Source: Martelella radicis (GTDB taxonomy: Bacteria > Pseudomonadota > Alphaproteobacteria > Rhizobiales > Rhizobiaceae). Taken from it: DNA of 64,000 bases. Under the pieces are notes generated by a model, which searched no databases, had not been told where the DNA came from, and worked only from the letters and a program-made list of their open reading frames with translations. The position numbers and the translations under genes are program-made. Each line of letters starts with the position of its first letter. The stretch's first letter is position 1. This document shows positions 1-64,000 of the stretch, in pieces. The stretch covers positions 62,001 to 126,000 of the forward strand of contig NZ_JACIDZ010000007.1 in assembly GCF_014196625.1 (NCBI RefSeq). The letters are read 5' to 3'.

Positions 1-702
1 TGGGGCACCCACGAGAAATGGATGCCGAAGAACGCAAAGAAGCACAAGAAGGGCTGCAAGGCCTCGATCTATATCGAACAGCCGGGCGCCAATACCCGCG
101 TCAGAAGCTGGTGCCCGACGCCCGGTCCCCAGTATGGCTTCCTTGTCACCCATAATGAATCGGTCTCGATTGCCGACTACTTCACCGTCAGGAACGACAG
201 CGACAAGGTCACCTACCGGCCAACCTGCCACTATGCCTATCACCCGGCCGACGTTGCGGTTCTGTCTCTGGATGAAATGTTCGGCAATGGCGGCACTCCG
301 CAGGAAGAAAGCCTGGTGCTGGAAGAGGCCGACATCCTGACCGGCATTGACGAGCTCGGCGTGCTGCTCTACGGCCACGACAAGAACGCTTACTGGTTCG
401 GCTCGCGGCTGTCGATCGAGGAAACCCGCGATCTCGTGCCCTATCAGAACGCGACCGCGCTGCAGGTGACATCCGCCGTTCTCGCCGGCATGGTCTGGGC
501 GCTGGAAAACCCGGAAGCCGGCATCGTCGAGGCCGATGAAATGGACTACCGCCGCTGCCTGGAAATCCAGATGCCCTATCTCGGCCCGGTCGAAGGCCAC
601 TACACCGACTGGACGCCGCTCACCGACCGCCAGACCTTCTTCGAGGAACGCAAGGACGAGAAGGATCCCTGGCAGTTCAAGAACATTCTGGTGCAGTTCT
701 AG
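1..702 (+). CDS. hss: Homospermidine synthase, C-terminal part (5' end outside window)
   Basis: The reading frame is open from base 1, so the gene starts upstream of the window; 233 C-terminal residues are visible. The sequence is typical of bacterial homospermidine synthase (WGTHEKWMPKN near the start, then IYIEQPGANTRVRSWCPTPG and GFLVTHNESVSIADYF). The enzyme joins two aminobutyl units from putrescine (or putrescine and spermidine) in an NAD-dependent reaction to form homospermidine, a major polyamine of rhizobia and relatives. It is cytosolic. The family is about 480 residues long, so roughly the second half is present. The gene converges on dcd, and a strong hairpin lies just after the stop. 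Confidence 0.93.
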   Translation, partial: WGTHEKWMPKNAKKHKKGCKASIYIEQPGANTRVRSWCPTPGPQYGFLVTHNESVSIADYFTVRNDSDKVTYRPTCHYAYHPADVAVLSLDEMFGNGGTPQEESLVLEEADILTGIDELGVLLYGHDKNAYWFGSRLSIEETRDLVPYQNATALQVTSAVLAGMVWALENPEAGIVEADEMDYRRCLEIQMPYLGPVEGHYTDWTPLTDRQTFFEERKDEKDPWQFKNILVQF

Positions 703-750
703 GCAAGGGGTCTGACCTCTTGTCACCGACAGATTGATTCAACTCCGGCG

Positions 751-773
751 ATCTCCCCCTCAAGGGGGGAGAT
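751..773. terminator. Hairpin between convergent hss and dcd, likely bidirectional terminator
   Basis: A perfect 9-bp stem (ATCTCCCCC at 751-759, GGGGGAGAT at 765-773) lies between two convergent stops. There is no long T run, so it may instead be one of the palindromic intergenic repeats common in rhizobia. Confidence 0.55.
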
Positions 774-827
774 TGCTAGCAGCAGCACCGCCTGGGCAAG
801 AAATCCGGCCCCTTGGCCGGTCTCTCC

Positions 828-1916
828 TCACCCCGCCCGAAAATGCTTCGAAAGCTTCAACCCCTGGGCCTGGTAGTTCGAGCCGAGGCCCGAGCCGTAA
901 AGCGCCGTTGGCGGGTCCATCATGTGCTCGTAGACGAGGCGGCCGACGATCTGGCCGTGTTCGAGGATGAAGGGCACCTCGTGGCTTCTGACCTCCAGCA
1001 CGGCGCGCGCGCCCTTGCCGCCGGCCTCGGCATGGCCGAAGCCTGGATCGAAAAAGCCGGCGTAATGAACGCGAAACTCGCCGACCAGCGGGTCGAAAGG
1101 CGTCATCTCGGCGGCATAGAGCGGCGGCACATGCACGGCCTCGCGCGAGACGAGAATATAGAATTCATCCGGATCGAGGATCAGCTCGCCCTTGCCGCGC
1201 CCCGGGATCGGTTCCCAGTAGTCGAGAATGTCGTAGCCCGCCTTGCGGTCCACATCGATGACGCCGGTGTGATGCTTGCCGCGGTAGCCGACGAGCCCCT
1301 CGCCTTCCAGATCGATCGACAGCGCGATGCCGCCGTCAGAGATGTTGGGCATGTCGCTGGCAACGAGCGTTTCGGCCCGATGCAGCACCATCAGCGCGTC
1401 CTCGGCCAGCACCGCATGGCCCGAGCGGAAACGGATCTGCGAGAGCCGCGAGCCCTGCCGCACGATCACCGGGAAGGTGCGCGGCGAGATTTCCAGGTAA
1501 AGCGGCCCCTCATAGCCCGACGGGATGATGTCGAATTCCTGCGCGAAATCCGGAATCACGCGGGTGAAGATATCGAGCCGGCCGGTCGAGCTTTTCGGGT
1601 TGGTCGAGGCGGAGAGATGCTCCGGCAGGGCGAGCCCCTCCATCAATTCGACGATATAGACGCAGCCGGTCTCCAGCACCGCGCCCTGGGACAGGTCGAC
1701 CTCGTGCATGGAGAGCCGCGAAAGCTTGTCGGCGACGCTGTGGCGCGGTCCCGGCAGGAAGCTGGCGCGCACGCGATAGGCCTTGGCGCCGAGCCTCAGA
1801 TCGAGGCTAGCCGGCTGGATCTGGTCGTGATCGAGCGGCTTGATCGTGGTCAGGTTTTTCTGCTCGAGCAGTGCGGCAATGGCGTGATCGGCCAGAATTC
1901 CGGGCTTTTTTGACAT
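828..1916 (-). CDS. dcd: 2'-deoxycytidine 5'-triphosphate deaminase, long two-repeat form
   Basis: This 362-residue protein resembles Dcd, which deaminates dCTP to dUTP for thymidylate synthesis. It is almost twice the length of the E. coli enzyme (about 190 residues). Two dUTPase-fold-like halves can be seen. The first is around residues 20-185, with NPKSSTGRLDIFTRVI and a Dcd-like segment at GYEGPLYLEISPRTFP. The second is around 200-350, with HYAGFFDPGFGHAEAGG and AVLEVRSHEVPF. This suggests an internal duplication or fusion of two Dcd-like domains, a form known in alphaproteobacteria. An AGGAGC ribosome binding site precedes the ATG. The gene is divergent from the SAM-II/metZ unit. Confidence 0.85.
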   Translation of the reverse strand: MSKKPGILADHAIAALLEQKNLTTIKPLDHDQIQPASLDLRLGAKAYRVRASFLPGPRHSVADKLSRLSMHEVDLSQGAVLETGCVYIVELMEGLALPEHLSASTNPKSSTGRLDIFTRVIPDFAQEFDIIPSGYEGPLYLEISPRTFPVIVRQGSRLSQIRFRSGHAVLAEDALMVLHRAETLVASDMPNISDGGIALSIDLEGEGLVGYRGKHHTGVIDVDRKAGYDILDYWEPIPGRGKGELILDPDEFYILVSREAVHVPPLYAAEMTPFDPLVGEFRVHYAGFFDPGFGHAEAGGKGARAVLEVRSHEVPFILEHGQIVGRLVYEHMMDPPTALYGSGLGSNYQAQGLKLSKHFRAG

Positions 1917-1996
1917 GTTTTGCTCCTGTTGGCCGACAAAACCAATCTTTCAGAATTGACGCAAGCGCTTATAGGGATTATGCCGCCTTATCCCTG

Positions 1997-2052
1997 TGGT
2001 GATTTGGCCGGTCGGCTTGCAGCCACGTTAAACAAGTAGCTAAAAGGCCGGG
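1997..2052 (+). ncRNA. SAM-II riboswitch aptamer
   Basis: The leader closely matches the alphaproteobacterial SAM-II (metA/metC leader) consensus. A GTGATTTGGCCGG start is followed by CTTGCAGCC, ACGTTAAACAAG and GCTAAAAGGCCG. P1 forms between CTTG at 2016-2019 and CAAG at 2033-2036; the loop GCC at 2022-2024 can pair with GGC at 2046-2048 to give the H-type pseudoknot that binds S-adenosylmethionine. It lies about 45 nt before metZ, a methionine biosynthesis gene and a usual SAM-II target. Confidence 0.93.
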
Positions 2053-2053
2053 T

Positions 2054-2081
2054 AACCGGTCCCTTCGCGACCGGTTTTTTT
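2054..2081 (+). terminator. Intrinsic terminator of the SAM-II leader
   Basis: An 8-bp stem (AACCGGTC at 2054-2061, GACCGGTT at 2069-2076) closes a 7-nt loop and is followed by a T run to 2081. It sits directly between the aptamer and the metZ ribosome binding site, which suggests that SAM binding promotes premature termination. A ribosome-access effect is also possible because the binding site follows immediately. Confidence 0.8.
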
Positions 2082-2097
2082 GTTTGGAGACATGAAA

Positions 2098-3282
2098 ATG
2101 AAAAAGTCCTGGCGTCCGCAAACCAAACTCGTTCATGCAGGAAGCCTGCGTTCGCAGTATGGCGAGATGTCCGAGGGCATCTTCATGACGCAGGGCTTCC
2201 TCTACGAGAATTCGGCCGCCGCCGAGGCCCGTTTCAAGGGTGAGGATGAGGGCTTCATCTACGCCCGTTATGGCAGCCCGACGAACGCCATGTTCGAACA
2301 ACGCATGTGCGCGCTGGAAGGCGCGGAAGATGCCCGTGCCACCGCCTCCGGCATGGCCGCCGTTTCCGCCGCCATCCTCTGCCAGTTGAAGGCCGGCGAC
2401 CATATCGTCGCCGCGCGCGCCCTGTTCGGCTCCTGCCGCTGGGTGGTGGAGACGCTTGCGCCGAAATACGGCATCGATTGCACGCTGGTCGACGGTCGCG
2501 ACATCGCCGCCTGGGAAGCCGCCATCCGCCCGAACACCAGGCTGTTCTTCCTCGAAAGCCCGACCAATCCGACGCTCGAGGTTGTCGACATTGCCGCCGT
2601 TGCCGATCTCGCCCATCAGGCCGGCGCCCGGCTCGTGGTCGACAATGTCTTCGCCACCGCGCTCTATCAGAAGCCGCTCGAACTCGGCGCCGATGTCGTC
2701 GTCTATTCGGCGACCAAGCATATCGACGGCCAGGGCCGCTGCCTCGGCGGCGTCATCCTGTCGTCGAAGGAATGGATCGAGGAAGAGCTGCAGGACTATT
2801 TCCGCCACACCGGCCCTGCGCTTTCGCCCTTCAATGCCTGGCTTTTGATGAAGGGGCTGGAGACCTTCCCGCTGCGCGTGCGCCAGCAGACGGCAAGTGC
2901 TGCCAAGATCGCGGATTTTCTTGCCGACCAGAAACAGATCGCCCGCGTGATCTATCCCGGTCGCGCCGATCATCCCCAGGCCGACATCATCAAGAAGCAG
3001 ATGACGGCGGGCTCGACGCTGATCGCCTTTGAACTGAAGGGCGGCAAGGAGGCGGCCTTTGCGCTGCAGGACGCGCTCGATATCGTCTCGATCTCCAACA
3101 ATCTCGGCGACGCCAAGAGCCTGATCACCCACCCGGCGACGACCACGCACAAGAACCTCTCCGACGAGGCGCGCGCCGAACTGGGCATTACCGGCGGCAC
3201 GATCCGGTTTTCCGCCGGGATCGAGGACGCTGACGACCTTATCGAGGATTTCGCCCAGGCCCTTGCAAAAGTACCGGCATAA
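2098..3282 (+). CDS. metZ: O-succinylhomoserine sulfhydrylase
   Basis: This is a 394-residue Cys/Met-metabolism PLP enzyme. It condenses O-succinylhomoserine with sulfide to make homocysteine directly, a step in methionine synthesis. The PLP lysine is Lys207 in the SATKHIDGQGR motif; YARYGSPTN and the substrate-binding SGMAAVSAAI stretch are typical of MetZ. GGAGA at 2086-2090 gives good spacing to the ATG at 2098; an ATG at 2092 and a TTG at 2080 are in frame but lie too close to the binding site or inside the terminator. The SAM-II leader explains its regulation: high SAM should lower expression. Confidence 0.92.
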   Translation: MKKSWRPQTKLVHAGSLRSQYGEMSEGIFMTQGFLYENSAAAEARFKGEDEGFIYARYGSPTNAMFEQRMCALEGAEDARATASGMAAVSAAILCQLKAGDHIVAARALFGSCRWVVETLAPKYGIDCTLVDGRDIAAWEAAIRPNTRLFFLESPTNPTLEVVDIAAVADLAHQAGARLVVDNVFATALYQKPLELGADVVVYSATKHIDGQGRCLGGVILSSKEWIEEELQDYFRHTGPALSPFNAWLLMKGLETFPLRVRQQTASAAKIADFLADQKQIARVIYPGRADHPQADIIKKQMTAGSTLIAFELKGGKEAAFALQDALDIVSISNNLGDAKSLITHPATTTHKNLSDEARAELGITGGTIRFSAGIEDADDLIEDFAQALAKVPA

Positions 3283-3327
3283 GCGTCAGAATTGCGGACT
3301 GGCCGGAGCTGACCGCAACCGGCGGCA

Positions 3328-3741
3328 ATGATGATCCGGAGCCGGCAAGTGCCAAGCGTGACGACGGACGACATAGAGGTCAGGGTGGAAACCCGCTTCC
3401 TGGACGAGCATTCCACGCCGGCCGAGGATCAGTTCGTCTGGGCTTATGACATCGAGATTGTCAATCACGGCGCGGTGGAGGTCCAGATCGTCGCCCGTCA
3501 TTGGACGATCACCAATGCAGACGGCATAGTCGAGACCGTCAACGGCCCAGGGGTTGCCGGCAAGCAACCGGTTCTGGCGAGCGGCGAGCGTTTTACCTAC
3601 CAGTCGGCGGCCCCACTCGACACGGCGTCCGGCATCATGATCGGTCATTACGTGGTGCGCACCGGCGACAATCGCCTCCTGCAGGTGGCGATCCCGCCGT
3701 TTTCACTCGATTCGCCTTACGAGGATCGATCACACCATTGA
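3328..3741 (+). CDS. apaG: ApaG-domain protein
   Basis: This 137-residue protein is the size of ApaG (about 125-130 residues) and shows its fibronectin-type-III-like beta sandwich pattern: VETRFLDEHSTPAEDQFVWAY, IEIVNHGAVEVQIVARHW, and the GIMIGHYVV segment near the end. ApaG has an unclear biochemical role and is linked to Co2+ resistance and Mg2+ efflux in enterobacteria. It lies 46 bp after metZ, a neighbourhood often seen in Rhizobiaceae, and could be co-transcribed with it. Two ATGs (3328 and 3331) are possible starts. Confidence 0.9.
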   Translation: MMIRSRQVPSVTTDDIEVRVETRFLDEHSTPAEDQFVWAYDIEIVNHGAVEVQIVARHWTITNADGIVETVNGPGVAGKQPVLASGERFTYQSAAPLDTASGIMIGHYVVRTGDNRLLQVAIPPFSLDSPYEDRSHH

Positions 3742-3767
3742 GACTGCGGATTGAACCCTTCGGAATG

Positions 3768-3801
3768 AAAAAGCCGCCATCCGGCAAGGAGAGCGGCTTT
3801 T
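3768..3801. terminator. Bidirectional terminator between apaG and the permease
   Basis: AAAAGCCGC at 3769-3777 pairs with GCGGCTTTT at 3793-3801. The stem has A and T ends on both sides and lies between convergent genes, so it can terminate both transcripts. Confidence 0.8.
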
Positions 3802-3825
3802 CCTGATTTTTGCTGATCGCGATGC

Positions 3826-5433
3826 TTAACCGCGGGTCATCACATCCTCGACATCGTCGCCGCCATATTCTTCCAGCTCGATATCATGCTGTTCGTGACG
3901 GAAGCGATCGAAAATGTCCTGCGAAATACGGCCGCGCACCGCCATCAGGAAGACGGCGAGCGAGAACAGGGCCGCAAGCACGGAATCGACTGGATGCGGA
4001 ATAACGCCAAGTCCGCCGCCATATCCGCCGAGATAGGAGATGATGGCGACGCCGGCCATGTACACCCCGAACCAGACCGCGCTCATCGGCTCCAGATCCT
4101 CCCGGCCGATCACCGCAAGGCGCAGGAAGAACAGCGCCGCGCCGATGGCCAGGAGCACCAGCAGCACCCAGATCGTGCTCCAGCCCGACCAGTAGATCAT
4201 CAGCGTCGCGATCATGAAGGCAAGCGCCCCGATCACGCCCGCTGCCGGCACCACGAAGGGACGGCGAGCATTCGGCGCGAGATAGCGGAAGGCCACCATG
4301 GACACCGGACCGGCGATGAAGGACAGCACCACCGCCGCGCTGTTGAGCGCCAGGATTTCCTGGAACGGCAAGATGATCAGCATCAAGAGTGCTACGACAT
4401 AGTTGAGGATCAGAGCCCAAAGCGGCACGCCGTATTCGTTCAGCTTGGCGAAGAGGCGCGGAAACACGCCGTTGTTCGACATGGCCAGCGCCAGACGGGC
4501 GTTCGAGCTGACCGAGACGAGACCGCTTCCGGCCGGCGAGATCACTGCGGCGACATTCAGCATGCTCAGCAGCCACAAGACCCCGATCGACGTGGCGAGC
4601 GCCCCGAGCGGGCCGAGCTCATGGCTCGATTCGATCGTGTGCCAGCCGCCTGAAAGATCGGTCGGGTTGACGGCGCCGACAAAGGCGATCTGCAAGCCGA
4701 CATAGATCGCAAGGCAGATCAGCACGGACATGATCAGCGCCAGCGGGATCACCCTCTGGGCGTTTTTCACCTCGCCGGCCAGATCGATCGCATGGCGGAA
4801 GCCGATGAAGGCGAAGACCACGCCGCCGGTCGAGACGGCAGCAAAGATGCCGGGAACACCATAGGGCGCGAAACCGCCTGCCGAAGTGAAGTTCGACGGT
4901 TCAAATCGGGACGCGACCACGACGACAATGAAGACTACGGGAACAATCAGCTTGAACCAGGTCATCGTCGTATTGATGCGCGCGAACCAGGCGACGCCAA
5001 AGACGTTCACCACGGTCAGCACCGCAAGGAAGACCGCGGCTGCGATATAGCCCGAGAAGGTCAGGCCGCCGGTGGCATTGGTCAGCCACGGGAGATAGGA
5101 CGAGGCATAGCCGAGCGAGGCCTTCACCTCGATCGGAGCCGTGGTGCAGTAGCCGACCCACGCGCTCCAGCCCATGGCAAGCGCCAGAAGCCGGCCGTGG
5201 GAGAATTGCGGGATACGGGCAATGCCGCCCGCGATGGGAAAGAGTGTGGAATTCTCCGCATAGGTCAGAGCGATCAGCAGCATCGCCACCGCTCCGATCA
5301 ACCATGAGATAACAGAGGCCGGTCCCGCCAGTTGCGCCGTGTCGAGCGGGGCAAAGAGCCACCCCGATCCCAGAACGCCGCCCACGGCGACAAACGTCAG
5401 GCCGATAAGGCCGATTTCGCGTCGCATTGCCAT
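3826..5433 (-). CDS. APC-superfamily amino-acid permease
   Basis: This 535-residue inner-membrane transporter has hydrophobic segments along its whole length, as in the 12-helix APC fold. The first helix carries GGVLGSGWLFAPLDTAQLAG, the unwound substrate-binding glycine region of APC permeases. The next helices (ASVISWLIGAVAMLLIAL) and the charged, GGD-containing tail (EEYGGDDVEDVMTRG) are clear. It most resembles proton-coupled amino-acid symporters of the aspartate-transporter type (YveA/AspP-like), but the substrate cannot be read from sequence. ATG at 5433 was chosen because AGGGGAAC lies 5-10 bases upstream; an in-frame ATG ten codons earlier lacks a site. Confidence 0.85.
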   Translation of the reverse strand: MAMRREIGLIGLTFVAVGGVLGSGWLFAPLDTAQLAGPASVISWLIGAVAMLLIALTYAENSTLFPIAGGIARIPQFSHGRLLALAMGWSAWVGYCTTAPIEVKASLGYASSYLPWLTNATGGLTFSGYIAAAVFLAVLTVVNVFGVAWFARINTTMTWFKLIVPVVFIVVVVASRFEPSNFTSAGGFAPYGVPGIFAAVSTGGVVFAFIGFRHAIDLAGEVKNAQRVIPLALIMSVLICLAIYVGLQIAFVGAVNPTDLSGGWHTIESSHELGPLGALATSIGVLWLLSMLNVAAVISPAGSGLVSVSSNARLALAMSNNGVFPRLFAKLNEYGVPLWALILNYVVALLMLIILPFQEILALNSAAVVLSFIAGPVSMVAFRYLAPNARRPFVVPAAGVIGALAFMIATLMIYWSGWSTIWVLLVLLAIGAALFFLRLAVIGREDLEPMSAVWFGVYMAGVAIISYLGGYGGGLGVIPHPVDSVLAALFSLAVFLMAVRGRISQDIFDRFRHEQHDIELEEYGGDDVEDVMTRG

Positions 5434-5623
5434 TTTATGTTCCCCTAGCTTAACGCGCTTCACCGAATGCAGCCGGCCACCCCTGCTGGCTCACTACAAT
5501 GAGTATACATTCTCACAATCTTAAGTATTCATGCGCACGCCGATTCAAGTCAATCGGTTTGCGTGCGGTTCCGTCAGATTCTACCGTTGACGTGAAGGCA
5601 CCGATTGGCTCGAACCAAGAGGT

Positions 5624-5650
5624 CTTTCTCCGCCCCCATTGGGGAGAAAG
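5624..5650 (-). terminator. Hairpin after the glutamate synthase-like gene
   Basis: CTTTCTCC at 5624-5631 pairs with GGAGAAAG at 5643-5650, 13 bases beyond the stop of the leftward gene. The following ATTGCTAGC also occurs next to the hairpin at 751-773, so the two may be copies of one palindromic repeat. Confidence 0.45.
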
Positions 5651-5663
5651 AATGGCGGAATTG

Positions 5664-7280
5664 CTAGCCGTTGCTCGCTCTCAACCGGACAAGGTCCTCG
5701 ACCGGGCGAAAACTGTCCGAACTCGCCGCGCGCCACCAGTCCGCATAGATCGTGGAATCGGGATCCGACAGAAGGATGCCTTCGGCGAGGAAGGGATGGA
5801 GCTTGTCGAGCGGCAGGGAATCATGCGAACCGATGCGGTGCATGACGTGATGCGGCTGAAGGTCCTGAGGATGGGCAAAGCCGCAGGCGGCGACGATATC
5901 GGCCAGGGCCTCGAGCGTCTTCTTGTGGAAACGGGCAGCATGCCGGCCCTGCTCTTCGGGCACCAGCGCGCGCTGGCGCCATTTGTCCTGCGTGGTCACG
6001 CCGGTGGGACAGGTGCCCGTATGGCAGCGCTGCGCCTGGATGCAGCCGACCGACATCATGAAGGCGCGGGCGGCATTGCACCAGTCTGCGCCAAGCGCGA
6101 GGTTATGGGCAAGGCCCATGCCGGAGAACACCTTGCCGCTTGCGGCGAGACGCACATGTTTCTTGATGCCCGCGCCGACCAGCGCGTTGCGCATCAGCAC
6201 CAGCCCGTCCCAGAGGGGCATGCCGACCCAGTCGGCGAGTTCGAGCGGCGCGGCGCCTGTTCCACCCTCCGCTCCGTCGATGACGATGAAATCGGGATAG
6301 ATGCCTGTCGTCAGCATCGCCTTGACGAGCGCGAAGGGTTCGTGCGGCTGTCCGACGCAGAACTTGATCCCGACCGGCTTGCCGCCCGAAAGCTCGCGCA
6401 TTGTCGCAGCGAAATTCAGCATCTGGGCGGGCGTTGAAAAGGCCGAGTGACCGCGCGGCGACAAACAGTTCTCGTAGACCGGGACACCGCGCACCTCGGC
6501 GATCTCGGGCGTCACCTTGGAGCCGAGAAGCATGCCGCCATGGCCGGGCTTGGCACCCTGGCTGACCTTGATCTCCGTCATCTTGACGGCGTCATTGGCG
6601 GCCTTGTCGCGAAACATCTCCGGATCGAACCTGCCGTCCTTGTCGCGCGCGCCGAAATAGCCCGAACCGATTTCCCAAACAAGATCGCCGCCATGTTCCA
6701 GATGGTGGCGGCTGAGGCCGCCCTCGCCCGTATCCTGATAGAAGCCGCCGTCGCGCGCGCCGATATTCATCGCTTCGACCGCATTGGCCGACAGCGCCCC
6801 GAAACTCATTGCCGAGATGTTGAGGATCGAGGCCGAATAGGGCTTCGAGGTCTGCTCGTTGCCGACCATGATGCGCGGAGAAAGGTCCGGATTGGCTTCC
6901 GGCGCCATCGAATGGGAAATCCAGTGATGCGGATCCTCGTAGAGTTCGAGTTCCGTGCCGAACGGGATCGTGTCGGGCTGCCCGTGCGAACGGGTCTTGA
7001 TCAATTGCCGCGCGGCGTAGGAATAGGGCGTTCCGTGGGTATCATCCTCGACCGCATAGGCACGGATGAAGGGACGCAGCGAAAGCGCCAGCCAGCGAAA
7101 GCGCCCCAGCACGGGATAGTTGCGGGTAATGGTCCAGGAGGACTGAAACCAGTCATAAGCGGCAACCGCCAGAGCGGGTATGGTGAACAGCAGGATCCAG
7201 AACCATCCCGTCGCGATCGCCACAATCGTGAAGAAAGCGGCCGCGATCGGCACGATGCCCCGCAAAAGCATATCAACCAT
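5664..7280 (-). CDS. FMN-binding glutamate synthase family protein, membrane-anchored
   Basis: This 538-residue protein has two N-terminal membrane helices (residues about 5-45) followed by the FMN-binding glutamate synthase barrel. Recognisable parts are GNEQTSKPYSASILNIS, KPGHGGMLLGSKV, the flavin-binding VIDGAEGGTGAAPLELAD, and the 3Fe-4S cysteines C-x5-C-x4-C in GCIQAQRCHTGTCPTGVTTQ. It lacks the glutaminase domain of GltB, so it is not a classical glutamate synthase; its reaction is unknown. Related proteins are annotated as glutamate synthase-like or archaeal-type GltB. The ATG at 7280 follows AGGGGAGG; an upstream in-frame ATG at 7307 does not have a comparable site. Confidence 0.88.
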   Translation of the reverse strand: MVDMLLRGIVPIAAAFFTIVAIATGWFWILLFTIPALAVAAYDWFQSSWTITRNYPVLGRFRWLALSLRPFIRAYAVEDDTHGTPYSYAARQLIKTRSHGQPDTIPFGTELELYEDPHHWISHSMAPEANPDLSPRIMVGNEQTSKPYSASILNISAMSFGALSANAVEAMNIGARDGGFYQDTGEGGLSRHHLEHGGDLVWEIGSGYFGARDKDGRFDPEMFRDKAANDAVKMTEIKVSQGAKPGHGGMLLGSKVTPEIAEVRGVPVYENCLSPRGHSAFSTPAQMLNFAATMRELSGGKPVGIKFCVGQPHEPFALVKAMLTTGIYPDFIVIDGAEGGTGAAPLELADWVGMPLWDGLVLMRNALVGAGIKKHVRLAASGKVFSGMGLAHNLALGADWCNAARAFMMSVGCIQAQRCHTGTCPTGVTTQDKWRQRALVPEEQGRHAARFHKKTLEALADIVAACGFAHPQDLQPHHVMHRIGSHDSLPLDKLHPFLAEGILLSDPDSTIYADWWRAASSDSFRPVEDLVRLRASNG

Positions 7281-7396
7281 CGAGACCTCCCCTTTCATTT
7301 CCTTCATGCGCTAGCAGAACGCGCGCGTTCTGGCTAGCTGGTCTCTGCAATTTCAGGTGTTATTTCCGCGGACTGGGTAAGCCCATAATGGGGGCG

Positions 7397-8170
7397 CTAT
7401 CGTTCCCAGGGTTTCTTCCGGTGCGGCGCAAGAGGTTTCATCGGATGGCTCGCATAGCGGGTCGGCTTGCCGAGCGCCTGGGCCACGATGCGATAGGCGC
7501 GACGATAGTTCAGAAGACCGCCGATGAAGAACAGGCCGCTCCCGACGAGATATTGCCAGGCGAGAAAACCGTCGATTCGGACCTCGTCGGCGGGGCTTGA
7601 AACCTCCCAGAGATAGGGGATGGAGGCAACGGCAAAAAGCGTCGACCCGACCACGAAGGTCACTGCGGTCAGGTTCATCATCTGCAGGGTCACAAGGTCA
7701 TCGGCCTGCACGATCTGGATGACATTGATGACCGCGCCGACGACGAACAGCACGCTGCCGATGATGAAGCACCAGGCGCCGGCCGTCTCCCAGCCGACGG
7801 ACGACAGGAAGAAGATGCTGCCGGCGACGAACAGCAGCGTGCCGGCCACATAGGTCCAGGCGGCCCAGAACTCCAGCCTGTCCCATAGCGTTGCAATGCC
7901 CTTGCGTTCACGGGCATGGATGAAGACCTCGACAAGGTCGTGACCGGTGACGAGCAGATAGAGCAGCGAGCCGAAGAAGAAGGTCCAGGCACCGATATCG
8001 GCGAGAAAGGAAAGGGCAGGGAAGAAGCAGATGCTGCCGAAGATGAACACCAGTCCGCCCAGCTGATAGGCGGCGGCATTGATGGTCTCCCAGCGGAAGT
8101 TCTTTCTATTGTCCGGATCGTCAGCGACAAAATCATGAATACGCGGGCGGTTGACGAACATATGCGGCAT
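7397..8170 (-). CDS. YrhK-domain membrane protein
   Basis: The 257-residue protein repeats a unit of paired membrane helices with small intervening loops: GGLVFIFGSICFFPAL, WTFFFGSLLYLLVTGHDLVE, YVAGTLLFVAGSIFFLSS, FIIGSVLFVVGAVINVIQI and YLVGSGLFFIGGLLNYRR. This pattern of a helix ending in FxxGSxLF matches YrhK-like proteins of unknown function. The start at 8170 is placed at MPHMF, after GAGGGAG; a longer start would add a low-complexity lead. It lies upstream of the glutamate synthase-like gene on the same strand, with a gap of about 115 bases. No biochemical role can be given. Confidence 0.75.
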   Translation of the reverse strand: MPHMFVNRPRIHDFVADDPDNRKNFRWETINAAAYQLGGLVFIFGSICFFPALSFLADIGAWTFFFGSLLYLLVTGHDLVEVFIHARERKGIATLWDRLEFWAAWTYVAGTLLFVAGSIFFLSSVGWETAGAWCFIIGSVLFVVGAVINVIQIVQADDLVTLQMMNLTAVTFVVGSTLFAVASIPYLWEVSSPADEVRIDGFLAWQYLVGSGLFFIGGLLNYRRAYRIVAQALGKPTRYASHPMKPLAPHRKKPWER

Positions 8171-8383
8171 GGCGGATCTGACTCCCTCTGTCGCCGCCGA
8201 TAATGGCCTTTGGGAACCTCTTCGAACAACCCCCACAAGGCCGAAACCCTGAAGAAGAGGTGTTCCGGAATGCGGCCGCCAGGCGAAACGGCGCTGCGCC
8301 GCCCCGTTTCATCGAACCTGTCCTCTCTGGCGACACGCCCTCCCCTCTGTTACCGTCGCCGGACAAGTTCAGGGAGACATTCG

Positions 8384-8614
8384 ATGCGCCAAATTGTTCT
8401 GCTGACAGGCCTTGCCGTGGTTCTCGCCGCCTGCACCCAATCGGCGCCAGCGCCGACAGGCCTCGCCAATCCGGCATCCGAATACTGCGCGAGCCTTGGC
8501 GGGCGCACCGAAATCCGCAACGAGACCGGCGGTCAGGTGGGCTACTGCCACCTCCCCGATGGCAGCGTCACCGAGGAATGGGCGCTCTACCGGGCGCGCG
8601 TCGGCCAGCAGTAG
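8384..8614 (+). CDS. Small DUF333-type lipoprotein
   Basis: This 76-residue protein has a lipoprotein signal with the lipobox LAAC, so Cys17 should be lipidated after cleavage. The mature part (NPASEYCASLGGRTEIRNET, then GYCHLPDGSVTEEWALYR) matches the DUF333 family, sometimes called hemolysin-like or KilR-like, whose members are short envelope proteins with conserved cysteines. AGGGAG lies 8 bases before the ATG. It stands alone, divergent from the YrhK gene and convergent with galM. A function is not known. Confidence 0.8.
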   Translation: MRQIVLLTGLAVVLAACTQSAPAPTGLANPASEYCASLGGRTEIRNETGGQVGYCHLPDGSVTEEWALYRARVGQQ

Positions 8615-8697
8615 AGCACTGAAGCGGAGCGGCCAACGCCCTGCCCGCAACCTTTGCCGTGCAGGCTCCCGGGCGCTTGCCGCCAACCGCGCGTCGC

Positions 8698-9747
8698 CTA
8701 TTCTCCCGCCGTGAAATCGAACCGCATCAGGTGGCGGTAGGTTTCGCCCGGCCGCAGCACCACGGAGGGAAAGTTCTCGTGATGAGGGCTATCGGGGTAG
8801 TGTTGGGTTTCCAAGGCGAACCCGGCGAATTCCCGATAGAGCGCGCCGCCTTTCCCTTCGGTGGGCTGGGCCTGATAATGGCCGGCGGTATAGAACTGTA
8901 CGCCGGGCTCGTTCGTGAAGAGCCGAAAACCGCGCCCGCTCTCCGGATCTTCGGCCTCGGCCACAAGCCGCATCGCGCCATCGTAACCGGCGACGCAGAG
9001 ATTGTGGTCGTACCCCACGCCCGGCCATGCCTCGGATATCCTGTCACCGATCGGGTGCATTTCGGTAAAGTCGTAAGGCGTGCCGGCGACCGCGACGATC
9101 TCGCCGCTCGGAATCTTGTCCTCGCTGACCGCCGTGTAACCGTCGCACAGCAGCCGCAGACGCTGGTTCTCGACACTGCCGCTCGCATGACCGGCAAGGT
9201 TCCAGTAGCCGTGGTAGATGATGTTGAGGATAGTGGCGCGGTCCGTGACCGCTTCCATTTCAATCGCCAGGGCGCCATCGTCACCAAGGCGATAGGTGAC
9301 CGTGGCATCGAGCGCGCCGGGATAGCCCTGATCGCCATCCGGGCTTTCCATGCGGAAGGTGACGGCGTTGTTGTCCGGGTCGGGTGCGGCCTTCCAGAAA
9401 CGCTTGCCGAAACCGGGCAGTCCGCCATGCAGATGATGCGGGCCGGAATTGGTCGGAAGCTGATAGTCGATGCCATCAAGCGTGAACTTGCCGAGCGCGA
9501 GCCGGTTTGAAAGCCTGCCGCAGATGGCCCCGGCATTGCCGGGCTTCGTCACATAGTCGGCCGGATCGTCATAGCCGATGACGATATCCTCGACCCTGCC
9601 GTTGCGATCCGGGCGCATGACCCGGCGCAGGATCGCGCCATAGGTCATCACCTCGATTTCCGTTTCGCCGCCCGTCAGGCGATAGGCATCAACCGCCTGT
9701 CCGTCGATTTCACCGATAACGGCGTGTTCAATTGTGTGGCCGGCCAA
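8698..9747 (-). CDS. galM: Galactose mutarotase (aldose 1-epimerase)
   Basis: The 349-residue protein interconverts alpha and beta anomers of aldohexoses in the cytosol. Family signatures are present: NRLALGKFTLDG and GPHHLHGGLPGFGKRFW (first catalytic histidine), YHGYWNLAGH (second histidine), DHNLCVAG, and the catalytic glutamate region THYPDSPHHENFPS. The start is a TTG at 9747, supported by GGGAGG nine bases upstream; there is no good ATG nearby. It follows the transketolase gene on the same strand after about 190 bases, and may serve the sugar locus upstream. Confidence 0.88.
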   Translation of the reverse strand: MAGHTIEHAVIGEIDGQAVDAYRLTGGETEIEVMTYGAILRRVMRPDRNGRVEDIVIGYDDPADYVTKPGNAGAICGRLSNRLALGKFTLDGIDYQLPTNSGPHHLHGGLPGFGKRFWKAAPDPDNNAVTFRMESPDGDQGYPGALDATVTYRLGDDGALAIEMEAVTDRATILNIIYHGYWNLAGHASGSVENQRLRLLCDGYTAVSEDKIPSGEIVAVAGTPYDFTEMHPIGDRISEAWPGVGYDHNLCVAGYDGAMRLVAEAEDPESGRGFRLFTNEPGVQFYTAGHYQAQPTEGKGGALYREFAGFALETQHYPDSPHHENFPSVVLRPGETYRHLMRFDFTAGE

Positions 9748-9830
9748 GGCGGTATCCTCCCGAGGATGTTTGAAAAGGGCTTTCGTCTTCTCCTAGCGAC
9801 GAAGACCCGCCTTCTCATTGTTCTGTAGCA

Positions 9831-9860
9831 ATGCGCAGGCGCATGACAGTGCATGCGCAT
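9831..9860. repeat. Clustered short inverted repeats upstream of galM
   Basis: ATGCGC-AG-GCGCAT (9831-9844) is a 14-base inverted repeat, followed by a second ATGCGCAT at 9853-9860. They lie in the 190-base gap between transketolase and galM. They could be an operator or hairpin; nothing else supports a role. Confidence 0.35.
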
Positions 9861-9937
9861 ACGGCAAGATGTTCCGGGCAAGCGCCGCCCCAACCCATGC
9901 CGGAGGGGCGACGCTCTACGATGACAGGCCCTCGCGA

Positions 9938-11950
9938 TTAGCCGATCACCGATTTGACGGTCTTGGCGACCCCTTCGGCGGTGATGCCGAAAAGTTCGAA
10001 CAGGACCGGCGGGGGAGCGGATTCGCCAAATGTGTCGATGCCGACGCAGCCGCCTTCAAGCCCGACATATTTGCGCCAGTATTCGGTTCCGGCGGCTTCC
10101 ACGGAAACGCGCGGGATACCAGCAGGAAGCACTTCGGCCTTGTAAGCCTTGTCCTGGCTGTCGAAGACGAAGGTCGACGGCATGGAGACGACGCGGACCT
10201 GAACGCCTTCCTTGGCAAGCGCTGCCTTTGCATCGAGCGCCTGGCGGGTCTCCGCACCCGTGGCGATGATGACGGCGGCAGGCGTGCCTTCGGCTTCGGC
10301 CAGAACATAGCCGCCCTTGCGGATGGCTTCGGCCTGCGAGGCCGAGCGGGCAAGCGGCGGCAGAACCTGACGGCTGAGCGACATCAGCGTCGGTGTGCCG
10401 GTGTGTTTCAGCGCCGTTTCCCAGGCGATCGCTGCTTCAACGGCATCGGCCGGACGCCAGACATCAAGGTTCGGCATCAGACGCAGCGAGCCGAGATGCT
10501 CGATCGGCTGATGGGTCGGGCCATCTTCGCCGACGGCGATCGAGTCATGCGACAGCGCGTAGACGACGCCGAGCTTCATCAGGGCCGCCATGCGGATGGC
10601 ATTGCGCTGATAGTCGGAGAAGACCACATAACCGCCGCCGAAAGGCCGGAAGCCGCCATGCAGGAAGATGCCGTTCATCATTGCGCCGAGGCCGAATTCG
10701 CGCACGCCGCAATAGATGTAATTGCCGCCCGTTTGAGCCGTCACTGGCTCGATCTTGTCCCAGATGGAAAGGCAGGAGCCGGCAAGGTCAGCGGAAAGGC
10801 CGACCAGTTCCGGCAGTTCGTCGCCCAGCATCTGCAGCACGTTCTGGCTTGCCTTACGCATCGGGATCGTGTCCGTCAGCCCTTCGGCGGAGGCGATGAA
10901 GGCGCCCATTTCGGCATCGAAGTCGGCAGGAAGCTCGCCGCTCATGCGACGCTTGAATTCGGAAGCCTCGGCAGGATAGGCCTTTTCATAGGCCGCAAAG
11001 GCTTCATCCCAGGCGCTTTCGGCTTCCTTGCCGGCCTCTTCGGCGTTGAAGGTCTCGTAGACATTTTCCGGCACTTCGAAGGGCGGCAGCGACCAGCCGA
11101 GCGCTTCACGCACGCGGGCGATCTCCTCATCGCCGAGCACATTGCCGTGGCAATGGGCGTCACCGGCATAAGACGGCGAGCCCTTGCCGATCGTGGTCTT
11201 GCAGCAGATCAGCGTCGGCTGTTTCGTGTTCGTCTTGGCTTCCGCAATCGCGGCATCGATCGCCTCGACATCATGGCCATCAACATTGCGGATCACCTGC
11301 CAGCCATAGGCCTCGAAGCGCTTCGGCGTATCGTCGGTGAACCAGCCGCTGACATGGCCGTCGATGGAAATGCCGTTGTCGTCGTAAAGCGCGATCAGCT
11401 TGCCGAGGCCGAGCGTGCCGGCGAGCGAGCAGGCCTCGTGGCTGACGCCCTCCATCAGGCATCCGTCGCCGAGGAAGGCGAAGGTGTGATGGTCGACGAT
11501 CTTGTGGCCAGGCTTGTTGAAGGACGCGGCCAGCATCTTTTCGGCAACGGCCATGCCGACGGCATTGGCAATGCCCTGGCCGAGCGGGCCGGTCGTGGTT
11601 TCAACACCGGGCGTGACGTCATGCTCGGGGTGGCCCGGCGTCTTGGAATGCAGCTGGCGGAAATTGCGGATATCTTCCATCGACAGATCGTATCCGGTCA
11701 GATGCAGCAGGCTATAAAGCAGCATCGAGCCGTGGCCGTTCGACAGCACGAAACGGTCGCGGTCAAGCCAGTCAGGGTTCTTCGGGTTGTGCTTCAGGTG
11801 GCGGGTCCACAGCGCGACGGCGATTTCGGCCATGCCCATCGGCATGCCGGGATGGCCGGAAACAGCCTTCTGCACGGCATCCATGGAAAGGACACGGATG
11901 GTGTTTGCAAGCTCGGTGGACGAGGCGGTGGCGGGGGATTTGTTCAGCAT
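9938..11950 (-). CDS. tkt: Transketolase
   Basis: This 670-residue thiamine-diphosphate enzyme moves two-carbon ketol units between pentose-phosphate sugars. The N-terminal domain has [18 protein letters not shown] and the cofactor motif [18 protein letters not shown] ending in YDDN. The middle domain has [13 protein letters not shown] and the [13 protein letters not shown] segment; the C-terminal domain runs to residue 670. The length is normal for the family. It is transcribed after ridA, 72 bases downstream, and both follow the carbohydrate operon, so a second, pathway-linked copy of transketolase is possible. Whether this is the only tkt in the genome cannot be seen. Confidence 0.95.
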
Positions 11951-12022
11951 TTTCTTGTCTCGAAAGGCTGGGGAAGCCTGCGGCGGCGCATTGGAGCGCG
12001 GGGCGCAAGGCTTTCCGGGTCA

Positions 12023-12367
12023 TTACTTGTAGGCGATCAGTGTGACTTCGATCAGGACGTCCGGGCCGAGGTCGCCGGGGCAGATGGTGGCGCGCGCCGG
12101 CAGGCTTTCGGCCGGTATCCATTCGGCCCAGACATCGCTCATGCCGGGTTTCAGGCTGAGATCGGAGAGATAGATCGTTGCGAACAGCAGTTTGGACTTG
12201 TCGGAGCCCGCAGCCTCAAGATAGGTTTCGAGCTTGGCGATGGTCTGGCGTGTCTGTCCGGCAATATCGAGACTTGTGTCGTCGCATGCGGTGCCACCGA
12301 CAAAGACCAATCCGTCTTTTTCGACGACACGGTGCAGGACAGGGGTTGGAAGATATCTGTTTGTCAC
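12023..12367 (-). CDS. RidA family protein
   Basis: This 114-residue protein belongs to the YjgF/YER057c/UK114 (RidA) family, small trimeric enzymes that hydrolyse reactive enamine or imine intermediates. VFVGGTACDD, TIAKLETYLEAAG and the C-terminal ESLPARATICPGDLGPDVLI segment, with the substrate-binding Arg and following Glu, are typical. The start is GTG at 12367, with AAGGAAA in front; an upstream in-frame extension would run through an inverted repeat and has no binding site. The gene lies between the dehydrogenase and transketolase genes, so its substrate could be a by-product of the local sugar pathway. Confidence 0.85.
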   Translation of the reverse strand: MTNRYLPTPVLHRVVEKDGLVFVGGTACDDTSLDIAGQTRQTIAKLETYLEAAGSDKSKLLFATIYLSDLSLKPGMSDVWAEWIPAESLPARATICPGDLGPDVLIEVTLIAYK

Positions 12368-12387
12368 GGTGTTTCCTTTCCTTGTGA

Positions 12388-12428
12388 GGGGCTTGCCGCA
12401 ATGCTTGTGGAAGGGCGCGGCAAGCCCC
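12388..12428 (-). repeat. 12-bp inverted repeat upstream of ridA
   Basis: GGGGCTTGCCGC (12388-12399) and GCGGCAAGCCCC (12417-12428) form a perfect 12-bp stem with a 17-base loop, 21 bases before the ridA start codon. There is no T run, so an mRNA-processing or attenuating hairpin is more likely than a strong terminator. Confidence 0.5.
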
Positions 12429-12491
12429 GTCTTCATCTTCCGGCAAAGGCGCGGTTCGCGCATCCTGCCGGCCTGGAGTCTCCTCAGTCCG

Positions 12492-13511
12492 TCATTTCCG
12501 GCGTCTCCTGAGATCATCGTCGATAAGGGCGGTCATGCGTTCAAGCGACGCCATGGCACTCACTCCATCGGTGATATCGGGGGCGTTGTTGTCTTCGCCC
12601 CGGAAGGCCTTCGCCGCATCGGCCATCAGGGCGGCATAGCCCTTGTGGTCCTCATTGGCGGCGGCGGTGAAATTCGGCGTCCAGCTCAGCGTATCGGCGC
12701 CGCCTGCAAGGCTTGCCGCCGGGTCCTCCGCCTTGAAGGGCGGATCGCGGAAATAGCGGACATTGATGACGTTCTCGATCTCGATGCGGCGATGGTCGCC
12801 CATGATCGTGATGTCTTCCGTCGGCGTGCCGCGCGACTGGATCGTGCCCATCACGATCGTTCCGATCGCGCCGTTTGCGCAGGCAAAATTGAGGTGAAGC
12901 AGCAGATGACCGGGCGCGGTCTCGACCGTGCGCACGGCCATGTCCTCGAAGGCAGAGCCCGCAAACCACGGGATCAGGTCCATGTAGTGGACACAGTGGT
13001 GCAGGTAGAAGCCGGAATAATCCGGCACGCCGGCGAAATAGGCGGGACCGGACATGTAGGAGCCGGTCACGCCGAGCACCTTGCCAAAGCTTTCTCCGCG
13101 CAGGATGTTGCCGGCAATCCGGTTGCCGGTTGAGTAGCGCTTCATGAAACCGACGACGACCGGTTTGCCCGCCTTTTCGGCGGCAGCGGCGATCTCCCGT
13201 GCACCGGCGGCATCGCGCGCCGGCGGCTTCTCGAGAAACACCGGAAGGCCCTTTTCAAGCGCCGCGATCGCTGCAACGCGGTGCAGGTCCGGCCCGACGG
13301 CCATGCAGACGGCATCGAGCCCCTTGTGGGCAATCAGCTCCGAATAGTCGCTGTAGGCGGCTTCAGCGCCATATTGCCATGCGGCAGAGGCGGCGGCATC
13401 GCGGTTCAGGTCGCAAACGGCGGCAATGCGCATGTCGTTGCGGCCAAGCTGCGGCATCAGCATGTGGGTTGCGTGGCGGCCGCAGCCGATCCAGCCGATA
13501 TTGAGCGTCAT
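12492..13511 (-). CDS. Gfo/Idh/MocA family oxidoreductase
   Basis: The 339-residue protein has the N-terminal NAD(P)-binding fold (IGWIGCGRHATH at residues 5-16) and the family motif LEKP (VFLEKPPARDAAGA). The C-terminal alpha/beta domain follows. Members oxidise or reduce a sugar or inositol hydroxyl. It overlaps the epimerase-like gene by 4 bases (ATGA), so the two are translationally coupled, and both lie downstream of an ABC carbohydrate importer. The substrate is therefore probably the imported sugar or its first product, but the sequence does not say which. Confidence 0.85.
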   Translation of the reverse strand: MTLNIGWIGCGRHATHMLMPQLGRNDMRIAAVCDLNRDAAASAAWQYGAEAAYSDYSELIAHKGLDAVCMAVGPDLHRVAAIAALEKGLPVFLEKPPARDAAGAREIAAAAEKAGKPVVVGFMKRYSTGNRIAGNILRGESFGKVLGVTGSYMSGPAYFAGVPDYSGFYLHHCVHYMDLIPWFAGSAFEDMAVRTVETAPGHLLLHLNFACANGAIGTIVMGTIQSRGTPTEDITIMGDHRRIEIENVINVRYFRDPPFKAEDPAASLAGGADTLSWTPNFTAAANEDHKGYAALMADAAKAFRGEDNNAPDITDGVSAMASLERMTALIDDDLRRRRK

Positions 13512-14398
13512 GACCGACCTCCCGTCTTCGCGAGAAGGTCGCGAATGAAGGCGATGGCCTCTGTCAGCTTCTCGCTTTCATCCTCGTGCGGAGGCCGCCA
13601 CTGGGCAATCGGCAGGCCGATACGTTCATCGTCGTCACGGCGGAACGGCTCCAACGTGATCGGCCCCTTGTAGCCGACATCGGCGAGCGCCTGCATGGTG
13701 CCCTGCCAGTCGATATGACCGGTCCCCGGATAGCCGCGATTGTTTTCGTTCGCCTGGAAATAGACGATACGCTCACCGGCAAGCCGGATCGCATCGGGAA
13801 TGGATTTTTCCTCGATATTGGCGTGAAAGGTATCGAAGAGAACTCCAAGGGCCGGATGGTTGACGGCATCAACGACGGCAACGGCCTGCGAGACCAGCGA
13901 GATGACGTCGGTTTCGTAACGGTTGAGCGGCTCGAGCGCGAGCCTGGTCCCGGCCGCCTGGGCTTCCGGCGCCAGAACGCCAAGCCCTTCGATCACCCGC
14001 GCGCCGCGGGCTTTCATTTCCTCTTCCGCGACAGGTGTGGGCGCGCGGCCGGCAAAGACCATGGGCGCGCCGTAGAGCGGTCCGCCAAGGCTTGTTGCGC
14101 CGAGCGCGTGGGCGACCTCGAGGCAATAGCGGAGATAACCCATGCCCCCTTCGCGGATGCCCCGGTCGGCATCGGATATCGAGCGCTGCAGATTGACGCG
14201 GGCGGCCAGCGCCACGCCAAGTCCGGCCTCGTCCAGCGCTGCCTTGAGCGCCTTGAGGTCAAGACCATCTTCGGGTTCGGGGACAAGCAGTTCGACAAGG
14301 TCGAAGCCGAGCGTCCTCATGTGCCGGAAGAGGTGCATGTGCTCCCGGCCGAAGGGCCGGGCAAACTGCATCGATATGATACCGATCGGGTTGGTCAC
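13508..14398 (-). CDS. Sugar phosphate isomerase/epimerase family TIM barrel
   Basis: The 296-residue protein matches the AP-endonuclease-2-like TIM barrel of sugar isomerases and 3-epimerases. Metal-ligand glutamates are seen in LALEPLNRYETDVI and in TLEPFRRDDDERI; LFDTFHANIEEKSI and YFQANENNRGYPGTGHIDW are the typical His/Asp parts of ketose 3-epimerases (DTE/psicose type). It starts 41 bases after the permease gene and overlaps the dehydrogenase gene. Together these look like an oxidation and epimerisation route for the imported sugar. A hydroxypyruvate isomerase or keto-sugar hydratase role is an alternative. Confidence 0.8.
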   Translation of the reverse strand: MTNPIGIISMQFARPFGREHMHLFRHMRTLGFDLVELLVPEPEDGLDLKALKAALDEAGLGVALAARVNLQRSISDADRGIREGGMGYLRYCLEVAHALGATSLGGPLYGAPMVFAGRAPTPVAEEEMKARGARVIEGLGVLAPEAQAAGTRLALEPLNRYETDVISLVSQAVAVVDAVNHPALGVLFDTFHANIEEKSIPDAIRLAGERIVYFQANENNRGYPGTGHIDWQGTMQALADVGYKGPITLEPFRRDDDERIGLPIAQWRPPHEDESEKLTEAIAFIRDLLAKTGGRS

Positions 14399-14439
14399 GT
14401 TATGCTTTCTTTCTCTTTTCTACAGTTGGTGGTTGGTCA

Positions 14440-15273
14440 TCAGCCCTTGACCGCGCCCTGGGTCATGCCGCTGATGAGACGTTTCTGGACAATCAGGAAC
14501 AGGATGGTCGCCGGCAGCGCGCCGACAATGCCGCCCGCCGTCAGCAGGCCCCACTGCACCTCGTATTCGCCGATCAGCGTCTGGATGGCGACCGTGATGG
14601 TGCGCACATTCTGACCGCCGAGGGTGAGGGCATAGAGATACTCGTTCCAGGAGGTGATGAAGATATAGATGCCGGTCGCCACGATGCCGGGCGTGCAGAG
14701 CGGAAGGACGACCCGACGTAGCGCGCCCATCCGGGTGCAGCCATCGGTCATGGCGGCTTCGTCCAGCGATTTCGGGATGCCGTTGATATAGCTCGTCATC
14801 ATCCAGGTGGAGAATGGAATGGCGACCGTGGAGTTGGCGATGATCAGCGCCAGATGCGTATCCAGGAGGCCGAGCACGCGCATCAGAACGAAGAGCGGCA
14901 GGATCAGCAGAACGATCGGGAACATGTTGATGATCAGGAACTGGATCATCAGATATTTCTTGCCGCGGAAGGAGAACCGCGAGAAGGCGTAGGCCGCCGT
15001 GACGCTGAGCGACAGGCCGACGATCACCGTGCCGACGGCAACGATCAGCGAGGCGATCATGTTGTTGAGGAAGCCGACCGTCTTGAACAGGCGGATATAG
15101 TTCTCGAAGGTGGCGCCGATAATGCTGGGACCTTCGGTAAACAGCCGATTTTCAGCCGTCAGCGAGGTCAGCAGCATCCACAGATACGGACCCAGCGTGA
15201 ACAACAGGATCAGCACCATCGGCAGTTCGACGAACAGCAGGGTTTTGGTTCTGGACTTCTTTCCGGCGATCAT
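14440..15273 (-). CDS. Carbohydrate ABC transporter permease (MalG-type)
   Basis: The 277-residue inner-membrane protein has six hydrophobic segments and the permease coupling loop EAAMTDGCTRMGALRRVVLP, which contacts the ATPase. It overlaps the other permease gene by 4 bases. The pair forms the membrane channel of a CUT1 sugar importer with the binding protein encoded upstream and the ATPase encoded divergently at 19529-20632. Confidence 0.93.
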   Translation of the reverse strand: MIAGKKSRTKTLLFVELPMVLILLFTLGPYLWMLLTSLTAENRLFTEGPSIIGATFENYIRLFKTVGFLNNMIASLIVAVGTVIVGLSLSVTAAYAFSRFSFRGKKYLMIQFLIINMFPIVLLILPLFVLMRVLGLLDTHLALIIANSTVAIPFSTWMMTSYINGIPKSLDEAAMTDGCTRMGALRRVVLPLCTPGIVATGIYIFITSWNEYLYALTLGGQNVRTITVAIQTLIGEYEVQWGLLTAGGIVGALPATILFLIVQKRLISGMTQGAVKG

Positions 15274-16181
15274 TTGTTGTCACTCCCGACCTTGCGCAGA
15301 TAGACGATGACAAGACCCAGAAGCATGATCGTGAAGAGCACGGCGAGTGCGGAGCCGTAGCCGAAATCGAGATTGGTGCGGGCCTTGATGAAGGCATAGA
15401 GCGGCAGCGTGTAGGTGGAGTATCCGGGGCCGCCGCCGGTCATGACGTAGATGACGTCGATCGAGTTCGCGACCCAGATGGTTCTCAAAAGCACGGCGGT
15501 AACGAGCACGCCGGAAATGCCGGGCAGCGTGATGTGCCAGAACTGGCGGAACTTGCTGGCGCCGTCGATGGAGGCAGCCTCGTAATAGCTTTTCGGGATC
15601 GACTGAAGGCCGGCGAGGATCATCACCGCGAAGAAGGGGAAACCCTGCCAGGTCAGCGTCAGGATGATGGCGTAAAGCGCGGTGTCGGGATCAGCCAGCC
15701 ACGGGATCGATTGCTTGATGACGTCAATCCTGAGCAGGAAGTCGTTCAGCACGCCATAATTGCTGTCGTAGATCCAGACCCACATCAGGCCGATAACAAC
15801 ACTTGGCAGCGCCCACGGAATGATGATCAGCGCACGCGCCAGGGGCCGCCAGGAAAATTCCTGGTTCAAGAGCATGGCGGTCGCCAGGCCGAGCAGCATC
15901 TGGGCGGGAATGGTGATGCCGATCCAGATCACAGTATGCTTCAGCGAGATCCAGAAGACCTCATCCTGAAAGGCGGCGAAGAAATTCTTCAGGCCGACGA
16001 AGGTGATCGCATTTGGTTTCCACAGCACGTAATCGTGCAGGCTCATCCAGGCCGCCTGGATCATCGGAAAGAAAACGATCGCCAGCGTCACCAGTACGGC
16101 GGGTGACAGCAGGGCATAGAGCAAGACGCGCTTGGCTAGCGCCACGCGCCCCGCCGGCATATCGGGGGCAGTCATGGTCAT
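15270..16181 (-). CDS. Carbohydrate ABC transporter permease (MalF-type)
   Basis: The 303-residue permease begins with a short cytoplasmic lead, then VLLYALLSPAVLVTLAIVFF. The EAAsID-type loop (YEAASIDGASKFRQFWHITLP) is the ATPase contact site. It is encoded 140 bases after the binding-protein gene, with a strong hairpin in between. The start ATG could also be two codons later; binding-site evidence is weak. Confidence 0.92.
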   Translation of the reverse strand: MTMTAPDMPAGRVALAKRVLLYALLSPAVLVTLAIVFFPMIQAAWMSLHDYVLWKPNAITFVGLKNFFAAFQDEVFWISLKHTVIWIGITIPAQMLLGLATAMLLNQEFSWRPLARALIIIPWALPSVVIGLMWVWIYDSNYGVLNDFLLRIDVIKQSIPWLADPDTALYAIILTLTWQGFPFFAVMILAGLQSIPKSYYEAASIDGASKFRQFWHITLPGISGVLVTAVLLRTIWVANSIDVIYVMTGGGPGYSTYTLPLYAFIKARTNLDFGYGSALAVLFTIMLLGLVIVYLRKVGSDNK

Positions 16182-16279
16182 GGTCCGTTTTCGCCGGTTG
16201 ATCCGGCGTCCTTATCGCTCCAACACCTCGGGGGCCGGCAAAAAGGGTCAGTCTCGAAGGTGATACGGATGGGAGGAGC

Positions 16280-16302
16280 CCGGCCCGGAAGGTTCGGGCC
16301 GG
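16280..16302 (-). other. GC-rich hairpin between binding-protein and permease genes
   Basis: CCGGCCCG at 16280-16287 pairs with CGGGCCGG at 16295-16302 around a 7-base loop, shortly after the binding-protein stop. Hairpins here are known in maltose-type operons to protect the binding-protein message from 3' decay. Similar hairpins follow the other two ABC binding-protein genes in this window. Confidence 0.6.
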
Positions 16303-16321
16303 ACGGTGTTTTACGCGGCTC

Positions 16322-17545
16322 TTACGGGTTGAAGAGCTCTTCGATGTTCTGGTTCATCTTCTCGGCCGTGATTTCGCCGGTCAGCGCGCGCTGCATGTTG
16401 ACGGGCCAGACCGTGTTGACGAAATCCGAGGTCTCCGGCGTGTTCGGCAGCGTCACCGCGAAGGGCAGCGAGGCGACCGTGGCATCGACGAAGCGCTTGG
16501 GATGCAGGGTCCAGTTGGCCGAATCCGACTTGGTGACGGGCAGCTGGCCGGTCGCCTCGTTGAATTCCTTGTTGTTGCCGGTCGTCGACAGGAAGGAGAT
16601 CCACTTCCAGGCGGCATCCTTGTTTTCCGCGCTGGAGAAGATCGCCGTCGATTCATCACCGAAGGTCGTCCAGTGGCCGCCGCCGCATTCCGGCACCGTG
16701 GTCGCGGAGATCTTGTCGCCAAGAGCGGCATCCATGTCATTGGCCGAGCCGATGTGATGGATGGTCATGGCGGTCTTGCCGGCCTTCAGAGCGCCGGTGA
16801 CTTCCTTGAACCCGTCATTGGGGGCGGATGGCGGGAAGACGTGATCCTTCTGGAACAGGTCGACCACCCATTGCGTGCCTTCGATCGCGGTCGGGTTGGT
16901 CAGGCCGCCGGGTTGATCAAGGCTGACGCCGTCGCGCGAGAGCACGAGCGAGCCCCAGTGTTCCTGGCCGCCCTTGGCGCCGCGGAAGCCAAAGCCATAG
17001 ATGTCGGGATTCCCGTCACCATCGGTATCCTGGGTGAGCGCCTTTGCAGCCTCACGGAATTCCTCGCAGGTCTTCGGCACCTCCATCCCGAGTTCTGCCA
17101 GCATGTCCGCACGATAATAGAGATAGAGAACGACATACTGGATCGGCAGATAATACTGGTTGCCGTCAGGACCCTTGGTCAGGTCGAGCAGGTTGTCCTG
17201 CAGATCCGCGGTGCCTTCCCAGCTGGAAATATAGTCATCAATCGGCACCAGCGCGCCCATTTCGACCAGACGCGGCTGGGCGTAAAGCTTGACCATGGCT
17301 GCGTCGGGGGCGTTGCCTGCAATAATCGACGTATAGAGATTGTCGTAATAGCTGTTCCAGGGAACGTTTTCCGCCTCGATCGTGATGCCGGGGTTCTGCT
17401 CCTCGAATTTGGCGATCAGATCGGACATCGGGTTATCCGCATTGTCGAAATGATACCAGAAACGCACGGTATCATCGGCATTCGCCGCAGCACCATACGC
17501 GATGACCGACGCTGATAACGCCGCAATCGTCAGTATTTTCCTCAT
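16322..17545 (-). CDS. Sugar ABC transporter substrate-binding protein
   Basis: The 407-residue periplasmic protein has a Sec signal peptide (MRKILTIAALSASVIAYGAAANA) and the extracellular solute-binding protein family 1 fold: DDTVRFWYHFDNADNP, LIAKFEEQNPGITIEAENVPW, ADMLAELGMEVPKTCEEF and the later DAAWKWISFLST. A GGAGGAG site precedes the ATG. It heads the transport part of the leftward operon, just after the esterase gene. It should capture an oligosaccharide or polyol in the periplasm. Confidence 0.92.
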   Translation of the reverse strand: MRKILTIAALSASVIAYGAAANADDTVRFWYHFDNADNPMSDLIAKFEEQNPGITIEAENVPWNSYYDNLYTSIIAGNAPDAAMVKLYAQPRLVEMGALVPIDDYISSWEGTADLQDNLLDLTKGPDGNQYYLPIQYVVLYLYYRADMLAELGMEVPKTCEEFREAAKALTQDTDGDGNPDIYGFGFRGAKGGQEHWGSLVLSRDGVSLDQPGGLTNPTAIEGTQWVVDLFQKDHVFPPSAPNDGFKEVTGALKAGKTAMTIHHIGSANDMDAALGDKISATTVPECGGGHWTTFGDESTAIFSSAENKDAAWKWISFLSTTGNNKEFNEATGQLPVTKSDSANWTLHPKRFVDATVASLPFAVTLPNTPETSDFVNTVWPVNMQRALTGEITAEKMNQNIEELFNP

Positions 17546-17579
17546 TTGCTCCTCCGCTTTGTGCCGCCTTTTGAGCGGT

Positions 17580-18602
17580 TCAAGTGGTTTTCATTTTGCC
17601 CGCAACTTCCAAGAAGGCGCTCGCCGCCTCCTCTGCCGCCGTCCGGGCTTCGGCGAGAATGGGGTTCATCTGCATGAAGCCATGCACAACACCGGGATAG
17701 AGCCTGTACGTGTCCCGTCGCCCAAGCGCTTCGAGCCGGCGGGCAAGGTTTGCAGTGTCAGAACGCAAGGGGTCGATCGCCGCCGCATTGAGATAGAGCG
17801 GCGGCAGCTTCATAAGCGCCGCGTCATCGGCCTTGAGCGGCGAGACGAACGGGCTTTTTCGAACGGATGTGTCGGGCGTGTAGAAATCCCAGTAGCGCAT
17901 CATCTTCGCGCGCGTCAGGCCGGGTCCCTCGGCGCTGTCGACATAAGAGCGCGAGGCGAAATCGTCGTCGTAGACGCCGTAGAAAAGAAGGCCTGCATCC
18001 GGCAGCGCCCCGCCCTCATCGATCTGGCGCAGCATCAGAGCTAGGGCGAGATTGGCGCCGGCGCTGTCGCCCGACAGCGCGCGCGGACCGCCGAGGCCTG
18101 CGAGCGGCCCGTGCCCTTCAAGCACGGCGTTCCACACCGCTGCGCAATCGTCCAGCCCGGCCGGATAAGGATGCTCGGGCACCAGGCGGTAATCGAAGGT
18201 GAGGACATGGGCGTTTGCTGCGATCGCAAGACGACGGGCGGCATGTTCATGCGTCGCCATGCTGCAGAAGGCCCAGCCACCGCCATGAACGAAGACGATC
18301 AGGCCACGGGCATCGGCCGAAGGGGTCAGGAGACGACAGGCGATGGGATTGCCGGCCGGCCCTTCGATCGCGAAGTCGCCTGCGGCGAAAAGCGCCGGCA
18401 TCTCCCGGTTCCAGCGCGCATTGACCGCTTCGGCCTGGGCGCGCCCGTCCCGGGGCTTCATCAGCGTCGGATCGCCGAGGGCAGCATCCTCTTCGGCAAG
18501 ACGCGCCAGGATGGCCTCCATCTCCGGCGACAGGAGACAATCCCCCGCGCGCGCCTCGAAGCGATCGCCGCCGATATCTTCCCGTGCGCTTCCCCCCGTC
18601 AT
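17580..18602 (-). CDS. Alpha/beta hydrolase, hormone-sensitive-lipase-type esterase
   Basis: The 340-residue cytosolic enzyme carries the HGGGW oxyanion motif (residues 106-110) and the nucleophile elbow GDSAGA with Ser180. The acid (around DPLRSD) and histidine (GVVHGFMQM) of the triad are present. This is the HSL/GDSAG esterase family, which cleaves small acyl esters. It follows the GntR gene by only 4 bases and precedes the sugar-binding protein gene, so deacylation of an imported acylated sugar is a reasonable idea; this is inference from position. Confidence 0.82.
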   Translation of the reverse strand: MTGGSAREDIGGDRFEARAGDCLLSPEMEAILARLAEEDAALGDPTLMKPRDGRAQAEAVNARWNREMPALFAAGDFAIEGPAGNPIACRLLTPSADARGLIVFVHGGGWAFCSMATHEHAARRLAIAANAHVLTFDYRLVPEHPYPAGLDDCAAVWNAVLEGHGPLAGLGGPRALSGDSAGANLALALMLRQIDEGGALPDAGLLFYGVYDDDFASRSYVDSAEGPGLTRAKMMRYWDFYTPDTSVRKSPFVSPLKADDAALMKLPPLYLNAAAIDPLRSDTANLARRLEALGRRDTYRLYPGVVHGFMQMNPILAEARTAAEEAASAFLEVAGKMKTT

Positions 18603-18606
18603 TGCC

Positions 18607-19335
18607 TCATCTCCCCTCGGGCGCGTCTTCCGGCAGAATGCTGGGACCGAATTCGACGATCGTGGTGATGTGGTGGGAGAGCGTCGCGACCGCGGAGTTG
18701 ACGTCGCCGCTGTTCAGAGCCTCGACGATCGCCTCGTGCCGCTCGGCCGTCTCGACCAGATCCCGCCGATCCTTCGAGTTCAGGATCTTGAAGCGATGAT
18801 TGTGGATGAGGCAGCGCCTGAGGATCGGCTGGACGGACGGCAGGTTGGCCGCCTCGTAGAGCTTCAGATGAAATTCGCGGTCAAGCTGGGAGAGAAGATA
18901 GGCATCTTCGGCGCGCGCGGCGCGCACCATGGACATGATGATCTCGAGCAGGCTGTTGCGCAAAAGCGAACCGTAGCGCTGCATGATGCGCGGCACGCCG
19001 CGGCATTCGATCTCGCGACGGACCATGATCAGCTCCCGGGCATCCTCCGCCCTGGAATCGGCGACGAACGTGCCGCGATGCGGCAGGCGGTCGACCAGAC
19101 CATCATGATCAAGCGCAATCAGCGCCTCGCGCGCCGTGCTCTGGCTACAGCCAAAACGCTCGGCGATATCAAGCTCCAGGATGGCGGTGAGCGGCGGAAT
19201 GTCGCCGAGCATGATGTCGCGCTGCAGGTCGCCATAGACCGTCAGGCTGCGCCGCCCGGCGCGCCGGGCGGTCGGAGCAGAAGATCCGGAGGCAGGACCG
19301 CCCCTCGGTTTTCCGAAATTTTCGATCGCCATCAT
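18607..19335 (-). CDS. GntR family transcriptional regulator (FadR/FCD type)
   Basis: The 242-residue protein has an N-terminal winged helix (ELDIAERFGCSQSTAREALIALDHDGLV) and an alpha-helical FCD ligand domain with the metal-binding pattern of this subfamily (YLLSQLDREFHLKLYEAANLP and AIVEALNSGDVNSAVATLSHHI). It is the first gene of the leftward sugar operon and is divergent from the transporter ATPase. A perfect 20-base palindrome 18 bases upstream of its start is a likely binding site, which would couple both directions of transcription. Confidence 0.88.
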   Translation of the reverse strand: MMAIENFGKPRGGPASGSSAPTARRAGRRSLTVYGDLQRDIMLGDIPPLTAILELDIAERFGCSQSTAREALIALDHDGLVDRLPHRGTFVADSRAEDARELIMVRREIECRGVPRIMQRYGSLLRNSLLEIIMSMVRAARAEDAYLLSQLDREFHLKLYEAANLPSVQPILRRCLIHNHRFKILNSKDRRDLVETAERHEAIVEALNSGDVNSAVATLSHHITTIVEFGPSILPEDAPEGR

Positions 19336-19352
19336 TCAATCCATTGCTTGCA

Positions 19353-19372
19353 TATCGATAACGTTATCGATA
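19353..19372. promoter_or_regulatory. Perfect 20-bp palindrome, probable GntR operator
   Basis: TATCGATAACGTTATCGATA is a perfect palindrome centred in the divergent region between the GntR gene (start 19335) and the ABC ATPase gene (start 19529). Its location and symmetry fit a dimeric repressor controlling both units. No experimental data are available. Confidence 0.7.
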
Positions 19373-19528
19373 ATATAGCGATACCAACGGAGCTTGGCAA
19401 GACGAATTTTTCGTCGGGTTCGCCACCAGACACCGAAAACATGATGACCGGTGACGACCGCACAAAACTATGAAACTAAAGGCAATTCCGGGTAAACAGC
19501 ATAGAGCCCGGTCATCCGGGAGGTACTG

Positions 19529-20632
19529 ATGGCAAGCATCGAACTCGAAAAACTGGTCAAGGATTACGGCGCGTTCCGCGCGATTAAAGGTATCGACCTA
19601 TCTATTGAGGATGGGTCTTTTGTGACCTTTGTCGGCCCATCCGGCTGCGGCAAATCCACGCTTCTGCGCATGGTCGCGGGCCTGGAGGAAATCTCCGGCG
19701 GCAGGCTGAAGATCGACGGCAAGGTCGTCAACGACCTTGAGCCGCGCGAACGCGACATCGCCATGGTGTTTCAGGACTATGCGCTCTATCCGCACATGTC
19801 GATTGCCGAGAACATCGGTTTCGGGCTGAAGATGCGCGGTGTCGCCAAGGCCGAGATCGAAAGGCAGGTGCAGGAAGCCGCAGACATCCTGCAGATCACC
19901 CAGTTGCTTGAGCGCAAGCCCGGCCAGCTTTCCGGCGGCCAGCGCCAGCGCGTTGCCATGGGCCGTGCCATCGTCCGCCGTCCGCAGGTCTATCTGTTCG
20001 ATGAACCGCTCTCGAACCTCGACGCCAAGCTGCGCGTCGACATGCGCACGCAGATCAAGCGCCTGCACACGCTCCTGAAGACCACGACCATCTACGTCAC
20101 CCACGACCAGGTCGAAGCGATGACGCTTGCCGACCATATCGTCATCCTCAAGGACGGCGTCATCATGCAGCAGGGCAAGCCGGTCAGCGTCTACGAGCGC
20201 CCGGTAAGCCGCTTTGTCGGCGAGTTCATCGGTTCGCCCAAGATGAACATCATCGAATCCCGTCTGGTATCGGAAGGCGGGCTCACCGAGCTTCGTTTCT
20301 ACGATTTCGCTCTGCCGATCGCAGGCGGAGACGAGAACGGCAAGGCGGTCGAGATCGGTATCCGCCCGGAACACCTTGTTCCCTGCGCGCCCGAGGAAGC
20401 ATTGTTTTCCGCCCGGATCGACGTTCTGGAGCCACTCGGTTCCGATACGCATGCCATCTGCCTTCTCGGCGACACGGAGATCACAGCGCGCCTAGCGCCG
20501 GACCCCACGCTCCAGCCGGGACAGACGCTGCATTTCACCGCGGATGCCGACAAGATTCACTTCTTCGACACCAAGAGCGGCGACCGCCTCGAGTTGGCAG
20601 CAATGCCGATGGCGGTCGGCACCACCGCCTAG
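19529..20632 (+). CDS. Sugar ABC transporter ATP-binding protein (UgpC/MalK-type)
   Basis: The 367-residue ATPase has Walker A GPSGCGKST, the Q-loop FQDYALYPHMS, signature LSGGQRQRVAMGRAIV and Walker B VYLFDEPLSNLDAKLR, followed by the C-terminal regulatory OB-fold (VEIGIRPEHLVPCAPEEALF). GGGAGG is placed well before the ATG. It is the only ATPase adjacent to the 14.4-17.5 kb permeases and is read from the opposite strand, so it probably powers that importer. Such ATPases can also serve several CUT1 systems. Confidence 0.9.
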   Translation: MASIELEKLVKDYGAFRAIKGIDLSIEDGSFVTFVGPSGCGKSTLLRMVAGLEEISGGRLKIDGKVVNDLEPRERDIAMVFQDYALYPHMSIAENIGFGLKMRGVAKAEIERQVQEAADILQITQLLERKPGQLSGGQRQRVAMGRAIVRRPQVYLFDEPLSNLDAKLRVDMRTQIKRLHTLLKTTTIYVTHDQVEAMTLADHIVILKDGVIMQQGKPVSVYERPVSRFVGEFIGSPKMNIIESRLVSEGGLTELRFYDFALPIAGGDENGKAVEIGIRPEHLVPCAPEEALFSARIDVLEPLGSDTHAICLLGDTEITARLAPDPTLQPGQTLHFTADADKIHFFDTKSGDRLELAAMPMAVGTTA

Positions 20633-20705
20633 CGCGTCCCGCCGACACCGCCCGGATTGCGCGATGTCGCGCCAGGCCAGGCAGGCAGGGCGAAAGCGAT
20701 CCGGC

Positions 20706-20725
20706 TTCCCGCCTTCGGGCGGGGA
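20706..20725 (+). terminator. UUCG-loop hairpin after the ATPase gene
   Basis: CCCGCC at 20708-20713 pairs with GGCGGG at 20718-20723 across a TTCG tetraloop, the most stable loop type. There is no T run after it, so termination may be partial or Rho-assisted. Confidence 0.5.
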
Positions 20726-20823
20726 GTTCGAGCAACGATAAGGTTTGCCGCAAACGTGCAGCCGGTCGATCTTCGCCGGCCGGCTGGCTGCGATCAGCTT
20801 GGCCATGTCCGGATTGGCGCGAA

Positions 20824-20856
20824 CGAATATCATTCGACGCGAATGAATGCTATACT
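20824..20856 (+). promoter_or_regulatory. Overlapping inverted repeats and -10 box before the sulfatase maturase
   Basis: TCATTCG-ACG-CGAATGA (20830-20846) is a 17-base palindrome, overlapped by CGAAT-ATC-ATTCG (20824-20836). TATACT follows at 20851-20856, about 90 bases before the start codon. This looks like an operator over a promoter; the regulator is unknown. Confidence 0.5.
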
Positions 20857-20945
20857 CTGCCCTGAAGAGGAGGGCGGATTGGACCTTGCGCGCTTTTTTG
20901 CCCGCATTGCGAAGTCTGCCGGAAATTTCCGCCGGCGGAGACATC

Positions 20946-22220
20946 ATGACCTTGGCGCAGACCCATTCTTCCGAACAGCGTTCCGGCCCGGAACTGGAGG
21001 CCGCTGGATTTGTGGCCAAAGGCCAGACCCATCGTTTTCACGCGATGATCAAGCCCTCCGGAGCCCAGTGCAATCTCGACTGCACCTATTGTTTTTATCT
21101 GCACAAGGAAGGCCTGCTGCACCAGCCCAAGGCGCCACGCATGAGCGACGAGGTGCTCGAGCAGCATATCCGCCAGTATATCGAGGCGCAGGATGGAGAC
21201 GAGGTCGTCTTCAGCTGGCAGGGTGGCGAGCCGACCCTGATGGGCCTGCCGTTCTTCGAGAAGGTCGTCGCGCTTCAGCGCCGTTACGCCAAACAGGGCC
21301 AGCGCATCGAGAACGACCTGCAGACCAATGGCATCCTTCTTGACGAGAAATGGTGCCGCTTTCTCAAGACGGAAGGCTTCCTCGTCGGGCTGTCGATCGA
21401 CGGACCGGAACATCTGCATGACCGCTACCGCGTGAACAAAGCCGGCCGGCCGACCTTCGAGCGCGTCGTCGCCGCCGCGAAGATGCTGCGCGACCACGAG
21501 GTTCCTTTCAGCGCGCTCTGCGTCGTAAACAACGCAAATGCCGAGGAGCCGCTTGCGGTCTATCGTTTTCTTCGCGACGAGATCAGACCGCGAATGATCC
21601 AGTTCATACCCGGCATGGAGAAGAAGGACTTCTTCAAGACCGCGCCGCATCACTGGGACAGAAAACGCCTGCCGCGAGAGAACGCGCGGGCCGCCCGTCC
21701 CGGCCACCCCAATTCGGCGGTCGCTGAATGGTCGGTAAGCCCGGAACAGTGGGGACGTTTCCTGACGACCATCTGGGATGAATGGGAGCGCAATGACTAC
21801 GGCCGCGTGTTTGTCGACCAGTTCGAGAATATCCTGTCTATGCTGCTTGGACAGGGCTCACAGCAATGCGTGACGAGCCGCATCTGCGGAAAGGCGCTGG
21901 CCGTCGAACACAATGGCGATGTCTATAGCTGCGACCACTTCGTTTATCCTGAATTCAAGATCGGCAACCTGCTTGAACGTCACGAGGGCAACCTCGCATT
22001 CGGCGAGCAGCAGCTCAATTTCGGCTTCGACAAATCGCGAAACCTGCCCGGAAAATGCCGGCAATGTCGTTACCTGCAGCTTTGCTGGGGACACTGTCCG
22101 AAGGATCGGTTTCTGAAAACGAAGGACGGAGAGGCCGGTCTTCACTACCTCTGCCACGGCCTGCAACATTTCTATGGCCACGTGATCCAAGCCTGCGACA
22201 GGCTGGCGCGCGGCGGCTGA
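20946..22220 (+). CDS. Anaerobic-type sulfatase-maturating radical SAM enzyme (anSME)
   Basis: This 424-residue protein converts the active-site Ser or Cys of sulfatases into formylglycine, in the cytosol, before export. The radical SAM cluster motif CNLDCTYC (Cys42, Cys46, Cys49) is followed by FSWQGGEPTLMG and LQTNGILLDEKW. The C-terminal SPASM region holds the auxiliary cluster cysteines (SRICGKALAVEHNGDVYSCD, then CRQCRYLQLCWGHCPKDRF). The length and order match anSME/AtsB. The ATG at 20946 follows GGCGGAGAC; a longer reading frame begins upstream but has no good site. The two sulfatase genes nearby are its evident substrates. Confidence 0.93.
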   Translation: MTLAQTHSSEQRSGPELEAAGFVAKGQTHRFHAMIKPSGAQCNLDCTYCFYLHKEGLLHQPKAPRMSDEVLEQHIRQYIEAQDGDEVVFSWQGGEPTLMGLPFFEKVVALQRRYAKQGQRIENDLQTNGILLDEKWCRFLKTEGFLVGLSIDGPEHLHDRYRVNKAGRPTFERVVAAAKMLRDHEVPFSALCVVNNANAEEPLAVYRFLRDEIRPRMIQFIPGMEKKDFFKTAPHHWDRKRLPRENARAARPGHPNSAVAEWSVSPEQWGRFLTTIWDEWERNDYGRVFVDQFENILSMLLGQGSQQCVTSRICGKALAVEHNGDVYSCDHFVYPEFKIGNLLERHEGNLAFGEQQLNFGFDKSRNLPGKCRQCRYLQLCWGHCPKDRFLKTKDGEAGLHYLCHGLQHFYGHVIQACDRLARGG

Positions 22221-22260
22221 CAGGCACAAGCCCGGTCCGACCGCCCTCGCCGCGCTCGGT

Positions 22261-23226
22261 TCAGAATGGAAACGAGACGCTCAGATAGCCGCTTGTGCCC
22301 TCCAGCCGGTTCTTCGCATCGAATTCGCGATAGATCTTGGCACGAAGGGAGACCGGCGTTTTGCCGGCATTGAAATTATAGCCAACCGTGGCGCCCAGGG
22401 CGGCCACACGTCCCTTGAAATCTCCGAGCGATGCGCCTGGTCCGCTGTCGCCGGTTACCTGTTGATAGTAGTAGCCGACAATTCCGGCCGAGAATTGGGA
22501 CGCGAATGTCTTCGTCACGGCGCCCTCGAAATGGAGCTCGGTTCCCGTGACATAATCGGTTTCGGGGTTCTCTCCGTTGAAGGTCACGCCCGCCGCGCCC
22601 GAGGCCTCCCAGCCGGTAAGCGGATCAAGCCAGGTCACCGCCGCGTTCAGATCCGCGCCCCAGCGGTGGAACGCGATATTGGCGACCTCTCCTTTCTGAT
22701 AGTCGCCGATCGGCACGTTGACGAGCGTTCCGGCCATCCAGTGCCAGTTGCCGGAATGCCAGCCAAGACTCGCGCCGATCACAGGATCGCCGATGGAAAA
22801 GATATCGTCACTGATGGACGCGCCAATACCCCCGCCGGCGGACACCGCCGACGCATCGACATTCTGGTAGCCCCAGGGCAAGGTGACCGTCAGTCCCAGA
22901 TTGCCGCCGGCGATCTCTTCCGGAAGAACCCAGAGGCCAGTTGCAAGATCGATGACCGCGGTCGCGTCGATATTTGCGATGACCTGCCCTCCGGCCGGAA
23001 GATCGGCACTGGCCCCGGCGGAGCCCGCGTAGAAATAGATGTCGTTTGCCAGATAGCTTCCGGGCGGCGCAAGAACGCCGGCCATCGGGCCCCTGGACCC
23101 CAGGAGATAAAAGCCCGTGCCCGCTTCGGCCGCCTGCGTCGACGCGCCACCCCCGGCGAATGTCAGCACGCCCGCAAGACCGACGAGCCCGCTACGGAGC
23201 AGTGTAGCCCGAAATTGCTGCATCAT
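22261..23226 (-). CDS. Outer-membrane beta-barrel protein, SphA/phenol MetA-type
   Basis: The 321-residue protein has a signal peptide (about residues 1-34, ending ASTQAAEA) and alternating beta-strand sequence to the end, closing with SVSFPF, a terminal phenylalanine typical of outer-membrane barrels. GSYLANDIYFYAGSAG, GASLGWHSGNWHWMAGTLVNVPIGDY and AATVGYNFNAGK-like strands match the family annotated as transporter or MetA-pathway of phenol degradation, which takes up poorly diffusible compounds. The start at 23226 is the second of two adjacent ATGs after GCAGGG. It is followed by a frameshifted relative on the same strand upstream. Confidence 0.75.
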   Translation of the reverse strand: MMQQFRATLLRSGLVGLAGVLTFAGGGASTQAAEAGTGFYLLGSRGPMAGVLAPPGSYLANDIYFYAGSAGASADLPAGGQVIANIDATAVIDLATGLWVLPEEIAGGNLGLTVTLPWGYQNVDASAVSAGGGIGASISDDIFSIGDPVIGASLGWHSGNWHWMAGTLVNVPIGDYQKGEVANIAFHRWGADLNAAVTWLDPLTGWEASGAAGVTFNGENPETDYVTGTELHFEGAVTKTFASQFSAGIVGYYYQQVTGDSGPGASLGDFKGRVAALGATVGYNFNAGKTPVSLRAKIYREFDAKNRLEGTSGYLSVSFPF

Positions 23227-23296
23227 CCCTGCCCTGCCTTTTTTTGCGAAATCCAATTCAAATGGCGCCTCGACACCGGGACACTCGCGCGATGCG

Positions 23297-24095
23297 TCAC
23301 TTGGGAAACACGAAATTCATCACGAAGCGCGCTCCGAAACCGCCTGGCCCGCCTGCCGGGCTTTCCGCCCAGTATCGCAGCCCAACCTGGAAATTGACGG
23401 GCTGGTCGCCAAGGACGACGAGCTTCCCGACCGTCGCGTTGACCGGCACGGCCCAACTGTCGGCCAGCCAGTCGTAGGTGGTTTCGGTATTGAGCCCGAA
23501 CGACCATGCGCTCTCGGTCGTGTATGTCAGAAAGGGCTGAAGAAAAGTCGCGTTGACATCCCTCCGCGCATCGTCCCCGGCGAAGGACCAGATGTGGTTG
23601 GCAAGAATACCGACCGTCCAGGGGCCGGTAATATCGAGCACGGCCGCAGTCGGCCCGGCGCCCCATTTGCTAAGGCCCATGAGATCGTCTGTCGCCGTCG
23701 GGTAGAGAAAAACCGGTCCGGCACCCCATGTAATGCCGCTTTCGGACGGATCCTTCGGCGACAGAAAAAAGCTCTGGACCGTGTCGCCCAAGCCGAACTG
23801 GGTGCCCGACCTGCCGGCGGTTTCCCGCTGCCAGGTAACCGGCACGATCGTCCGCGTGATCAGGTTCCAATCGTCATTCAGGGAGAAGGGGACAACCGGC
23901 TGTATGTTGAGGGTAGCCCGATCGCCCCCCCGCACTGCCGATGCTGCCGTCATAATTGAACTGCAATGGTACGCTGATCAGGTTGGCGACCGGATTGCTG
24001 AGCTGCTTGGCCAGTTCCTCATTATCCTCGGCACGCGCGCAGATCGCGGCCGACAGCAGCGCAAGCGTGGCGCAGGCAACACAGCTCTTCTTCAT
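23297..24095 (-). pseudogene. Outer-membrane protein of the LAKQLSNPV family, broken by one base in a C run
   Basis: The N-terminal 70 codons give a signal peptide (MKKSCVACATLALLSAAICARA) and EELAKQLSNPVANLISVPLQ, and a second frame continues RATLNIQPVVPFSLNDDWNL through to NFVFPK. These two halves match a single outer-membrane family of about 270 residues (often mis-named neuromedin U). The switch falls at a run of seven C bases (23925-23931 on the given strand, seven G in the mRNA); six would restore the frame. It may be a true pseudogene, a phase-variable switch or a sequencing error. GGAGGG precedes the ATG at 24095. Confidence 0.85.
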
Positions 24096-24216
24096 GCGAA
24101 AACCCTCCGGTCGCACGGCAAGTTCGGTTTTATGTTTCTAAAGGCGATATCACGCCGGATGGCCGCTGGATCGGCGCCATCCGGTCAAAAGTACACAAAG
24201 CAGGCCAGTCGCCAGC

Positions 24217-25896
24217 CTATTGAAGGCCGCTGCTGAGGTAATCCTCTATGAGGTTCGACATGTCGAACGATGCCCCACCCTGGACCGGCGGGTATTGCGC
24301 AAGCGACGCCAGATGCTGCTCGATCAGCGCGCCCATTGGCTGCACCAGCCAGGATACCTTCTGCATGAGATGGCCATAGGCATCGACGGAATCGTAACTC
24401 TCGAACGGATCCATTCTGAGATTGAAGACCAGAGGCGCCGTTCTTGGAACAAGGTTGGCGTAATAATCCTCCTTGGTCGAGAAATGGAACTTCCACGGGC
24501 CCATGCGCACGGCGGTCAGATCGCTCTCGTAATAATGGAAGATGTGATCGCGCGCGGAGTGATCGCTCTCGCCAGTCCAGTAAGGCAGGTTGTTTTCCCC
24601 GTCGATATACTGGCTCTTTTCCTCCAGCATCATGGCTTTCACGTCCTCGACACCGGCTGCTGCCGCGAGTGATGTAAACATGTCCTGATGTGCCTGGATG
24701 CCGTTGAGGATCTGACCCGCAGGAACGACGCCGGGCCATCGCAACATGGAAAGCACCCTCACACCGCCCTCATAGGTGGTCATCTTCTCGCCGCGGAACG
24801 GCGTGGTGCCGCCATGCGGCCAGGAACTGTGCTCCGGCCCGTTATCGGTCGAATACCAGACGATCGTGTTGTCGCTCAGGCCGTTGTCATCGAGCCAGTC
24901 GAGAATGACGCCGACATCATGGTCATGCTGCAGCATGCCTGATCCGTACATATCCGCCTCGGAGGTATATTCCTCCGCGGCATAGCGCCATTCCTCGTTG
25001 AGCCGCGTGTAGAGATGCATGCGGCTGGTATTGATCCATACGAAGAAGGGCTCGTCCGCATCCACCGCGGCCGACATGAAGTCGATGGCGCGCGGAATGA
25101 CCTCGGCCCCATCGAAGTTCTTCATCCGCTCCTGCGTCAACGGCCCGGTATCCTCGATCGTCTGCTTGCCAATCCGGCCGAAACGCGGCTGCTCGGTCGG
25201 GTCGTCATAGTCAGTTGCCTTCGAATGCAGGACGCCGCGCGTTCCGAAGCGCTCTTCGTAATCCTCGAGGCTGCCCGAGAAGGCTTCGCCGAAGCGCTGG
25301 TAATCGCGTTGTTCGGCCTCTTCCTGCGTGTTGAGATGGTAGAGATTGCCGAAGAACTCGTCGAACCCGTGAGCGGTCGGCAAATGCTCGTTGCGGTCGC
25401 CGAGATGATTTTTGCCGAACTGTCCTGTGCGATAGCCCGCGCCCTTCATGACCGCGGCGAGACTGGGTGAAGCGGCCTGAAGTCCGAGCGCCGAACCCGG
25501 CTGCCCGACGGTCGTCATGCCTGAACGGATCGGGTATTGCCCCGTAATGAAGGCTGCTCTACCGGCTGTGGAACTCGGCTGAGCGTAATGATCGGTGAAA
25601 CGAATGCCTTCATTGCCGATGCGGTCAATATTCGGCGTCCAATAGCCCATCGTCCCCATGCCATAGGCGGAGACATTCTGCCATCCGATGTCATCGCCCC
25701 AGATGACAAGGATGTTCGGCCGCCTTGCGGTTGCAGGCTGCTGCGCTCGCGCCCGGCCGGGCCCGGCGACGGTCGCCGTCGTCGCGATCGTGGTAAAAGC
25801 CGCCAGCACGCTTGAACTCAAGAGCAGGTTCCGGCGGGTCACCCCACCGGTCGCGCCGGTCGTTTCCTGTGCGTCATCATGGGCATCGTCATCCAT
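24217..25896 (-). CDS. Tat-exported sulfatase with serine at the formylglycine site
   Basis: The 559-residue protein is an arylsulfatase-like enzyme of the alkaline phosphatase superfamily. [21 protein letters not shown] provides metal ligands. The modification site reads SSTAGR (Ser109 in place of Cys, then T-A-G-R113), which can be read by an anSME but not by an aerobic FGE. The N-terminus has a twin-arginine signal ([15 protein letters not shown], Arg21-Arg22). [12 protein letters not shown]-type metal and substrate residues lie in the middle ([14 protein letters not shown]). It should act in the periplasm on a sulfate ester. It faces the ABC-sulfatase operon across an AT-rich region. Confidence 0.9.
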
Positions 25897-26462
25897 TCCA
25901 GCCTCCCTAGCCCCGCCTTACGGCAGGTGGAAAAGAACAATTGATGCACTGCGTAATTTGATTAAATCTTAGAAAACGAAGGACACTCTAACATATTTTT
26001 GCAAAAACAAAAACCTCTAACAATATTTTTCCAAACTCAACTAATGGTTTTGCATATCATATAAATAAAACTTCCTTTTCCGTTCATGTTTTACCGTTTT
26101 ATTCATTCTTCTATCTCAAAAATCGCAAGCACAAACCAAAATAGTCTCAACCTTTTTTTCGCCGCCCGAAAAACCGCATGATTGCGAGAGGTATTGGGCT
26201 CTTGCCGGCCCCAGGTGACGGCATCAATCAGATGCGGATCGGACCAACGCCTCACCAAAAAAAGCAGATGCGCACCGCCGCCACGCGCTGTGCGGAAGGC
26301 TCTCGCCCGGCGAGGCGAGGGCGCGCAGATATGTAAACGAACGTTGACCTTCAGAAACCCGAACGGTCTCTTGACTCATCGCTAGTAAAACTTTACTAAA
26401 ACTTACCAGGAGGCGCTGAAGGGTTCGTGGAGGGACCCGAGGCGAAACGGGAGAAACATATA
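25897..26462. promoter_or_regulatory. AT-rich divergent promoter region of the sulfatase locus
   Basis: No gene is seen in these 566 bases. From about 25920 to 26160 the sequence is strikingly AT-rich compared with both neighbours. It contains a direct repeat (CTCTAACATATTTTTGCAAA at 25986-26005 and a near copy at 26015-26035), a short hairpin TTTTTCG/CGAAAAA (26155-26173), and near the right end a TTGACT box and an inverted repeat. Promoters for both directions are probably here. Confidence 0.65.
26371..26398 (+). promoter_or_regulatory. TTGACT -35 box overlapping a TAGTAAA inverted repeat
   Basis: TTGACT (26371-26376) resembles a -35 box and is followed by TAGTAAA-AC-TTTACTA (26383-26398), a 7-base inverted repeat covering the -10 position. 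The LacI-type regulator encoded at the end of the downstream operon is a candidate to bind it. Confidence 0.45.
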
Positions 26463-27521
26463 ATGGCCGAGATCGAGCTCCGCCAATTGCGAAAGTCTTA
26501 TGGGGCTTTCGAGGCTATACCGCCTATCGACCTAAAGATCGGCGATGGCGAGTTCTGCATTTTCGTCGGCCCGTCCGGATGCGGCAAATCAACGCTTTTG
26601 AGAACCATTGCGGGCCTTGAGGATGCGAGCGCCGGCGAGATCATGATCGGCGGTGAAGAAGTCAGCCAACGCCATCCGGGCGAGCGCGGCGCGGCCATGG
26701 TTTTTCAAAATTACGCGCTCTACCCCCACATGACCGTGCGTCAGAACATGGGCTATGCGTTGAAGATCGCGAAAAGACCCAAGGACGAGATCAGGACCAC
26801 GGTCGAACGGGCGGCCCACACGCTCGGCCTGGAAGATTTGCTTGAGCGCAAGCCGTCGGAACTTTCCGGCGGCCAGCGGCAGCGTGTGGCGATCGGGCGC
26901 GCGATCGTCAGGGATCCGAAGGTCTTCCTGTTCGATGAACCGCTCTCCAACCTCGATGCCGAGCTCAGGACGCGTATGCGCCTCGAGCTTGCCGATCTTC
27001 ACCGCACGCTCGGCGTCACCATGGTCTACGTGACGCATGACCAGGTCGAGGCGATGACGCTCGCCGACCGGATTGTCGTATTACGATCAGGCCGGATCGA
27101 GCAGGTCGGGTCGCCGCTGGAACTCTATGACAATCCGGACAACCTGTTTGTCGCCCGCTTCATCGGTTCGCCTTCGATGAACTTTCTCAAGGCGGAGGCC
27201 GCCGACGGCGAAATCTGCCTGAGCGAGATACAGGGCCCGCCGCTGCCCCGGCCGGAATTCGTTCCCTCTGACTGGCGCGGGCTTCTGGGCGTAAGGCCCG
27301 AACATTTCGAGCTTCGCGCAGGTGGAATGGAGATCCGCCTGCGCGCTGTCGAACATCTGGGCGGCGTGACCTACGGCTATGCCACGCTGCCGGGTGGAAC
27401 GGAACTGTGCGTCGATCTTCAGGGCCATAGGGAGATGGCTGCCGGAGATACCGTGGCGCTCGGCATTCCGTCGGAACGTGCATTCTTCTTCGACCAGAAA
27501 ACGGAGAAACGTCTCCGGTAA
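26463..27521 (+). CDS. Sugar ABC transporter ATP-binding protein (UgpC/MalK-type)
   Basis: The 352-residue ATPase has Walker A GPSGCGKST, Q-loop FQNYALYPHMT, signature LSGGQRQRVAIGRAIV and Walker B VFLFDEPLSNLDAELR, then the regulatory domain (LLGVRPEHFELRAGGMEI). It is the first gene of the operon running to 32930. The ATG at 26463 follows CGGGAGAAACATATA; an in-frame GTG 12 codons earlier is less suitable. With the next three genes it forms a CUT1 importer. Confidence 0.93.
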   Translation: MAEIELRQLRKSYGAFEAIPPIDLKIGDGEFCIFVGPSGCGKSTLLRTIAGLEDASAGEIMIGGEEVSQRHPGERGAAMVFQNYALYPHMTVRQNMGYALKIAKRPKDEIRTTVERAAHTLGLEDLLERKPSELSGGQRQRVAIGRAIVRDPKVFLFDEPLSNLDAELRTRMRLELADLHRTLGVTMVYVTHDQVEAMTLADRIVVLRSGRIEQVGSPLELYDNPDNLFVARFIGSPSMNFLKAEAADGEICLSEIQGPPLPRPEFVPSDWRGLLGVRPEHFELRAGGMEIRLRAVEHLGGVTYGYATLPGGTELCVDLQGHREMAAGDTVALGIPSERAFFFDQKTEKRLR

Positions 27522-27542
27522 CTTTCAGCACGGGAGGATTAA

Positions 27543-28787
27543 ATGCTGAAATCGATACTGAAGGGCAGTGCCGCGACGCTGCTTGCGTCAGGCATCTTGG
27601 CGGCGTCGGCGAGCGCCGAGGAAATCCGCATCTATTTCAATGCCGGCCACGGCTATGACACCTATCTCGAGGTCTTCGAGGAATTCGAGGCTGACAATCC
27701 CGGCTGGACGGTCGCCTTCGAGCGCTATCAGTGGCCGGACCTGCGCACCAAGCTGGTGGCCGATTTCGCCGCCGGCAACCCGCCTGATCTCGTTGCGGAG
27801 CCCGGCGCCTGGGTGCCGGAATTCGCCCAGCAGGGCCTTCTCTACAATCTTGATGACCTTGCCGCGCGCGACCGGGCCGAATTCGACTATCCCGGCGATT
27901 GGCAGGACGCTTCCGTCGAGAAGAACACCGTCGATGGCTCACTCTACGGGGTACAGATTCATCTCACCTGTGCGACGCTGCTCTACAATGTCGACATGCT
28001 GAAAGAGGCCGGTTTCGACAACCCGCCGGCTAATTGGTCGGAGTTCCGCGAGATTGCCAAGGCAACGACCAAGAACGGTGTCTTCGGCTTCGCGCCCAAC
28101 GCCGTCTGGGCCTATTCCATGCCCTGGGTCTTCCAGAATGGCGGGCAGTATTACAATTCCGAAACCGGCAAGATAGCCTTCGGCAGCGTGGCGGCGGCAG
28201 AAGGCGTGCAATTTCTTTCCGACCTGATCCACGAGGATCGCTCCGCGCCAGTCCCGGTTACGGGGGCCGATTACGAGGGGCCGCAGCGCCTCTTTACCGC
28301 CGGCCGCGCGGCGATGATCATCACCGGTCCCTGGGACATCAATCCCATCCGCACCGGCAATCCCAACCTCAACTGGGCTGTCGCGCCGTCGCTGAAAGAG
28401 GTCGAACAGGCCACCATCCAGGGCGGCGTCAGCCTGATGATCCCCAAGGACGCGCAGTATCCCGAACAGGCCTGGGACCTGATCAAGCGCCTGACCGCCG
28501 TTGATGTCGAAGTCGCCACCTCGCTCAAATACTCGATGACGATGCCGCGGAAGTCCTGGCTTGAGGACCCGCAAGTGCAGGCCGACCCGATTCTCGGCCA
28601 GTTTGGCGCGTGCCTTCCCTATTCACGCGATGTCACGCTCGAACTGCGCAAGGCCGGCAAATACAATCCTGCCATCGATGAGGTGCTGAACGGCGCAATC
28701 GATGAGGTGCTGTTTGCCAACGAACCGGCCGCAGAGGTTCTTTCCGCCGCTGAAGATGAAGCGAACGCCATTCTTGCCGACGAGTGA
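27543..28787 (+). CDS. Sugar ABC transporter substrate-binding protein
   Basis: The 414-residue protein has a signal peptide (MLKSILKGSAATLLASGILAASASA) and a family-1 solute-binding fold: EEIRIYFNAGHGYDTYLEVF, NLDDLAARDRAEFDYPGDWQ, TLLYNVDMLKEAGFDNPPAN and GRAAMIITGPWDINP. GGGAGG lies before the ATG. It is followed by a strong hairpin and the two permease genes. From the sulfatases in the same locus a sulfated sugar ligand is likely, but this is inference. Confidence 0.92.
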   Translation: MLKSILKGSAATLLASGILAASASAEEIRIYFNAGHGYDTYLEVFEEFEADNPGWTVAFERYQWPDLRTKLVADFAAGNPPDLVAEPGAWVPEFAQQGLLYNLDDLAARDRAEFDYPGDWQDASVEKNTVDGSLYGVQIHLTCATLLYNVDMLKEAGFDNPPANWSEFREIAKATTKNGVFGFAPNAVWAYSMPWVFQNGGQYYNSETGKIAFGSVAAAEGVQFLSDLIHEDRSAPVPVTGADYEGPQRLFTAGRAAMIITGPWDINPIRTGNPNLNWAVAPSLKEVEQATIQGGVSLMIPKDAQYPEQAWDLIKRLTAVDVEVATSLKYSMTMPRKSWLEDPQVQADPILGQFGACLPYSRDVTLELRKAGKYNPAIDEVLNGAIDEVLFANEPAAEVLSAAEDEANAILADE

Positions 28788-28795
28788 GCAGATCC

Positions 28796-28824
28796 ATGCC
28801 CCGGCTCAAGCAGAGCCGGGGCAT
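28796..28824 (+). other. 12-bp hairpin after the binding-protein gene
   Basis: ATGCCCCGGCTC (28796-28807) and GAGCCGGGGCAT (28813-28824) pair perfectly around AAGCA, directly after the binding-protein stop and before the permease start. No T run follows, so read-through with message stabilisation is more likely than full termination. Confidence 0.65.
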
Positions 28825-28849
28825 ACCGCCTTTAACCGGGAATGACGGG

Positions 28850-29728
28850 ATGACTTACAAAACCAAGCGCACCTTGACCGCCTATGCCTTTCTGTCGCCG
28901 GCCATCGTTTATTTCCTGATCTATTTCTTCTGGCCGATCGCGATAGAATTCTGGGCGAGTTTCAGAAGCGGCCAGCCCCTGATCGGCGAATCAGCCTTCA
29001 TCGGACTGAAAAACTACGCCCATATCCTGAACGATCGGCTGGCGATCAAGGCGATCAAGGCAACGCTGATCTATGCGATCGGCAGCGTCGTCTTCACCCT
29101 GGTGCTGGCCCTCGGGCTTTCGGCCCTTCTGGTCGGTCCGGTTAGAGCGCGCAACGCCATCCGCGCGATCCTGTTTTTTCCCTACATCATTTCCTTTGTC
29201 ATCTCGGCACTAATGTGGCGGGCGATCCTCGACCCCTATACCGGGCTGCTCAACGCCGCGCTTGCCAAAGTCGGACTTCCGCAACAATTCTGGCTGGTCA
29301 ATCCGGATACGGCGATCTGGACGCTGATCGCGGTCTCGGTTTGGAAAGATCTCGGTTATGCCGTGCTGATCTATATCGCGGCGATACAGGGCATTCCCGC
29401 GCATCTCTACGAAGCCGCGCGCATGGATGGCGCCAAGCGTCATCACCTTTTCCGCGACATCACCCTGCCGCTTCTGATGCCAACCACGCTGTTTCTCGCC
29501 GTCGTCATCATGATCGCATCGCTGCAGGAAATGGCCCTGCCTTACCTGATGACCCAGGGCGGCCCGGCCAACGCCACGCGGCTTTATTCGCTCCATGTCT
29601 ACGAGACGGCGTTTCAGGGCCTCAACATCGGCTACGCCTCGGCTCTTTCCTTCGCGATGTTCATGCTGATCCTGTTCATCACATGGGCCCAGTTCAAACT
29701 GCTTCACCGCGATATCAGGCACGTATGA
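28850..29728 (+). CDS. Sugar ABC transporter permease (MalF-type)
   Basis: The 292-residue permease starts MTYKTKRTLTAYAFLSPAIV and has about six membrane segments. The coupling loop is YEAARMDGAKRHHLFRDITLP. The ATG at 28850 starts the recognisable family region; an ATG at 28784 would add a stretch made by the hairpin and is unlikely. It overlaps nothing and is followed by the second permease gene after 7 bases. Confidence 0.9.
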   Translation: MTYKTKRTLTAYAFLSPAIVYFLIYFFWPIAIEFWASFRSGQPLIGESAFIGLKNYAHILNDRLAIKAIKATLIYAIGSVVFTLVLALGLSALLVGPVRARNAIRAILFFPYIISFVISALMWRAILDPYTGLLNAALAKVGLPQQFWLVNPDTAIWTLIAVSVWKDLGYAVLIYIAAIQGIPAHLYEAARMDGAKRHHLFRDITLPLLMPTTLFLAVVIMIASLQEMALPYLMTQGGPANATRLYSLHVYETAFQGLNIGYASALSFAMFMLILFITWAQFKLLHRDIRHV

Positions 29729-29735
29729 GGACGAC

Positions 29736-30569
29736 ATGGCTCGCAAGGACACCCACACCACGCCATCGAAACTGCTGATCTATCCGCTGCTAGCCTTCTT
29801 CGTGCTGATGGCAGTGCTGCCCTTTCTCTACATGGTCTCGCTGTCGCTGCAGAGCGATGCCGACATGTTTTCCGGTCAGGTCGTCGTCATCCCGGAAGTC
29901 CTGCAGTTCTCGAATTATGTCACGATCTGGGAAAAGGCGCCCTTTGCCCGTTTCATGCTCAATTCGGTGATCATCGCCGGCACGATCACGCTTCTGCATG
30001 TTCTGTTCGATCCGTTGATCGGATATGTCTTCGCCAAGATGGAGTTTCCCGGAAAGCGGTTCATGTTTGTTTCGCTGCTGGCGACGCTGATGATCCCCTT
30101 CTTCATCCGGCTGATCCCGCTTTACGTGATGACCGCCGAAATGGGGCTGCTCAACACCTATCCGGGCCTGATCCTGCCCTTCGCCATGAGCGCATTCGGC
30201 ATTTTCCTGATGCGCCAGTTCATCATGCCGATCCCGGACGATCTGGTGGCCGCCGCCCGTCTCGACGGGGCGAGCGAATTCCGGATCTTCGTCGACATCG
30301 TCCTGCCGCAGCTCAAGCCTGCGATCGCGACGCTGGCGCTCTTGACCTTCGTCTTCCAGTTCAACGAGTTCATCTGGCCCCTCGTCGCCGTCTCATCGGA
30401 GAACATGCGGCCGATCACCACCGGGCTCACGCTTTTCAACCAGGAATTCTTTACCCAATGGAATCTCACAGCCGTGGGCGGCATGCTCCTGTTTCTGCCC
30501 TGCTTCCTCCTCTTCGTCATCATGCAGCGCTATTTCGTCCAGAGCGTGATGCTTTCGGGCATGAAGTGA
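29736..30569 (+). CDS. Sugar ABC transporter permease (MalG-type)
   Basis: The 277-residue permease has a short lead (MARKDTHTTPSK), a first helix LLIYPLLAFFVLMAVLPFLYM and the coupling loop VAAARLDGASEFRIFVDIVLP. GAGGAC precedes the start. It completes the importer and is followed after 10 bases by the cytoplasmic sulfatase gene, so transport and desulfation are co-expressed. Confidence 0.93.
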   Translation: MARKDTHTTPSKLLIYPLLAFFVLMAVLPFLYMVSLSLQSDADMFSGQVVVIPEVLQFSNYVTIWEKAPFARFMLNSVIIAGTITLLHVLFDPLIGYVFAKMEFPGKRFMFVSLLATLMIPFFIRLIPLYVMTAEMGLLNTYPGLILPFAMSAFGIFLMRQFIMPIPDDLVAAARLDGASEFRIFVDIVLPQLKPAIATLALLTFVFQFNEFIWPLVAVSSENMRPITTGLTLFNQEFFTQWNLTAVGGMLLFLPCFLLFVIMQRYFVQSVMLSGMK

Positions 30570-30579
30570 GGAGGGGAGC

Positions 30580-31869
30580 ATGACGAAACGACCGAATGTT
30601 CTGGTGTTCTTCACCGACCAGCAGCGCTGGGATACGGTGGGCGCCCACAACAACCCGCTGGACCTGACGCCGAATTTCGACCGGATGGCCGAAATGGGCC
30701 GCTTCATCCGCAACTCCTTCACCTGTCAACCTGTGTGCGGACCGGCCCGCTCGGCATTCCAGACCGGAAAATATCCGACGACGACGGGCTGTTATCGCAA
30801 CGATATTCCGCTGCCGGAAGGCGAAAAGACGCTTGCGCATTATTTCGGCGAGGCCGGCTACGAAACCGGCTATATCGGCAAATGGCATCTGGCCGGAGGC
30901 GATCCCGTGCCGCGCGACCAGCAGGGCGGTTATGATTACTGGCTCGCCGCGAACATTCTCGAATTCACCTCATGGCCCTATCAGACCGATCTATTTGACG
31001 GCGAGGGAGAACGTCACCGGTTGCCGGGCTATCGGGTCGATGCGCTGACGGACGCGGCGATACGCTATCTCGACCAAAAACGGGAGAAACCCTTTTTCCT
31101 GTTCCTCTCCTTTCTGGAGCCGCACCACCAGAACCAGCACGACAATTACCCGGCGCCCGTCGGCTATGCGGACAGGATCGCCAAGCGCATCAGTTCCTAT
31201 CCCGACGATCTTGAGACGCTGGGCGGCACGACCCGGCAACACTACCACGGCTATATGGGAATGGTCGCACGGCTTGATGAGGCGTTCGGGCGCGTCATCG
31301 ACGCGCTGATCTCGCTTGGCGAGCTCGACAATACCATCATCCTGTTTTCGTCCGACCATGGCTGCCATTTCAAGACCCGCAATGACGAGTACAAGCGCTC
31401 CGGCCACGAGGCCTCTATCCGGGTGCCGACCCTTATTGCCGGCCCGGGGCTGAACGGAGGCGGAGAGATTACCCGCGCCGCTTCCCTGATCGACCTGCCG
31501 CCGACGCTGCTGGATGCCGCCGGCATCGATGTACCTGCAGAGATGCAGGGATATTCGCTGTTGCGGCCCGACGGGTTGCCCGAAGACGAAGTATTCATAC
31601 AGATCAGCGAAAGTCAGGTCGGCCGTGCGCTCAGATCCGGCAAATGGAAATACTGCGTTGCCGATCCGGCAGCCGATAGCTGGAACGACAGCGCCAGCCG
31701 GAGCTATACAGAGACCCACCTCTACGACCTCGACCGCGACCCCGCAGAGCTCGACAATCTCGTCGCCGCGCCGGAATATGCCGAACTTCGCGCTCTGCTG
31801 GCAAAACGACTTTCCGCGCGTATAATCGCCGCCGGCGAGGAGCCGGCCGAGATCGTTCCGGCGGATTGA
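30580..31869 (+). CDS. Cytoplasmic sulfatase, cysteine type
   Basis: The 429-residue sulfatase shows RPNVLVFFTDQQRWDTVGAH and the formylglycine motif CGPAR (Cys53 to Arg57) in VCGPARSAFQTGKYPTTTG. FSSDHGCHFKTRNDEYKRS gives the other metal and substrate ligands. There is no signal peptide, so it should act in the cytosol on a substrate brought in by the ABC importer encoded just upstream. GAGGGG precedes the ATG. Related proteins act on choline-sulfate, heparan-type or other sulfated sugars; the exact ester cannot be read here. Cys-type sites are accepted by anSME enzymes. Confidence 0.92.
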   Translation: MTKRPNVLVFFTDQQRWDTVGAHNNPLDLTPNFDRMAEMGRFIRNSFTCQPVCGPARSAFQTGKYPTTTGCYRNDIPLPEGEKTLAHYFGEAGYETGYIGKWHLAGGDPVPRDQQGGYDYWLAANILEFTSWPYQTDLFDGEGERHRLPGYRVDALTDAAIRYLDQKREKPFFLFLSFLEPHHQNQHDNYPAPVGYADRIAKRISSYPDDLETLGGTTRQHYHGYMGMVARLDEAFGRVIDALISLGELDNTIILFSSDHGCHFKTRNDEYKRSGHEASIRVPTLIAGPGLNGGGEITRAASLIDLPPTLLDAAGIDVPAEMQGYSLLRPDGLPEDEVFIQISESQVGRALRSGKWKYCVADPAADSWNDSASRSYTETHLYDLDRDPAELDNLVAAPEYAELRALLAKRLSARIIAAGEEPAEIVPAD

Positions 31870-31895
31870 CGGGTAGAGTGTAACAGGATGCACGC

Positions 31896-32930
31896 ATGGT
31901 AACACTGAAGGAGATCGCAAAGCGGACGGGAGTGGCTGAATCGACGATCTCGCGCATCCTCAATCGCGATCCGACCCTGTCGATTTCCGATGAAAAGCGT
32001 CGTCGCGTGGTGGAGACGGCCGAGGCGCTTCAATACGTAATGCGCCGGTCGCGAAGCAACCGCAAGGAAGACGCGTCGATCGCCCTGCGGCGTCCATCCG
32101 ACCTCAAGTCGGTCATGATCGTGCATTTTCTTTCAAGCGCGTCCGAGCTCTCGCAGCCCTTCTATGTTGGTCTGCGACAGGGTATCGAAGCGCGCTGCGA
32201 GGCCTATGGCATGGCAACGACGCGGCTCTTTGCCGGCGAATTCGACCCGGCGATGCTCAACCGCGCCCGCAATGTCGGCGTGATTTCGGTCGGCGATCTG
32301 CCCGCCGGCCAGCTTGAGGCTATCCGCTCGCTCGGCGTGCCGATTGTTCTCGCTCATCCTGATGAGAAACCGGTTGACGTCGATGTCGTCTATGTCGATC
32401 TGGAGGCGGCATCCGCCCGGCTTTGCGAATGGCTGCTGACACGCGGCATCCGGCGCCCTGCCCTTGTCGGCGCCAAGGACGCAACATCGAGGCGGCTTGC
32501 AGCCTTCCGATCGGTGATGAGCGCGGCAGGGATCTTTGATCCGGACTATGTGTCTTACGGAAACGACGTTACCGCTGACGGACAGGCCCATATCAGGGAA
32601 CTGGTCACGCGGCTTTCCAGGGCAGGCAAGCCCCTGCCCGACGCGGTCGTCATCTATGCCGACCGCACCGCCGTCGAGGTCTATCGCGGACTTGAGGAGG
32701 CAAAGCTTTCAATCCCGCGCGACGTCCAGGTCGTCGCCTTCAACGACAGCTCGATCGCCCGTATGCTGGCGCCCAAGCTTTCCACGCTGCGCCTGGAGGC
32801 CGGCGTCATCGGCGAAACCTCCGTCGACCTGCTGATGGAACGGCATGGCGGACGCAAGGCCGCAAAACATGTTCAGATCATGCCGACGATCATCGAGCGC
32901 GGCAGCACGCGCAAGCCACAAGCCTCCTGA
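31896..32930 (+). CDS. LacI family transcriptional regulator
   Basis: The 344-residue protein has the LacI helix-turn-helix (VTLKEIAKRTGVAESTISRI) and a periplasmic-binding-like ligand domain (VMIVHFLSSASELSQPFYVG, VIYADRTAVEVYRG, RDVQVVAFNDSSIARMLAPK). It is the last gene of the sulfatase-transporter operon, 26 bases after the sulfatase stop. It probably represses its own operon in the absence of the imported sugar; the inverted repeat at 26383-26398 is a candidate site. Confidence 0.9.
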   Translation: MVTLKEIAKRTGVAESTISRILNRDPTLSISDEKRRRVVETAEALQYVMRRSRSNRKEDASIALRRPSDLKSVMIVHFLSSASELSQPFYVGLRQGIEARCEAYGMATTRLFAGEFDPAMLNRARNVGVISVGDLPAGQLEAIRSLGVPIVLAHPDEKPVDVDVVYVDLEAASARLCEWLLTRGIRRPALVGAKDATSRRLAAFRSVMSAAGIFDPDYVSYGNDVTADGQAHIRELVTRLSRAGKPLPDAVVIYADRTAVEVYRGLEEAKLSIPRDVQVVAFNDSSIARMLAPKLSTLRLEAGVIGETSVDLLMERHGGRKAAKHVQIMPTIIERGSTRKPQAS

Positions 32931-32997
32931 AGGAGCCTGCAGCCACAAGCTTCGCGCAACTCGGCCGGTCATCACCGGATCGCGCCCCCGCGCCCTG

Positions 32998-34569
32998 TCA
33001 TATCCTTCGGAAAAGCGCCGGCCCGTTCAGGACGAAGAGTTCGACCTCCAGCGCTTCAGCCTGTTCGCCGCCGCCCGAGAAGGTTGCCGCCGAACGCGAA
33101 CCATCAGGCGCGTTTTCCGTGCTGATGTCGAAAACCATCATCGAGCCGTCCCAGGGCATCAGAGGAAATGATTTCGGTCCCGGCCCGGCGAGCAACACCA
33201 GCCCGCCATCCGATGTTTCGCGCACCTCGACCGTTCCGAAATATGGGTGACCATAGGTGCCTGTGCAGTAGCCTGCGGCCGGCGCGGGTGCGGCGGCTTT
33301 CGGAAAGGCCTTGCCGGCCGTTTCCCCGAGCGGCGCGTAAAAACCGGCAAAAAGAGGCTGATAGCCGGAATACCAGTCCCACCTCACCTCTCCCGTCTGC
33401 ACCATGTCCGCAAAGCTTGCGCCGATCGCCTCGACCGCGCCGACGGGAGCCGCATTGGAAAGCACGACGATGCCGACATCCAGCGACGGAATGAGCGCAA
33501 AATAAGTTGCAGCCCCCAGAATGAAGGCGCCCGAATGACTGAGGATAACCCGGCCGGTCGGATCGGTGCCGACGCCGAAACCGTACCCGTAGAAGCTCGC
33601 GCGCTCGTCCGGACTGCGCGGCCTGCTCGAAAAACTCTGGGGGCTGATCGCCGGCTGCAGAGCCTCCGGCCTGATCAGATCGCCACCATCCGAAAGCATC
33701 AATGTCATCCATTTCGCCATGTCATTGACCGACGAACTGATGCCGCCGGCCGGCGACTGGGCATCGGGCTGGCGCTGGTAAAGCGGGGCAAAGCCGTCGG
33801 CGGTCCGCGCATACGGGACCGCGCGATTCTCCCGAGCAATGAAATCGGCGTAGCAAGCACTCGTGTCGGCCATGCCGAGCGGCTGGAAAACCGCCTCTTC
33901 CGCAAGCGCGCTCCAGGTCGTGCCTGAGGCCTCAGCAACGGCCTCGGCCGCCGCCGTCAGACCGAAATTGGTATAGGCATAGCTTGTGCGGAAGGGCGAA
34001 AGCGGCTGAAGGCGAAGCCGTTCGAGGATCGTCTGCCGATCGAAGCCGAGATCCTCGAGATCGTCCCCGGCATGATCGGGCAGGCCGGAGCGATGGCTAT
34101 AGAGGTCGCCGACCGTCAGCCTTTCGGTAACCGCCGCATCCGAGAGCGAGAACCAGGGCAGGAGATCCCGCATCCGGCTGTCCCACGAGACGACATTACG
34201 GCTCACCTGTCGCGCGACGACCGTCGCTCCAACCGATTTCGACAGCGAAGCCAACTGGAACACCGTGTCCGGCGTTACGGGCGCGCCGTCTTCGCCACGC
34301 GCGCCGAAGCCCTTGGCGTAGCGCATTTCGCCACCATGAACCACGGCAACGGCGATACCCGGCACGCCGCTGCGGGCCTTGATATCATCGACAATCCCAT
34401 CAAGAGCGGCAATCGCCTTTTCGATCTGTCCCGGCGGCACCGCAACGCCTGCGGTGCGCGACGGCGGCAGCATTTCGGATAACGCCTGACTGGGCAGGAT
34501 GGCAAGCGAAGCCGACGCCAAGGAAGCGGAAGCCAGAAAGCGACGGCGCGAAAGCCTGAAAGATGACAT
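32998..34569 (-). CDS. Tat-exported serine hydrolase, class C beta-lactamase family
   Basis: The 523-residue protein begins with a twin-arginine signal (LSRRRFLASASLASASLA). The beta-lactamase/D-Ala-D-Ala carboxypeptidase-like domain has SLSK (Ser108, Lys111) as nucleophile and base, Y157-S-H, and an HSGAF motif near the end of the domain. The C-terminal part (from about residue 400) is an additional beta-rich domain. Such proteins are esterases, peptidases or lactamases, and this one cannot be narrowed further. It is separated by about 65 bases from the LuxR-type gene upstream on the same strand. Confidence 0.82.
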   Translation of the reverse strand: MSSFRLSRRRFLASASLASASLAILPSQALSEMLPPSRTAGVAVPPGQIEKAIAALDGIVDDIKARSGVPGIAVAVVHGGEMRYAKGFGARGEDGAPVTPDTVFQLASLSKSVGATVVARQVSRNVVSWDSRMRDLLPWFSLSDAAVTERLTVGDLYSHRSGLPDHAGDDLEDLGFDRQTILERLRLQPLSPFRTSYAYTNFGLTAAAEAVAEASGTTWSALAEEAVFQPLGMADTSACYADFIARENRAVPYARTADGFAPLYQRQPDAQSPAGGISSSVNDMAKWMTLMLSDGGDLIRPEALQPAISPQSFSSRPRSPDERASFYGYGFGVGTDPTGRVILSHSGAFILGAATYFALIPSLDVGIVVLSNAAPVGAVEAIGASFADMVQTGEVRWDWYSGYQPLFAGFYAPLGETAGKAFPKAAAPAPAAGYCTGTYGHPYFGTVEVRETSDGGLVLLAGPGPKSFPLMPWDGSMMVFDISTENAPDGSRSAATFSGGGEQAEALEVELFVLNGPALFRRI

Positions 34570-34634
34570 GAGGAACCTCTAACCCTGTTTTGGAAACCTT
34601 ATTGTTCAGTCTTTTCCGGTTTGGAATCCCCTGT

Positions 34635-35426
34635 TCAGGGGGGCGGGGTCTGCCCCAGCCAAAGCGCCATCAAGGCCGGACGGCTTGTGACCCCGTATTT
34701 GCGATAGATCCGTTTGACGTGATCATGAGTCGTGTGCGGGCTCTGGCCGTTTTTTTCGGCAATCTTGCGCTCGGGCAGACCCTTTAAAAGCCCCTGCAGC
34801 ACATTCCCTTCCGCCTGGGTCAGCGGCTCGGAGGCCACGCCAATCCCCTCCGACAACATTTGCAGACGAAAAAACCAACGGATTCCACGCAGTGCGTGAG
34901 CAACGATCCGCCGGTCGCGCTCGGAAAACGGAGATTGGGACAGCGATCGGTGAAAACCGATCTGGATTTCCGCATCTTCATTGATGGGGACCCCGACCCA
35001 GATCGAATCCAGCCGGTCGATTCCCCGGTAATAGATCCGGTAGGCCTCGCCCTCATACCATTCCGCAGGCGCCAATTCATGCAGCATGAAGACGCGGAAG
35101 GTGCCGGCAAGCTCCGCATTGCGTACTGTCGTAATGTCGGGCGTGCCACGCTCCATCAGGGCAAAGGCCTCCTGAATGACCTTGGCCGTTTCCTCGTCGG
35201 GATAGAGAGCCGACACGCTGCGCGGCCGCCAACCGAACAACGGGTCGCGGTGCATCCTGTCGACAAACCGGACGGCGCCGATCCAGTCAGCCTGTCGCGC
35301 ATCGATCATGTCGCAAACGACCGAAAGCAGATGGAAGCGCGCCTCACTCATGCGCGATGCCTCGAAATCGGCCAGTTCATCCCAGAGCGAATAAATCCGC
35401 TCGATATCGATTGTGTCGCTCAGCAT
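34635..35426 (-). CDS. LuxR-type helix-turn-helix regulator
   Basis: The 263-residue protein ends with a clear LuxR/FixJ-type DNA-binding domain (LTQAEGNVLQGLLKGLPERK, then HTTHDHVKRIYRKYGVTSRP). The N-terminal 190 residues (DFEASRMSEARFHLLSVVCD, GWRPRSVSALYPDE) are not assigned to a known sensor domain. Start placement is uncertain: ATG at 35426 is used; an in-frame TTG at 35462 is an alternative, and neither has a strong binding site. It precedes the serine hydrolase gene on the same strand and may control it. Confidence 0.78.
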   Translation of the reverse strand: MLSDTIDIERIYSLWDELADFEASRMSEARFHLLSVVCDMIDARQADWIGAVRFVDRMHRDPLFGWRPRSVSALYPDEETAKVIQEAFALMERGTPDITTVRNAELAGTFRVFMLHELAPAEWYEGEAYRIYYRGIDRLDSIWVGVPINEDAEIQIGFHRSLSQSPFSERDRRIVAHALRGIRWFFRLQMLSEGIGVASEPLTQAEGNVLQGLLKGLPERKIAEKNGQSPHTTHDHVKRIYRKYGVTSRPALMALWLGQTPPP

Positions 35427-35967
35427 GGGTTTCAATGATCGTGCAAGAAGAAGGTCGGTCAAAACGGGCAGCTAGCCATCCTAACCTTCTGTTTGCAGAA
35501 AGGGAAACCCTCCAAGCCACCGTCCGGACCTCCAGCGTCTGCGGCGGCCTGCCTGCCTCGGAAGGCCGCGCGAATGGCAGAGCATCACAACAACACCGGG
35601 CCGGCGATTTCTCGGCTCGGCAAATCCGGTGTATTGGTGGCCCAGATACCCTGCTCCCGGACCCTTCAGGGTCTGCGGCGTCATTGCGACGCCATAATTG
35701 CTGATGATCTCCAGCGCGGAAAGCTGCTCGATCGGCAACCGGTTCGCTGCGGGCAGCGATGCACCGGATATTGCCAGCATGTTCCCGGATAACGGCCAGC
35801 CGTTCCTGGCCCCGCAAGGAAAGCGCATGGTGAAATGCGCGTTCTGGCGTCGATCGCCCTGGCTTGGATAGGCTCCGACCCGAGGGTCTCTACCTGCGAT
35901 ATCGGTGACCTCCAAAGATATTGTCACTTCTTCGTGCAGAACAGACTGCCCGCCGGAACGCCGAGGT
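35427..35967. other. Gene-poor stretch of about 540 bases, possible decayed coding sequence
   Basis: No complete gene is recognised. On the minus strand an open stretch includes GVAMTPQTLKGPGAGYLGHQ, which has protein-like composition but no family I recognise. It could be a decayed remnant or only chance. It lies upstream of the LuxR-type gene and downstream of the dehydrogenase gene. Confidence 0.4.
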
Positions 35968-36849
35968 CTACTGGCTGCGGGATAGGTTGTTGCGCTCGAG
36001 CAATTCCAGGAACAAGGCCGAATGGTCGAGATCGCCGCCCTCAAGACGGGTCACAAGGTCGGCAAAGCGATCGCGCTGCAACGCGGTCAGCGGCAGGGAA
36101 AGGCCCATTGCCCGGCATTCTGCCAGCACATTTTCGAGGTCTTTCAACTGGAAGGAGGAACGTCCGCCGGGAGCGAAATCGCCCGCCTGCATGCGCGCGC
36201 CATGCTGCTGAAGAATGACGGAATCGGCAAAACCGCCCTTAAGAACGGCGCGAAAACACGCCGGATCGATGCCGCCCTCGCGCACCAGCAACGTCGCCTC
36301 GGCAACCGCGCCGATGGTGATGGCGACGATTGCCTGATTGGCGAGTTTGGCGAGCTGGCCGCTGCCGGACGGACCGAGCAGGATCGCGCGGCCCATCGGC
36401 TCGAATAGGCTTGCGACCCGGTCGAAAGTCACGTCGTCACCGCCAACCATGATCGCCAGGCTTCCGTCCTCGGCGCCGCGGGTCCCGCCGCTGACGGGCG
36501 CATCGATATGGCTGATACCCATCTTCGAAAGTCTGTCTGCGTGATTGCGCGCCTCTTCCGGCCTGATCGAGCTCATGTCGATCACGGTCGCGCCGGTCGG
36601 CATGTGTTCTGCCGTGCCTTGTTCGAAAAGCAGGTCTCCGACCGCCGGGCCATCCGAAACCATGGTGATAACGACATCCGCTTTGCCCACTGCTTCTGCA
36701 GGCGTCTCGGCCACGCGCGCGCCGGCTTCCTCAAGGGCCACCGTCTTGCCGGCGCTCCGGTTCCAGACCGTTACGGGAAAGCCCGCCTTGACGAGATTGA
36801 GCGCCATCGGCGCGCCCATCAATCCGGTTCCGAGGAATGCGATCGTCAT
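35968..36849 (-). CDS. NAD(P)-dependent 3-hydroxyisobutyrate dehydrogenase family enzyme
   Basis: The 293-residue protein starts with the Rossmann motif IAFLGTGLMGAPMALNLVKAG. Family signatures DAPVSGGTRGAEDGSLAIMVGG and the catalytic lysine region GSGQLAKLANQAIVA are clear. Members reduce or oxidise beta-hydroxyacids (3-hydroxyisobutyrate, tartronate semialdehyde, 6-phosphogluconate-like). ATG at 36849 follows GAAAGG; a longer in-frame start (36888) has no site. The substrate is unknown. It is divergent from the HbpS-like gene. Confidence 0.88.
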   Translation of the reverse strand: MTIAFLGTGLMGAPMALNLVKAGFPVTVWNRSAGKTVALEEAGARVAETPAEAVGKADVVITMVSDGPAVGDLLFEQGTAEHMPTGATVIDMSSIRPEEARNHADRLSKMGISHIDAPVSGGTRGAEDGSLAIMVGGDDVTFDRVASLFEPMGRAILLGPSGSGQLAKLANQAIVAITIGAVAEATLLVREGGIDPACFRAVLKGGFADSVILQQHGARMQAGDFAPGGRSSFQLKDLENVLAECRAMGLSLPLTALQRDRFADLVTRLEGGDLDHSALFLELLERNNLSRSQ

Positions 36850-37335
36850 GCTGCGCCTTTCCCAGTTTGCTGCTCTTTGCGGCCACACAGGCCGCCTGAA
36901 ATGCGGTCGATGCCGCGATGAAAAGCCGGTTGCGCTTCTGGCCGACGACGGCCAGGTCGAAGACCGTCTCCGGCAGACGCAGCCTGCCTGTCAGGGCGCC
37001 TGATCATAGCAGCGGACGCAGTCTGCCGCCAAAGTGCCGGACGACATCGTAATCCCCGGTTCGGGCGGCTACGGCAGCTCCGCCTTCCGGCTCCCGCGCA
37101 TCGCCGCCGCAAGCTCCGGTTGCCGCGAAGCCGGCCGCCTTGCAGACGAAAAATGCTGCGTGAACTTGCCGGCGAGGATAGGGACGGTGACGAACCGATC
37201 CTGACGCCGTAAAAGGTTCTCCTGCGTGAAAGCACCCGGACGATCAGCCCCGCTTTCGCGTTCGGCAACCGTCTGCGCTCCCCCGGATGCGTCTTTACCG
37301 GCCCCGCCGCAGGCCCTTAACGAGAGGAAGATGAA
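36850..37335. other. Gene-poor divergent region before the HbpS-like gene
   Basis: No gene is recognised in these 486 bases. All three frames on each strand are interrupted or have low-complexity arginine/proline-rich translations typical of non-coding GC-rich DNA. It should contain promoters for the dehydrogenase and the HbpS-like gene, but I see no strong -35/-10 pair. Confidence 0.5.
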
Positions 37336-37755
37336 GTGACCAATACCCGCCCCGCCACCGCCCTCAACCACAAAGGCGTCATGACGGCACTCACGGCCGC
37401 GATCGCCAAGGCAGAGGAAATCAAGGTCCCGCAAAATGTGGTGATCGTCGATCAGAGCGGCGTAACGCTCGCTGTCTTCCGCATGGACGGCGCGAAGTTC
37501 ACATCGATGAAGACGGCCCGGGCAAAGGCCATCACCGCTGCATCGCTGAACACGGCGACCGGCCATATGGCGCCCGATTTCGCCGCCGCAGCGGCCGTCG
37601 CGACCGATGGCGAGGTCATCAATCTCAAGGGCGGCTTTCCGATCCGTTTCGACGGCCTTCTTGCCGGCGCGATCGGCATCGGCTCCGGTACAGGCGATGA
37701 GGACGTCATCGTCGCGACAGCGGCACTTGCTGCCATCGGCGCCGACCGGATCTAG
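37336..37755 (+). CDS. GlcG/HbpS family heme-binding-like protein
   Basis: The 139-residue protein is of GlcG/HbpS length and has the family core: AIAKAEEIKVPQNVVIVDQS, LAVFRMDGAKFTSMKTARAK, GGFPIRF and LLAGAIGIGSGTGDEDVIVA. Related proteins bind heme or sit in glycolate and other catabolic operons with unclear roles. The start is GTG at 37336 after GAGGAAG; an ATG five bases upstream is out of frame. A 10-bp hairpin follows the gene. Confidence 0.85.
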   Translation: MTNTRPATALNHKGVMTALTAAIAKAEEIKVPQNVVIVDQSGVTLAVFRMDGAKFTSMKTARAKAITAASLNTATGHMAPDFAAAAAVATDGEVINLKGGFPIRFDGLLAGAIGIGSGTGDEDVIVATAALAAIGADRI

Positions 37756-37817
37756 CCTCTGCAGCGCCGTCGGATGAATTCTTCCGGCGCGCCTGAAAAT
37801 TGACCGAGACCGAAAGC

Positions 37818-37843
37818 CGGAGCGGAACAAGGCTTCCGCTCCG
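37818..37843 (+). terminator. Hairpin after the HbpS-like gene
   Basis: CGGAGCGGAA (37818-37827) pairs with TTCCGCTCCG (37834-37843) over a 6-base loop, 63 bases past the stop. There is no T run. It lies between convergent genes and may act in both directions. Confidence 0.5.
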
Positions 37844-38018
37844 CTTCACTCCGGGTAGCGCTGTTTTCAGGAGACGGTCATGCCGAGGCGGTCTGCCGCG
37901 CCAGACTTGATCTACAAAAACGCACCGCAGAGCCGTTTCTCATGCGCCCGGCAAACAGGCCATCGAGAGCGGAGACGACAATGTTCGGCAAGGCGTGCTT
38001 TTCCAGCACGACAAGCGC

Positions 38019-38801
38019 TCAGCCCAGCGTGCTGCGGTTCAGGCGGGTCAGGTCGCGGGTGATCTCCTCCGAGGCCGTCTTCAGCACGGTGGAATAGCGC
38101 TCGTTCGCCTCCCGCTGCGAGGCAAAGGCCGAGCGGAAATAGGTCAGGCCGAGGCTCGCAACCACACGGCCGCTGTCATTGAAAACCGGCACCGCGATCG
38201 TGTCGGAATTACGCGGCTCGACATGGGCCGCGCGCGTCGCGTAGCCGCGCTTCTTCGTCATCGCCACAAGCCTCCCTATCTTGTCGGGATGGCGCGCCAG
38301 CTCGTTTTCGGGATCGTCCGACATCCGCAGCATGCGCAGGATCAGGTCCAACTCTTCATCGGGCGTGAAGGCCAGATAGGCAAGCCCCAGTCCGCGCGTG
38401 ATCAGCGGCAGGCGCATGTTGACCGTCTTGTGAAACGGCGAGACCGAACTGTCGGGGACGGTGCTCATGCGCACCACCACGGCGTCGCGGTCCAGCAGCG
38501 CGATGGAAACGGGCCATTGGTGCTTGCGCGTGACAGCGACGGCCCAGGGCCGCCCGGCCTCCACCACCATTGGCTCCTTGTGATAGCCGGAACTCAGCGA
38601 GGCGACGAGCGCGCTCAACTGATAGCCGCCGACGCGCGGATCGTTCTCGACATAGCCGGCCTGTTCAAGCGTGCGCAGAATGCGGACCAGGGTCGGTTTT
38701 GGCAGCTTGGTGCGCTCATGCAGATGGGCAATCGAGGTGTATGGCTGCAGGTTCATTTCCTGCAGCACACGCAGCCCCCGCTCGATCGATCGGATGCTCA
38801 C
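38019..38801 (-). CDS. IclR family transcriptional regulator
   Basis: The 260-residue protein has an N-terminal winged helix (HLHERTKLPKPTLVRILRTL) and a C-terminal IclR effector domain (STVPDSSVSPFHKTVNMRLP, ITRGLGLAYLAF, IAVPVFNDSGRVVASLGLTY). The start is GTG at 38801 with GGGGAGGAG in front. It is divergent from the amidohydrolase-like gene and most likely controls the catabolic cluster beginning there; IclR regulators usually respond to aromatic or short-chain acid inducers. Confidence 0.9.
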   Translation of the reverse strand: MSIRSIERGLRVLQEMNLQPYTSIAHLHERTKLPKPTLVRILRTLEQAGYVENDPRVGGYQLSALVASLSSGYHKEPMVVEAGRPWAVAVTRKHQWPVSIALLDRDAVVVRMSTVPDSSVSPFHKTVNMRLPLITRGLGLAYLAFTPDEELDLILRMLRMSDDPENELARHPDKIGRLVAMTKKRGYATRAAHVEPRNSDTIAVPVFNDSGRVVASLGLTYFRSAFASQREANERYSTVLKTASEEITRDLTRLNRSTLG

Positions 38802-38852
38802 AGTTTCTCCTCCCCGAGACCGGCATTTCGCCTGCCGGAATACACCGGGTTT

Positions 38853-38873
38853 GCAAGTTGAGAGCGCAAGTTG
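38853..38873. promoter_or_regulatory. Direct repeats GCAAGTTG, candidate IclR site
   Basis: GCAAGTTG occurs at 38853-38860 and again at 38866-38873, 13 bases apart, between the IclR gene and the divergent amidohydrolase-like gene. The position suggests an operator; no other evidence. Confidence 0.4.
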
Positions 38874-38914
38874 TCAAGCCCTATACCCGTCTTGTTCGAA
38901 GGAAGGAGACTTGC

Positions 38915-39853
38915 ATGGCAACGGCGAACAATCGCGAGGAGGTGCGCGCCCTGATATCAACCATCGACGACGCGGTCGTCGACGGACTGATGAAGGGGGC
39001 GGTCGATCTTCACGTTCATTCCGGACCGTCGACGATGGCCCGTCAGCTCGATCATTTCCAGGCGGTGGAACAGGCCGCCGCCGCCGGCATGCGCGGGATC
39101 ATGTTCAAGGATCATCACTATTCCGTCGCGCCCTTCCTGCCGATCATGGAGCGCGTGCTCGGCCATCTGAATGTGGCGATGTATGGTGGGCTGGTTCTCA
39201 ACAACACGACCGGCGGCCTCAACCCCTTCGTCGTCGATGCCCAGCTCAACCAGGGCGCAAAGCTGGTCTGGATGCCGACGGCGCAATCGGCCAATCACAT
39301 CCGCAGCTCCCATCGCAAGACACGGCTTGCCTCCAATGTTCAGCTCAAGGCGTCCCCCGGCATCACCGTTGTCGACGCCTATGGCGAGATCCTCGACGCG
39401 GTGAAGGAGATCCTCGATTCCATCGCCGCCTTCGATGCCATCCTGTCCTCCGGCCACCTGCATGTCTGGGAAATCTGGAAGCTGTTCACCGAGGCCCGCA
39501 AGCGCGGCGTCAAGCGCCTTCTGGTCAATCACCCCATGTACGGGCTGCACTTCACCTATGAGGACATCACCGAAATGGCCGCGTTCGGCGCGGTGATCGA
39601 GCAATCGGCCTGCCTCTATGTGGATTCGCGCTTCAACGTGTTCTCGCCGCAGGAGCTAAAGGAGCATGTTCTGGCCGCCGGCGTCGAACATTCCTCGATC
39701 GGCTCCGATCTCGGGCAGGTCGACAACCCCTCGCCCGTCGAAGGGTTGCGTCAGGCGATCAAGCTGCTGCTGGCGCTCGGCTTCACCGAGGACGAGGTGC
39801 GCCTGATGGTGCGAGACAACCCGGCCAAACTGGTCGGTCTCGACCCCGCCTGA
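38915..39853 (+). CDS. Metal-dependent amidohydrolase-like protein (DUF6282-like)
   Basis: The 312-residue protein carries a metal-binding HVH motif (VDLHVHSGPS) near the N-terminus, then DHHYSV, SSGHLHVWE, LLVNHPMYGL and SSIGSDLGQVDNPSP, an order of His and Asp ligands typical of the amidohydrolase superfamily TIM barrel. It lacks family-level motifs of known dihydroorotase or aminoacylase enzymes and resembles proteins annotated DUF6282. GGAAGGAG precedes the ATG. It heads the catabolic gene run and could open a ring or cleave an amide or lactone; the reaction is not known. Confidence 0.75.
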   Translation: MATANNREEVRALISTIDDAVVDGLMKGAVDLHVHSGPSTMARQLDHFQAVEQAAAAGMRGIMFKDHHYSVAPFLPIMERVLGHLNVAMYGGLVLNNTTGGLNPFVVDAQLNQGAKLVWMPTAQSANHIRSSHRKTRLASNVQLKASPGITVVDAYGEILDAVKEILDSIAAFDAILSSGHLHVWEIWKLFTEARKRGVKRLLVNHPMYGLHFTYEDITEMAAFGAVIEQSACLYVDSRFNVFSPQELKEHVLAAGVEHSSIGSDLGQVDNPSPVEGLRQAIKLLLALGFTEDEVRLMVRDNPAKLVGLDPA

Positions 39854-39963
39854 GGACAGCATTGCCCGACCGATGATCCGATTGCCCCCTTTCGTGTCGC
39901 GGACGGGCGCCGGAACACGACCTTTGAAGAACCAGAAAGCCCGCGCACGCGAAGGAGACCGCC

Positions 39964-40950
39964 GTGAAACTTGCAACCATCAACCATCAGGGAAAGCCTG
40001 TTCTCGCCATAAAAAAGGGCGACGCCACCGTTCTTCTGGCGGAGCTTTACGAAAGCGCCGGGCTTGGGTCCGCGCCTGCGGACATGAACGGCTTCATCGA
40101 AGGCGGTGAAGCCGAAATCGCCCGGGCGCGCGAAGCGCTTGAGAAAGGCGAAGCGTCCCCGCTTGACGAGGCTTCGATCGACTGGCTGCCGCCGCAGCCC
40201 CGGCCCTCCAAGATCCTCGGCGTCGCCTTCAACAATATGGGCATACGCAAGTCCGCCCATCGCGATCCGGGCGTTCCGAACTTTTTCCTGAAGGCGCCCT
40301 CCTGCCTGACCGGCCACAACAAGCCGATCATCATGGAAGACTATTACGGCGAGACCATACCGGAACTAGAACTTGCCGCCGTCATCAGCAAACGCTGCAG
40401 CAAGATATCGGTCGAGGAGGCGAAGAACGCGATCTTCGGCTTCACCATCATCAACGACGTCACCTCCCACGGCATGAAGTTCGGCATGGATTCGATCGCG
40501 ACGACGCGCGAGCCCGATCTTCTGCGGCCGCATCACCTTGCCTGGCGCAACAGGCATGGCGAGGACGACCGCGATGTCTATTTCGTCTACCACACCCGCT
40601 CCAAGGCCTCCGACACATTCGGGCCGATGGGCCCCTTCATCACCACGGCCGACGAGGTTTCAAACCCGGACGCGCTCGAGGTGAAGGGCTGGTTCGACGG
40701 AGAGCCCTTCGCCGTCGACAGCACCGCGAGCTACCGTTTCAAGGTCGCCGAGGTCATCGCGGAAGCCAGCCGCTTCTTCACCCTGGAGCCCGGGGATGTC
40801 TTCTGCTTCGGCACATCGGCGAAAGGCGTCGGCAATTTTCCGAATGGCCACCGCTCGGTAAACATGCACAAACTGTCCGGCAAGATCGATATCGAGATCG
40901 AGGGGCTCGGCAGGTTGTCCAATCCGGTTGTCCATAATTGGGAAGACTGA
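39964..40950 (+). CDS. Fumarylacetoacetate hydrolase family protein
   Basis: The 328-residue protein has the FAH catalytic domain: KILGVAFNNMG, FFLKAPSCLTGHNKPII, the metal-binding glutamates in GETIPELELAAVISK, GFTIINDVTSHGM, GPMGPFITTADEV and the glycine-rich GDVFCFGTSAKGVG. Members cleave C-C bonds in 2,4-diketo acids or decarboxylate and hydrate related acids in aromatic meta-cleavage pathways. The start is GTG at 39964 after GAAGGAG. It belongs to the run of catabolic genes on the plus strand. Confidence 0.88.
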   Translation: MKLATINHQGKPVLAIKKGDATVLLAELYESAGLGSAPADMNGFIEGGEAEIARAREALEKGEASPLDEASIDWLPPQPRPSKILGVAFNNMGIRKSAHRDPGVPNFFLKAPSCLTGHNKPIIMEDYYGETIPELELAAVISKRCSKISVEEAKNAIFGFTIINDVTSHGMKFGMDSIATTREPDLLRPHHLAWRNRHGEDDRDVYFVYHTRSKASDTFGPMGPFITTADEVSNPDALEVKGWFDGEPFAVDSTASYRFKVAEVIAEASRFFTLEPGDVFCFGTSAKGVGNFPNGHRSVNMHKLSGKIDIEIEGLGRLSNPVVHNWED

Positions 40951-41004
40951 CGAGCGGAGGAGACCGGCATCGGCACGATGGCCAAAAGGGGGAATGTGAG
41001 CGTA

Positions 41005-42027
41005 ATGCGTGTGGTGGAATTCAACGGCGCGGGGGGACCGGATGTGCTCGACATCGTCGAACGCCCCCTCCCCGCGCCCGGAGCGGGCGAAGTCCGGATC
41101 CGGGTTTATGCGGCGGGCGTCAACCGGCCGGATATCCAGCAAAGGCGTGGGCTCTATCCGCCGCCGCCGGACGCCTCCCCGATCCCCGGCCTTGATGTCT
41201 CGGGCATTGTCGATGCGGTTGGCCCGGACGTGGCCGGGCTCTCTCCCGGCGATGCCGTCTGCGCGCTGACCAATGGCGGCGGCTATGCCGAATACTGCGT
41301 CGTGCCTGCGCTTCAATGCATGCCGGTTCCGCGCGGGCTGAGCTTTGTCGAGGCCGCATCGCTGCCGGAAGTCTATTTCACCGCCTGGAACAACATCATC
41401 TGGCTAGGACGACTTGGCGAAGGCGAGAGCCTGCTTGTGCAGGGCGGCACCAGCGGCGTCGGCATGGCCGCGATCCAGATCGCTCGCAAATTGCGCAACG
41501 CCCATGTTTTCGCGACCGCCGGCACGGAGGAGAAATTGTCCGTCTGCCTTCAGACAGGCGCGCACCATGCCGTCAGCTACAAGGGTGCCTGGGACGACGA
41601 ACTGAGGGCGCTCACCGACGGGTTCGACGTGATCCTCGATGCGCAGGCCGGGCCTTATACGCAAAGGCAGCTCGACCTTCTGCGGCCGGACGGACGGCTT
41701 GTCTTCATCGCCAGTCATCTCGGCGAGACGGCCGAGGTCAATATCCGCCAGATCGTCCGGCGCAGATTGACGCTGACCGGCTCGACCCTTCGTCCGCGCC
41801 CGCCCGCCTACAAGGGCCGGATCGCCGCCGAACTGGTCCGCGATGTCTGGCCGCTTCTGGAAACTGGTGAAATGACGACCCGCATCCATCAGGTCTTCGC
41901 CTTCGCCGACGTCAGGTCCGCCCATCAGCTGATGGATGAAAACAGGCAGATCGGCAAAGTGGTTCTGGCCGTCAATGCCGAACGCGCCGAAACCATCGGG
42001 CGTGCCCGCGACAAGGAAAAGAACTGA
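41005..42027 (+). CDS. Quinone oxidoreductase-like NAD(P)-dependent dehydrogenase
   Basis: The 340-residue MDR enzyme shows GVNRPDIQQRRGLYPPPPDA, GLDVSGIVDAVGPDV and the NADPH site LVQGGTSGVGMAAIQIARKL. The zinc ligands of alcohol dehydrogenases are missing, as in the QOR/crotonyl-type branch. Family alignment favours the ATG at 41005 (MRVVEFNGAGGPDVL); in-frame starts at 40978 and 40996 are possible. It ends in a TGATG overlap with the next gene, so translation is coupled. It likely reduces or oxidises an enone in the pathway. Confidence 0.85.
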   Translation: MRVVEFNGAGGPDVLDIVERPLPAPGAGEVRIRVYAAGVNRPDIQQRRGLYPPPPDASPIPGLDVSGIVDAVGPDVAGLSPGDAVCALTNGGGYAEYCVVPALQCMPVPRGLSFVEAASLPEVYFTAWNNIIWLGRLGEGESLLVQGGTSGVGMAAIQIARKLRNAHVFATAGTEEKLSVCLQTGAHHAVSYKGAWDDELRALTDGFDVILDAQAGPYTQRQLDLLRPDGRLVFIASHLGETAEVNIRQIVRRRLTLTGSTLRPRPPAYKGRIAAELVRDVWPLLETGEMTTRIHQVFAFADVRSAHQLMDENRQIGKVVLAVNAERAETIGRARDKEKN

Positions 42028-42497
42028 TGCTGATCGTTGACCGTGCCCGTGATCTCGCTGTCCATGAGGGACAATTGCTCGGCCGCTCGGCCTGGATGAC
42101 CGTGACGCAGCAGGCAATCGATGATTATGCCCGGCTGACGGGCGACGATCACTGGATCCATGTGGATGTGGAGCGTGCCGCGCGCGAGATGCCGGGCGGC
42201 AAGACCATTGCCCACGGCCTTTTCATCATCTCGCTACAGCCGGCGCTCCAGCGCGAGATCTATCAGATCAGGGCGCGCGGGCGCGGGCTGAACTACGGCT
42301 ATGACCGGATGCGGTTCATCGCGCCCGTTCCGGTGGAAAGCCGTATCCGGCTCGCCCTCACGCTCGTCGCCGCCGAGCCGCATGCGCTGGGAACGCGGAT
42401 CGTCAACGACGCCGTGATCGAGCTGGAGGGCTCCGAAAAGCCCGCCATCGCCACCCGTCATATCGTGCTTATCGAAAACGATCCGGGAGACAGCTGA
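42027..42497 (+). CDS. MaoC-like dehydratase (hot-dog fold)
   Basis: The 156-residue protein has the hydratase motif GDDHWIHVD, with the catalytic Asp and His, and GGKTIAHGLF. MaoC-family enzymes hydrate or dehydrate enoyl-CoA thioesters. It overlaps the preceding gene by 1 base and the ligase gene by 1 base (TGATG both times), so the three are translationally coupled. This fits a CoA-dependent step in the same pathway. Confidence 0.85.
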   Translation: MLIVDRARDLAVHEGQLLGRSAWMTVTQQAIDDYARLTGDDHWIHVDVERAAREMPGGKTIAHGLFIISLQPALQREIYQIRARGRGLNYGYDRMRFIAPVPVESRIRLALTLVAAEPHALGTRIVNDAVIELEGSEKPAIATRHIVLIENDPGDS

Positions 42498-44041
42498 TGA
42501 ACGAGGCCAGCAAGCCGGCCGCGCACCAGGAAGGCGAACTCGTTGCCGCTATCCTGCGCCACGGTCTTGAGCAACCCGACGCGCCGGCGCTGACCTGCAA
42601 CGGCGAAACGATGAGCCAGGCAGAACTCCGCAGCGCCGTGCTGGCCGTTGCGGGCGCGATCACCCAACATTGCGACGGCGCGGTCGGGCGGATAGCACTT
42701 CTGGGAACGGCCGGCCTGGGGCTGACGACAGCCTATCTCGGCATCGTCGCTGCGGGCGGTTCTGCCGTGCCCCTGCCCGCCTCGGCACACCGCGACGCAC
42801 TTGCCGGTATGCTGAAAGACTGCGACCCCGCGCTCATCTTCGTGCAGGATGGCTATGCGGATCTGTTGCCGGCGGAGATGACCGCGCGCATCATCCTGCT
42901 CGAGGCGACGCCGGCGGGCGGCGTGCCGCGCGATTTTCTCGCCGGAACGGAGCCGCTGACGGCCCCGGTGATCCCGGCGCCCGAAACTCCATTCAACATC
43001 ATCTACTCCTCCGGCACCACCGGGAGGGCCAAGGGCATCGTTCACGCGCACGCGATGCGATACCGGCAGGCGGCGCGGACGCTTTTCGGGCTTGGCCCCG
43101 AAAGCACGATGCTTCTGGCGACGCCGCTTTATTCCAACACCACGCTGATGCCCATGCTTTCGGCGCTGTTTCACGCAAGCCATGTCGTGCTGATGCCGAA
43201 ATTCGACGCGGAAACCTATCTTGCGCTTGCCGAGCAGTACGGCGCGACCCACACCATGCTGGTGCCGGTCCAGTATCAGCGCATTCTGACAGCGAGGAGC
43301 TTCGGCAAGCGCGACCTGTCGTCCTTCAGGGTCAAGCAGTGCACCGGCGCGCCGCTTCCGGCTGCAGCAAAGCGCGCCATCATCGAACAATGGCCGGGCG
43401 ATTTCTTCGAGGTCTACGGCCTGACGGAAGGCGGCTGCACCTGTATTCTCGACGCCGCCCGCCACCCCGAAAAGGCGCATACCGTGGGCAGGCCGGCAGC
43501 GGGAAACATCATCCGCATCATCGATGACGACGGCAAGGACGTTGAGCCCGGCGGGCGCGGCGAGGTTGTCGGCCGTTCGGCGATGATGATGTCGGGCTAT
43601 TTCCGCAATGAGGAGGCAAACCGCGCCTTCTACTGGCGCGACGCCGAAGGCTGGCTTTTTCACCGCACCGGCGATATCGGCATGTTCGACGAGGATGGAT
43701 TTCTCGTCCTGCTGGACCGCAAGAAGGACATGATCATCTCCGGCGGGTTCAACATCTACGCCTCGGATCTGGAAGAAAAGTTGCTTGCCCATCCCGATGT
43801 CATCGAGGCCGCCGTGATCGCGGTCCCGAGCGAGAAATGGGGCGAGACGCCGCTCGGCTTCGTGGTCGCGAAACCGGGCGCGACGATCGAGCCGGAGGCG
43901 CTGCGCGACTGGGTCAATGCCCGGCTCGGGCGCATGCAGAAGATCTCGGCCGTCGAGCTCCGCGAAACACTTCCGCGCAACAGCGGCGGCAAGGTGCTGA
44001 AGCAGGAACTGCGCAAACCCTTCTGGGAGAAGACTCCATGA
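42497..44041 (+). CDS. AMP-dependent acyl-CoA synthetase
   Basis: The 514-residue adenylate-forming enzyme has the P-loop IIYSSGTTGRAKGIVHAH, the motif EVYGLTEGG, the hinge DRKKDMIISGGFNIYASDLE and the C-terminal catalytic lysine in RNSGGKVLKQEL. It activates a carboxylic acid to its CoA thioester with ATP. It is encoded between a MaoC hydratase and an SDR, overlapping both. The acid is unknown; the surrounding FAH, MaoC and ALDH genes suggest a cyclic or branched acid. Confidence 0.92.
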   Translation: MNEASKPAAHQEGELVAAILRHGLEQPDAPALTCNGETMSQAELRSAVLAVAGAITQHCDGAVGRIALLGTAGLGLTTAYLGIVAAGGSAVPLPASAHRDALAGMLKDCDPALIFVQDGYADLLPAEMTARIILLEATPAGGVPRDFLAGTEPLTAPVIPAPETPFNIIYSSGTTGRAKGIVHAHAMRYRQAARTLFGLGPESTMLLATPLYSNTTLMPMLSALFHASHVVLMPKFDAETYLALAEQYGATHTMLVPVQYQRILTARSFGKRDLSSFRVKQCTGAPLPAAAKRAIIEQWPGDFFEVYGLTEGGCTCILDAARHPEKAHTVGRPAAGNIIRIIDDDGKDVEPGGRGEVVGRSAMMMSGYFRNEEANRAFYWRDAEGWLFHRTGDIGMFDEDGFLVLLDRKKDMIISGGFNIYASDLEEKLLAHPDVIEAAVIAVPSEKWGETPLGFVVAKPGATIEPEALRDWVNARLGRMQKISAVELRETLPRNSGGKVLKQELRKPFWEKTP

Positions 44042-44793
44042 GCGAACAGGCCCCTCCCTTAAGCGGACGCATCGCCGTGGTCACGGGTGCGACAAGCGGC
44101 ATTGGCCGCGCCTCGGCGATCCGCCTCGCGGATCTCGGCGCCACCATCGTCGCCGGCTATCACAGCCGAAGCGCGGCTGCCGAAGACCTGGTCGCATCGC
44201 TTCCCGGCGGAAATCACATTGCGCTGCGCATCGCGCTTGAAGCGAGCGATACCATCGCCGAGGCCGCCCGGGCAGTCGAAAAGGCTTTCGGCCATGTCGA
44301 TATACTGGTCAATAATGGCGGCGCGACCGAAGCCGTGCCGGCCGATGATCTCGACGGCCTGACCGACGAGATGTTCGACAGGATCACGCGGGTCAACCTG
44401 CGCGGCCCGTTTGCCGTCACTCGGGCTTTCAGGCCGCTCCTTGCGAGCGGGGAGGATGCCGTTGTGGTCAACATCTCCTCGATCGCCGCGCGCACCGGCG
44501 TCGGCTCCAATCTCGCCTATTGCGCGGCAAAGGCCGGGCTCGACACATTGACGATCGGGCTTGCGAAAGTGCTTGCGCCGGATATCCGGGTGTTTTCCGT
44601 ATCACCCGCCGGCGTCGATACCGACTTCGTGCCGGGACGTCCGCGCGCGCGGCTGGAGGCGACGGCAAAGCATACGCCGCTTGCCAAGATCACCAGCGCC
44701 GATGATGTGGCCCGCGCCGTCATTGCCTGCGTCACGCTCATGACCAGTTCAACGGGCATCGTCATCCCGGTCGATGAAGGGCGGCACCTTTAG
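44038..44793 (+). CDS. Short-chain dehydrogenase/reductase
   Basis: The 251-residue SDR has the cofactor motif TGATSGIG, NNGG, and the catalytic Ser148, Tyr161 and Lys165 (NISSIAARTG, then YCAAK). It overlaps the ligase gene by 4 bases (ATGA). It probably oxidises a 3-hydroxyacyl-CoA or reduces a ketone within this pathway. The stop is 16 bases from the convergent MaoC gene. Confidence 0.9.
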   Translation: MSEQAPPLSGRIAVVTGATSGIGRASAIRLADLGATIVAGYHSRSAAAEDLVASLPGGNHIALRIALEASDTIAEAARAVEKAFGHVDILVNNGGATEAVPADDLDGLTDEMFDRITRVNLRGPFAVTRAFRPLLASGEDAVVVNISSIAARTGVGSNLAYCAAKAGLDTLTIGLAKVLAPDIRVFSVSPAGVDTDFVPGRPRARLEATAKHTPLAKITSADDVARAVIACVTLMTSSTGIVIPVDEGRHL

Positions 44794-44809
44794 GGCTTCA
44801 TAGAGCTCC

Positions 44810-45262
44810 CTATTCTGCCGCTGGCCGGCAGGGCACCTGTCCGAGCGCGATCATCGTCATCACCGCCTCGCCGTCCTGGTTGGTCACCGTCACCTCGGTC
44901 TTGATGATGCCGAATTCCGGCCGCCGCTGGTGGGGCTCGGTCGCAACCACCTTTCGGGTCGTGGTCAGCCTGTCGCCCGGGCGCACCGGCCGACGCCAGC
45001 GCAACTGCTCGATGCCGAGACCGACCATCGGCGTTTCGCCATAGCCGCCCGCTTCCACGAAGAGCCGCATGGAAAGCGCCGCGATCTGCCAGCCGCTGGC
45101 GATGATGCCGCCGAAGCGTCCTACCGCAGCCTTTTCGGGATCGACATGCATGGGCTGGGGATCATAGTCGCGGGCATAGCGAATGATCTCGTCCTCGGAC
45201 AAGGTGATGGTTCTGCTTGTCCATGTCTCGCCAATGGCAAAGTCTTCGAAATAGCGCCGCAT
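44810..45262 (-). CDS. MaoC-like dehydratase (R-specific enoyl-CoA hydratase type)
   Basis: The 150-residue protein begins RRYFEDFAIGETWTSRTITL, typical of MaoC dehydratases, and has the motif YARDYDPQPMHVDPEKA with the Asp-His pair. It is read opposite to the other catabolic genes and is divergent from the aldehyde dehydrogenase gene. It is a second hydratase beside the one at 42027-42497, which suggests two hydration steps or different substrates. Confidence 0.85.
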   Translation of the reverse strand: MRRYFEDFAIGETWTSRTITLSEDEIIRYARDYDPQPMHVDPEKAAVGRFGGIIASGWQIAALSMRLFVEAGGYGETPMVGLGIEQLRWRRPVRPGDRLTTTRKVVATEPHQRRPEFGIIKTEVTVTNQDGEAVMTMIALGQVPCRPAAE

Positions 45263-45431
45263 CGTTTCTCCGGTCTCCAGTCATGTTTCCCGGTGGTTTT
45301 AGCGCCGGGTCGGCCTTTCGGCAAAATGGCGGGGCATGCGTTCCGCGATGCGAAACGGCCGGCCGGCTGGATTGCGGCGCGCCGACCGCCGGATAGAGTT
45401 GCAACGCTTCGCGGAGGAGAAAGGCGGCAGG

Positions 45432-46859
45432 ATGGACGCTCTGGAGTTCTATATCGACGGACAATGGCGGCGACCGGCGGCAGCCAGGACGATACCGATC
45501 GTCAACCCCGCCAGCGAGCAGGAGATCGGCAAGGTCAGCCTCGGCAGCGCGGGTGACGTGAACGCGACAGTCACGGCCGCCCGCCGCGCCTTTCTATCTT
45601 GGTCGCGGACCGACCGTGCGGAACGGCTCGCCGTCCTTGGCCGCATCGCCGAGGGATTTCGGGCACGCCTGCCCGAGCTTGCCCGGCTGATGACCATGGA
45701 AATGGGCGTGCCGATCACGTTTTCCATCGAACGTCAGGCAACGGTCGCGCTATTCCACTTCGAGGAGGTCATCCGGGTTCTGCGCGACTACCCGTTCGAA
45801 CGCCGGGAAGAAACCGGCATTGTCCGCAGGGAGCCGATCGGCGTCTGCGGCCTCATCACGCCGTGGAACTGGCCGCTGAACCAGATCGCCTCCAAGGTCG
45901 CCCCGGCGATTGCAACCGGGTGCACCATGGTTCTGAAGCCCAGCGAGATCGCCCCGCTCAGCGCCACGGCGCTTGCCGAAATCATCGATGATGCGGGCCT
46001 CCCCGCCGGCGTCTTCAATCTCGTCCACGGCGACGGGCCGACCGTCGGCGAGGCAATCGCCAGCCACCCGGATGTCGACATGGTCTCGATCACCGGCTCG
46101 ACCGATGCCGGCATCCGCGTCGCCGAACTGGCCGCGAAAACGATCAAGCGCGTCGCGCAGGAGCTTGGCGGCAAATCGGCCAATATCATCCTGCCTGACG
46201 CCGATATCCCGGGCGCGGTGAAGGCGGGCGTGCATGCCTGCAACACCAATGGCGGCCAGAACTGCCAGTCGCCGACCCGCATGCTGGTGCCGCGCCAGCA
46301 TCGCGACGAGGCCATCGCGGCGGCCTGTCAGGCGATATCGACCATCAGGCTCGGCGATCCGATGAACCCGGAAACGACGATGGGCCCGCTCGTGAGCCAG
46401 ACCCAGTTCGACAAGGTTCAGGCGCTGATCGCCTCCGGCATCGAGGAAGGCGCGACGCTGGTCGCCGGAGGCCCCGGGCGACCGGCCGAATGCAATGCCG
46501 GCTATTTCGTCCGGCCGACCGTGTTCGCCGATGTCACGCCGACAATGCGCATCGCGCGCGAGGAAATCTTCGGGCCGGTTCTGTCGATGATGTTTTACGA
46601 CACCGAGGATGAGGCGGTCGAGATGGCCAATGACACGCCCTTCGGCCTTGCCGGCTTCGTCCAGTCGAAGGACCCCGACCGCGCGCGAGCGATCGCCAAC
46701 CGCATACGCGCGGGCCGTGTCTATCTCAACGGCGCGCCGTTTGACCGGAGCCTGCCGTTCGGCGGATATAAACAATCGGGCAATGGCCGCGAGTTCGGCC
46801 TGTTCGGTTTCGAGGAATATCTGGAGGTCAAGGCGATCCTTGGCTATCCGGCCGCCTAA
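45432..46859 (+). CDS. NAD(P)-dependent aldehyde dehydrogenase
   Basis: The 475-residue enzyme has the ALDH fold with TPWNWPLNQIASKVAPAIAT, GSTDAGIRVAELAA, the glutamate in QELGGKSANI and the catalytic Cys278 in GGQNCQSPTR; PFGGYKQSGNGREFG closes the protein. It oxidises an aldehyde to the acid. The ATG at 45432 starts the family region (MDALEFYIDGQWR). Its role next to the CoA-ligase cluster may be to produce the acid that is activated. Confidence 0.92.
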   Translation: MDALEFYIDGQWRRPAAARTIPIVNPASEQEIGKVSLGSAGDVNATVTAARRAFLSWSRTDRAERLAVLGRIAEGFRARLPELARLMTMEMGVPITFSIERQATVALFHFEEVIRVLRDYPFERREETGIVRREPIGVCGLITPWNWPLNQIASKVAPAIATGCTMVLKPSEIAPLSATALAEIIDDAGLPAGVFNLVHGDGPTVGEAIASHPDVDMVSITGSTDAGIRVAELAAKTIKRVAQELGGKSANIILPDADIPGAVKAGVHACNTNGGQNCQSPTRMLVPRQHRDEAIAAACQAISTIRLGDPMNPETTMGPLVSQTQFDKVQALIASGIEEGATLVAGGPGRPAECNAGYFVRPTVFADVTPTMRIAREEIFGPVLSMMFYDTEDEAVEMANDTPFGLAGFVQSKDPDRARAIANRIRAGRVYLNGAPFDRSLPFGGYKQSGNGREFGLFGFEEYLEVKAILGYPAA

Positions 46860-46893
46860 TGGGTGGGACATAAAGGATACCAAGGAGGGGATA

Positions 46894-47517
46894 ATGCAGC
46901 CAGACACCGACAAACGCCTGATGGCGATGCTCGACCGCGAGGAGCTTTACGACCTTGCGCGCCGCGAGCGGTTTGCCCGCGACCAGCGCCGCTTCGACGT
47001 GATGCGGGACTGCTTTCACGATGACGCCTATGTGCGCACCAGTTGGTATGACGGCCATGGCGGTGCGGCCTATGTGGAGGCCACGCGCAAATTCATGGAA
47101 AAGGTCGGCAACGGCAAGCACTGGGTGTTTCCGGCCTTTGCCGAGGTGAAAGGCGACAGGGCCACAATCGAGAGCCCGGCCATGATCTTCAACCGGGCGA
47201 CGCTCGGCGATGTCCAGATCGATTTTCACGTCTTCTGCCGCTACTTCTCCCGCGCGGTGCGTCAGGACGGCGCCTGGAAGCTCTTGAGCTTCGAGGTCCT
47301 GTTCGAACGGGATATCCTGCGCGCCGTCAATCCGGACGAGACCCCGCCCATCGACTGGGACAAGCTGCGGGCTTTCAGGCCATCCTATTGTTTTCTCTCC
47401 TACCTTCAGGCGAGCCGGGGCATCGACGTCAACCAGAACCTCCTCGGCGACGATCGGCCGGATGAACTCGCCGCCTTCCATGCGGGCGAAGAGCGATGGC
47501 TCGTGGGCCGGGACTGA
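46894..47517 (+). CDS. SnoaL-like / nuclear transport factor 2 family protein
   Basis: The 207-residue protein has the NTF2-like alpha+beta pattern of SnoaL-type proteins: EELYDLARRERFARDQRRFD, CFHDDAYVRTSWYDGHGG, FMEKVGNGKHWVFPAF, VFCRYFSRAVRQDGAWKLLS. This scale and shape also occur in dioxygenase small subunits and in dehydratases or isomerases. AAGGAGGGG precedes the ATG. It lies 34 bases after the ALDH gene, so is part of the catabolic run; its reaction is unknown. Confidence 0.78.
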   Translation: MQPDTDKRLMAMLDREELYDLARRERFARDQRRFDVMRDCFHDDAYVRTSWYDGHGGAAYVEATRKFMEKVGNGKHWVFPAFAEVKGDRATIESPAMIFNRATLGDVQIDFHVFCRYFSRAVRQDGAWKLLSFEVLFERDILRAVNPDETPPIDWDKLRAFRPSYCFLSYLQASRGIDVNQNLLGDDRPDELAAFHAGEERWLVGRD

Positions 47518-47856
47518 TTGCCGTCGCCTCCGGCAGTTCCTGCGGGTTGTCCGAAGCGCCTCCGCCGACAGGCAGCGAAGGCCGCCGGACCTTCCGCCGG
47601 CGTGTGTCTTGCGAAAACCTCATTCCGCCAAGCGAAATGCAGACCCTTTGAAATTTGTGCAACCCGGCATTGGCCGTAGTTTCACAAACGGAGGAGTATT
47701 GCCGGCATGCCGGATCGTCGGGAAGGCGAGGCATTCCGGAACCCATGCGCATTTCAACCCTCGGCTGCGGACGACCTGTTCAGCCCTGGACGGCCGGATT
47801 AGCCAAGCCGGGCAAATGCGCTGCCGAAAGCCGTGAAACACAGAGGAGGACATTCA
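47518..47856. other. Region before the TAXI-TRAP genes
   Basis: No gene is seen in these 339 bases. There is an inverted repeat TTTGTG (47654-47659) and CACAAA (47683-47688), and a short perfect palindrome CCGGCATGCCGG (47702-47713). A promoter for the transporter genes is likely here; I could not place -35/-10 boxes with confidence. Confidence 0.45.
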
Positions 47857-48999
47857 ATGAAAAAACTCGCAAGCCTTGCGCTTGGCGCCATCTGCCTTTT
47901 CGCCGGAGGAGCGATTGCGAAGGATGACGCCGTCACCCTGCCGAAGACGCTGGTGTGGACGAGCTTCGACACCGGCAGCCTCGGCTACAACCAGTCGATT
48001 GCCGTCGGCAAGGCGCTGGAGGATGCCTATGGCATCTCGCTTCGGGTGCTTCCGGCGAGCACGGATCTCTCGCGCATCGCGCCAGCCCGGGAAGGCCGGG
48101 TTCCCTTCGCTTTGGCCGGAAGCGACGCCTTCTATGCCTTCGAAGGCGTGCTGAGCTATGCATCGCCCGACCTCGGGCCGCAGAAGCTGACGGCCGTGAT
48201 CCTTGCCGGCGCGAAGAACGGCGTCGCCATGGGCGTCGCCGCCGATCAGGACATCAACACCATTGAGGAGCTGAAGGGCAAGAAGATCGGATGGGTGGTC
48301 AGTTCGCCTTCGCTGCAGTCCAATGTCCGGGCGTTCCTCGCCTTCGGTGGCCTGACCGTCGATGATGTCGAGCTTGTCGATCAGCCGAGCTATGGCGGCG
48401 CATGGCAGGCCTTTACCAATGGCCAGATCGACGCGATGACCGCCGTTACCAGCGGCAGCGGCGTTTTGGAACAGGCCGCCGCCTCGCCGCAGGGCCTCAA
48501 ATGGCTGGCACTGCCCTTTTCCGATTCCGAAGGCTGGAACCGCCTCCAGGCCGTCAACCCGCATTTCGGCCAGCGCAAGGCAACCGTCGGCATCGATATC
48601 GATACGGAGCATCCGCTCGAATGCGCGGGCGTTCCCTATCCGGCGCTGATCACCTACACGGCCTCGCCCGATCTCGTCTACAATGTGACCAAGGCGATTG
48701 ACCTGCAGGCCCCGGTCTACAGCAAGATGCAGTCCGGCACGTCCGGGTGGGCGGCGGATTCTGAAGTCTTCGACTGGGTCGTGCCGTTCAACGACGCCGC
48801 GATCAAGTATTACAAGGAAGTGGGCGTGTGGACCGACGAGGACCAGAAGCACAATGACGATCTCGTCGCCCGCGCCAAGGTTCTGCAGGAAGCCTGGGCC
48901 AAGATGGACGGCGAGAGCGGCGATGACTTTGCCGAGAAATGGATGAAGGTGCGCGCCGATACGCTCGAAGCCGCCGGATATCCGGCCTATTTCCGGTAA
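47857..48999 (+). CDS. TAXI family TRAP transporter solute-binding protein
   Basis: The 380-residue protein has a signal peptide (MKKLASLALGAICLFAGGAIA) and the TAXI fold: LVWTSFDTGSLGYNQSIAVG, FALAGSDAFYAFEG, GVAMGVAADQDINTIEELKG and KKIGWVVSSPSLQ. GAGGAGG precedes the ATG. It is followed after 6 bases by the membrane subunit gene. TAXI-TRAP systems take up carboxylic or amino-acid-like substrates; here it probably supplies the catabolic cluster. Confidence 0.9.
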   Translation: MKKLASLALGAICLFAGGAIAKDDAVTLPKTLVWTSFDTGSLGYNQSIAVGKALEDAYGISLRVLPASTDLSRIAPAREGRVPFALAGSDAFYAFEGVLSYASPDLGPQKLTAVILAGAKNGVAMGVAADQDINTIEELKGKKIGWVVSSPSLQSNVRAFLAFGGLTVDDVELVDQPSYGGAWQAFTNGQIDAMTAVTSGSGVLEQAAASPQGLKWLALPFSDSEGWNRLQAVNPHFGQRKATVGIDIDTEHPLECAGVPYPALITYTASPDLVYNVTKAIDLQAPVYSKMQSGTSGWAADSEVFDWVVPFNDAAIKYYKEVGVWTDEDQKHNDDLVARAKVLQEAWAKMDGESGDDFAEKWMKVRADTLEAAGYPAYFR

Positions 49000-49005
49000 C
49001 CCAAC

Positions 49006-50997
49006 ATGCCGGCAATCGACAACAGCAAGAACGGTGGCGAGGCGGTTTCCGCCCGCCGCCCCACCCCGATAACGTCGACCGTCGTGCGCATATTGACGGT
49101 TCTGCTTCTGCTTCTTGGCATAAACCAGACCTTCAACCTCAGTTCGCGCTTTCATCTGACCCTGCTCGAAAACCAGTATTTCTACGCCGTCCTGGCGCTT
49201 GCCATCCCGATGGTGTTCCTTCTCATGCCCGGCTTGCGCGCGACAGGCGGAAAGGCGCCCGGCATTGTCGACTGGGCGCTTGCGGCCATCACATTCGTGA
49301 CGCTCGGCTATTTCATTTTCAACGCCTATGACATCGTCCTCTTTGGCTGGGAAATGTCGCCGCCGACCGCCGCCGTCTATGCGAGCGCCATCCTCTGGCT
49401 GGTGATGCTGGATGCGGGGCGGCGCGCGGGTGGACTGATCCTCGGCATGATCGTCCTGTTCTTCTCCACCTATCCCCTGTTTGCCGACAAGCTGCCGGGT
49501 CCGATCTCGGCCTTCAGCTCGCCGTTCAGATATGTGGCGGCGTACCATGCGATGAGTCTCGAAAGCATTCTCGGCATTCCCCTGAAGGCCTTCGCCAACC
49601 TCGTCTTCGGTTTCGTCGTCTTCGGCGCGGCGCTTGAACATACCGGCGCCGGACGCTTCTTCATCAATCTCGCCTTCGCGCTTCTCGGCCATGTGCGCGG
49701 CGGCCCGGCGAAGGTCGCAATCCTCTCCAGCGGCCTGATGGGCTCTCTGAGCGGCAGCGTGGTCACCAATGTGCTGACCACAGGCGTGATGACCATTCCG
49801 GCCATGCGCAAGGTTGGCATGAAGGGAACGGTCGCCGCGGGCATCGAGACCTGCGCCTCGACCGGCGGCGTGCTGATGCCGCCGGTGATGGGCGCGGCCG
49901 CTTTTGTCATGGCGGATTTTCTTCAGGTGCCCTACGCGACGATCGCCCTTGCCGCCGCCATTCCCGCCGCGCTCTATTTCTTCGGCCTGTTCATCCAGAT
50001 CGACGCGCGCGCCGCGCGCGAGGGCCTCAGCGGCCTTCCTGCCGAGGAACTCCCGGACCTCAGGCAGACGCTCAAGGAAGGCTGGCACCACGTCTTCGCC
50101 TTCGCGCTTTTGACGGTCATGCTGCTCGTGCTCAAGAAGGAACAATACGCCCCCTTCTATGCGACCGCTGTGCTGCTTGCCGTCAACCAGATCGTTTCGA
50201 AGACCGACCGCTGGGGCAAGAAGGAACTGCTGCATTTCATCGACAGTCTCGGGCGTCTCTTCGCCACGCTCGCGGCAACGCTGGCCGCTGTCGGCATGAT
50301 CGTCGGCGGGCTGTCGATGACCGGGCTTGCCGGAACGCTGGTCAATGACCTCCTGAGCATTGCCGGGGATTCGCCCCTGCTTCTGCTCATCATGGGCGCG
50401 CTCACCAGCCTTGTTCTGGGCACGGGCATGACGGCGACGGCCTGTTACATCTTTCTCGCCGTGATGCTGGCGCCGGCGCTGATCCAGGTCGGGCTCAATC
50501 CGATGGCCTCCCACCTTTTCATTTTCTACTGGGGCATGTTGTCCTTCATCACGCCTCCTGTCGCGCTTGGCGCCTTTGCCGCCGCATCGGTCGCCAACAC
50601 GCCACCGATGCGCACCGGGCTCGAGGCGATGAAGATCGGCAGCATCGTCTATTTCATTCCGTTCTTCTTCGTGTTCGACCCGGCGCTTATCGGCGACGCC
50701 GACTGGCAGCACATTCTCCTGTCTTCAGGGCTTGCGCTTTTCGGGGTGTGGATGTTCGCGAGCGGGGTCCAGGGCTACATCATGGGCATCGGGCCGGTCT
50801 TTTCCGACCGTCCCTATGTCTGGGTGCTGCGGCTTCCGCTGTTGATCGGCGCGATACTGATCGCCCTGCCTGGCGAGGCTGTCCCCGGCTTCGGCGATCT
50901 GGAATTGCTGGCCCTGGGACTGGCGATCATGGCGCCCGTCATCATTGCCGCCTTTATCCTCAACCGGCGCGGCCTTAGCAGGGCCAGGCCCGCCTGA
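49006..50997 (+). CDS. TRAP transporter fused membrane protein (4TM/12TM)
   Basis: The 663-residue protein joins the small four-helix and large 12-helix TRAP subunits, as usual for TAXI systems. The N-terminal helices start at residue about 20 (RILTVLLLLLGINQTFNLSS). The DctM-like part has the conserved GLMGSLSGSVVTNVLTTGVM and GTGMTATACYIFLAVMLAPA segments. It uses a sodium or proton gradient. There is only a short gap after the binding-protein gene, so they form one unit. Confidence 0.93.
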   Translation: MPAIDNSKNGGEAVSARRPTPITSTVVRILTVLLLLLGINQTFNLSSRFHLTLLENQYFYAVLALAIPMVFLLMPGLRATGGKAPGIVDWALAAITFVTLGYFIFNAYDIVLFGWEMSPPTAAVYASAILWLVMLDAGRRAGGLILGMIVLFFSTYPLFADKLPGPISAFSSPFRYVAAYHAMSLESILGIPLKAFANLVFGFVVFGAALEHTGAGRFFINLAFALLGHVRGGPAKVAILSSGLMGSLSGSVVTNVLTTGVMTIPAMRKVGMKGTVAAGIETCASTGGVLMPPVMGAAAFVMADFLQVPYATIALAAAIPAALYFFGLFIQIDARAAREGLSGLPAEELPDLRQTLKEGWHHVFAFALLTVMLLVLKKEQYAPFYATAVLLAVNQIVSKTDRWGKKELLHFIDSLGRLFATLAATLAAVGMIVGGLSMTGLAGTLVNDLLSIAGDSPLLLLIMGALTSLVLGTGMTATACYIFLAVMLAPALIQVGLNPMASHLFIFYWGMLSFITPPVALGAFAAASVANTPPMRTGLEAMKIGSIVYFIPFFFVFDPALIGDADWQHILLSSGLALFGVWMFASGVQGYIMGIGPVFSDRPYVWVLRLPLLIGAILIALPGEAVPGFGDLELLALGLAIMAPVIIAAFILNRRGLSRARPA

Positions 50998-51055
50998 GCG
51001 GGCCCGAGCACTTCACCCGCATCGAAAGCCCGGACCTCTTCTTTCTGCGCACGGC

Positions 51056-51078
51056 ATCCTCGGGCTCGACCCGAGGAT
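51056..51078. repeat. Palindromic intergenic repeat
   Basis: ATCCTCGGG (51056-51064) and CCCGAGGAT (51070-51078) form a 9-bp stem around CTCGA. Sequences of this kind are frequent dispersed intergenic repeats in Rhizobiales. It lies between the convergent TRAP and TctA genes. Confidence 0.55.
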
Positions 51079-51210
51079 CTGGCCACCGATCCGCACCAGC
51101 GGCGCCTGCGTTTCGCAAGATATCGTACCTAGACTTCCTGTCCGCCCGCGGCGTTTGTCGCCTTGCCGCATGCCCGGCCAAGGTGACACATCCGCCCCCC
51201 TGAAACGCGA

Positions 51211-51241
51211 ATGCGCCCGGGGAAAACTCCGCCGGGCGCAT
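51211..51241 (-). terminator. Terminator-like hairpin after tctA
   Basis: ATGCGCCCGG (51211-51220) pairs with CCGGGCGCAT (51232-51241). It follows the tctA stop on the minus strand by about 30 bases and should end the Tct operon transcript. Confidence 0.6.
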
Positions 51242-51271
51242 CGAAACGTTGTCTAACGAGGATCGGGACGC

Positions 51272-52792
51272 TCAGTCCTCCACCGGCTCCGGATCCTTGT
51301 TCTTCCGCTTCCTCGGGCCGAGATAGATGATCGACACGACGGAGAGCGCGAGAAGAACGAGCGCGATCGGATGCTGCAGCACAACCCAGGGGTCGCCCCG
51401 GCTGATCAGGATCGACTGGACCAGTTTGGATTCCAATTCCGGCGTCAGCACATAGCCGATGATGAAGGCGACGACGGAGAAGCCGAACTGCTGCATGAAA
51501 TAGCCCATCACGCCGAAGACCAGCATGATATAGATGCCGAACATGCCGCCCGTGGTGACATAGGCGCCCGTGGTGCACAGAAGCAGTGCCGTCGGGTAGA
51601 CCACGGAATTGGGCGCGGCGATTGCCAGCGACCAGATGCGCATGCCGATCTGGCCGACGCCGAGATTGCAGAAGTTGGCGATCAGCATCGCGCCGAACAG
51701 GCCGTAAATCAGTCGCCCCTGCTCCTCGAACAGAAGCGGACCGGGCTGCACGCCATGGATGATGAAGGCGCTGACCAGAAGGGCGGCGGCGATATTGCCC
51801 GGAATGCCGAGCGTCAAAAGCGGAATGAGATTGGCGCCGACGACGGCCGAATTTGCCGCCTCCGAAGCCGCTATGCCGCGCGGATCGCCCTTGCCGAAGC
51901 TTTCCGGATCCTTGGCCTGCTGCTTGGTGACCGAATAGGACAGGAACCCGGCCGTCGCCGAGCCAAGCCCCGGTATGGCGCCAATGACCGTACCGATCGC
52001 CCAGGCGCGGATTGCCACATATTTGTTGGCCATGAGTTCGCTCAGCGTCACGCCCTTGTCCTCGGGGTCGTCGGAACGCACGCGGATCGGCGTCGCCGTG
52101 CTCGTAGCCCGCGTGGTGGCGGCTATCTGGCGGAAGATCTCCGATACGGCGAGAAGCCCGATCGACATCGCCGTCAGCGGCAGGCCGTCATAGAGATCGA
52201 GCATGCCGAAGGTGAAGCGCGGCGTGCCCATGGCCGGATCGATGCCCACCGAGGCGAACAGAAAACCGAGCGCGGCTGCCATCAACCCCTTGATCATCGA
52301 GGAACCGACGAGGCCGGTAATGACCGTGAAGGCGAGGATCATCAAGGCGGTGATCTCGATCGGCCCCATGCGCAGCGCCACGAGCGCGAGCGGCGCCGAG
52401 ATCGTGATCAGCACGATGTCGCTCGAAAGATCGCCGAAGACGGAGTAGTAAAGCGCGTATTTCATCGCCTTCATCGGCTTGCCGTTCTTGGCCATGGGGT
52501 GGCCGTCGAGCGCGGTGGCTGCCGATTCCGGCGTGCCGGGCGTGTTGATCAGGATCGCCGGGATGGCGCCGCCCACCGTTCCGCCCTTGTTGACGCTGAT
52601 GAGAAAGGCAAGCGCCGTCAGCGTGTCGAGCGTGTAGGTGAGCGGAATGGCGATCGCCAGCGCCATCAGCAGCGTCATGCCGGGGATCGCTCCGACGATC
52701 TGGCCGACGGCCACGCCGAGAATGATGTAGAGAAGGTTGGTGAGGGTGATGGCGTCCGTCAGCCCACCGATGATTGTGGCAAAGTCAGGCAT
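51272..52792 (-). CDS. tctA: Tripartite tricarboxylate transporter permease, large subunit
   Basis: The 506-residue protein is the TctA membrane subunit, with a repeated pattern of helices and the typical segments GQIVGAIPGMTLLMALAIAI, VNKGGTVGGAIPAILINTPG and GAIPGLGSATAGFLSYSVTK, the latter two being family loops likely to form the substrate path. It uses an ion gradient. It is the third transporter gene after tctC and tctB on the same strand. The charged tail (RKRKNKDPEPVED) is cytoplasmic. Confidence 0.92.
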   Translation of the reverse strand: MPDFATIIGGLTDAITLTNLLYIILGVAVGQIVGAIPGMTLLMALAIAIPLTYTLDTLTALAFLISVNKGGTVGGAIPAILINTPGTPESAATALDGHPMAKNGKPMKAMKYALYYSVFGDLSSDIVLITISAPLALVALRMGPIEITALMILAFTVITGLVGSSMIKGLMAAALGFLFASVGIDPAMGTPRFTFGMLDLYDGLPLTAMSIGLLAVSEIFRQIAATTRATSTATPIRVRSDDPEDKGVTLSELMANKYVAIRAWAIGTVIGAIPGLGSATAGFLSYSVTKQQAKDPESFGKGDPRGIAASEAANSAVVGANLIPLLTLGIPGNIAAALLVSAFIIHGVQPGPLLFEEQGRLIYGLFGAMLIANFCNLGVGQIGMRIWSLAIAAPNSVVYPTALLLCTTGAYVTTGGMFGIYIMLVFGVMGYFMQQFGFSVVAFIIGYVLTPELESKLVQSILISRGDPWVVLQHPIALVLLALSVVSIIYLGPRKRKNKDPEPVED

Positions 52793-52802
52793 AGCATTGC
52801 TT

Positions 52803-53231
52803 TCAGAAGGGAAGCGATGGCAATGGACGACCCATCACGATCACGAAAACGAACCATGTTCCCAGCGGAACCAGCACAATCGTCGTGGCTAGCCACATAT
52901 ACCGGCGCTCGAACATGAAGGCGCAGACGGCTGCCATCAGCAGGACGGCCGACGGCAGGAAGCCCACGAGCGGCATGGCAAGCGCTGCGACGAGAACCAC
53001 AACGGCAAGCCCCGCGAGACGCGCAAATTCATACCAGCTGAAGTTCGCGGGCTGTGCCTTGGCGAGAAGCTGGAAGAGGCCGAGAAGAATGAACAGCGAG
53101 GCGGCGATCTTCGGAAACAGCGAGGGATCTATCGGCCCCGGCTGGCTTGTGACCTGATACGGGATCAGGAAAAAAAGAAGGAAGCCACCAAACAATATGC
53201 TGGCTCCCCCGATCAGGCGTTCAAAATACAT
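52803..53231 (-). CDS. tctB: Tripartite tricarboxylate transporter, small membrane subunit
   Basis: The 142-residue protein has four hydrophobic segments (GASILFGGFLLFFLIPYQV; LFPKIAASLFILLGLFQLL; LAGLAVVVLVAALAMPLVGF; YMWLATTIVLVPLGTWFVFV), the TctB pattern. It lies between tctC and tctA. GAGGGG precedes the ATG. Confidence 0.88.
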   Translation of the reverse strand: MYFERLIGGASILFGGFLLFFLIPYQVTSQPGPIDPSLFPKIAASLFILLGLFQLLAKAQPANFSWYEFARLAGLAVVVLVAALAMPLVGFLPSAVLLMAAVCAFMFERRYMWLATTIVLVPLGTWFVFVIVMGRPLPSLPF

Positions 53232-53255
53232 TGAACAGCGCCCCTCTTCACTTGG

Positions 53256-54212
53256 TTACTTGCCGAGATACGCCTTGTAGAACTGGGCGCTTTTCGCGAT
53301 CTTGTCAGTGGTTCCCTTGGGACCCAGGTTCAGCGGCTCGTTCTCGAGACGCGTCATCAGTTCATTGTAGCCATCGGAATTGACGGCCTCGTCCAGCGCT
53401 TCTTCCAGGCAGGTCTTGATCGCCGGATCAACACCCTTGGGCACCATGAAGATCGTCTGTCCCTCGATCGTCGCGTCGAGCCCACCCTCGATCAGGGTCG
53501 GGGAGTCCGGTGCATAGGGCGTGCGGGCATCGGTCAGCGACGCGAGTTGGTTCATCGCCCCGGCCTTGATCTGCTGGACATGCTGGGTGCCCTGGGTCGT
53601 CGCATCCACATGGCCGCCAAGCGCGGACTGCAGCGCATCCGCCGCCCCCTTGCTCGGTACCGCAATCAGGTCGACGTCGTAATGCTTGGCCAGCTGGTCG
53701 ACCAGGATCTCCTGGCTCTTGCCGCCGACCGCAATCGTCGCGCCGTTATTGTCTTTTGCATAGGCAATGAATTCGTCCAGCGTCTGGTAGGGGCGGTCGA
53801 CGAGCGAAACCAGGCCGTAATTGATCTGCATCGCCGTCCCCAGATAGTCGAAGCTTTCATAGGTATAGGGCGTGTCCGAATTCTCGTAGGGGTTAAGGGC
53901 AACCGTGCCCGTGGCCGCCACGCCGACGGAATAGCCGTCGGGCTTCATGTTCATGAGCGTCGCCGACATCACGCCGCCGCCGGCGCCCGGCTTGTTGTCG
54001 ACGACAACGGTCCAGCCCTGCTGCGTCTCCAGTTCGGCGGCGATCGCCCGCGCGATGGCGTCCGTGCCGCCGCCCGCGCCATAGCCGACGAGCATCTGGA
54101 CCGGCTTGGCCGGAAAGCCTTCAGGGCAGGTCGCGGCGGCCGCGGCAAGCGGTGATACCGCTGCCGAAAGCCCGATGACGGTCGTTGCGAGAATAAGATC
54201 CGTTGTTTTCAT
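53256..54212 (-). CDS. tctC: Tripartite tricarboxylate transporter substrate-binding protein
   Basis: The 318-residue Bug-family protein has a signal peptide (MKTTDLILATTVIGLSAAVSPLAAAAA) and the family core: PVQMLVGYGAGGGTDAIARA, VVVDNKPGAGGGVMSATLM, LDEFIAYAKDNNGATIAVGG and KQISE-like later parts (VPSKGAADALQSALGGHVDA). ATG at 54212 follows GGAGGAAGAC. Together with TctB and TctA it imports a carboxylic acid, by analogy with citrate and terephthalate systems. It follows the alpha/beta hydrolase-like gene by about 135 bases. Confidence 0.92.
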   Translation of the reverse strand: MKTTDLILATTVIGLSAAVSPLAAAAATCPEGFPAKPVQMLVGYGAGGGTDAIARAIAAELETQQGWTVVVDNKPGAGGGVMSATLMNMKPDGYSVGVAATGTVALNPYENSDTPYTYESFDYLGTAMQINYGLVSLVDRPYQTLDEFIAYAKDNNGATIAVGGKSQEILVDQLAKHYDVDLIAVPSKGAADALQSALGGHVDATTQGTQHVQQIKAGAMNQLASLTDARTPYAPDSPTLIEGGLDATIEGQTIFMVPKGVDPAIKTCLEEALDEAVNSDGYNELMTRLENEPLNLGPKGTTDKIAKSAQFYKAYLGK

Positions 54213-54346
54213 GTCTTCCTCCAAATTACGCGAACCGGCCTGTCTCCCTCGCGCCGGTCCGCCTTCTCCCGATAGCCTTGCCTAGCAACCACAACATGCA
54301 ATGGAAATGTCAGGCGACCTCCGTTCCGCCTGACGAAATATCAACC

Positions 54347-55348
54347 TCACCGCGCCAGAAACGCCTCCATTTCCGCAAGCATGGCATCACGCCCGTGCTC
54401 GGGCCGGTCGAACAGAATATAATGCGTGGTGTCGCCGGGTTCCCAGTAGAAAACCTCCTCGGCATTGATCAGGTCGCCGACGAGAGCATCCATATCGTCT
54501 TTCTGGCTGAGCGTATCGAATTCCGGCCGGACGATCATGACCCGCGCATAGACCTGGTTGGCGTTGACGAGCTTATGGCCGATGCCCATCAGGAAAAGGT
54601 CCTCCAGCATGCCGTTGGGGCTGCGATAGGTTGGCGGGTCGCGATCTTTCGCCGTCGGGTCGCCGTCGATCAGGGCCTGTTCGAAGGCCTTGACGATCGC
54701 CGGATCCCGCCAGGCGGTCTTGTCCTCGATCGGGATCTGCCGGTCCCAGTCTCGGGTCAGCATGTCGACCGCGTTGAATGTGTAATTGCCGAAATGCGGC
54801 CGGTTGAAACGGCCCGGCTGCGCCGGGTCCTCCCACTGCGAGCCATGGCAGAACTTCGGATGCCCGCCGGCCGCGCCGTAGATCATGTTGTAGAGAACAA
54901 GGTGGCTTGCCTTTTCCGGCCACAGAGCCGCAAAGGCCATGACGCAAGTGCCGCCGACGCCCCAGCCGAACAGGCCGACCGAGGAATAGCCGGAGGCCTC
55001 GCAGAGGTGGTCAACCGCCGCCTCCAGATCGCGAACGATCTCGAGCGTGCGCACAAGCGGCCTCGTCGGCGCCGGCGGCAGGTCCATCTCCGCCGGGCGC
55101 TCGGAGCGGCCAAAGCCGCGCGCATCGACGATGTAGCAGCGATGGCCGCGCGCGGCGAGATCGGCGGCGAGCGAACCGTGGGGGACATCGAGATCATATT
55201 CCGAAAGCCCGGGGATCCGCGTCCCGTGCATCAAGATCATCGGCCGCGCCTCGTGGTCCGCCGCTTCGTCGAAAACCTCGCGGATCGCTATCCGCACGCC
55301 GTCGCGCGTCTCCACGAAAAAATCCCTGCGCCTGATTGTCCCCGACAT
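54347..55348 (-). CDS. Alpha/beta-hydrolase-fold protein lacking the nucleophile serine
   Basis: The 333-residue protein has the alpha/beta-hydrolase fold: MILMHGTRIPG with the oxyanion HG (41-42), YIVDARGFGRSERP, a nucleophile elbow region, and a late His in GDTTHYILFDRPEHG. The elbow reads GLFGWGVGG, with Gly130 where the catalytic Ser (G-x-S-x-G) is expected. It may have lost hydrolase activity or use another mechanism. GGAGGAGAAGGC precedes the ATG at 55348. It is read just upstream of the Tct transporter genes, so its substrate may be the imported compound or its ester. Confidence 0.75.
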   Translation of the reverse strand: MSGTIRRRDFFVETRDGVRIAIREVFDEAADHEARPMILMHGTRIPGLSEYDLDVPHGSLAADLAARGHRCYIVDARGFGRSERPAEMDLPPAPTRPLVRTLEIVRDLEAAVDHLCEASGYSSVGLFGWGVGGTCVMAFAALWPEKASHLVLYNMIYGAAGGHPKFCHGSQWEDPAQPGRFNRPHFGNYTFNAVDMLTRDWDRQIPIEDKTAWRDPAIVKAFEQALIDGDPTAKDRDPPTYRSPNGMLEDLFLMGIGHKLVNANQVYARVMIVRPEFDTLSQKDDMDALVGDLINAEEVFYWEPGDTTHYILFDRPEHGRDAMLAEMEAFLAR

Positions 55349-55485
55349 GCCTTCTCCTCCGCAAAAACTGGGTGCCGGCCTATCTAGGTGCGCCGGGGCC
55401 CGCTCCGCATCTTTCATGACACACCGTTTCGCCAGCCGGAAACAGCCGGTTGTTCAAAATTACAAGCCGATTGTTGCCCGGACCG

Positions 55486-56460
55486 TCAGGCAGGGGCCGG
55501 ACCGGTCGACTGGCGCTCGATGATACGGCAGGGAACGTGCAGGCGCAGCGGACAATCCGGAAAATCCTGATTGGTGATGCGCTGGTGCAGGACCCGCGTC
55601 GCCATCCTGCCGATATCGACGCCGGGCACCTTCACAGTCGTCAGTTGCGGCAGGATCTGCTGGGCGGCGGAATAGTCGCCGAACCCGACCACCGACGCAT
55701 CGCGCGGGATGCGATAGCCGCGCGCCAGAAGTTCGGAAATCACCGTCAGCGCCAGACCGTCATGGGCGCAGAAGAAGGCGCTGGGCTTTTCGACCGTCGC
55801 CGCCAGCCGGTCGAAGGCTTCGCCGAAATCACGCCCCTCTTCCGGAATGAGGTCATGCAGAACGACGCCCGGCTCGCGCTCGCAGACCTCGCGCAATCCG
55901 TAGAGCCGCTCCATGCGTCCGCGATAGCGCGGATCGCCATGGACGTAGACGATCCGGCGATGACCGAGTTTCAGAAGGAAACGTCCGACGGCGGAACCGG
56001 CCTCGTGGTCGGTCGCGCCAACCTGATCGACAGGTTCCAGCGGCTCCAGCCAGCTGTTGCGCACGATTGGAATGTCGGCATGGTGCAGACGCTTGAGGTT
56101 CTCCTGGCTGTGCAGCCCGACGATCAGGATACCGCTGCATTCCTCTGCCAGCGCTTCAAGCTCGACTCCGTTGCGTGTGCTGCGAATCCGTAAGGCATAA
56201 CCCAGGATCTGGGCCTCGCGCTGCACGCCGTTCTGGATCTGCATATGCAATTCGGTATTGGCCACGTCATTATCGTCGAAAACGACACCCAGAAGCTTGG
56301 ATGAAGCGGCAGCCTTGCGGTATCCGAGCCGGTCGGCGGTCTCCGCCACCTTCAGCCGGGTCGCCTCGCTGACCCCGCTCTTGCCCGAGAGCGCGCGCGA
56401 AACGGCGAATTTCGAGAGGCCCGTCTCCTCTGCAATCGTCTGGATGGTTACCCGCGCCAC
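55486..56460 (-). CDS. LacI family transcriptional regulator
   Basis: The 324-residue protein has the LacI helix-turn-helix (VTIQTIAEETGLSKFAVSRA) and a sugar-binding domain (LGVVFDDNDVANTELHMQIQ, IVYVHGDPRYRGRMERLYGL, VVGFGDYSAAQQILPQLTTV). The start is GTG at 56460 after AGAAAGG; an in-frame ATG 30 codons upstream has no site and a non-family lead. It is divergent from the ABC and glycosidase operon, which it most probably controls. The alpha/beta hydrolase gene follows on the same strand. Confidence 0.9.
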   Translation of the reverse strand: MARVTIQTIAEETGLSKFAVSRALSGKSGVSEATRLKVAETADRLGYRKAAASSKLLGVVFDDNDVANTELHMQIQNGVQREAQILGYALRIRSTRNGVELEALAEECSGILIVGLHSQENLKRLHHADIPIVRNSWLEPLEPVDQVGATDHEAGSAVGRFLLKLGHRRIVYVHGDPRYRGRMERLYGLREVCEREPGVVLHDLIPEEGRDFGEAFDRLAATVEKPSAFFCAHDGLALTVISELLARGYRIPRDASVVGFGDYSAAQQILPQLTTVKVPGVDIGRMATRVLHQRITNQDFPDCPLRLHVPCRIIERQSTGPAPA

Positions 56461-56545
56461 ATCGCACCTTTCTGACAGTCCTCGTTGCTTCGGTCCCGGT
56501 CCGGATACCGTGATTGCAGTCGAGAATTGCTCTTTCGCAAAAATA

Positions 56546-56603
56546 TTCACCTAACGCTTTACATAACAAAACTTCTATTTCAAGCTAATTGTTAGTCGGT
56601 GAA
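56546..56603. promoter_or_regulatory. Divergent promoter region with an imperfect inverted repeat
   Basis: TTCACCTAAC (56546-56555) is mirrored by GTTAGTCGGTGAA (56591-56603), and CTAATTGTTAG at 56585-56595 is itself near-palindromic. The AT-rich stretch lies between the LacI gene (start 56460) and the binding-protein gene (start 56640), so LacI sites are likely here. The exact operator is not certain. Confidence 0.4.
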
Positions 56604-56639
56604 GGATAACGAAGCGCCGACATGAGGAGGAGAACATTC

Positions 56640-58565
56640 ATGAGGAATTTGAGCCGCAGAGCCTTTCTCGCGGCAGGGACGGCGTTTGCCGGTCTCCTGG
56701 CGCTGCCCGCCTGGGCTGACATGACATACCACTCACCCAATCTCGAAGCCGCCGTTCAGGCAGGCGACCTGCCGCCCGTTGCCGAGCGCCTGCCGGAAAA
56801 TCCGCTGGTGCTGACGCCGCGTGACGAACCGGGCAAGCAGGGCGGCACTTGGAACCATGCTCTTGTGGGCGGCGGATCGCTTTCCATGGTGGTGCGCTAT
56901 CAGGGCTACGAGCCGACGGTGCGCTTTACGCCGGACTGGTCGGGCGTGACCCCGAACGTCGCCGAATCCTTCACGGTCAGCGAGGATTCCACCGAATATA
57001 CCTTCACCCTGCGCAAGGGGATGAAATGGTCGGACGGCGAACCCTACACCACGGATGACGTCAAGTTCTGGTATGAGGACGTCTTCCAGAACCCGGAACT
57101 CACCATCGGCGACCAGACCTTCTGGTATTCGACCGACGGCACGCCGGCCGAACTCGAAGTGGTCGATGACCAGGTGTTCAAGGTCAAGTTCGCCCAGCCG
57201 AACGGCTTCTTTGCCCAGCAGCTTGCCTGGGCGCAGCAGGACCAGATCACCCGCACGCCGAAACATTACCTCAAACAGTTCCACATCAAGTACAACCCGA
57301 ATGCCAACGAGCTTGCCAAGGAACGCGGTTTTGAAAGCTGGGTCGCCCTGTTCCAGCGCGAATGCGGCGTGCATCAGGACAATGACTTCTTCCAGAATTC
57401 CAAGCGTCCGACGCTGAACGCCTGGATGTTCACCATCGCCCCGGGTGAGGATACCGAACGCGCCGTTGCCGTGCGCAATCCCTATTACTGGAAGGTGGAT
57501 ACCGAAGGCACGCAACTGCCCTATTTCGACGAGATCTACTACCAGATGGTCGGCGATCCGGAAGTGCTTCTTTTGAAGACGCTTCAGGGCGAGATCGACA
57601 TGATGGACCAGTATATCGCGACACCCGCCAACAAGCCGGTGCTGTTCGACGCGCAGGAAAGCGGTGATTTCCACTTCTATACGCTGAAGGAAACCGCGGC
57701 CAATGTGATGGTCTTCCAGCTCAACCTGAACCACACGGATCCGGTCAAGAACGCGCTCTACAACAATCGCGATTTCCGCGTGGCGCTGTCCCATGCCATC
57801 GACCGCCAGTCGATGATCGACGCGGTCTTTGTCGGCCAGGGCTCGCCGGCGCAACCGTCAATCGTCGAGGGCGATCCCCTCTATGTCGAGCGACTCGCCA
57901 AGCAGTACACCGAATATGATCCGGAGAAGGCCAACGCCATCCTCGACACGATCATTCCGGAGAAGGACAGCGAGGGATACAGGCTGGATTCGGAAGGCCG
58001 TCGCGTGACGATCATTTTCGAGATCGACCAGGTGCGCACCACCTTCCTCGACATGTTCCAGCTAGCCATCCCGAATTTCAAGGACGTCGGCATCGACGCG
58101 CAGATCCGCACCATGGACCGCTCGCTGTGGGAGACCCGCGTGCGTCACGGCCGGGAATTTGATGCAACGGCCCACCAGTTCGGCGCAAACAGCGGCGTCG
58201 CGGCCATGCTCGATCCGCGCTACTTCGTGCCGTTCAACACCAACGCGCTCTACGCGCAGGGTTGGGCGCTGCACTTCGCGCGACCGGACAATGACGCGGC
58301 GATCGAGCCGCCGGCCGACGTCAAGGCGCAGCAGGACCTCTACAAGAAGCTGCTGGCAACCGGCGACCAGGAGAAACAGCATGAGATCATGCTCGAAATC
58401 CTGAACAACGCCGCCGACCAGTTCCTGGTCTTCGGCGTCAGCCTGCCGCCGGATGGCTACGGGGTCGTCAAAAACGACATGGTCAACACCATGCCGGTCA
58501 TGCCGAACTCGTTTGGCTGGCCGACCCCCGGCCCCTCCGCTCCCGAGCAGTTCTTCAAGAACTGA
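56640..58565 (+). CDS. ABC transporter substrate-binding protein, family 5 (peptide/oligosaccharide type)
   Basis: The 641-residue protein starts MRNLSRRAFLAAGTAFAGLL, a twin-arginine signal, followed by the family-5 solute-binding fold (VAESFTVSEDSTEYTFTLRK, GMKWSDGEPYTTDDVKFWYE, VALSHAIDRQSMIDAVFVGQ). It is longer than dipeptide-binding proteins (about 500-540), as in members that bind sugars or plant oligosaccharides. ATG at 56640 has AGGAGGAG in front; 56622 is an in-frame alternative. It heads an operon with a putative glycosidase, two permeases and an ATPase. Confidence 0.9.
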   Translation: MRNLSRRAFLAAGTAFAGLLALPAWADMTYHSPNLEAAVQAGDLPPVAERLPENPLVLTPRDEPGKQGGTWNHALVGGGSLSMVVRYQGYEPTVRFTPDWSGVTPNVAESFTVSEDSTEYTFTLRKGMKWSDGEPYTTDDVKFWYEDVFQNPELTIGDQTFWYSTDGTPAELEVVDDQVFKVKFAQPNGFFAQQLAWAQQDQITRTPKHYLKQFHIKYNPNANELAKERGFESWVALFQRECGVHQDNDFFQNSKRPTLNAWMFTIAPGEDTERAVAVRNPYYWKVDTEGTQLPYFDEIYYQMVGDPEVLLLKTLQGEIDMMDQYIATPANKPVLFDAQESGDFHFYTLKETAANVMVFQLNLNHTDPVKNALYNNRDFRVALSHAIDRQSMIDAVFVGQGSPAQPSIVEGDPLYVERLAKQYTEYDPEKANAILDTIIPEKDSEGYRLDSEGRRVTIIFEIDQVRTTFLDMFQLAIPNFKDVGIDAQIRTMDRSLWETRVRHGREFDATAHQFGANSGVAAMLDPRYFVPFNTNALYAQGWALHFARPDNDAAIEPPADVKAQQDLYKKLLATGDQEKQHEIMLEILNNAADQFLVFGVSLPPDGYGVVKNDMVNTMPVMPNSFGWPTPGPSAPEQFFKN

Positions 58566-58600
58566 CCGGCCGCAAAGCCTGTCTTTGCGCGCGATCCAAA

Positions 58601-58630
58601 CCGGCCCGTTTTTTTCAGGAAACGGGCCGG
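58601..58630 (+). other. 10-11 bp hairpin after the binding-protein gene
   Basis: CCGGCCCGTT (58601-58610) pairs with AACGGGCCGG (58621-58630) around a T-rich loop, between the binding-protein stop and the glycosidase-like gene. It matches the position of hairpins in the other two ABC operons of this window. It probably stabilises the binding-protein message rather than stopping transcription. Confidence 0.65.
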
Positions 58631-58664
58631 TCATGGCCCTGCCTTACCTGACGGAATCCGACCC

Positions 58665-60803
58665 ATGACCCATATCGACCCGACTGCCGCCGCCAATCTC
58701 AGAACGCCGGAATGGTACAAGTCCGCGACGCGCTGGACCCAGCTCACGCTTGTCGAGAATGACCCGGTGAAATTCGATCCGGATTTCTGGATCGACGTGT
58801 TCAAGCGTACCCGCTCCAACGCGGCCTGCCTGTCGGCCGGCGGCTATATCGGGTTTTATCCCTCAAAGGTTCCGCTTCACTATGTGAGTAAATATCTGGG
58901 CGACACCGATCCCTTCGGCCGCCTTGTGGACGGGGCGCGCAGTCTCGGCATGCATGTCATGGCCCGCGTCGACCCGCACGCCATCCATCAGAACGCCGCC
59001 GATGCCCATCCCGAATGGATCGCGGTGGACAAAAATGGCAAGCCGCGCCGCCACTGGGCCTTTCCCGACGTCTGGGTCACCTGCGCCTATGGCGATTACA
59101 ACAATGTCTTCATGCCCGAAATCGTGCGGGAGATCACCCGCGACTACGATATCGACGCGATCTTCGCCAATCGCTGGCAAGGCCACGGGGTCTGCTATTG
59201 CGAAAGCTGCAAGACCCGTTTCAGGGACGCCACCGGTTTTGACCTGCCGATGACGAACGATGTCGATGACCCAGCATGGCGGGCATGGTCGGGCTGGCGG
59301 CGCGATGTGCTGACCCGGATGGTCATTGCCTGGGACAAGGACGTGAAAGCGATCCGCCCGCATGCAAGCTTCATCCCCAATATGGGCGGTGAATCCCTGA
59401 TGGAATTCGACATCGGCCTGATCGAGAAACACTGCCCCTTCCTCGTTGTCGATCACCAGGGGCGACGCGGGCTGGAGCCCGTCTGGTTTGCCGGCCGCAA
59501 TGCCAAGCGCATGCGCGCCACCTTTCACGAGCGGCCCGTGGTGCTGATCACCTCGATCGGCCCGGAGGAAGAACACCGCTGGAAGGATTCCGTCACAACC
59601 GGCGCGGAAATCGAGAGCTGGATCGCAAACGGCGTGACCCACGGCATGCTGCCCTGGGTCACCAAGTTCAACGGCGTGGTGCCGGATGAACGATGGGTCG
59701 AGCCGGTGGCCGTCGGTTTCGAACATCACGTGAAGCTACAGGCGATGCTCGCGGAAACCTCGCCGACCGCCGAAATCGCCATTATCGATCCGACCACGAC
59801 GCTGAAGAACTGGTCGCGCGATACCCGCCGTCAAGCCGAAGGCGACGATCTCGGCTTCTATCACGCGCTGATCGAGGCGAAACTGCCCTTCGAGTTCCTC
59901 TCCGACGAGGCGATGACGGCGGAAAGCCTCGCCCGCTACAGGCTGGTGATCCTTGCCAACGCCACCAACCTCTCCGACGCCCAATGCGCGCTTCTGCAGG
60001 GGTATGCCGCACGCGGCGGCAGCCTGATCGCCGCCCATGAGACGGCGATGCGCGACGAAGGCGGCAATGCGCGCGAGGCCTTCGCGCTTGGCAGCCTGTT
60101 TGGCGTCAGGCGCACAGCCCTTTCCCGCGGGCCGGTGAAGAACACCTATATCGCCCTTTCCGGAGAGCATCCGGTCAGTGCCGGCTATGAGGGCGCGGCG
60201 CGCATTATCGGCGGCACGAAGCTTGCCGAGGTCGAGACCCTTGCCGGAACAGAAACGCCGTTCATCTCCATTCCCGATTTCCCCGACCTGCCGATGGAAG
60301 AGGTCTATCCGCGCGAGGAGCCGAGAGGCGCCGCCGTAATCACGCGCGAGACCGAAGCGGGCGGACGCACCGTCTATATCCCCTGGAATATCGGCGGCAT
60401 CTTCTGGGAGGTTCTGGCTGCCGACCACCAGCGCCTGATCGAGAACGCAGTGCGCTGGGCACTCGGCGCTCGCCCGCGCGTCAGCGTCTCCGGTCACTCC
60501 GTACTCGATATCGCCGCGCGGCAAAGCGCCGACACATTTGCCGTGTTGCTCTTCAACCTCACCAATCCGATGATGCTGAAGGGACCGACGCGCGAATTCT
60601 TTCCGGTCGGCGCGCACAGCGTGTCGATCGTCATGCCCGAGGGCCGCTCCGTCGCAGACGTCCGGCTGCTGATTTCCGGCCAAACCGCCAACTACCGGAT
60701 CGCGGACGGCAAGGTCGAAGTGGATGTTCCCGCAATCGCGCTGATGGAAGCCGTCGAGGTGCACTGGTCATGGGCATCTCGAAAACGCCACTTCGGGCGA
60801 TGA
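58665..60803 (+). CDS. Putative glycosidase with beta-galactosidase trimerisation domain (GHL6-like)
   Basis: The 712-residue protein has an N-terminal TIM-barrel-like region of the hypothetical glycosidase GHL6 type (about 30-290; FWIDVFKRTRSNAACLSAGG, GMHVMARVDPHAIHQNAADA, DIDAIFANRWQGHG, CYCESCKTRF), and a beta-galactosidase-like trimerisation domain (about 390-600; YRLVILANATNLSDAQCALL, GYAARGGSLIAAHETAMRDE). There is no signal peptide, so it acts in the cytosol. No known activity can be assigned. It sits between the binding-protein and permease genes, so it should act on the imported glycoside. Confidence 0.75.
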   Translation: MTHIDPTAAANLRTPEWYKSATRWTQLTLVENDPVKFDPDFWIDVFKRTRSNAACLSAGGYIGFYPSKVPLHYVSKYLGDTDPFGRLVDGARSLGMHVMARVDPHAIHQNAADAHPEWIAVDKNGKPRRHWAFPDVWVTCAYGDYNNVFMPEIVREITRDYDIDAIFANRWQGHGVCYCESCKTRFRDATGFDLPMTNDVDDPAWRAWSGWRRDVLTRMVIAWDKDVKAIRPHASFIPNMGGESLMEFDIGLIEKHCPFLVVDHQGRRGLEPVWFAGRNAKRMRATFHERPVVLITSIGPEEEHRWKDSVTTGAEIESWIANGVTHGMLPWVTKFNGVVPDERWVEPVAVGFEHHVKLQAMLAETSPTAEIAIIDPTTTLKNWSRDTRRQAEGDDLGFYHALIEAKLPFEFLSDEAMTAESLARYRLVILANATNLSDAQCALLQGYAARGGSLIAAHETAMRDEGGNAREAFALGSLFGVRRTALSRGPVKNTYIALSGEHPVSAGYEGAARIIGGTKLAEVETLAGTETPFISIPDFPDLPMEEVYPREEPRGAAVITRETEAGGRTVYIPWNIGGIFWEVLAADHQRLIENAVRWALGARPRVSVSGHSVLDIAARQSADTFAVLLFNLTNPMMLKGPTREFFPVGAHSVSIVMPEGRSVADVRLLISGQTANYRIADGKVEVDVPAIALMEAVEVHWSWASRKRHFGR

Positions 60804-60819
60804 GAAGGGAGGAACGCTG

Positions 60820-61809
60820 ATGCTGCGCTATGTCATCATGCGGATCATCTACATGATCCCCACGCTTTTCGGCATTTCGATCATTGCCTTCATCATCATC
60901 CAGTTGCCGCCAGGCGACTATGTGACCTCGCTGATCGCCTCGATGAGCGACAGCGGACAGGCCTTTGATCCCGCCGAAATTGCAAGATTGAGGGAGATCT
61001 ACGGTTTCGACGACCCGATCTATGTCCAGTATTACAAATGGATCTCGGGCATCCTGCTGCACGGCGATTTCGGCCAGTCCTTCGAGTGGAAACGCCCGGT
61101 CAGCGAACTGATCTGGGAGCGGATGGGCGCGACGCTCTCCGTCTCCGTCGCCTCGCTGCTGTTCGTCTGGGCCGTATCCCTGCCGATCGGCATCTATTCG
61201 GCGGTCAAGCGCCATTCGCTGGGCGACCATGTCTTCACCTTTTTCGGTTTTCTCGGCCTCGCCATCCCGAACTTCATCCTGGCGCTGACGCTGATGTATT
61301 TTTCCTACAAGGTGCTCGGACAGAGCGTCGGCGGCCTGTTTTCGCCCGAATATGCCCATGCGCCGTGGTCCTTCGCCAAGTTCACCGACCTTCTGGCGCA
61401 TCTGTGGATCCCCGTGATCGTCATCGGCACCGCCGGCACCGCCTCGCTGATCCGCATCCTGCGCGCCAATCTGACCGACGAACTCAACAAGCCCTATTAC
61501 ATCACGGCCCGCGCCAAGGGCCTGCATCCGACCAAGGCGCTCATCAAATATCCGGTGCGCATCGCCCTCAACCCGTTCGTCTCGGCGATCGGCTGGGTCC
61601 TGCCGAACCTGATCTCGGGCGTCACCATCACCGCCATCGTGCTCAACCTGCCGACCGCCGGCCCGCTGCTTCTGCGCGCGCTGATCTCGCAGGACATGTA
61701 TCTCGCGGGCTCCTTCATCCTCCTCATGGGCGTTCTCACCCTGATCGGCATGCTGATCTCGGACCTGCTGCTCGCCATGCTCGACCCAAGGATAAGGTTT
61801 GACCGATGA
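60820..61809 (+). CDS. ABC transporter permease (DppB-type)
   Basis: The 329-residue permease begins with LRYVIMRIIYMIPTLFGISI and has the binding-protein-dependent transport loop (ARAKGLHPTKALIKYPVRIA). GGGAGG precedes the ATG. It overlaps the second permease gene by 4 bases. Confidence 0.93.
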   Translation: MLRYVIMRIIYMIPTLFGISIIAFIIIQLPPGDYVTSLIASMSDSGQAFDPAEIARLREIYGFDDPIYVQYYKWISGILLHGDFGQSFEWKRPVSELIWERMGATLSVSVASLLFVWAVSLPIGIYSAVKRHSLGDHVFTFFGFLGLAIPNFILALTLMYFSYKVLGQSVGGLFSPEYAHAPWSFAKFTDLLAHLWIPVIVIGTAGTASLIRILRANLTDELNKPYYITARAKGLHPTKALIKYPVRIALNPFVSAIGWVLPNLISGVTITAIVLNLPTAGPLLLRALISQDMYLAGSFILLMGVLTLIGMLISDLLLAMLDPRIRFDR

Positions 61810-63005
61810 GCGACAACATCTATCAGGAAACCATGCTCCACGAGCCGCCGGAAGGCGACGGGCTCGACCGTCCCGCGATCACGCCGCTGAAAAAGGGCGT
61901 GACCAGCGAAGCCGATGCGGCGGCCGGCCAGTGGACGCTGATCTGGCACAAATTCGCCAAGGACAAGCTCGCGATCTTCGCCGGTATCGTCATCCTCTGC
62001 CTTTACCTGATCGGCATCTTCGCGGAGTTCCTGGCGCCCAATCTCGCCCAGTCGGCGCGCCCGCAATATTCCTATGCGCCGCCGCAGACGATCTCGTTTT
62101 TTGTCCGGGATGAGAACGGCGACCGGACATTCCTGCCGCATGTGAAGGGCTACAGCGTCACCATCGACCAGGCGTCGCTCCGCCGGTTCTTCGTCGTCGA
62201 TGACAGCAAGGTGGTGCCGATCGGCTTCTTCGTGCATGGCCCGGAATACAGGATGTGGGGTCTGTTCCCGTCGAACCTGCATCTCGTCGGCCCGAAGAAG
62301 GCGAACGACCCCTTCTATATTCTCGGCGCTGACAAGCTCGGCCGCGACCTGTTCAGCCGGGTGATCTACGGCACGCGCGTTTCCATGTCGATCGGCCTGA
62401 TCGGCGTCTGCATCAGCCTTGTCCTCGGCGTGGTGATGGGCGCGCTTTCCGGCTATTACGGCGGCTGGGTCGACCTTCTCATCCAGCGCATCATCGAGAT
62501 CATTTCGGCCATGCCGACCATTCCGCTCTGGCTCGGGCTTGCCGCCGCCATTCCCGTCTCGCTGGCACCGCTGAAGGTCTATTTCCTGATCACGCTGATC
62601 GTCTCGCTGCTCGGCTGGACCTCGCTTGCCCGCGAAGTGCGCGGACGCTTCTTCGCGCTGCGCGGCGAGGATTTCGTCACGGCGGCACGGCTCGACGGTT
62701 CGGGCGAGCGGCGGATCATCTTCCGCCACATCCTGCCGTCGCTTACAAGCCATATCCTTGCCGTCGTGACCCTGGCGCTGCCGACCATGATCGTCGCGGA
62801 GACCGCGCTTTCCTTCCTCGGCGTCGGGTTGAAGCCGCCGGTCGTCTCCTGGGGCGTACTGCTGCAGGACGCGCAGAATATCCGCACCATCTCGACAGCG
62901 CCCTGGCTGCTGGTCTGGCCGGCGCTCGCCGTGGTCATCGCGGTGCTGTCCTTCAATTTCCTCGGCGACGGCCTGCGCGATGCCGCCGACCCCTATGACG
63001 GCTGA
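61806..63005 (+). CDS. ABC transporter permease (DppC-type)
   Basis: The 399-residue permease is longer than a typical DppC: a soluble insert lies between the first helix (IFAGIVILCLYLIGIFAEFL) and the main domain (around ILGADKLGRDLFSRVIYGTR). The coupling loop is TAARLDGSGERRIIFRHILP. It overlaps the previous gene by 4 bases and is followed after 12 bases by the ATPase gene. This insert is seen in oligosaccharide-type members of the family. Confidence 0.92.
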   Translation: MSDNIYQETMLHEPPEGDGLDRPAITPLKKGVTSEADAAAGQWTLIWHKFAKDKLAIFAGIVILCLYLIGIFAEFLAPNLAQSARPQYSYAPPQTISFFVRDENGDRTFLPHVKGYSVTIDQASLRRFFVVDDSKVVPIGFFVHGPEYRMWGLFPSNLHLVGPKKANDPFYILGADKLGRDLFSRVIYGTRVSMSIGLIGVCISLVLGVVMGALSGYYGGWVDLLIQRIIEIISAMPTIPLWLGLAAAIPVSLAPLKVYFLITLIVSLLGWTSLAREVRGRFFALRGEDFVTAARLDGSGERRIIFRHILPSLTSHILAVVTLALPTMIVAETALSFLGVGLKPPVVSWGVLLQDAQNIRTISTAPWLLVWPALAVVIAVLSFNFLGDGLRDAADPYDG

Positions 63006-63017
63006 GGAGGGAGCCAG

Positions 63018-64000
63018 ATGACAATACCACAGACCATCGTTCACGATCATGCGGGCTTCGGCGACGCGGTGCTGGCCGTGAAGAACCTTTCCATCGACTT
63101 TCACCTGCGCCAGCACATTCTCCATGCCGTGCGCGACGTCACCTTCGACCTGCATCGCGGCAAGACGCTGGCGCTGGTCGGCGAAAGCGGCTCGGGCAAA
63201 TCGGTGACCGCACGCGCGCTCTTGAAGATCGTCGATCGCGCCGCACGCGTCACCGGCGGCACGATCGTGCTCGACACAGACGGAAAGCCGGTAGACATCC
63301 ACGACTTGCCCGACGAGGGCAAGGAAATCCGCGCCATCCGTGGCGGCCGGATATCGCTGATCTTTCAGGAGCCGATGAGTTCGCTCTCGCCCGTCCACAC
63401 GATCGGCGACCAGATCATCGAGGCGCTCAGGCTTCATCGCAACATGAGCAAGACGGAAGCGCGGGCGGAAACGATCAGCCTCCTCTCGCAGGTGGAAATC
63501 CCGAACCCGGAGGCGATGATCGACCGCTACACGTTCGAGTTTTCCGGCGGCATGCGGCAAAGGGCGATGATCGCCATGTCGCTCGCCTGCGACCCGGACA
63601 TCCTGATTGCCGACGAGCCGACCACGGCCCTCGACGTCACGACCCAGGCCGAAATCCTCGATCTGATCAAGCGCCTGCAAGTGGAGCGCGGCATGGCCAT
63701 GCTGCTGATCACCCACGACCTCGGCGTCGTTGCCGAAGTGGCCGACGAGGTAGCGGTGATGCGCTTCGGCGCGATTGTCGAACGCGGACCGGTGGACGCG
63801 ATCTTCTACGATGCCCGCCATCCCTATACGCGCCAGCTCCTGTCCTCGACCGTCCGGCTGGAAAAGCCGCGCGCCACGGACAGGACTGCGGAGGCAGGCG
63901 AAGACGATATTGTGCTTTCGGTGCGCAATCTCTCGAAAGTCTTCGGCGCGGGCGCCGGCAAGAAGGGCTTTATTCTGAAGGCCGTGGATGACGTCTCCTT
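63018..64000 (+). CDS. ABC transporter ATP-binding protein, fused DppD/DppF type (3' end outside window)
   Basis: The open frame gives 327 residues to the window end without a stop. The first ATPase has Walker [11 protein letters not shown]-loop [11 protein letters not shown], signature [16 protein letters not shown] and Walker [21 protein letters not shown]. After a linker ([12 protein letters not shown]) a second ATPase begins at [15 protein letters not shown]. This is the two-domain fused ATPase (DppD+DppF), expected to energise the permeases just upstream. GGAGGGAG precedes the ATG at 63018. Confidence 0.92.

Follow-up and report, generated by a model that had tools for sequence, protein, structure and literature searches.

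The window, a 64,000-nucleotide stretch of DNA from the genus Martelella, holds two divergent gene units with one sulfatase gene each. The maturase gene and the two sulfatase genes named in a preliminary description were found where it had placed them, among the following features.

20946–22220, plus strand: anSME (anaerobic sulfatase maturase, radical SAM/SPASM); TIGR03942 over cut-off, match to the solved anSME 4k37, cysteines
22261–23256, minus strand: Phenol_MetA_deg protein ("OMP2"), presumably outer-membrane; PF13557, 195 bits
23297–24095, minus strand: second module gene ("OMP1"), no Pfam family, frameshifted; intact relative in locus L184, upstream start set by eye
24217–25896, minus strand: Ser-type sulfatase, predicted to be exported (twin-arginine signal, by eye); PF00884 and PF14707, relatives in 80 loci
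25570–25572, minus strand: Ser109 codon TCC, predicted formylglycine precursor, from reading of the sequence
25917–26426, no strand: spacer between the two divergent units; 25917–26200 has 34.9% G+C versus 62% for the window
26427–27521, plus strand: UgpC/MalK-type ABC ATPase; profile matches, start may be 26463
27543–28787, plus strand: sugar-type solute-binding protein; profile matches
28784–29728, plus strand: ABC permease; profile matches
29736–30569, plus strand: second ABC permease; profile matches
30580–31869, plus strand: Cys-type sulfatase, predicted cytosolic; PF00884 and PF16347, Cys53 codon at 30736
31896–32930, plus strand: LacI-type regulator, last gene of a conserved six-gene operon; profile match, order kept in loci L176–L179

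The maturase and the two sulfatases

The anSME gene encodes 424 amino acids, an upstream ATG at 20847 being likewise open. Its description as a radical SAM maturase is upheld by a TIGR03942 score of 483.5 bits (cut-off 349.45, scanned from 20847), by a CX3CX2C motif at C42/C46/C49 with more cysteines toward the C-terminal part, and by a SPASM domain (PF13186, 29.6 bits, cut-off 21.5). Because two minus-strand genes lie between them, the anSME gene and the Ser-type sulfatase gene, on opposite strands, are convergent and do not form one operon. One of these two intervening genes, "OMP1", is frameshifted near a C run at about 23927, leaving a downstream frame of 218 amino acids (23297–23953) that is 86% identical to the intact 269-amino-acid relative in L184. 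Neither the window product nor two relatives gave a Pfam match, and the outer-membrane label once attached to this gene was thus an unsupported guess.

The Ser-type sulfatase (559 amino acids, Pfam Sulfatase and Sulfatase_C, 161.2 bits to PF00884) has an intact frame and is close to its relatives. A twin-arginine signal, read by eye, and the site QPSSTAGR, with Ser109 at the precursor position, agree with its description as a Tat-signal sulfatase carrying Ser at the formylglycine site. The codon there is TCC, and the Cys relatives that were read use TGC or TGT. The A-G-R context had been thought odd for a Ser-type enzyme, but Cys members of the same family read SCTAGR, the site fits [CS]-x-[PA]-x-R, and the available part of one source gives a published sulfatase pattern that permits [PA] and counts Ala at that position in 369 of the 4058 sequences (PMC5066984); the supposed oddity was discarded on these grounds. 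The best solved relative, over residues 55–539, is PsFucS1 (PDB 7AJ0, SulfAtlas S1_13), which is distant (196.7 bits, with Cys in the alignment) and does not thereby assign a subfamily; PsFucS1 is described as active on fucoidan in the part of the source available (PMC9096561).

The Cys-type sulfatase (429 amino acids, 194.9 bits to PF00884) has no signal peptide by eye and has the site QPVCGPAR, in which Cys53 lies in a CGPAR stretch that fits the same pattern. Its gene is the fifth of six, after those of the UgpC-like ATPase, the binding protein and two permeases and before that of the LacI-type regulator, so the earlier placing of a cytosolic CGPAR sulfatase in a sugar ABC operon holds.

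Eight sulfatases were found in the genome, one Ser-type and seven Cys-type, and the 19-kb stretches around the six outside the window held no anSME. A second anSME over the cut-off lies on contig C3. An FGE gene on contig C6 scores up to 284 bits to solved FGEs, and its product has the LCHxSYCxRYR stretch of bacterial and human FGEs, in which we saw no change that would be expected to forbid function. Both Cys of the SYC stretch, which we take to be the active-site cysteines, are present. Both kinds of maturase, anSME and FGE, are encoded in each of the five Martelella genomes that carry the Cys sulfatase, so that presence by itself cannot say which of the two acts on that enzyme.

Residue and maturase across the relatives

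Of the 80 relatives of the Ser-type sulfatase, 72 have Cys, 6 have Ser and 2 are not covered at the site; this reading replaced two earlier motif scans, one too loose (the source of the reading for L082) and one too strict. A full anSME (TIGR03942 over cut-off) was present in all 6 Ser genomes versus 3 of 69 Cys genomes (Fisher p = 4e-7; 77 of 80 genomes covered, with 2 of unread residue left out). An anSME lay in the flanking DNA of 3 of the 6 Ser loci and of none of the 72 Cys loci (p = 2.6e-4), whereas FGE-like genes flanked 0 of 6 Ser and 9 of 72 Cys loci. Among independent pairs, a mean of 5.3 of 6 went in the same direction and 0 in the opposite one, with a median p of 0.06, above 0.05 (82 of 92 rows), and a quick tree of the family has at least eight Cys/Ser changes. 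As far as sequences can tell, Cys with FGE and Ser with anSME have been swapped for each other repeatedly in the family of the first unit.

Neighbourhoods within and beyond the genus illustrate this exchange. Martelella G059 (L184) has the same module genes, another Ser-type sulfatase and an anSME 76% identical to that of the window, the Phenol_MetA_deg relative adjoining the sulfatase and anSME. In Jiella endophytica (L016) the sulfatase is 77% identical and relatives of both module genes adjoin it (34% and 60%), the Phenol_MetA_deg relative included, but Cys and FGE stand where the window has Ser and anSME. G052 and G055 have the Ser form with no adjoining anSME, the G055 contig stopping just past the gene. 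The window also recalls the AtsA/AtsB system of Klebsiella, reportedly a Ser-type arylsulfatase and its iron-sulfur maturase encoded in one operon, in pairing an exported Ser-type sulfatase with a nearby anSME gene. It differs in the S-T-A-G-R motif, the Tat signal, the FGE in the same genome, and the convergent arrangement with two genes between.

The association has limits. Absence of FGE from Ser genomes is unsupported, hits of at least 200 bits occurring in 2 of 6 Ser versus 24 of 41 Cys genomes (Fisher p = 0.39), and such a hit is absent in 17 of the 41 Cys genomes. Four of these Cys genomes have neither a PF03781 hit nor a full anSME, and an unknown or undetected maturation route may thus exist. 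A 398-genome phylum sample (best three candidates per genome scored, 26 genomes having relatives with an E-value of at most 1e-130) gave 28 new loci besides the window's own; three (L165–L167) were unreadable and the 25 readable ones were all Cys, with no further Ser form. Of 31 anSME loci in a phylum sample, 9 had no sulfatase and 1 was unread; the other 21, readable within about 6 kb, divided into 12 with a Ser sulfatase and 9 with a Cys sulfatase. Two of the nine Cys sulfatases are SCTAGR proteins (L214, L217), and a Cys sulfatase near an anSME gene also occurs in Martelella itself (L188). These nine cases break any rule that an anSME neighbour is always Ser-type: the association runs one way, from Ser to anSME, and anSME genes also adjoin Cys sulfatases.

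Two probably separate units

The gene content, the precursor residue, the anSME association, the tree and the conserved neighbourhoods, all observed, make it probable that two separate units lie side by side, a Ser-type sulfatase with its own anSME and a Cys-sulfatase ABC operon matured mainly by FGE. To these observations we add by inference the conversion of Ser109, the maturase of the Cys enzyme, the locations and the substrates. The first unit (20946–25896) comprises the Ser-type sulfatase, the Phenol_MetA_deg protein, the second module gene and the anSME, which would oxidise Ser109 to formylglycine in the cytosol before the enzyme is exported via Tat to desulfate some compound in the periplasm. 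That this anSME is the maturase of the Ser-type sulfatase, as originally proposed, is well supported at the level of sequence by nearness and by the confinement of Ser to anSME-bearing genomes among the relatives read. In the second unit (26427–32930), a six-gene sugar-type ABC operon, the Cys-type sulfatase would act in the cytosol after uptake. The oxygen-using FGE of contig C6 most likely serves this internal enzyme, possibly with an anSME also contributing at low oxygen. The available parts of two papers give Cys as the substrate of FGE, and Ser or Cys as substrates of anSMEs (PMC6388578, PMC3920027).

The preliminary description had instead proposed a single maturase, the window anSME, for both sulfatases, with one sulfated carbohydrate attacked first by one enzyme and then by the other. 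The genes are indeed near each other, the reported acceptance of Cys and Ser by anSMEs (PMC3920027, PMC6388578, as far as available) would allow it, and Cys sulfatases do lie near anSME genes in 9 of 21 readable cases. However, the FGE found in the genome, with its active-site Cys stretch, goes halfway to refuting a single maturase, the other half being its probable service to the Cys enzyme. Four Martelella congeners (L176–L179) keep the Cys operon, and the 19 kb read there contain neither an anSME nor a Ser-type sulfatase; in L180, from another genus of the same family, an FGE gene follows the Cys-sulfatase relative. Conversely, the Ser-type sulfatase occurs without the ABC operon in L181 and L182, and the modules of L184 and L016 carry the Phenol_MetA_deg protein and not that operon. 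We rejected one maturase for both enzymes on the FGE and the separate Cys operon of the congeners, and we regard this proposal as unlikely; nor does a single joint locus agree with units that are separate in relatives. The suggested order, periplasm first and cytosol after uptake, fits the signals, but nothing was found that links the two substrates.

It is quite improbable that Ser109 stays unconverted and the protein is an inactive sulfatase or one residually active with plain Ser. The available part of one report describes, for E. coli, an active Ser-type sulfatase that has no obvious maturase, with residual activity as one of two explanations (PMC8379841), but the intact frame, the closeness to relatives, and the limitation of Ser to anSME-bearing genomes among those read, repeatedly near anSME genes, argue otherwise. 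We would be surprised if the solitary C3 anSME, or an unknown system, were the maturase and the window anSME acted on something else. The C3 enzyme does exceed the cut-off, is 48% identical to that of the window and falls in a different group of the anSME tree (from which 4 of 15 intended loci were dropped by a motif rule). No sulfatase lies in the 19 kb around its gene, however, and window-type anSMEs are near Ser-type sulfatases at 5 of 5 places read in the genus.

Within the two-unit reading, we tentatively raise a possibility, which we doubt more than we believe, that the residue is a switch used repeatedly in the evolution of this sulfatase family. A single base change, TCC in place of TGC in Martelella, would move the enzyme from the oxygen-using FGE to the oxygen-sensitive anSME and so restrict the same reaction to low-oxygen conditions, also in those aerobes that retain an FGE. 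Speaking against the oxygen part are seven sulfatase-rich anaerobes with 5 Ser among 2040 sulfatases, nearly all being Cys-type, according to the available part of the source (PMC6388578). Modules would, under such a switch, swap residue and maturase together.

We know of no settled reason for the existence of Ser-type sulfatases. Stenotrophomonas acidaminiphila (L075), said in the title of its description to be strictly aerobic, has both a Ser-type sulfatase and an anSME. These run against the exclusion of Ser-type sulfatases from strict aerobes stated in the available part of one source (PMC5066984). The components described here are of known kinds, and what is added is the matched pairs: the Martelella Ser form with the Cys form of Martelella G059 (a split gene) as one, and the modules of the window and of Jiella as the other. 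Within each of these natural pairs the chief differences are residue and maturase, and the pairs make the question of why Ser-type sulfatases exist a testable one.

Gene content of the window and maturases of the genome

The window covers positions 62001-126000 of contig C7 in a Martelella genome. All three genes central to the preliminary description, the anSME (an oxygen-sensitive radical SAM sulfatase maturase) and the Ser- and Cys-type sulfatases, were confirmed at their positions by domain and family profile matches and by reading of the active site.

20946-22220, anSME
22261-23256, minus strand, Phenol_MetA_deg protein (Pfam match), between Ser sulfatase and anSME
23297-24095, minus strand, gene matching no family in a Pfam search, adjoining the Ser sulfatase and frameshifted near a run of C at ~23927
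24217-25896, minus strand, Ser sulfatase (Ser109, STAGR), predicted to be exported
25917-26200, spacer of 34.9% G+C (window, 62%) between the Ser sulfatase and the divergent ABC operon
30580-31869, plus strand, Cys sulfatase (Cys53, CGPAR), predicted to be cytosolic

The frameshift may be a sequencing error or real; an intact 269-aa relative of this gene exists in L184, a locus of the Martelella genome G059.

The preliminary description had proposed that one maturase serves both sulfatases, and had suggested looking for an FGE gene, the oxygen-using maturase that acts on Cys. Such a gene was found: of two PF03781 matches in the 4.99-Mb genome, on contigs C6 and C8, the C6 product matches solved FGEs (up to 284 bits) and contains GGSFLCHISYCYRYR; the C8 gene, without this stretch, was left out of the FGE count. 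The single-maturase proposal is thus not upheld. TIGR03942 found two anSMEs above cut-off, the window copy and one on C3 (L093 8744-10066) that has a Cys-rich tail, CPCGSGLKYKHCC, at its end; the 19 kb surrounding the C3 copy yielded no sulfatase. The genome has eight PF00884 genes, seven Cys-type and one, that of the window, Ser-type.

The suggestion that the two sulfatases form one joint locus finds no support either. The order UgpC, binding protein, two permeases, Cys sulfatase and LacI is kept in four other Martelella (L176-L179), and the 19 kb searched at each contained neither an anSME nor a Ser sulfatase. The Cys sulfatase is present in 6 of 151 relatives (E ≤1e-80); in the sixth bearer, G560, an FGE-family gene (272 bits) follows it. 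An anSME and an FGE occur together in each of the five Martelella genomes that carry this sulfatase, which argues against a clean split.

Site residue and maturase across the Ser-sulfatase family

Relatives of the Ser sulfatase were sought in one genome per species (84,980 species), and the best 80 of 571 were taken. Six have Ser at the site (two Martelella, a Desulfobulbaceae member, Shewanella, Stenotrophomonas acidaminiphila and Acinetobacter), 72 have Cys, and in two (L083, L086) the site was not covered. In flanks of at most 10 kb, many of them shorter, an anSME lay near 3 of 6 Ser copies and none of 72 Cys copies, and an FGE-like gene near none of the Ser copies and 9 of the Cys copies. 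Across whole genomes (77 of the 80; L040, L048 and L074 left out), an anSME above cut-off was found in 6/6 Ser versus 3/69 Cys genomes (Fisher, 4e-7), and in one of the two genomes of uncovered residue (L086); the background in the phylum sample was 20/398. Two more Cys genomes, G022 and G014, have anSME pieces, and scoring these as positive gives 5/69 (p 2e-6). In G014 (Novosphingobium ST904), which also has Cys forms, a broken anSME adjoins a broken Ser-type STAGR sulfatase (L227), a decaying pair. On an Acinetobacter contig (L089), one anSME is flanked by two Ser-type sulfatases of different branches, and a piece of another anSME lies at the contig end.

FGE matches of at least 200 bits, by our own count over 6 Ser and 41 Cys genomes (30 further genomes lay outside this search), occurred in 2 and 24, respectively, with no difference in frequency (p 0.39); four Ser genomes are therefore without a good FGE candidate. 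Because four Cys genomes (G011, G017, G020 and G031; loci L020, L026, L030 and L044) have neither a PF03781 match nor a full anSME above cut-off, Cys is linked to FGE less completely than Ser is to anSME.

When the site residue is masked, a quick tree built from 92 sequences requires six Cys/Ser changes, all forced by supported branches, and a 132-sequence tree requires eight; since 5 of 14 Ser rows in the latter came via anSME neighbours, it was used only to count changes, and long branches were flagged in both. In an independent-pair test on the 82 of 92 rows with a maturase search (10 left out), of six pairs 5.3 went in the same direction, none in the opposite one and 0.7 showed no difference (median p 0.06). 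Within Martelella, the copy in G059 has Cys (TGC) and the other three have Ser (TCC), one base different. The G059 copy (L106/L114) is split over two frames; its N-terminal part clusters with the three Ser copies (97/97), which nest inside the group shared with it (88/83).

Published sulfatases and their maturation

FGE is said to act on Cys and anSME on Cys and Ser (PMC3920027; likewise PMC6388578), a Shinella Cys-type sulfatase is ascribed to FGE (PMC11500405), and PsFucS1 is placed in S1_13 (PMC9096561). A third maturation system of unassigned identity has been suspected in E. coli (PMC8379841). Cys-type enzymes are typically cytosolic and Ser-type periplasmic (PMC3920027), a scheme that the predicted locations of the window's two sulfatases match. 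Among 4058 sulfatases, 78.9% were Cys-type and 21.1% Ser-type, with Pro replaced by Ala in 369, and the Ser type was said to be restricted to facultative or strict anaerobes (PMC5066984). Ser in 5 of 2040 sulfatases, from a set with seven sulfatase-rich anaerobes (PMC6388578), argues against a simple oxygen rule. S. acidaminiphila is listed as strictly aerobic in the reference list of PMC5966563, and M. soudanensis is described as strictly aerobic (PMC8401316); the available text of PMC8055630 mentions neither aerobic nor anaerobic for M. alba. Literature searches, with most subscription journals outside their coverage, returned no report of recurrent Cys/Ser exchange linked to maturase within one sulfatase family, and nothing on Martelella and sulfatase.

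Neighbourhoods of the anSME and direction of the rule

In G059, another Ser-type sulfatase (42%) is surrounded by relatives of the anSME (76%) and of the two genes that lie between Ser sulfatase and anSME in the window (74% and 86%). In Jiella endophytica (L016), relatives of the same two genes (34% and 60%) are next to a gene for FGE and to the main sulfatase in its Cys form (77%). In two other Martelella, G052 (two places) and G055, a window-type anSME neighbours a Ser-type sulfatase of a third kind (SSTPGR), from which it is separated by a gap or one HAD-family gene; the window's genome carries a Cys-type relative of this sulfatase (SCTPGR). The main Ser sulfatase of G052 and G055 has no adjoining anSME, although each genome has one, and the G055 contig ends just past the gene. 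Elsewhere in G059 (L185 8409-10667), an FGE gene lies next to, and divergent from, an anSME that is closer to the C3 type (63%).

In 19 further genomes of the phylum sample, 31 anSMEs were checked for sulfatases within ~6 kb: these were Ser-type in 12 cases and Cys-type in 9 (two of them SCTAGR proteins), one was left unread, and nine anSMEs had no sulfatase within this distance. The third anSME of G052 (L188 7053-10458) likewise adjoins a Cys-type sulfatase, whose twin-Arg signal was read by eye. The genomic comparisons give good support for the window's anSME as the probable maturase of its Ser sulfatase, and across the family the rule runs one way: Ser implies anSME.
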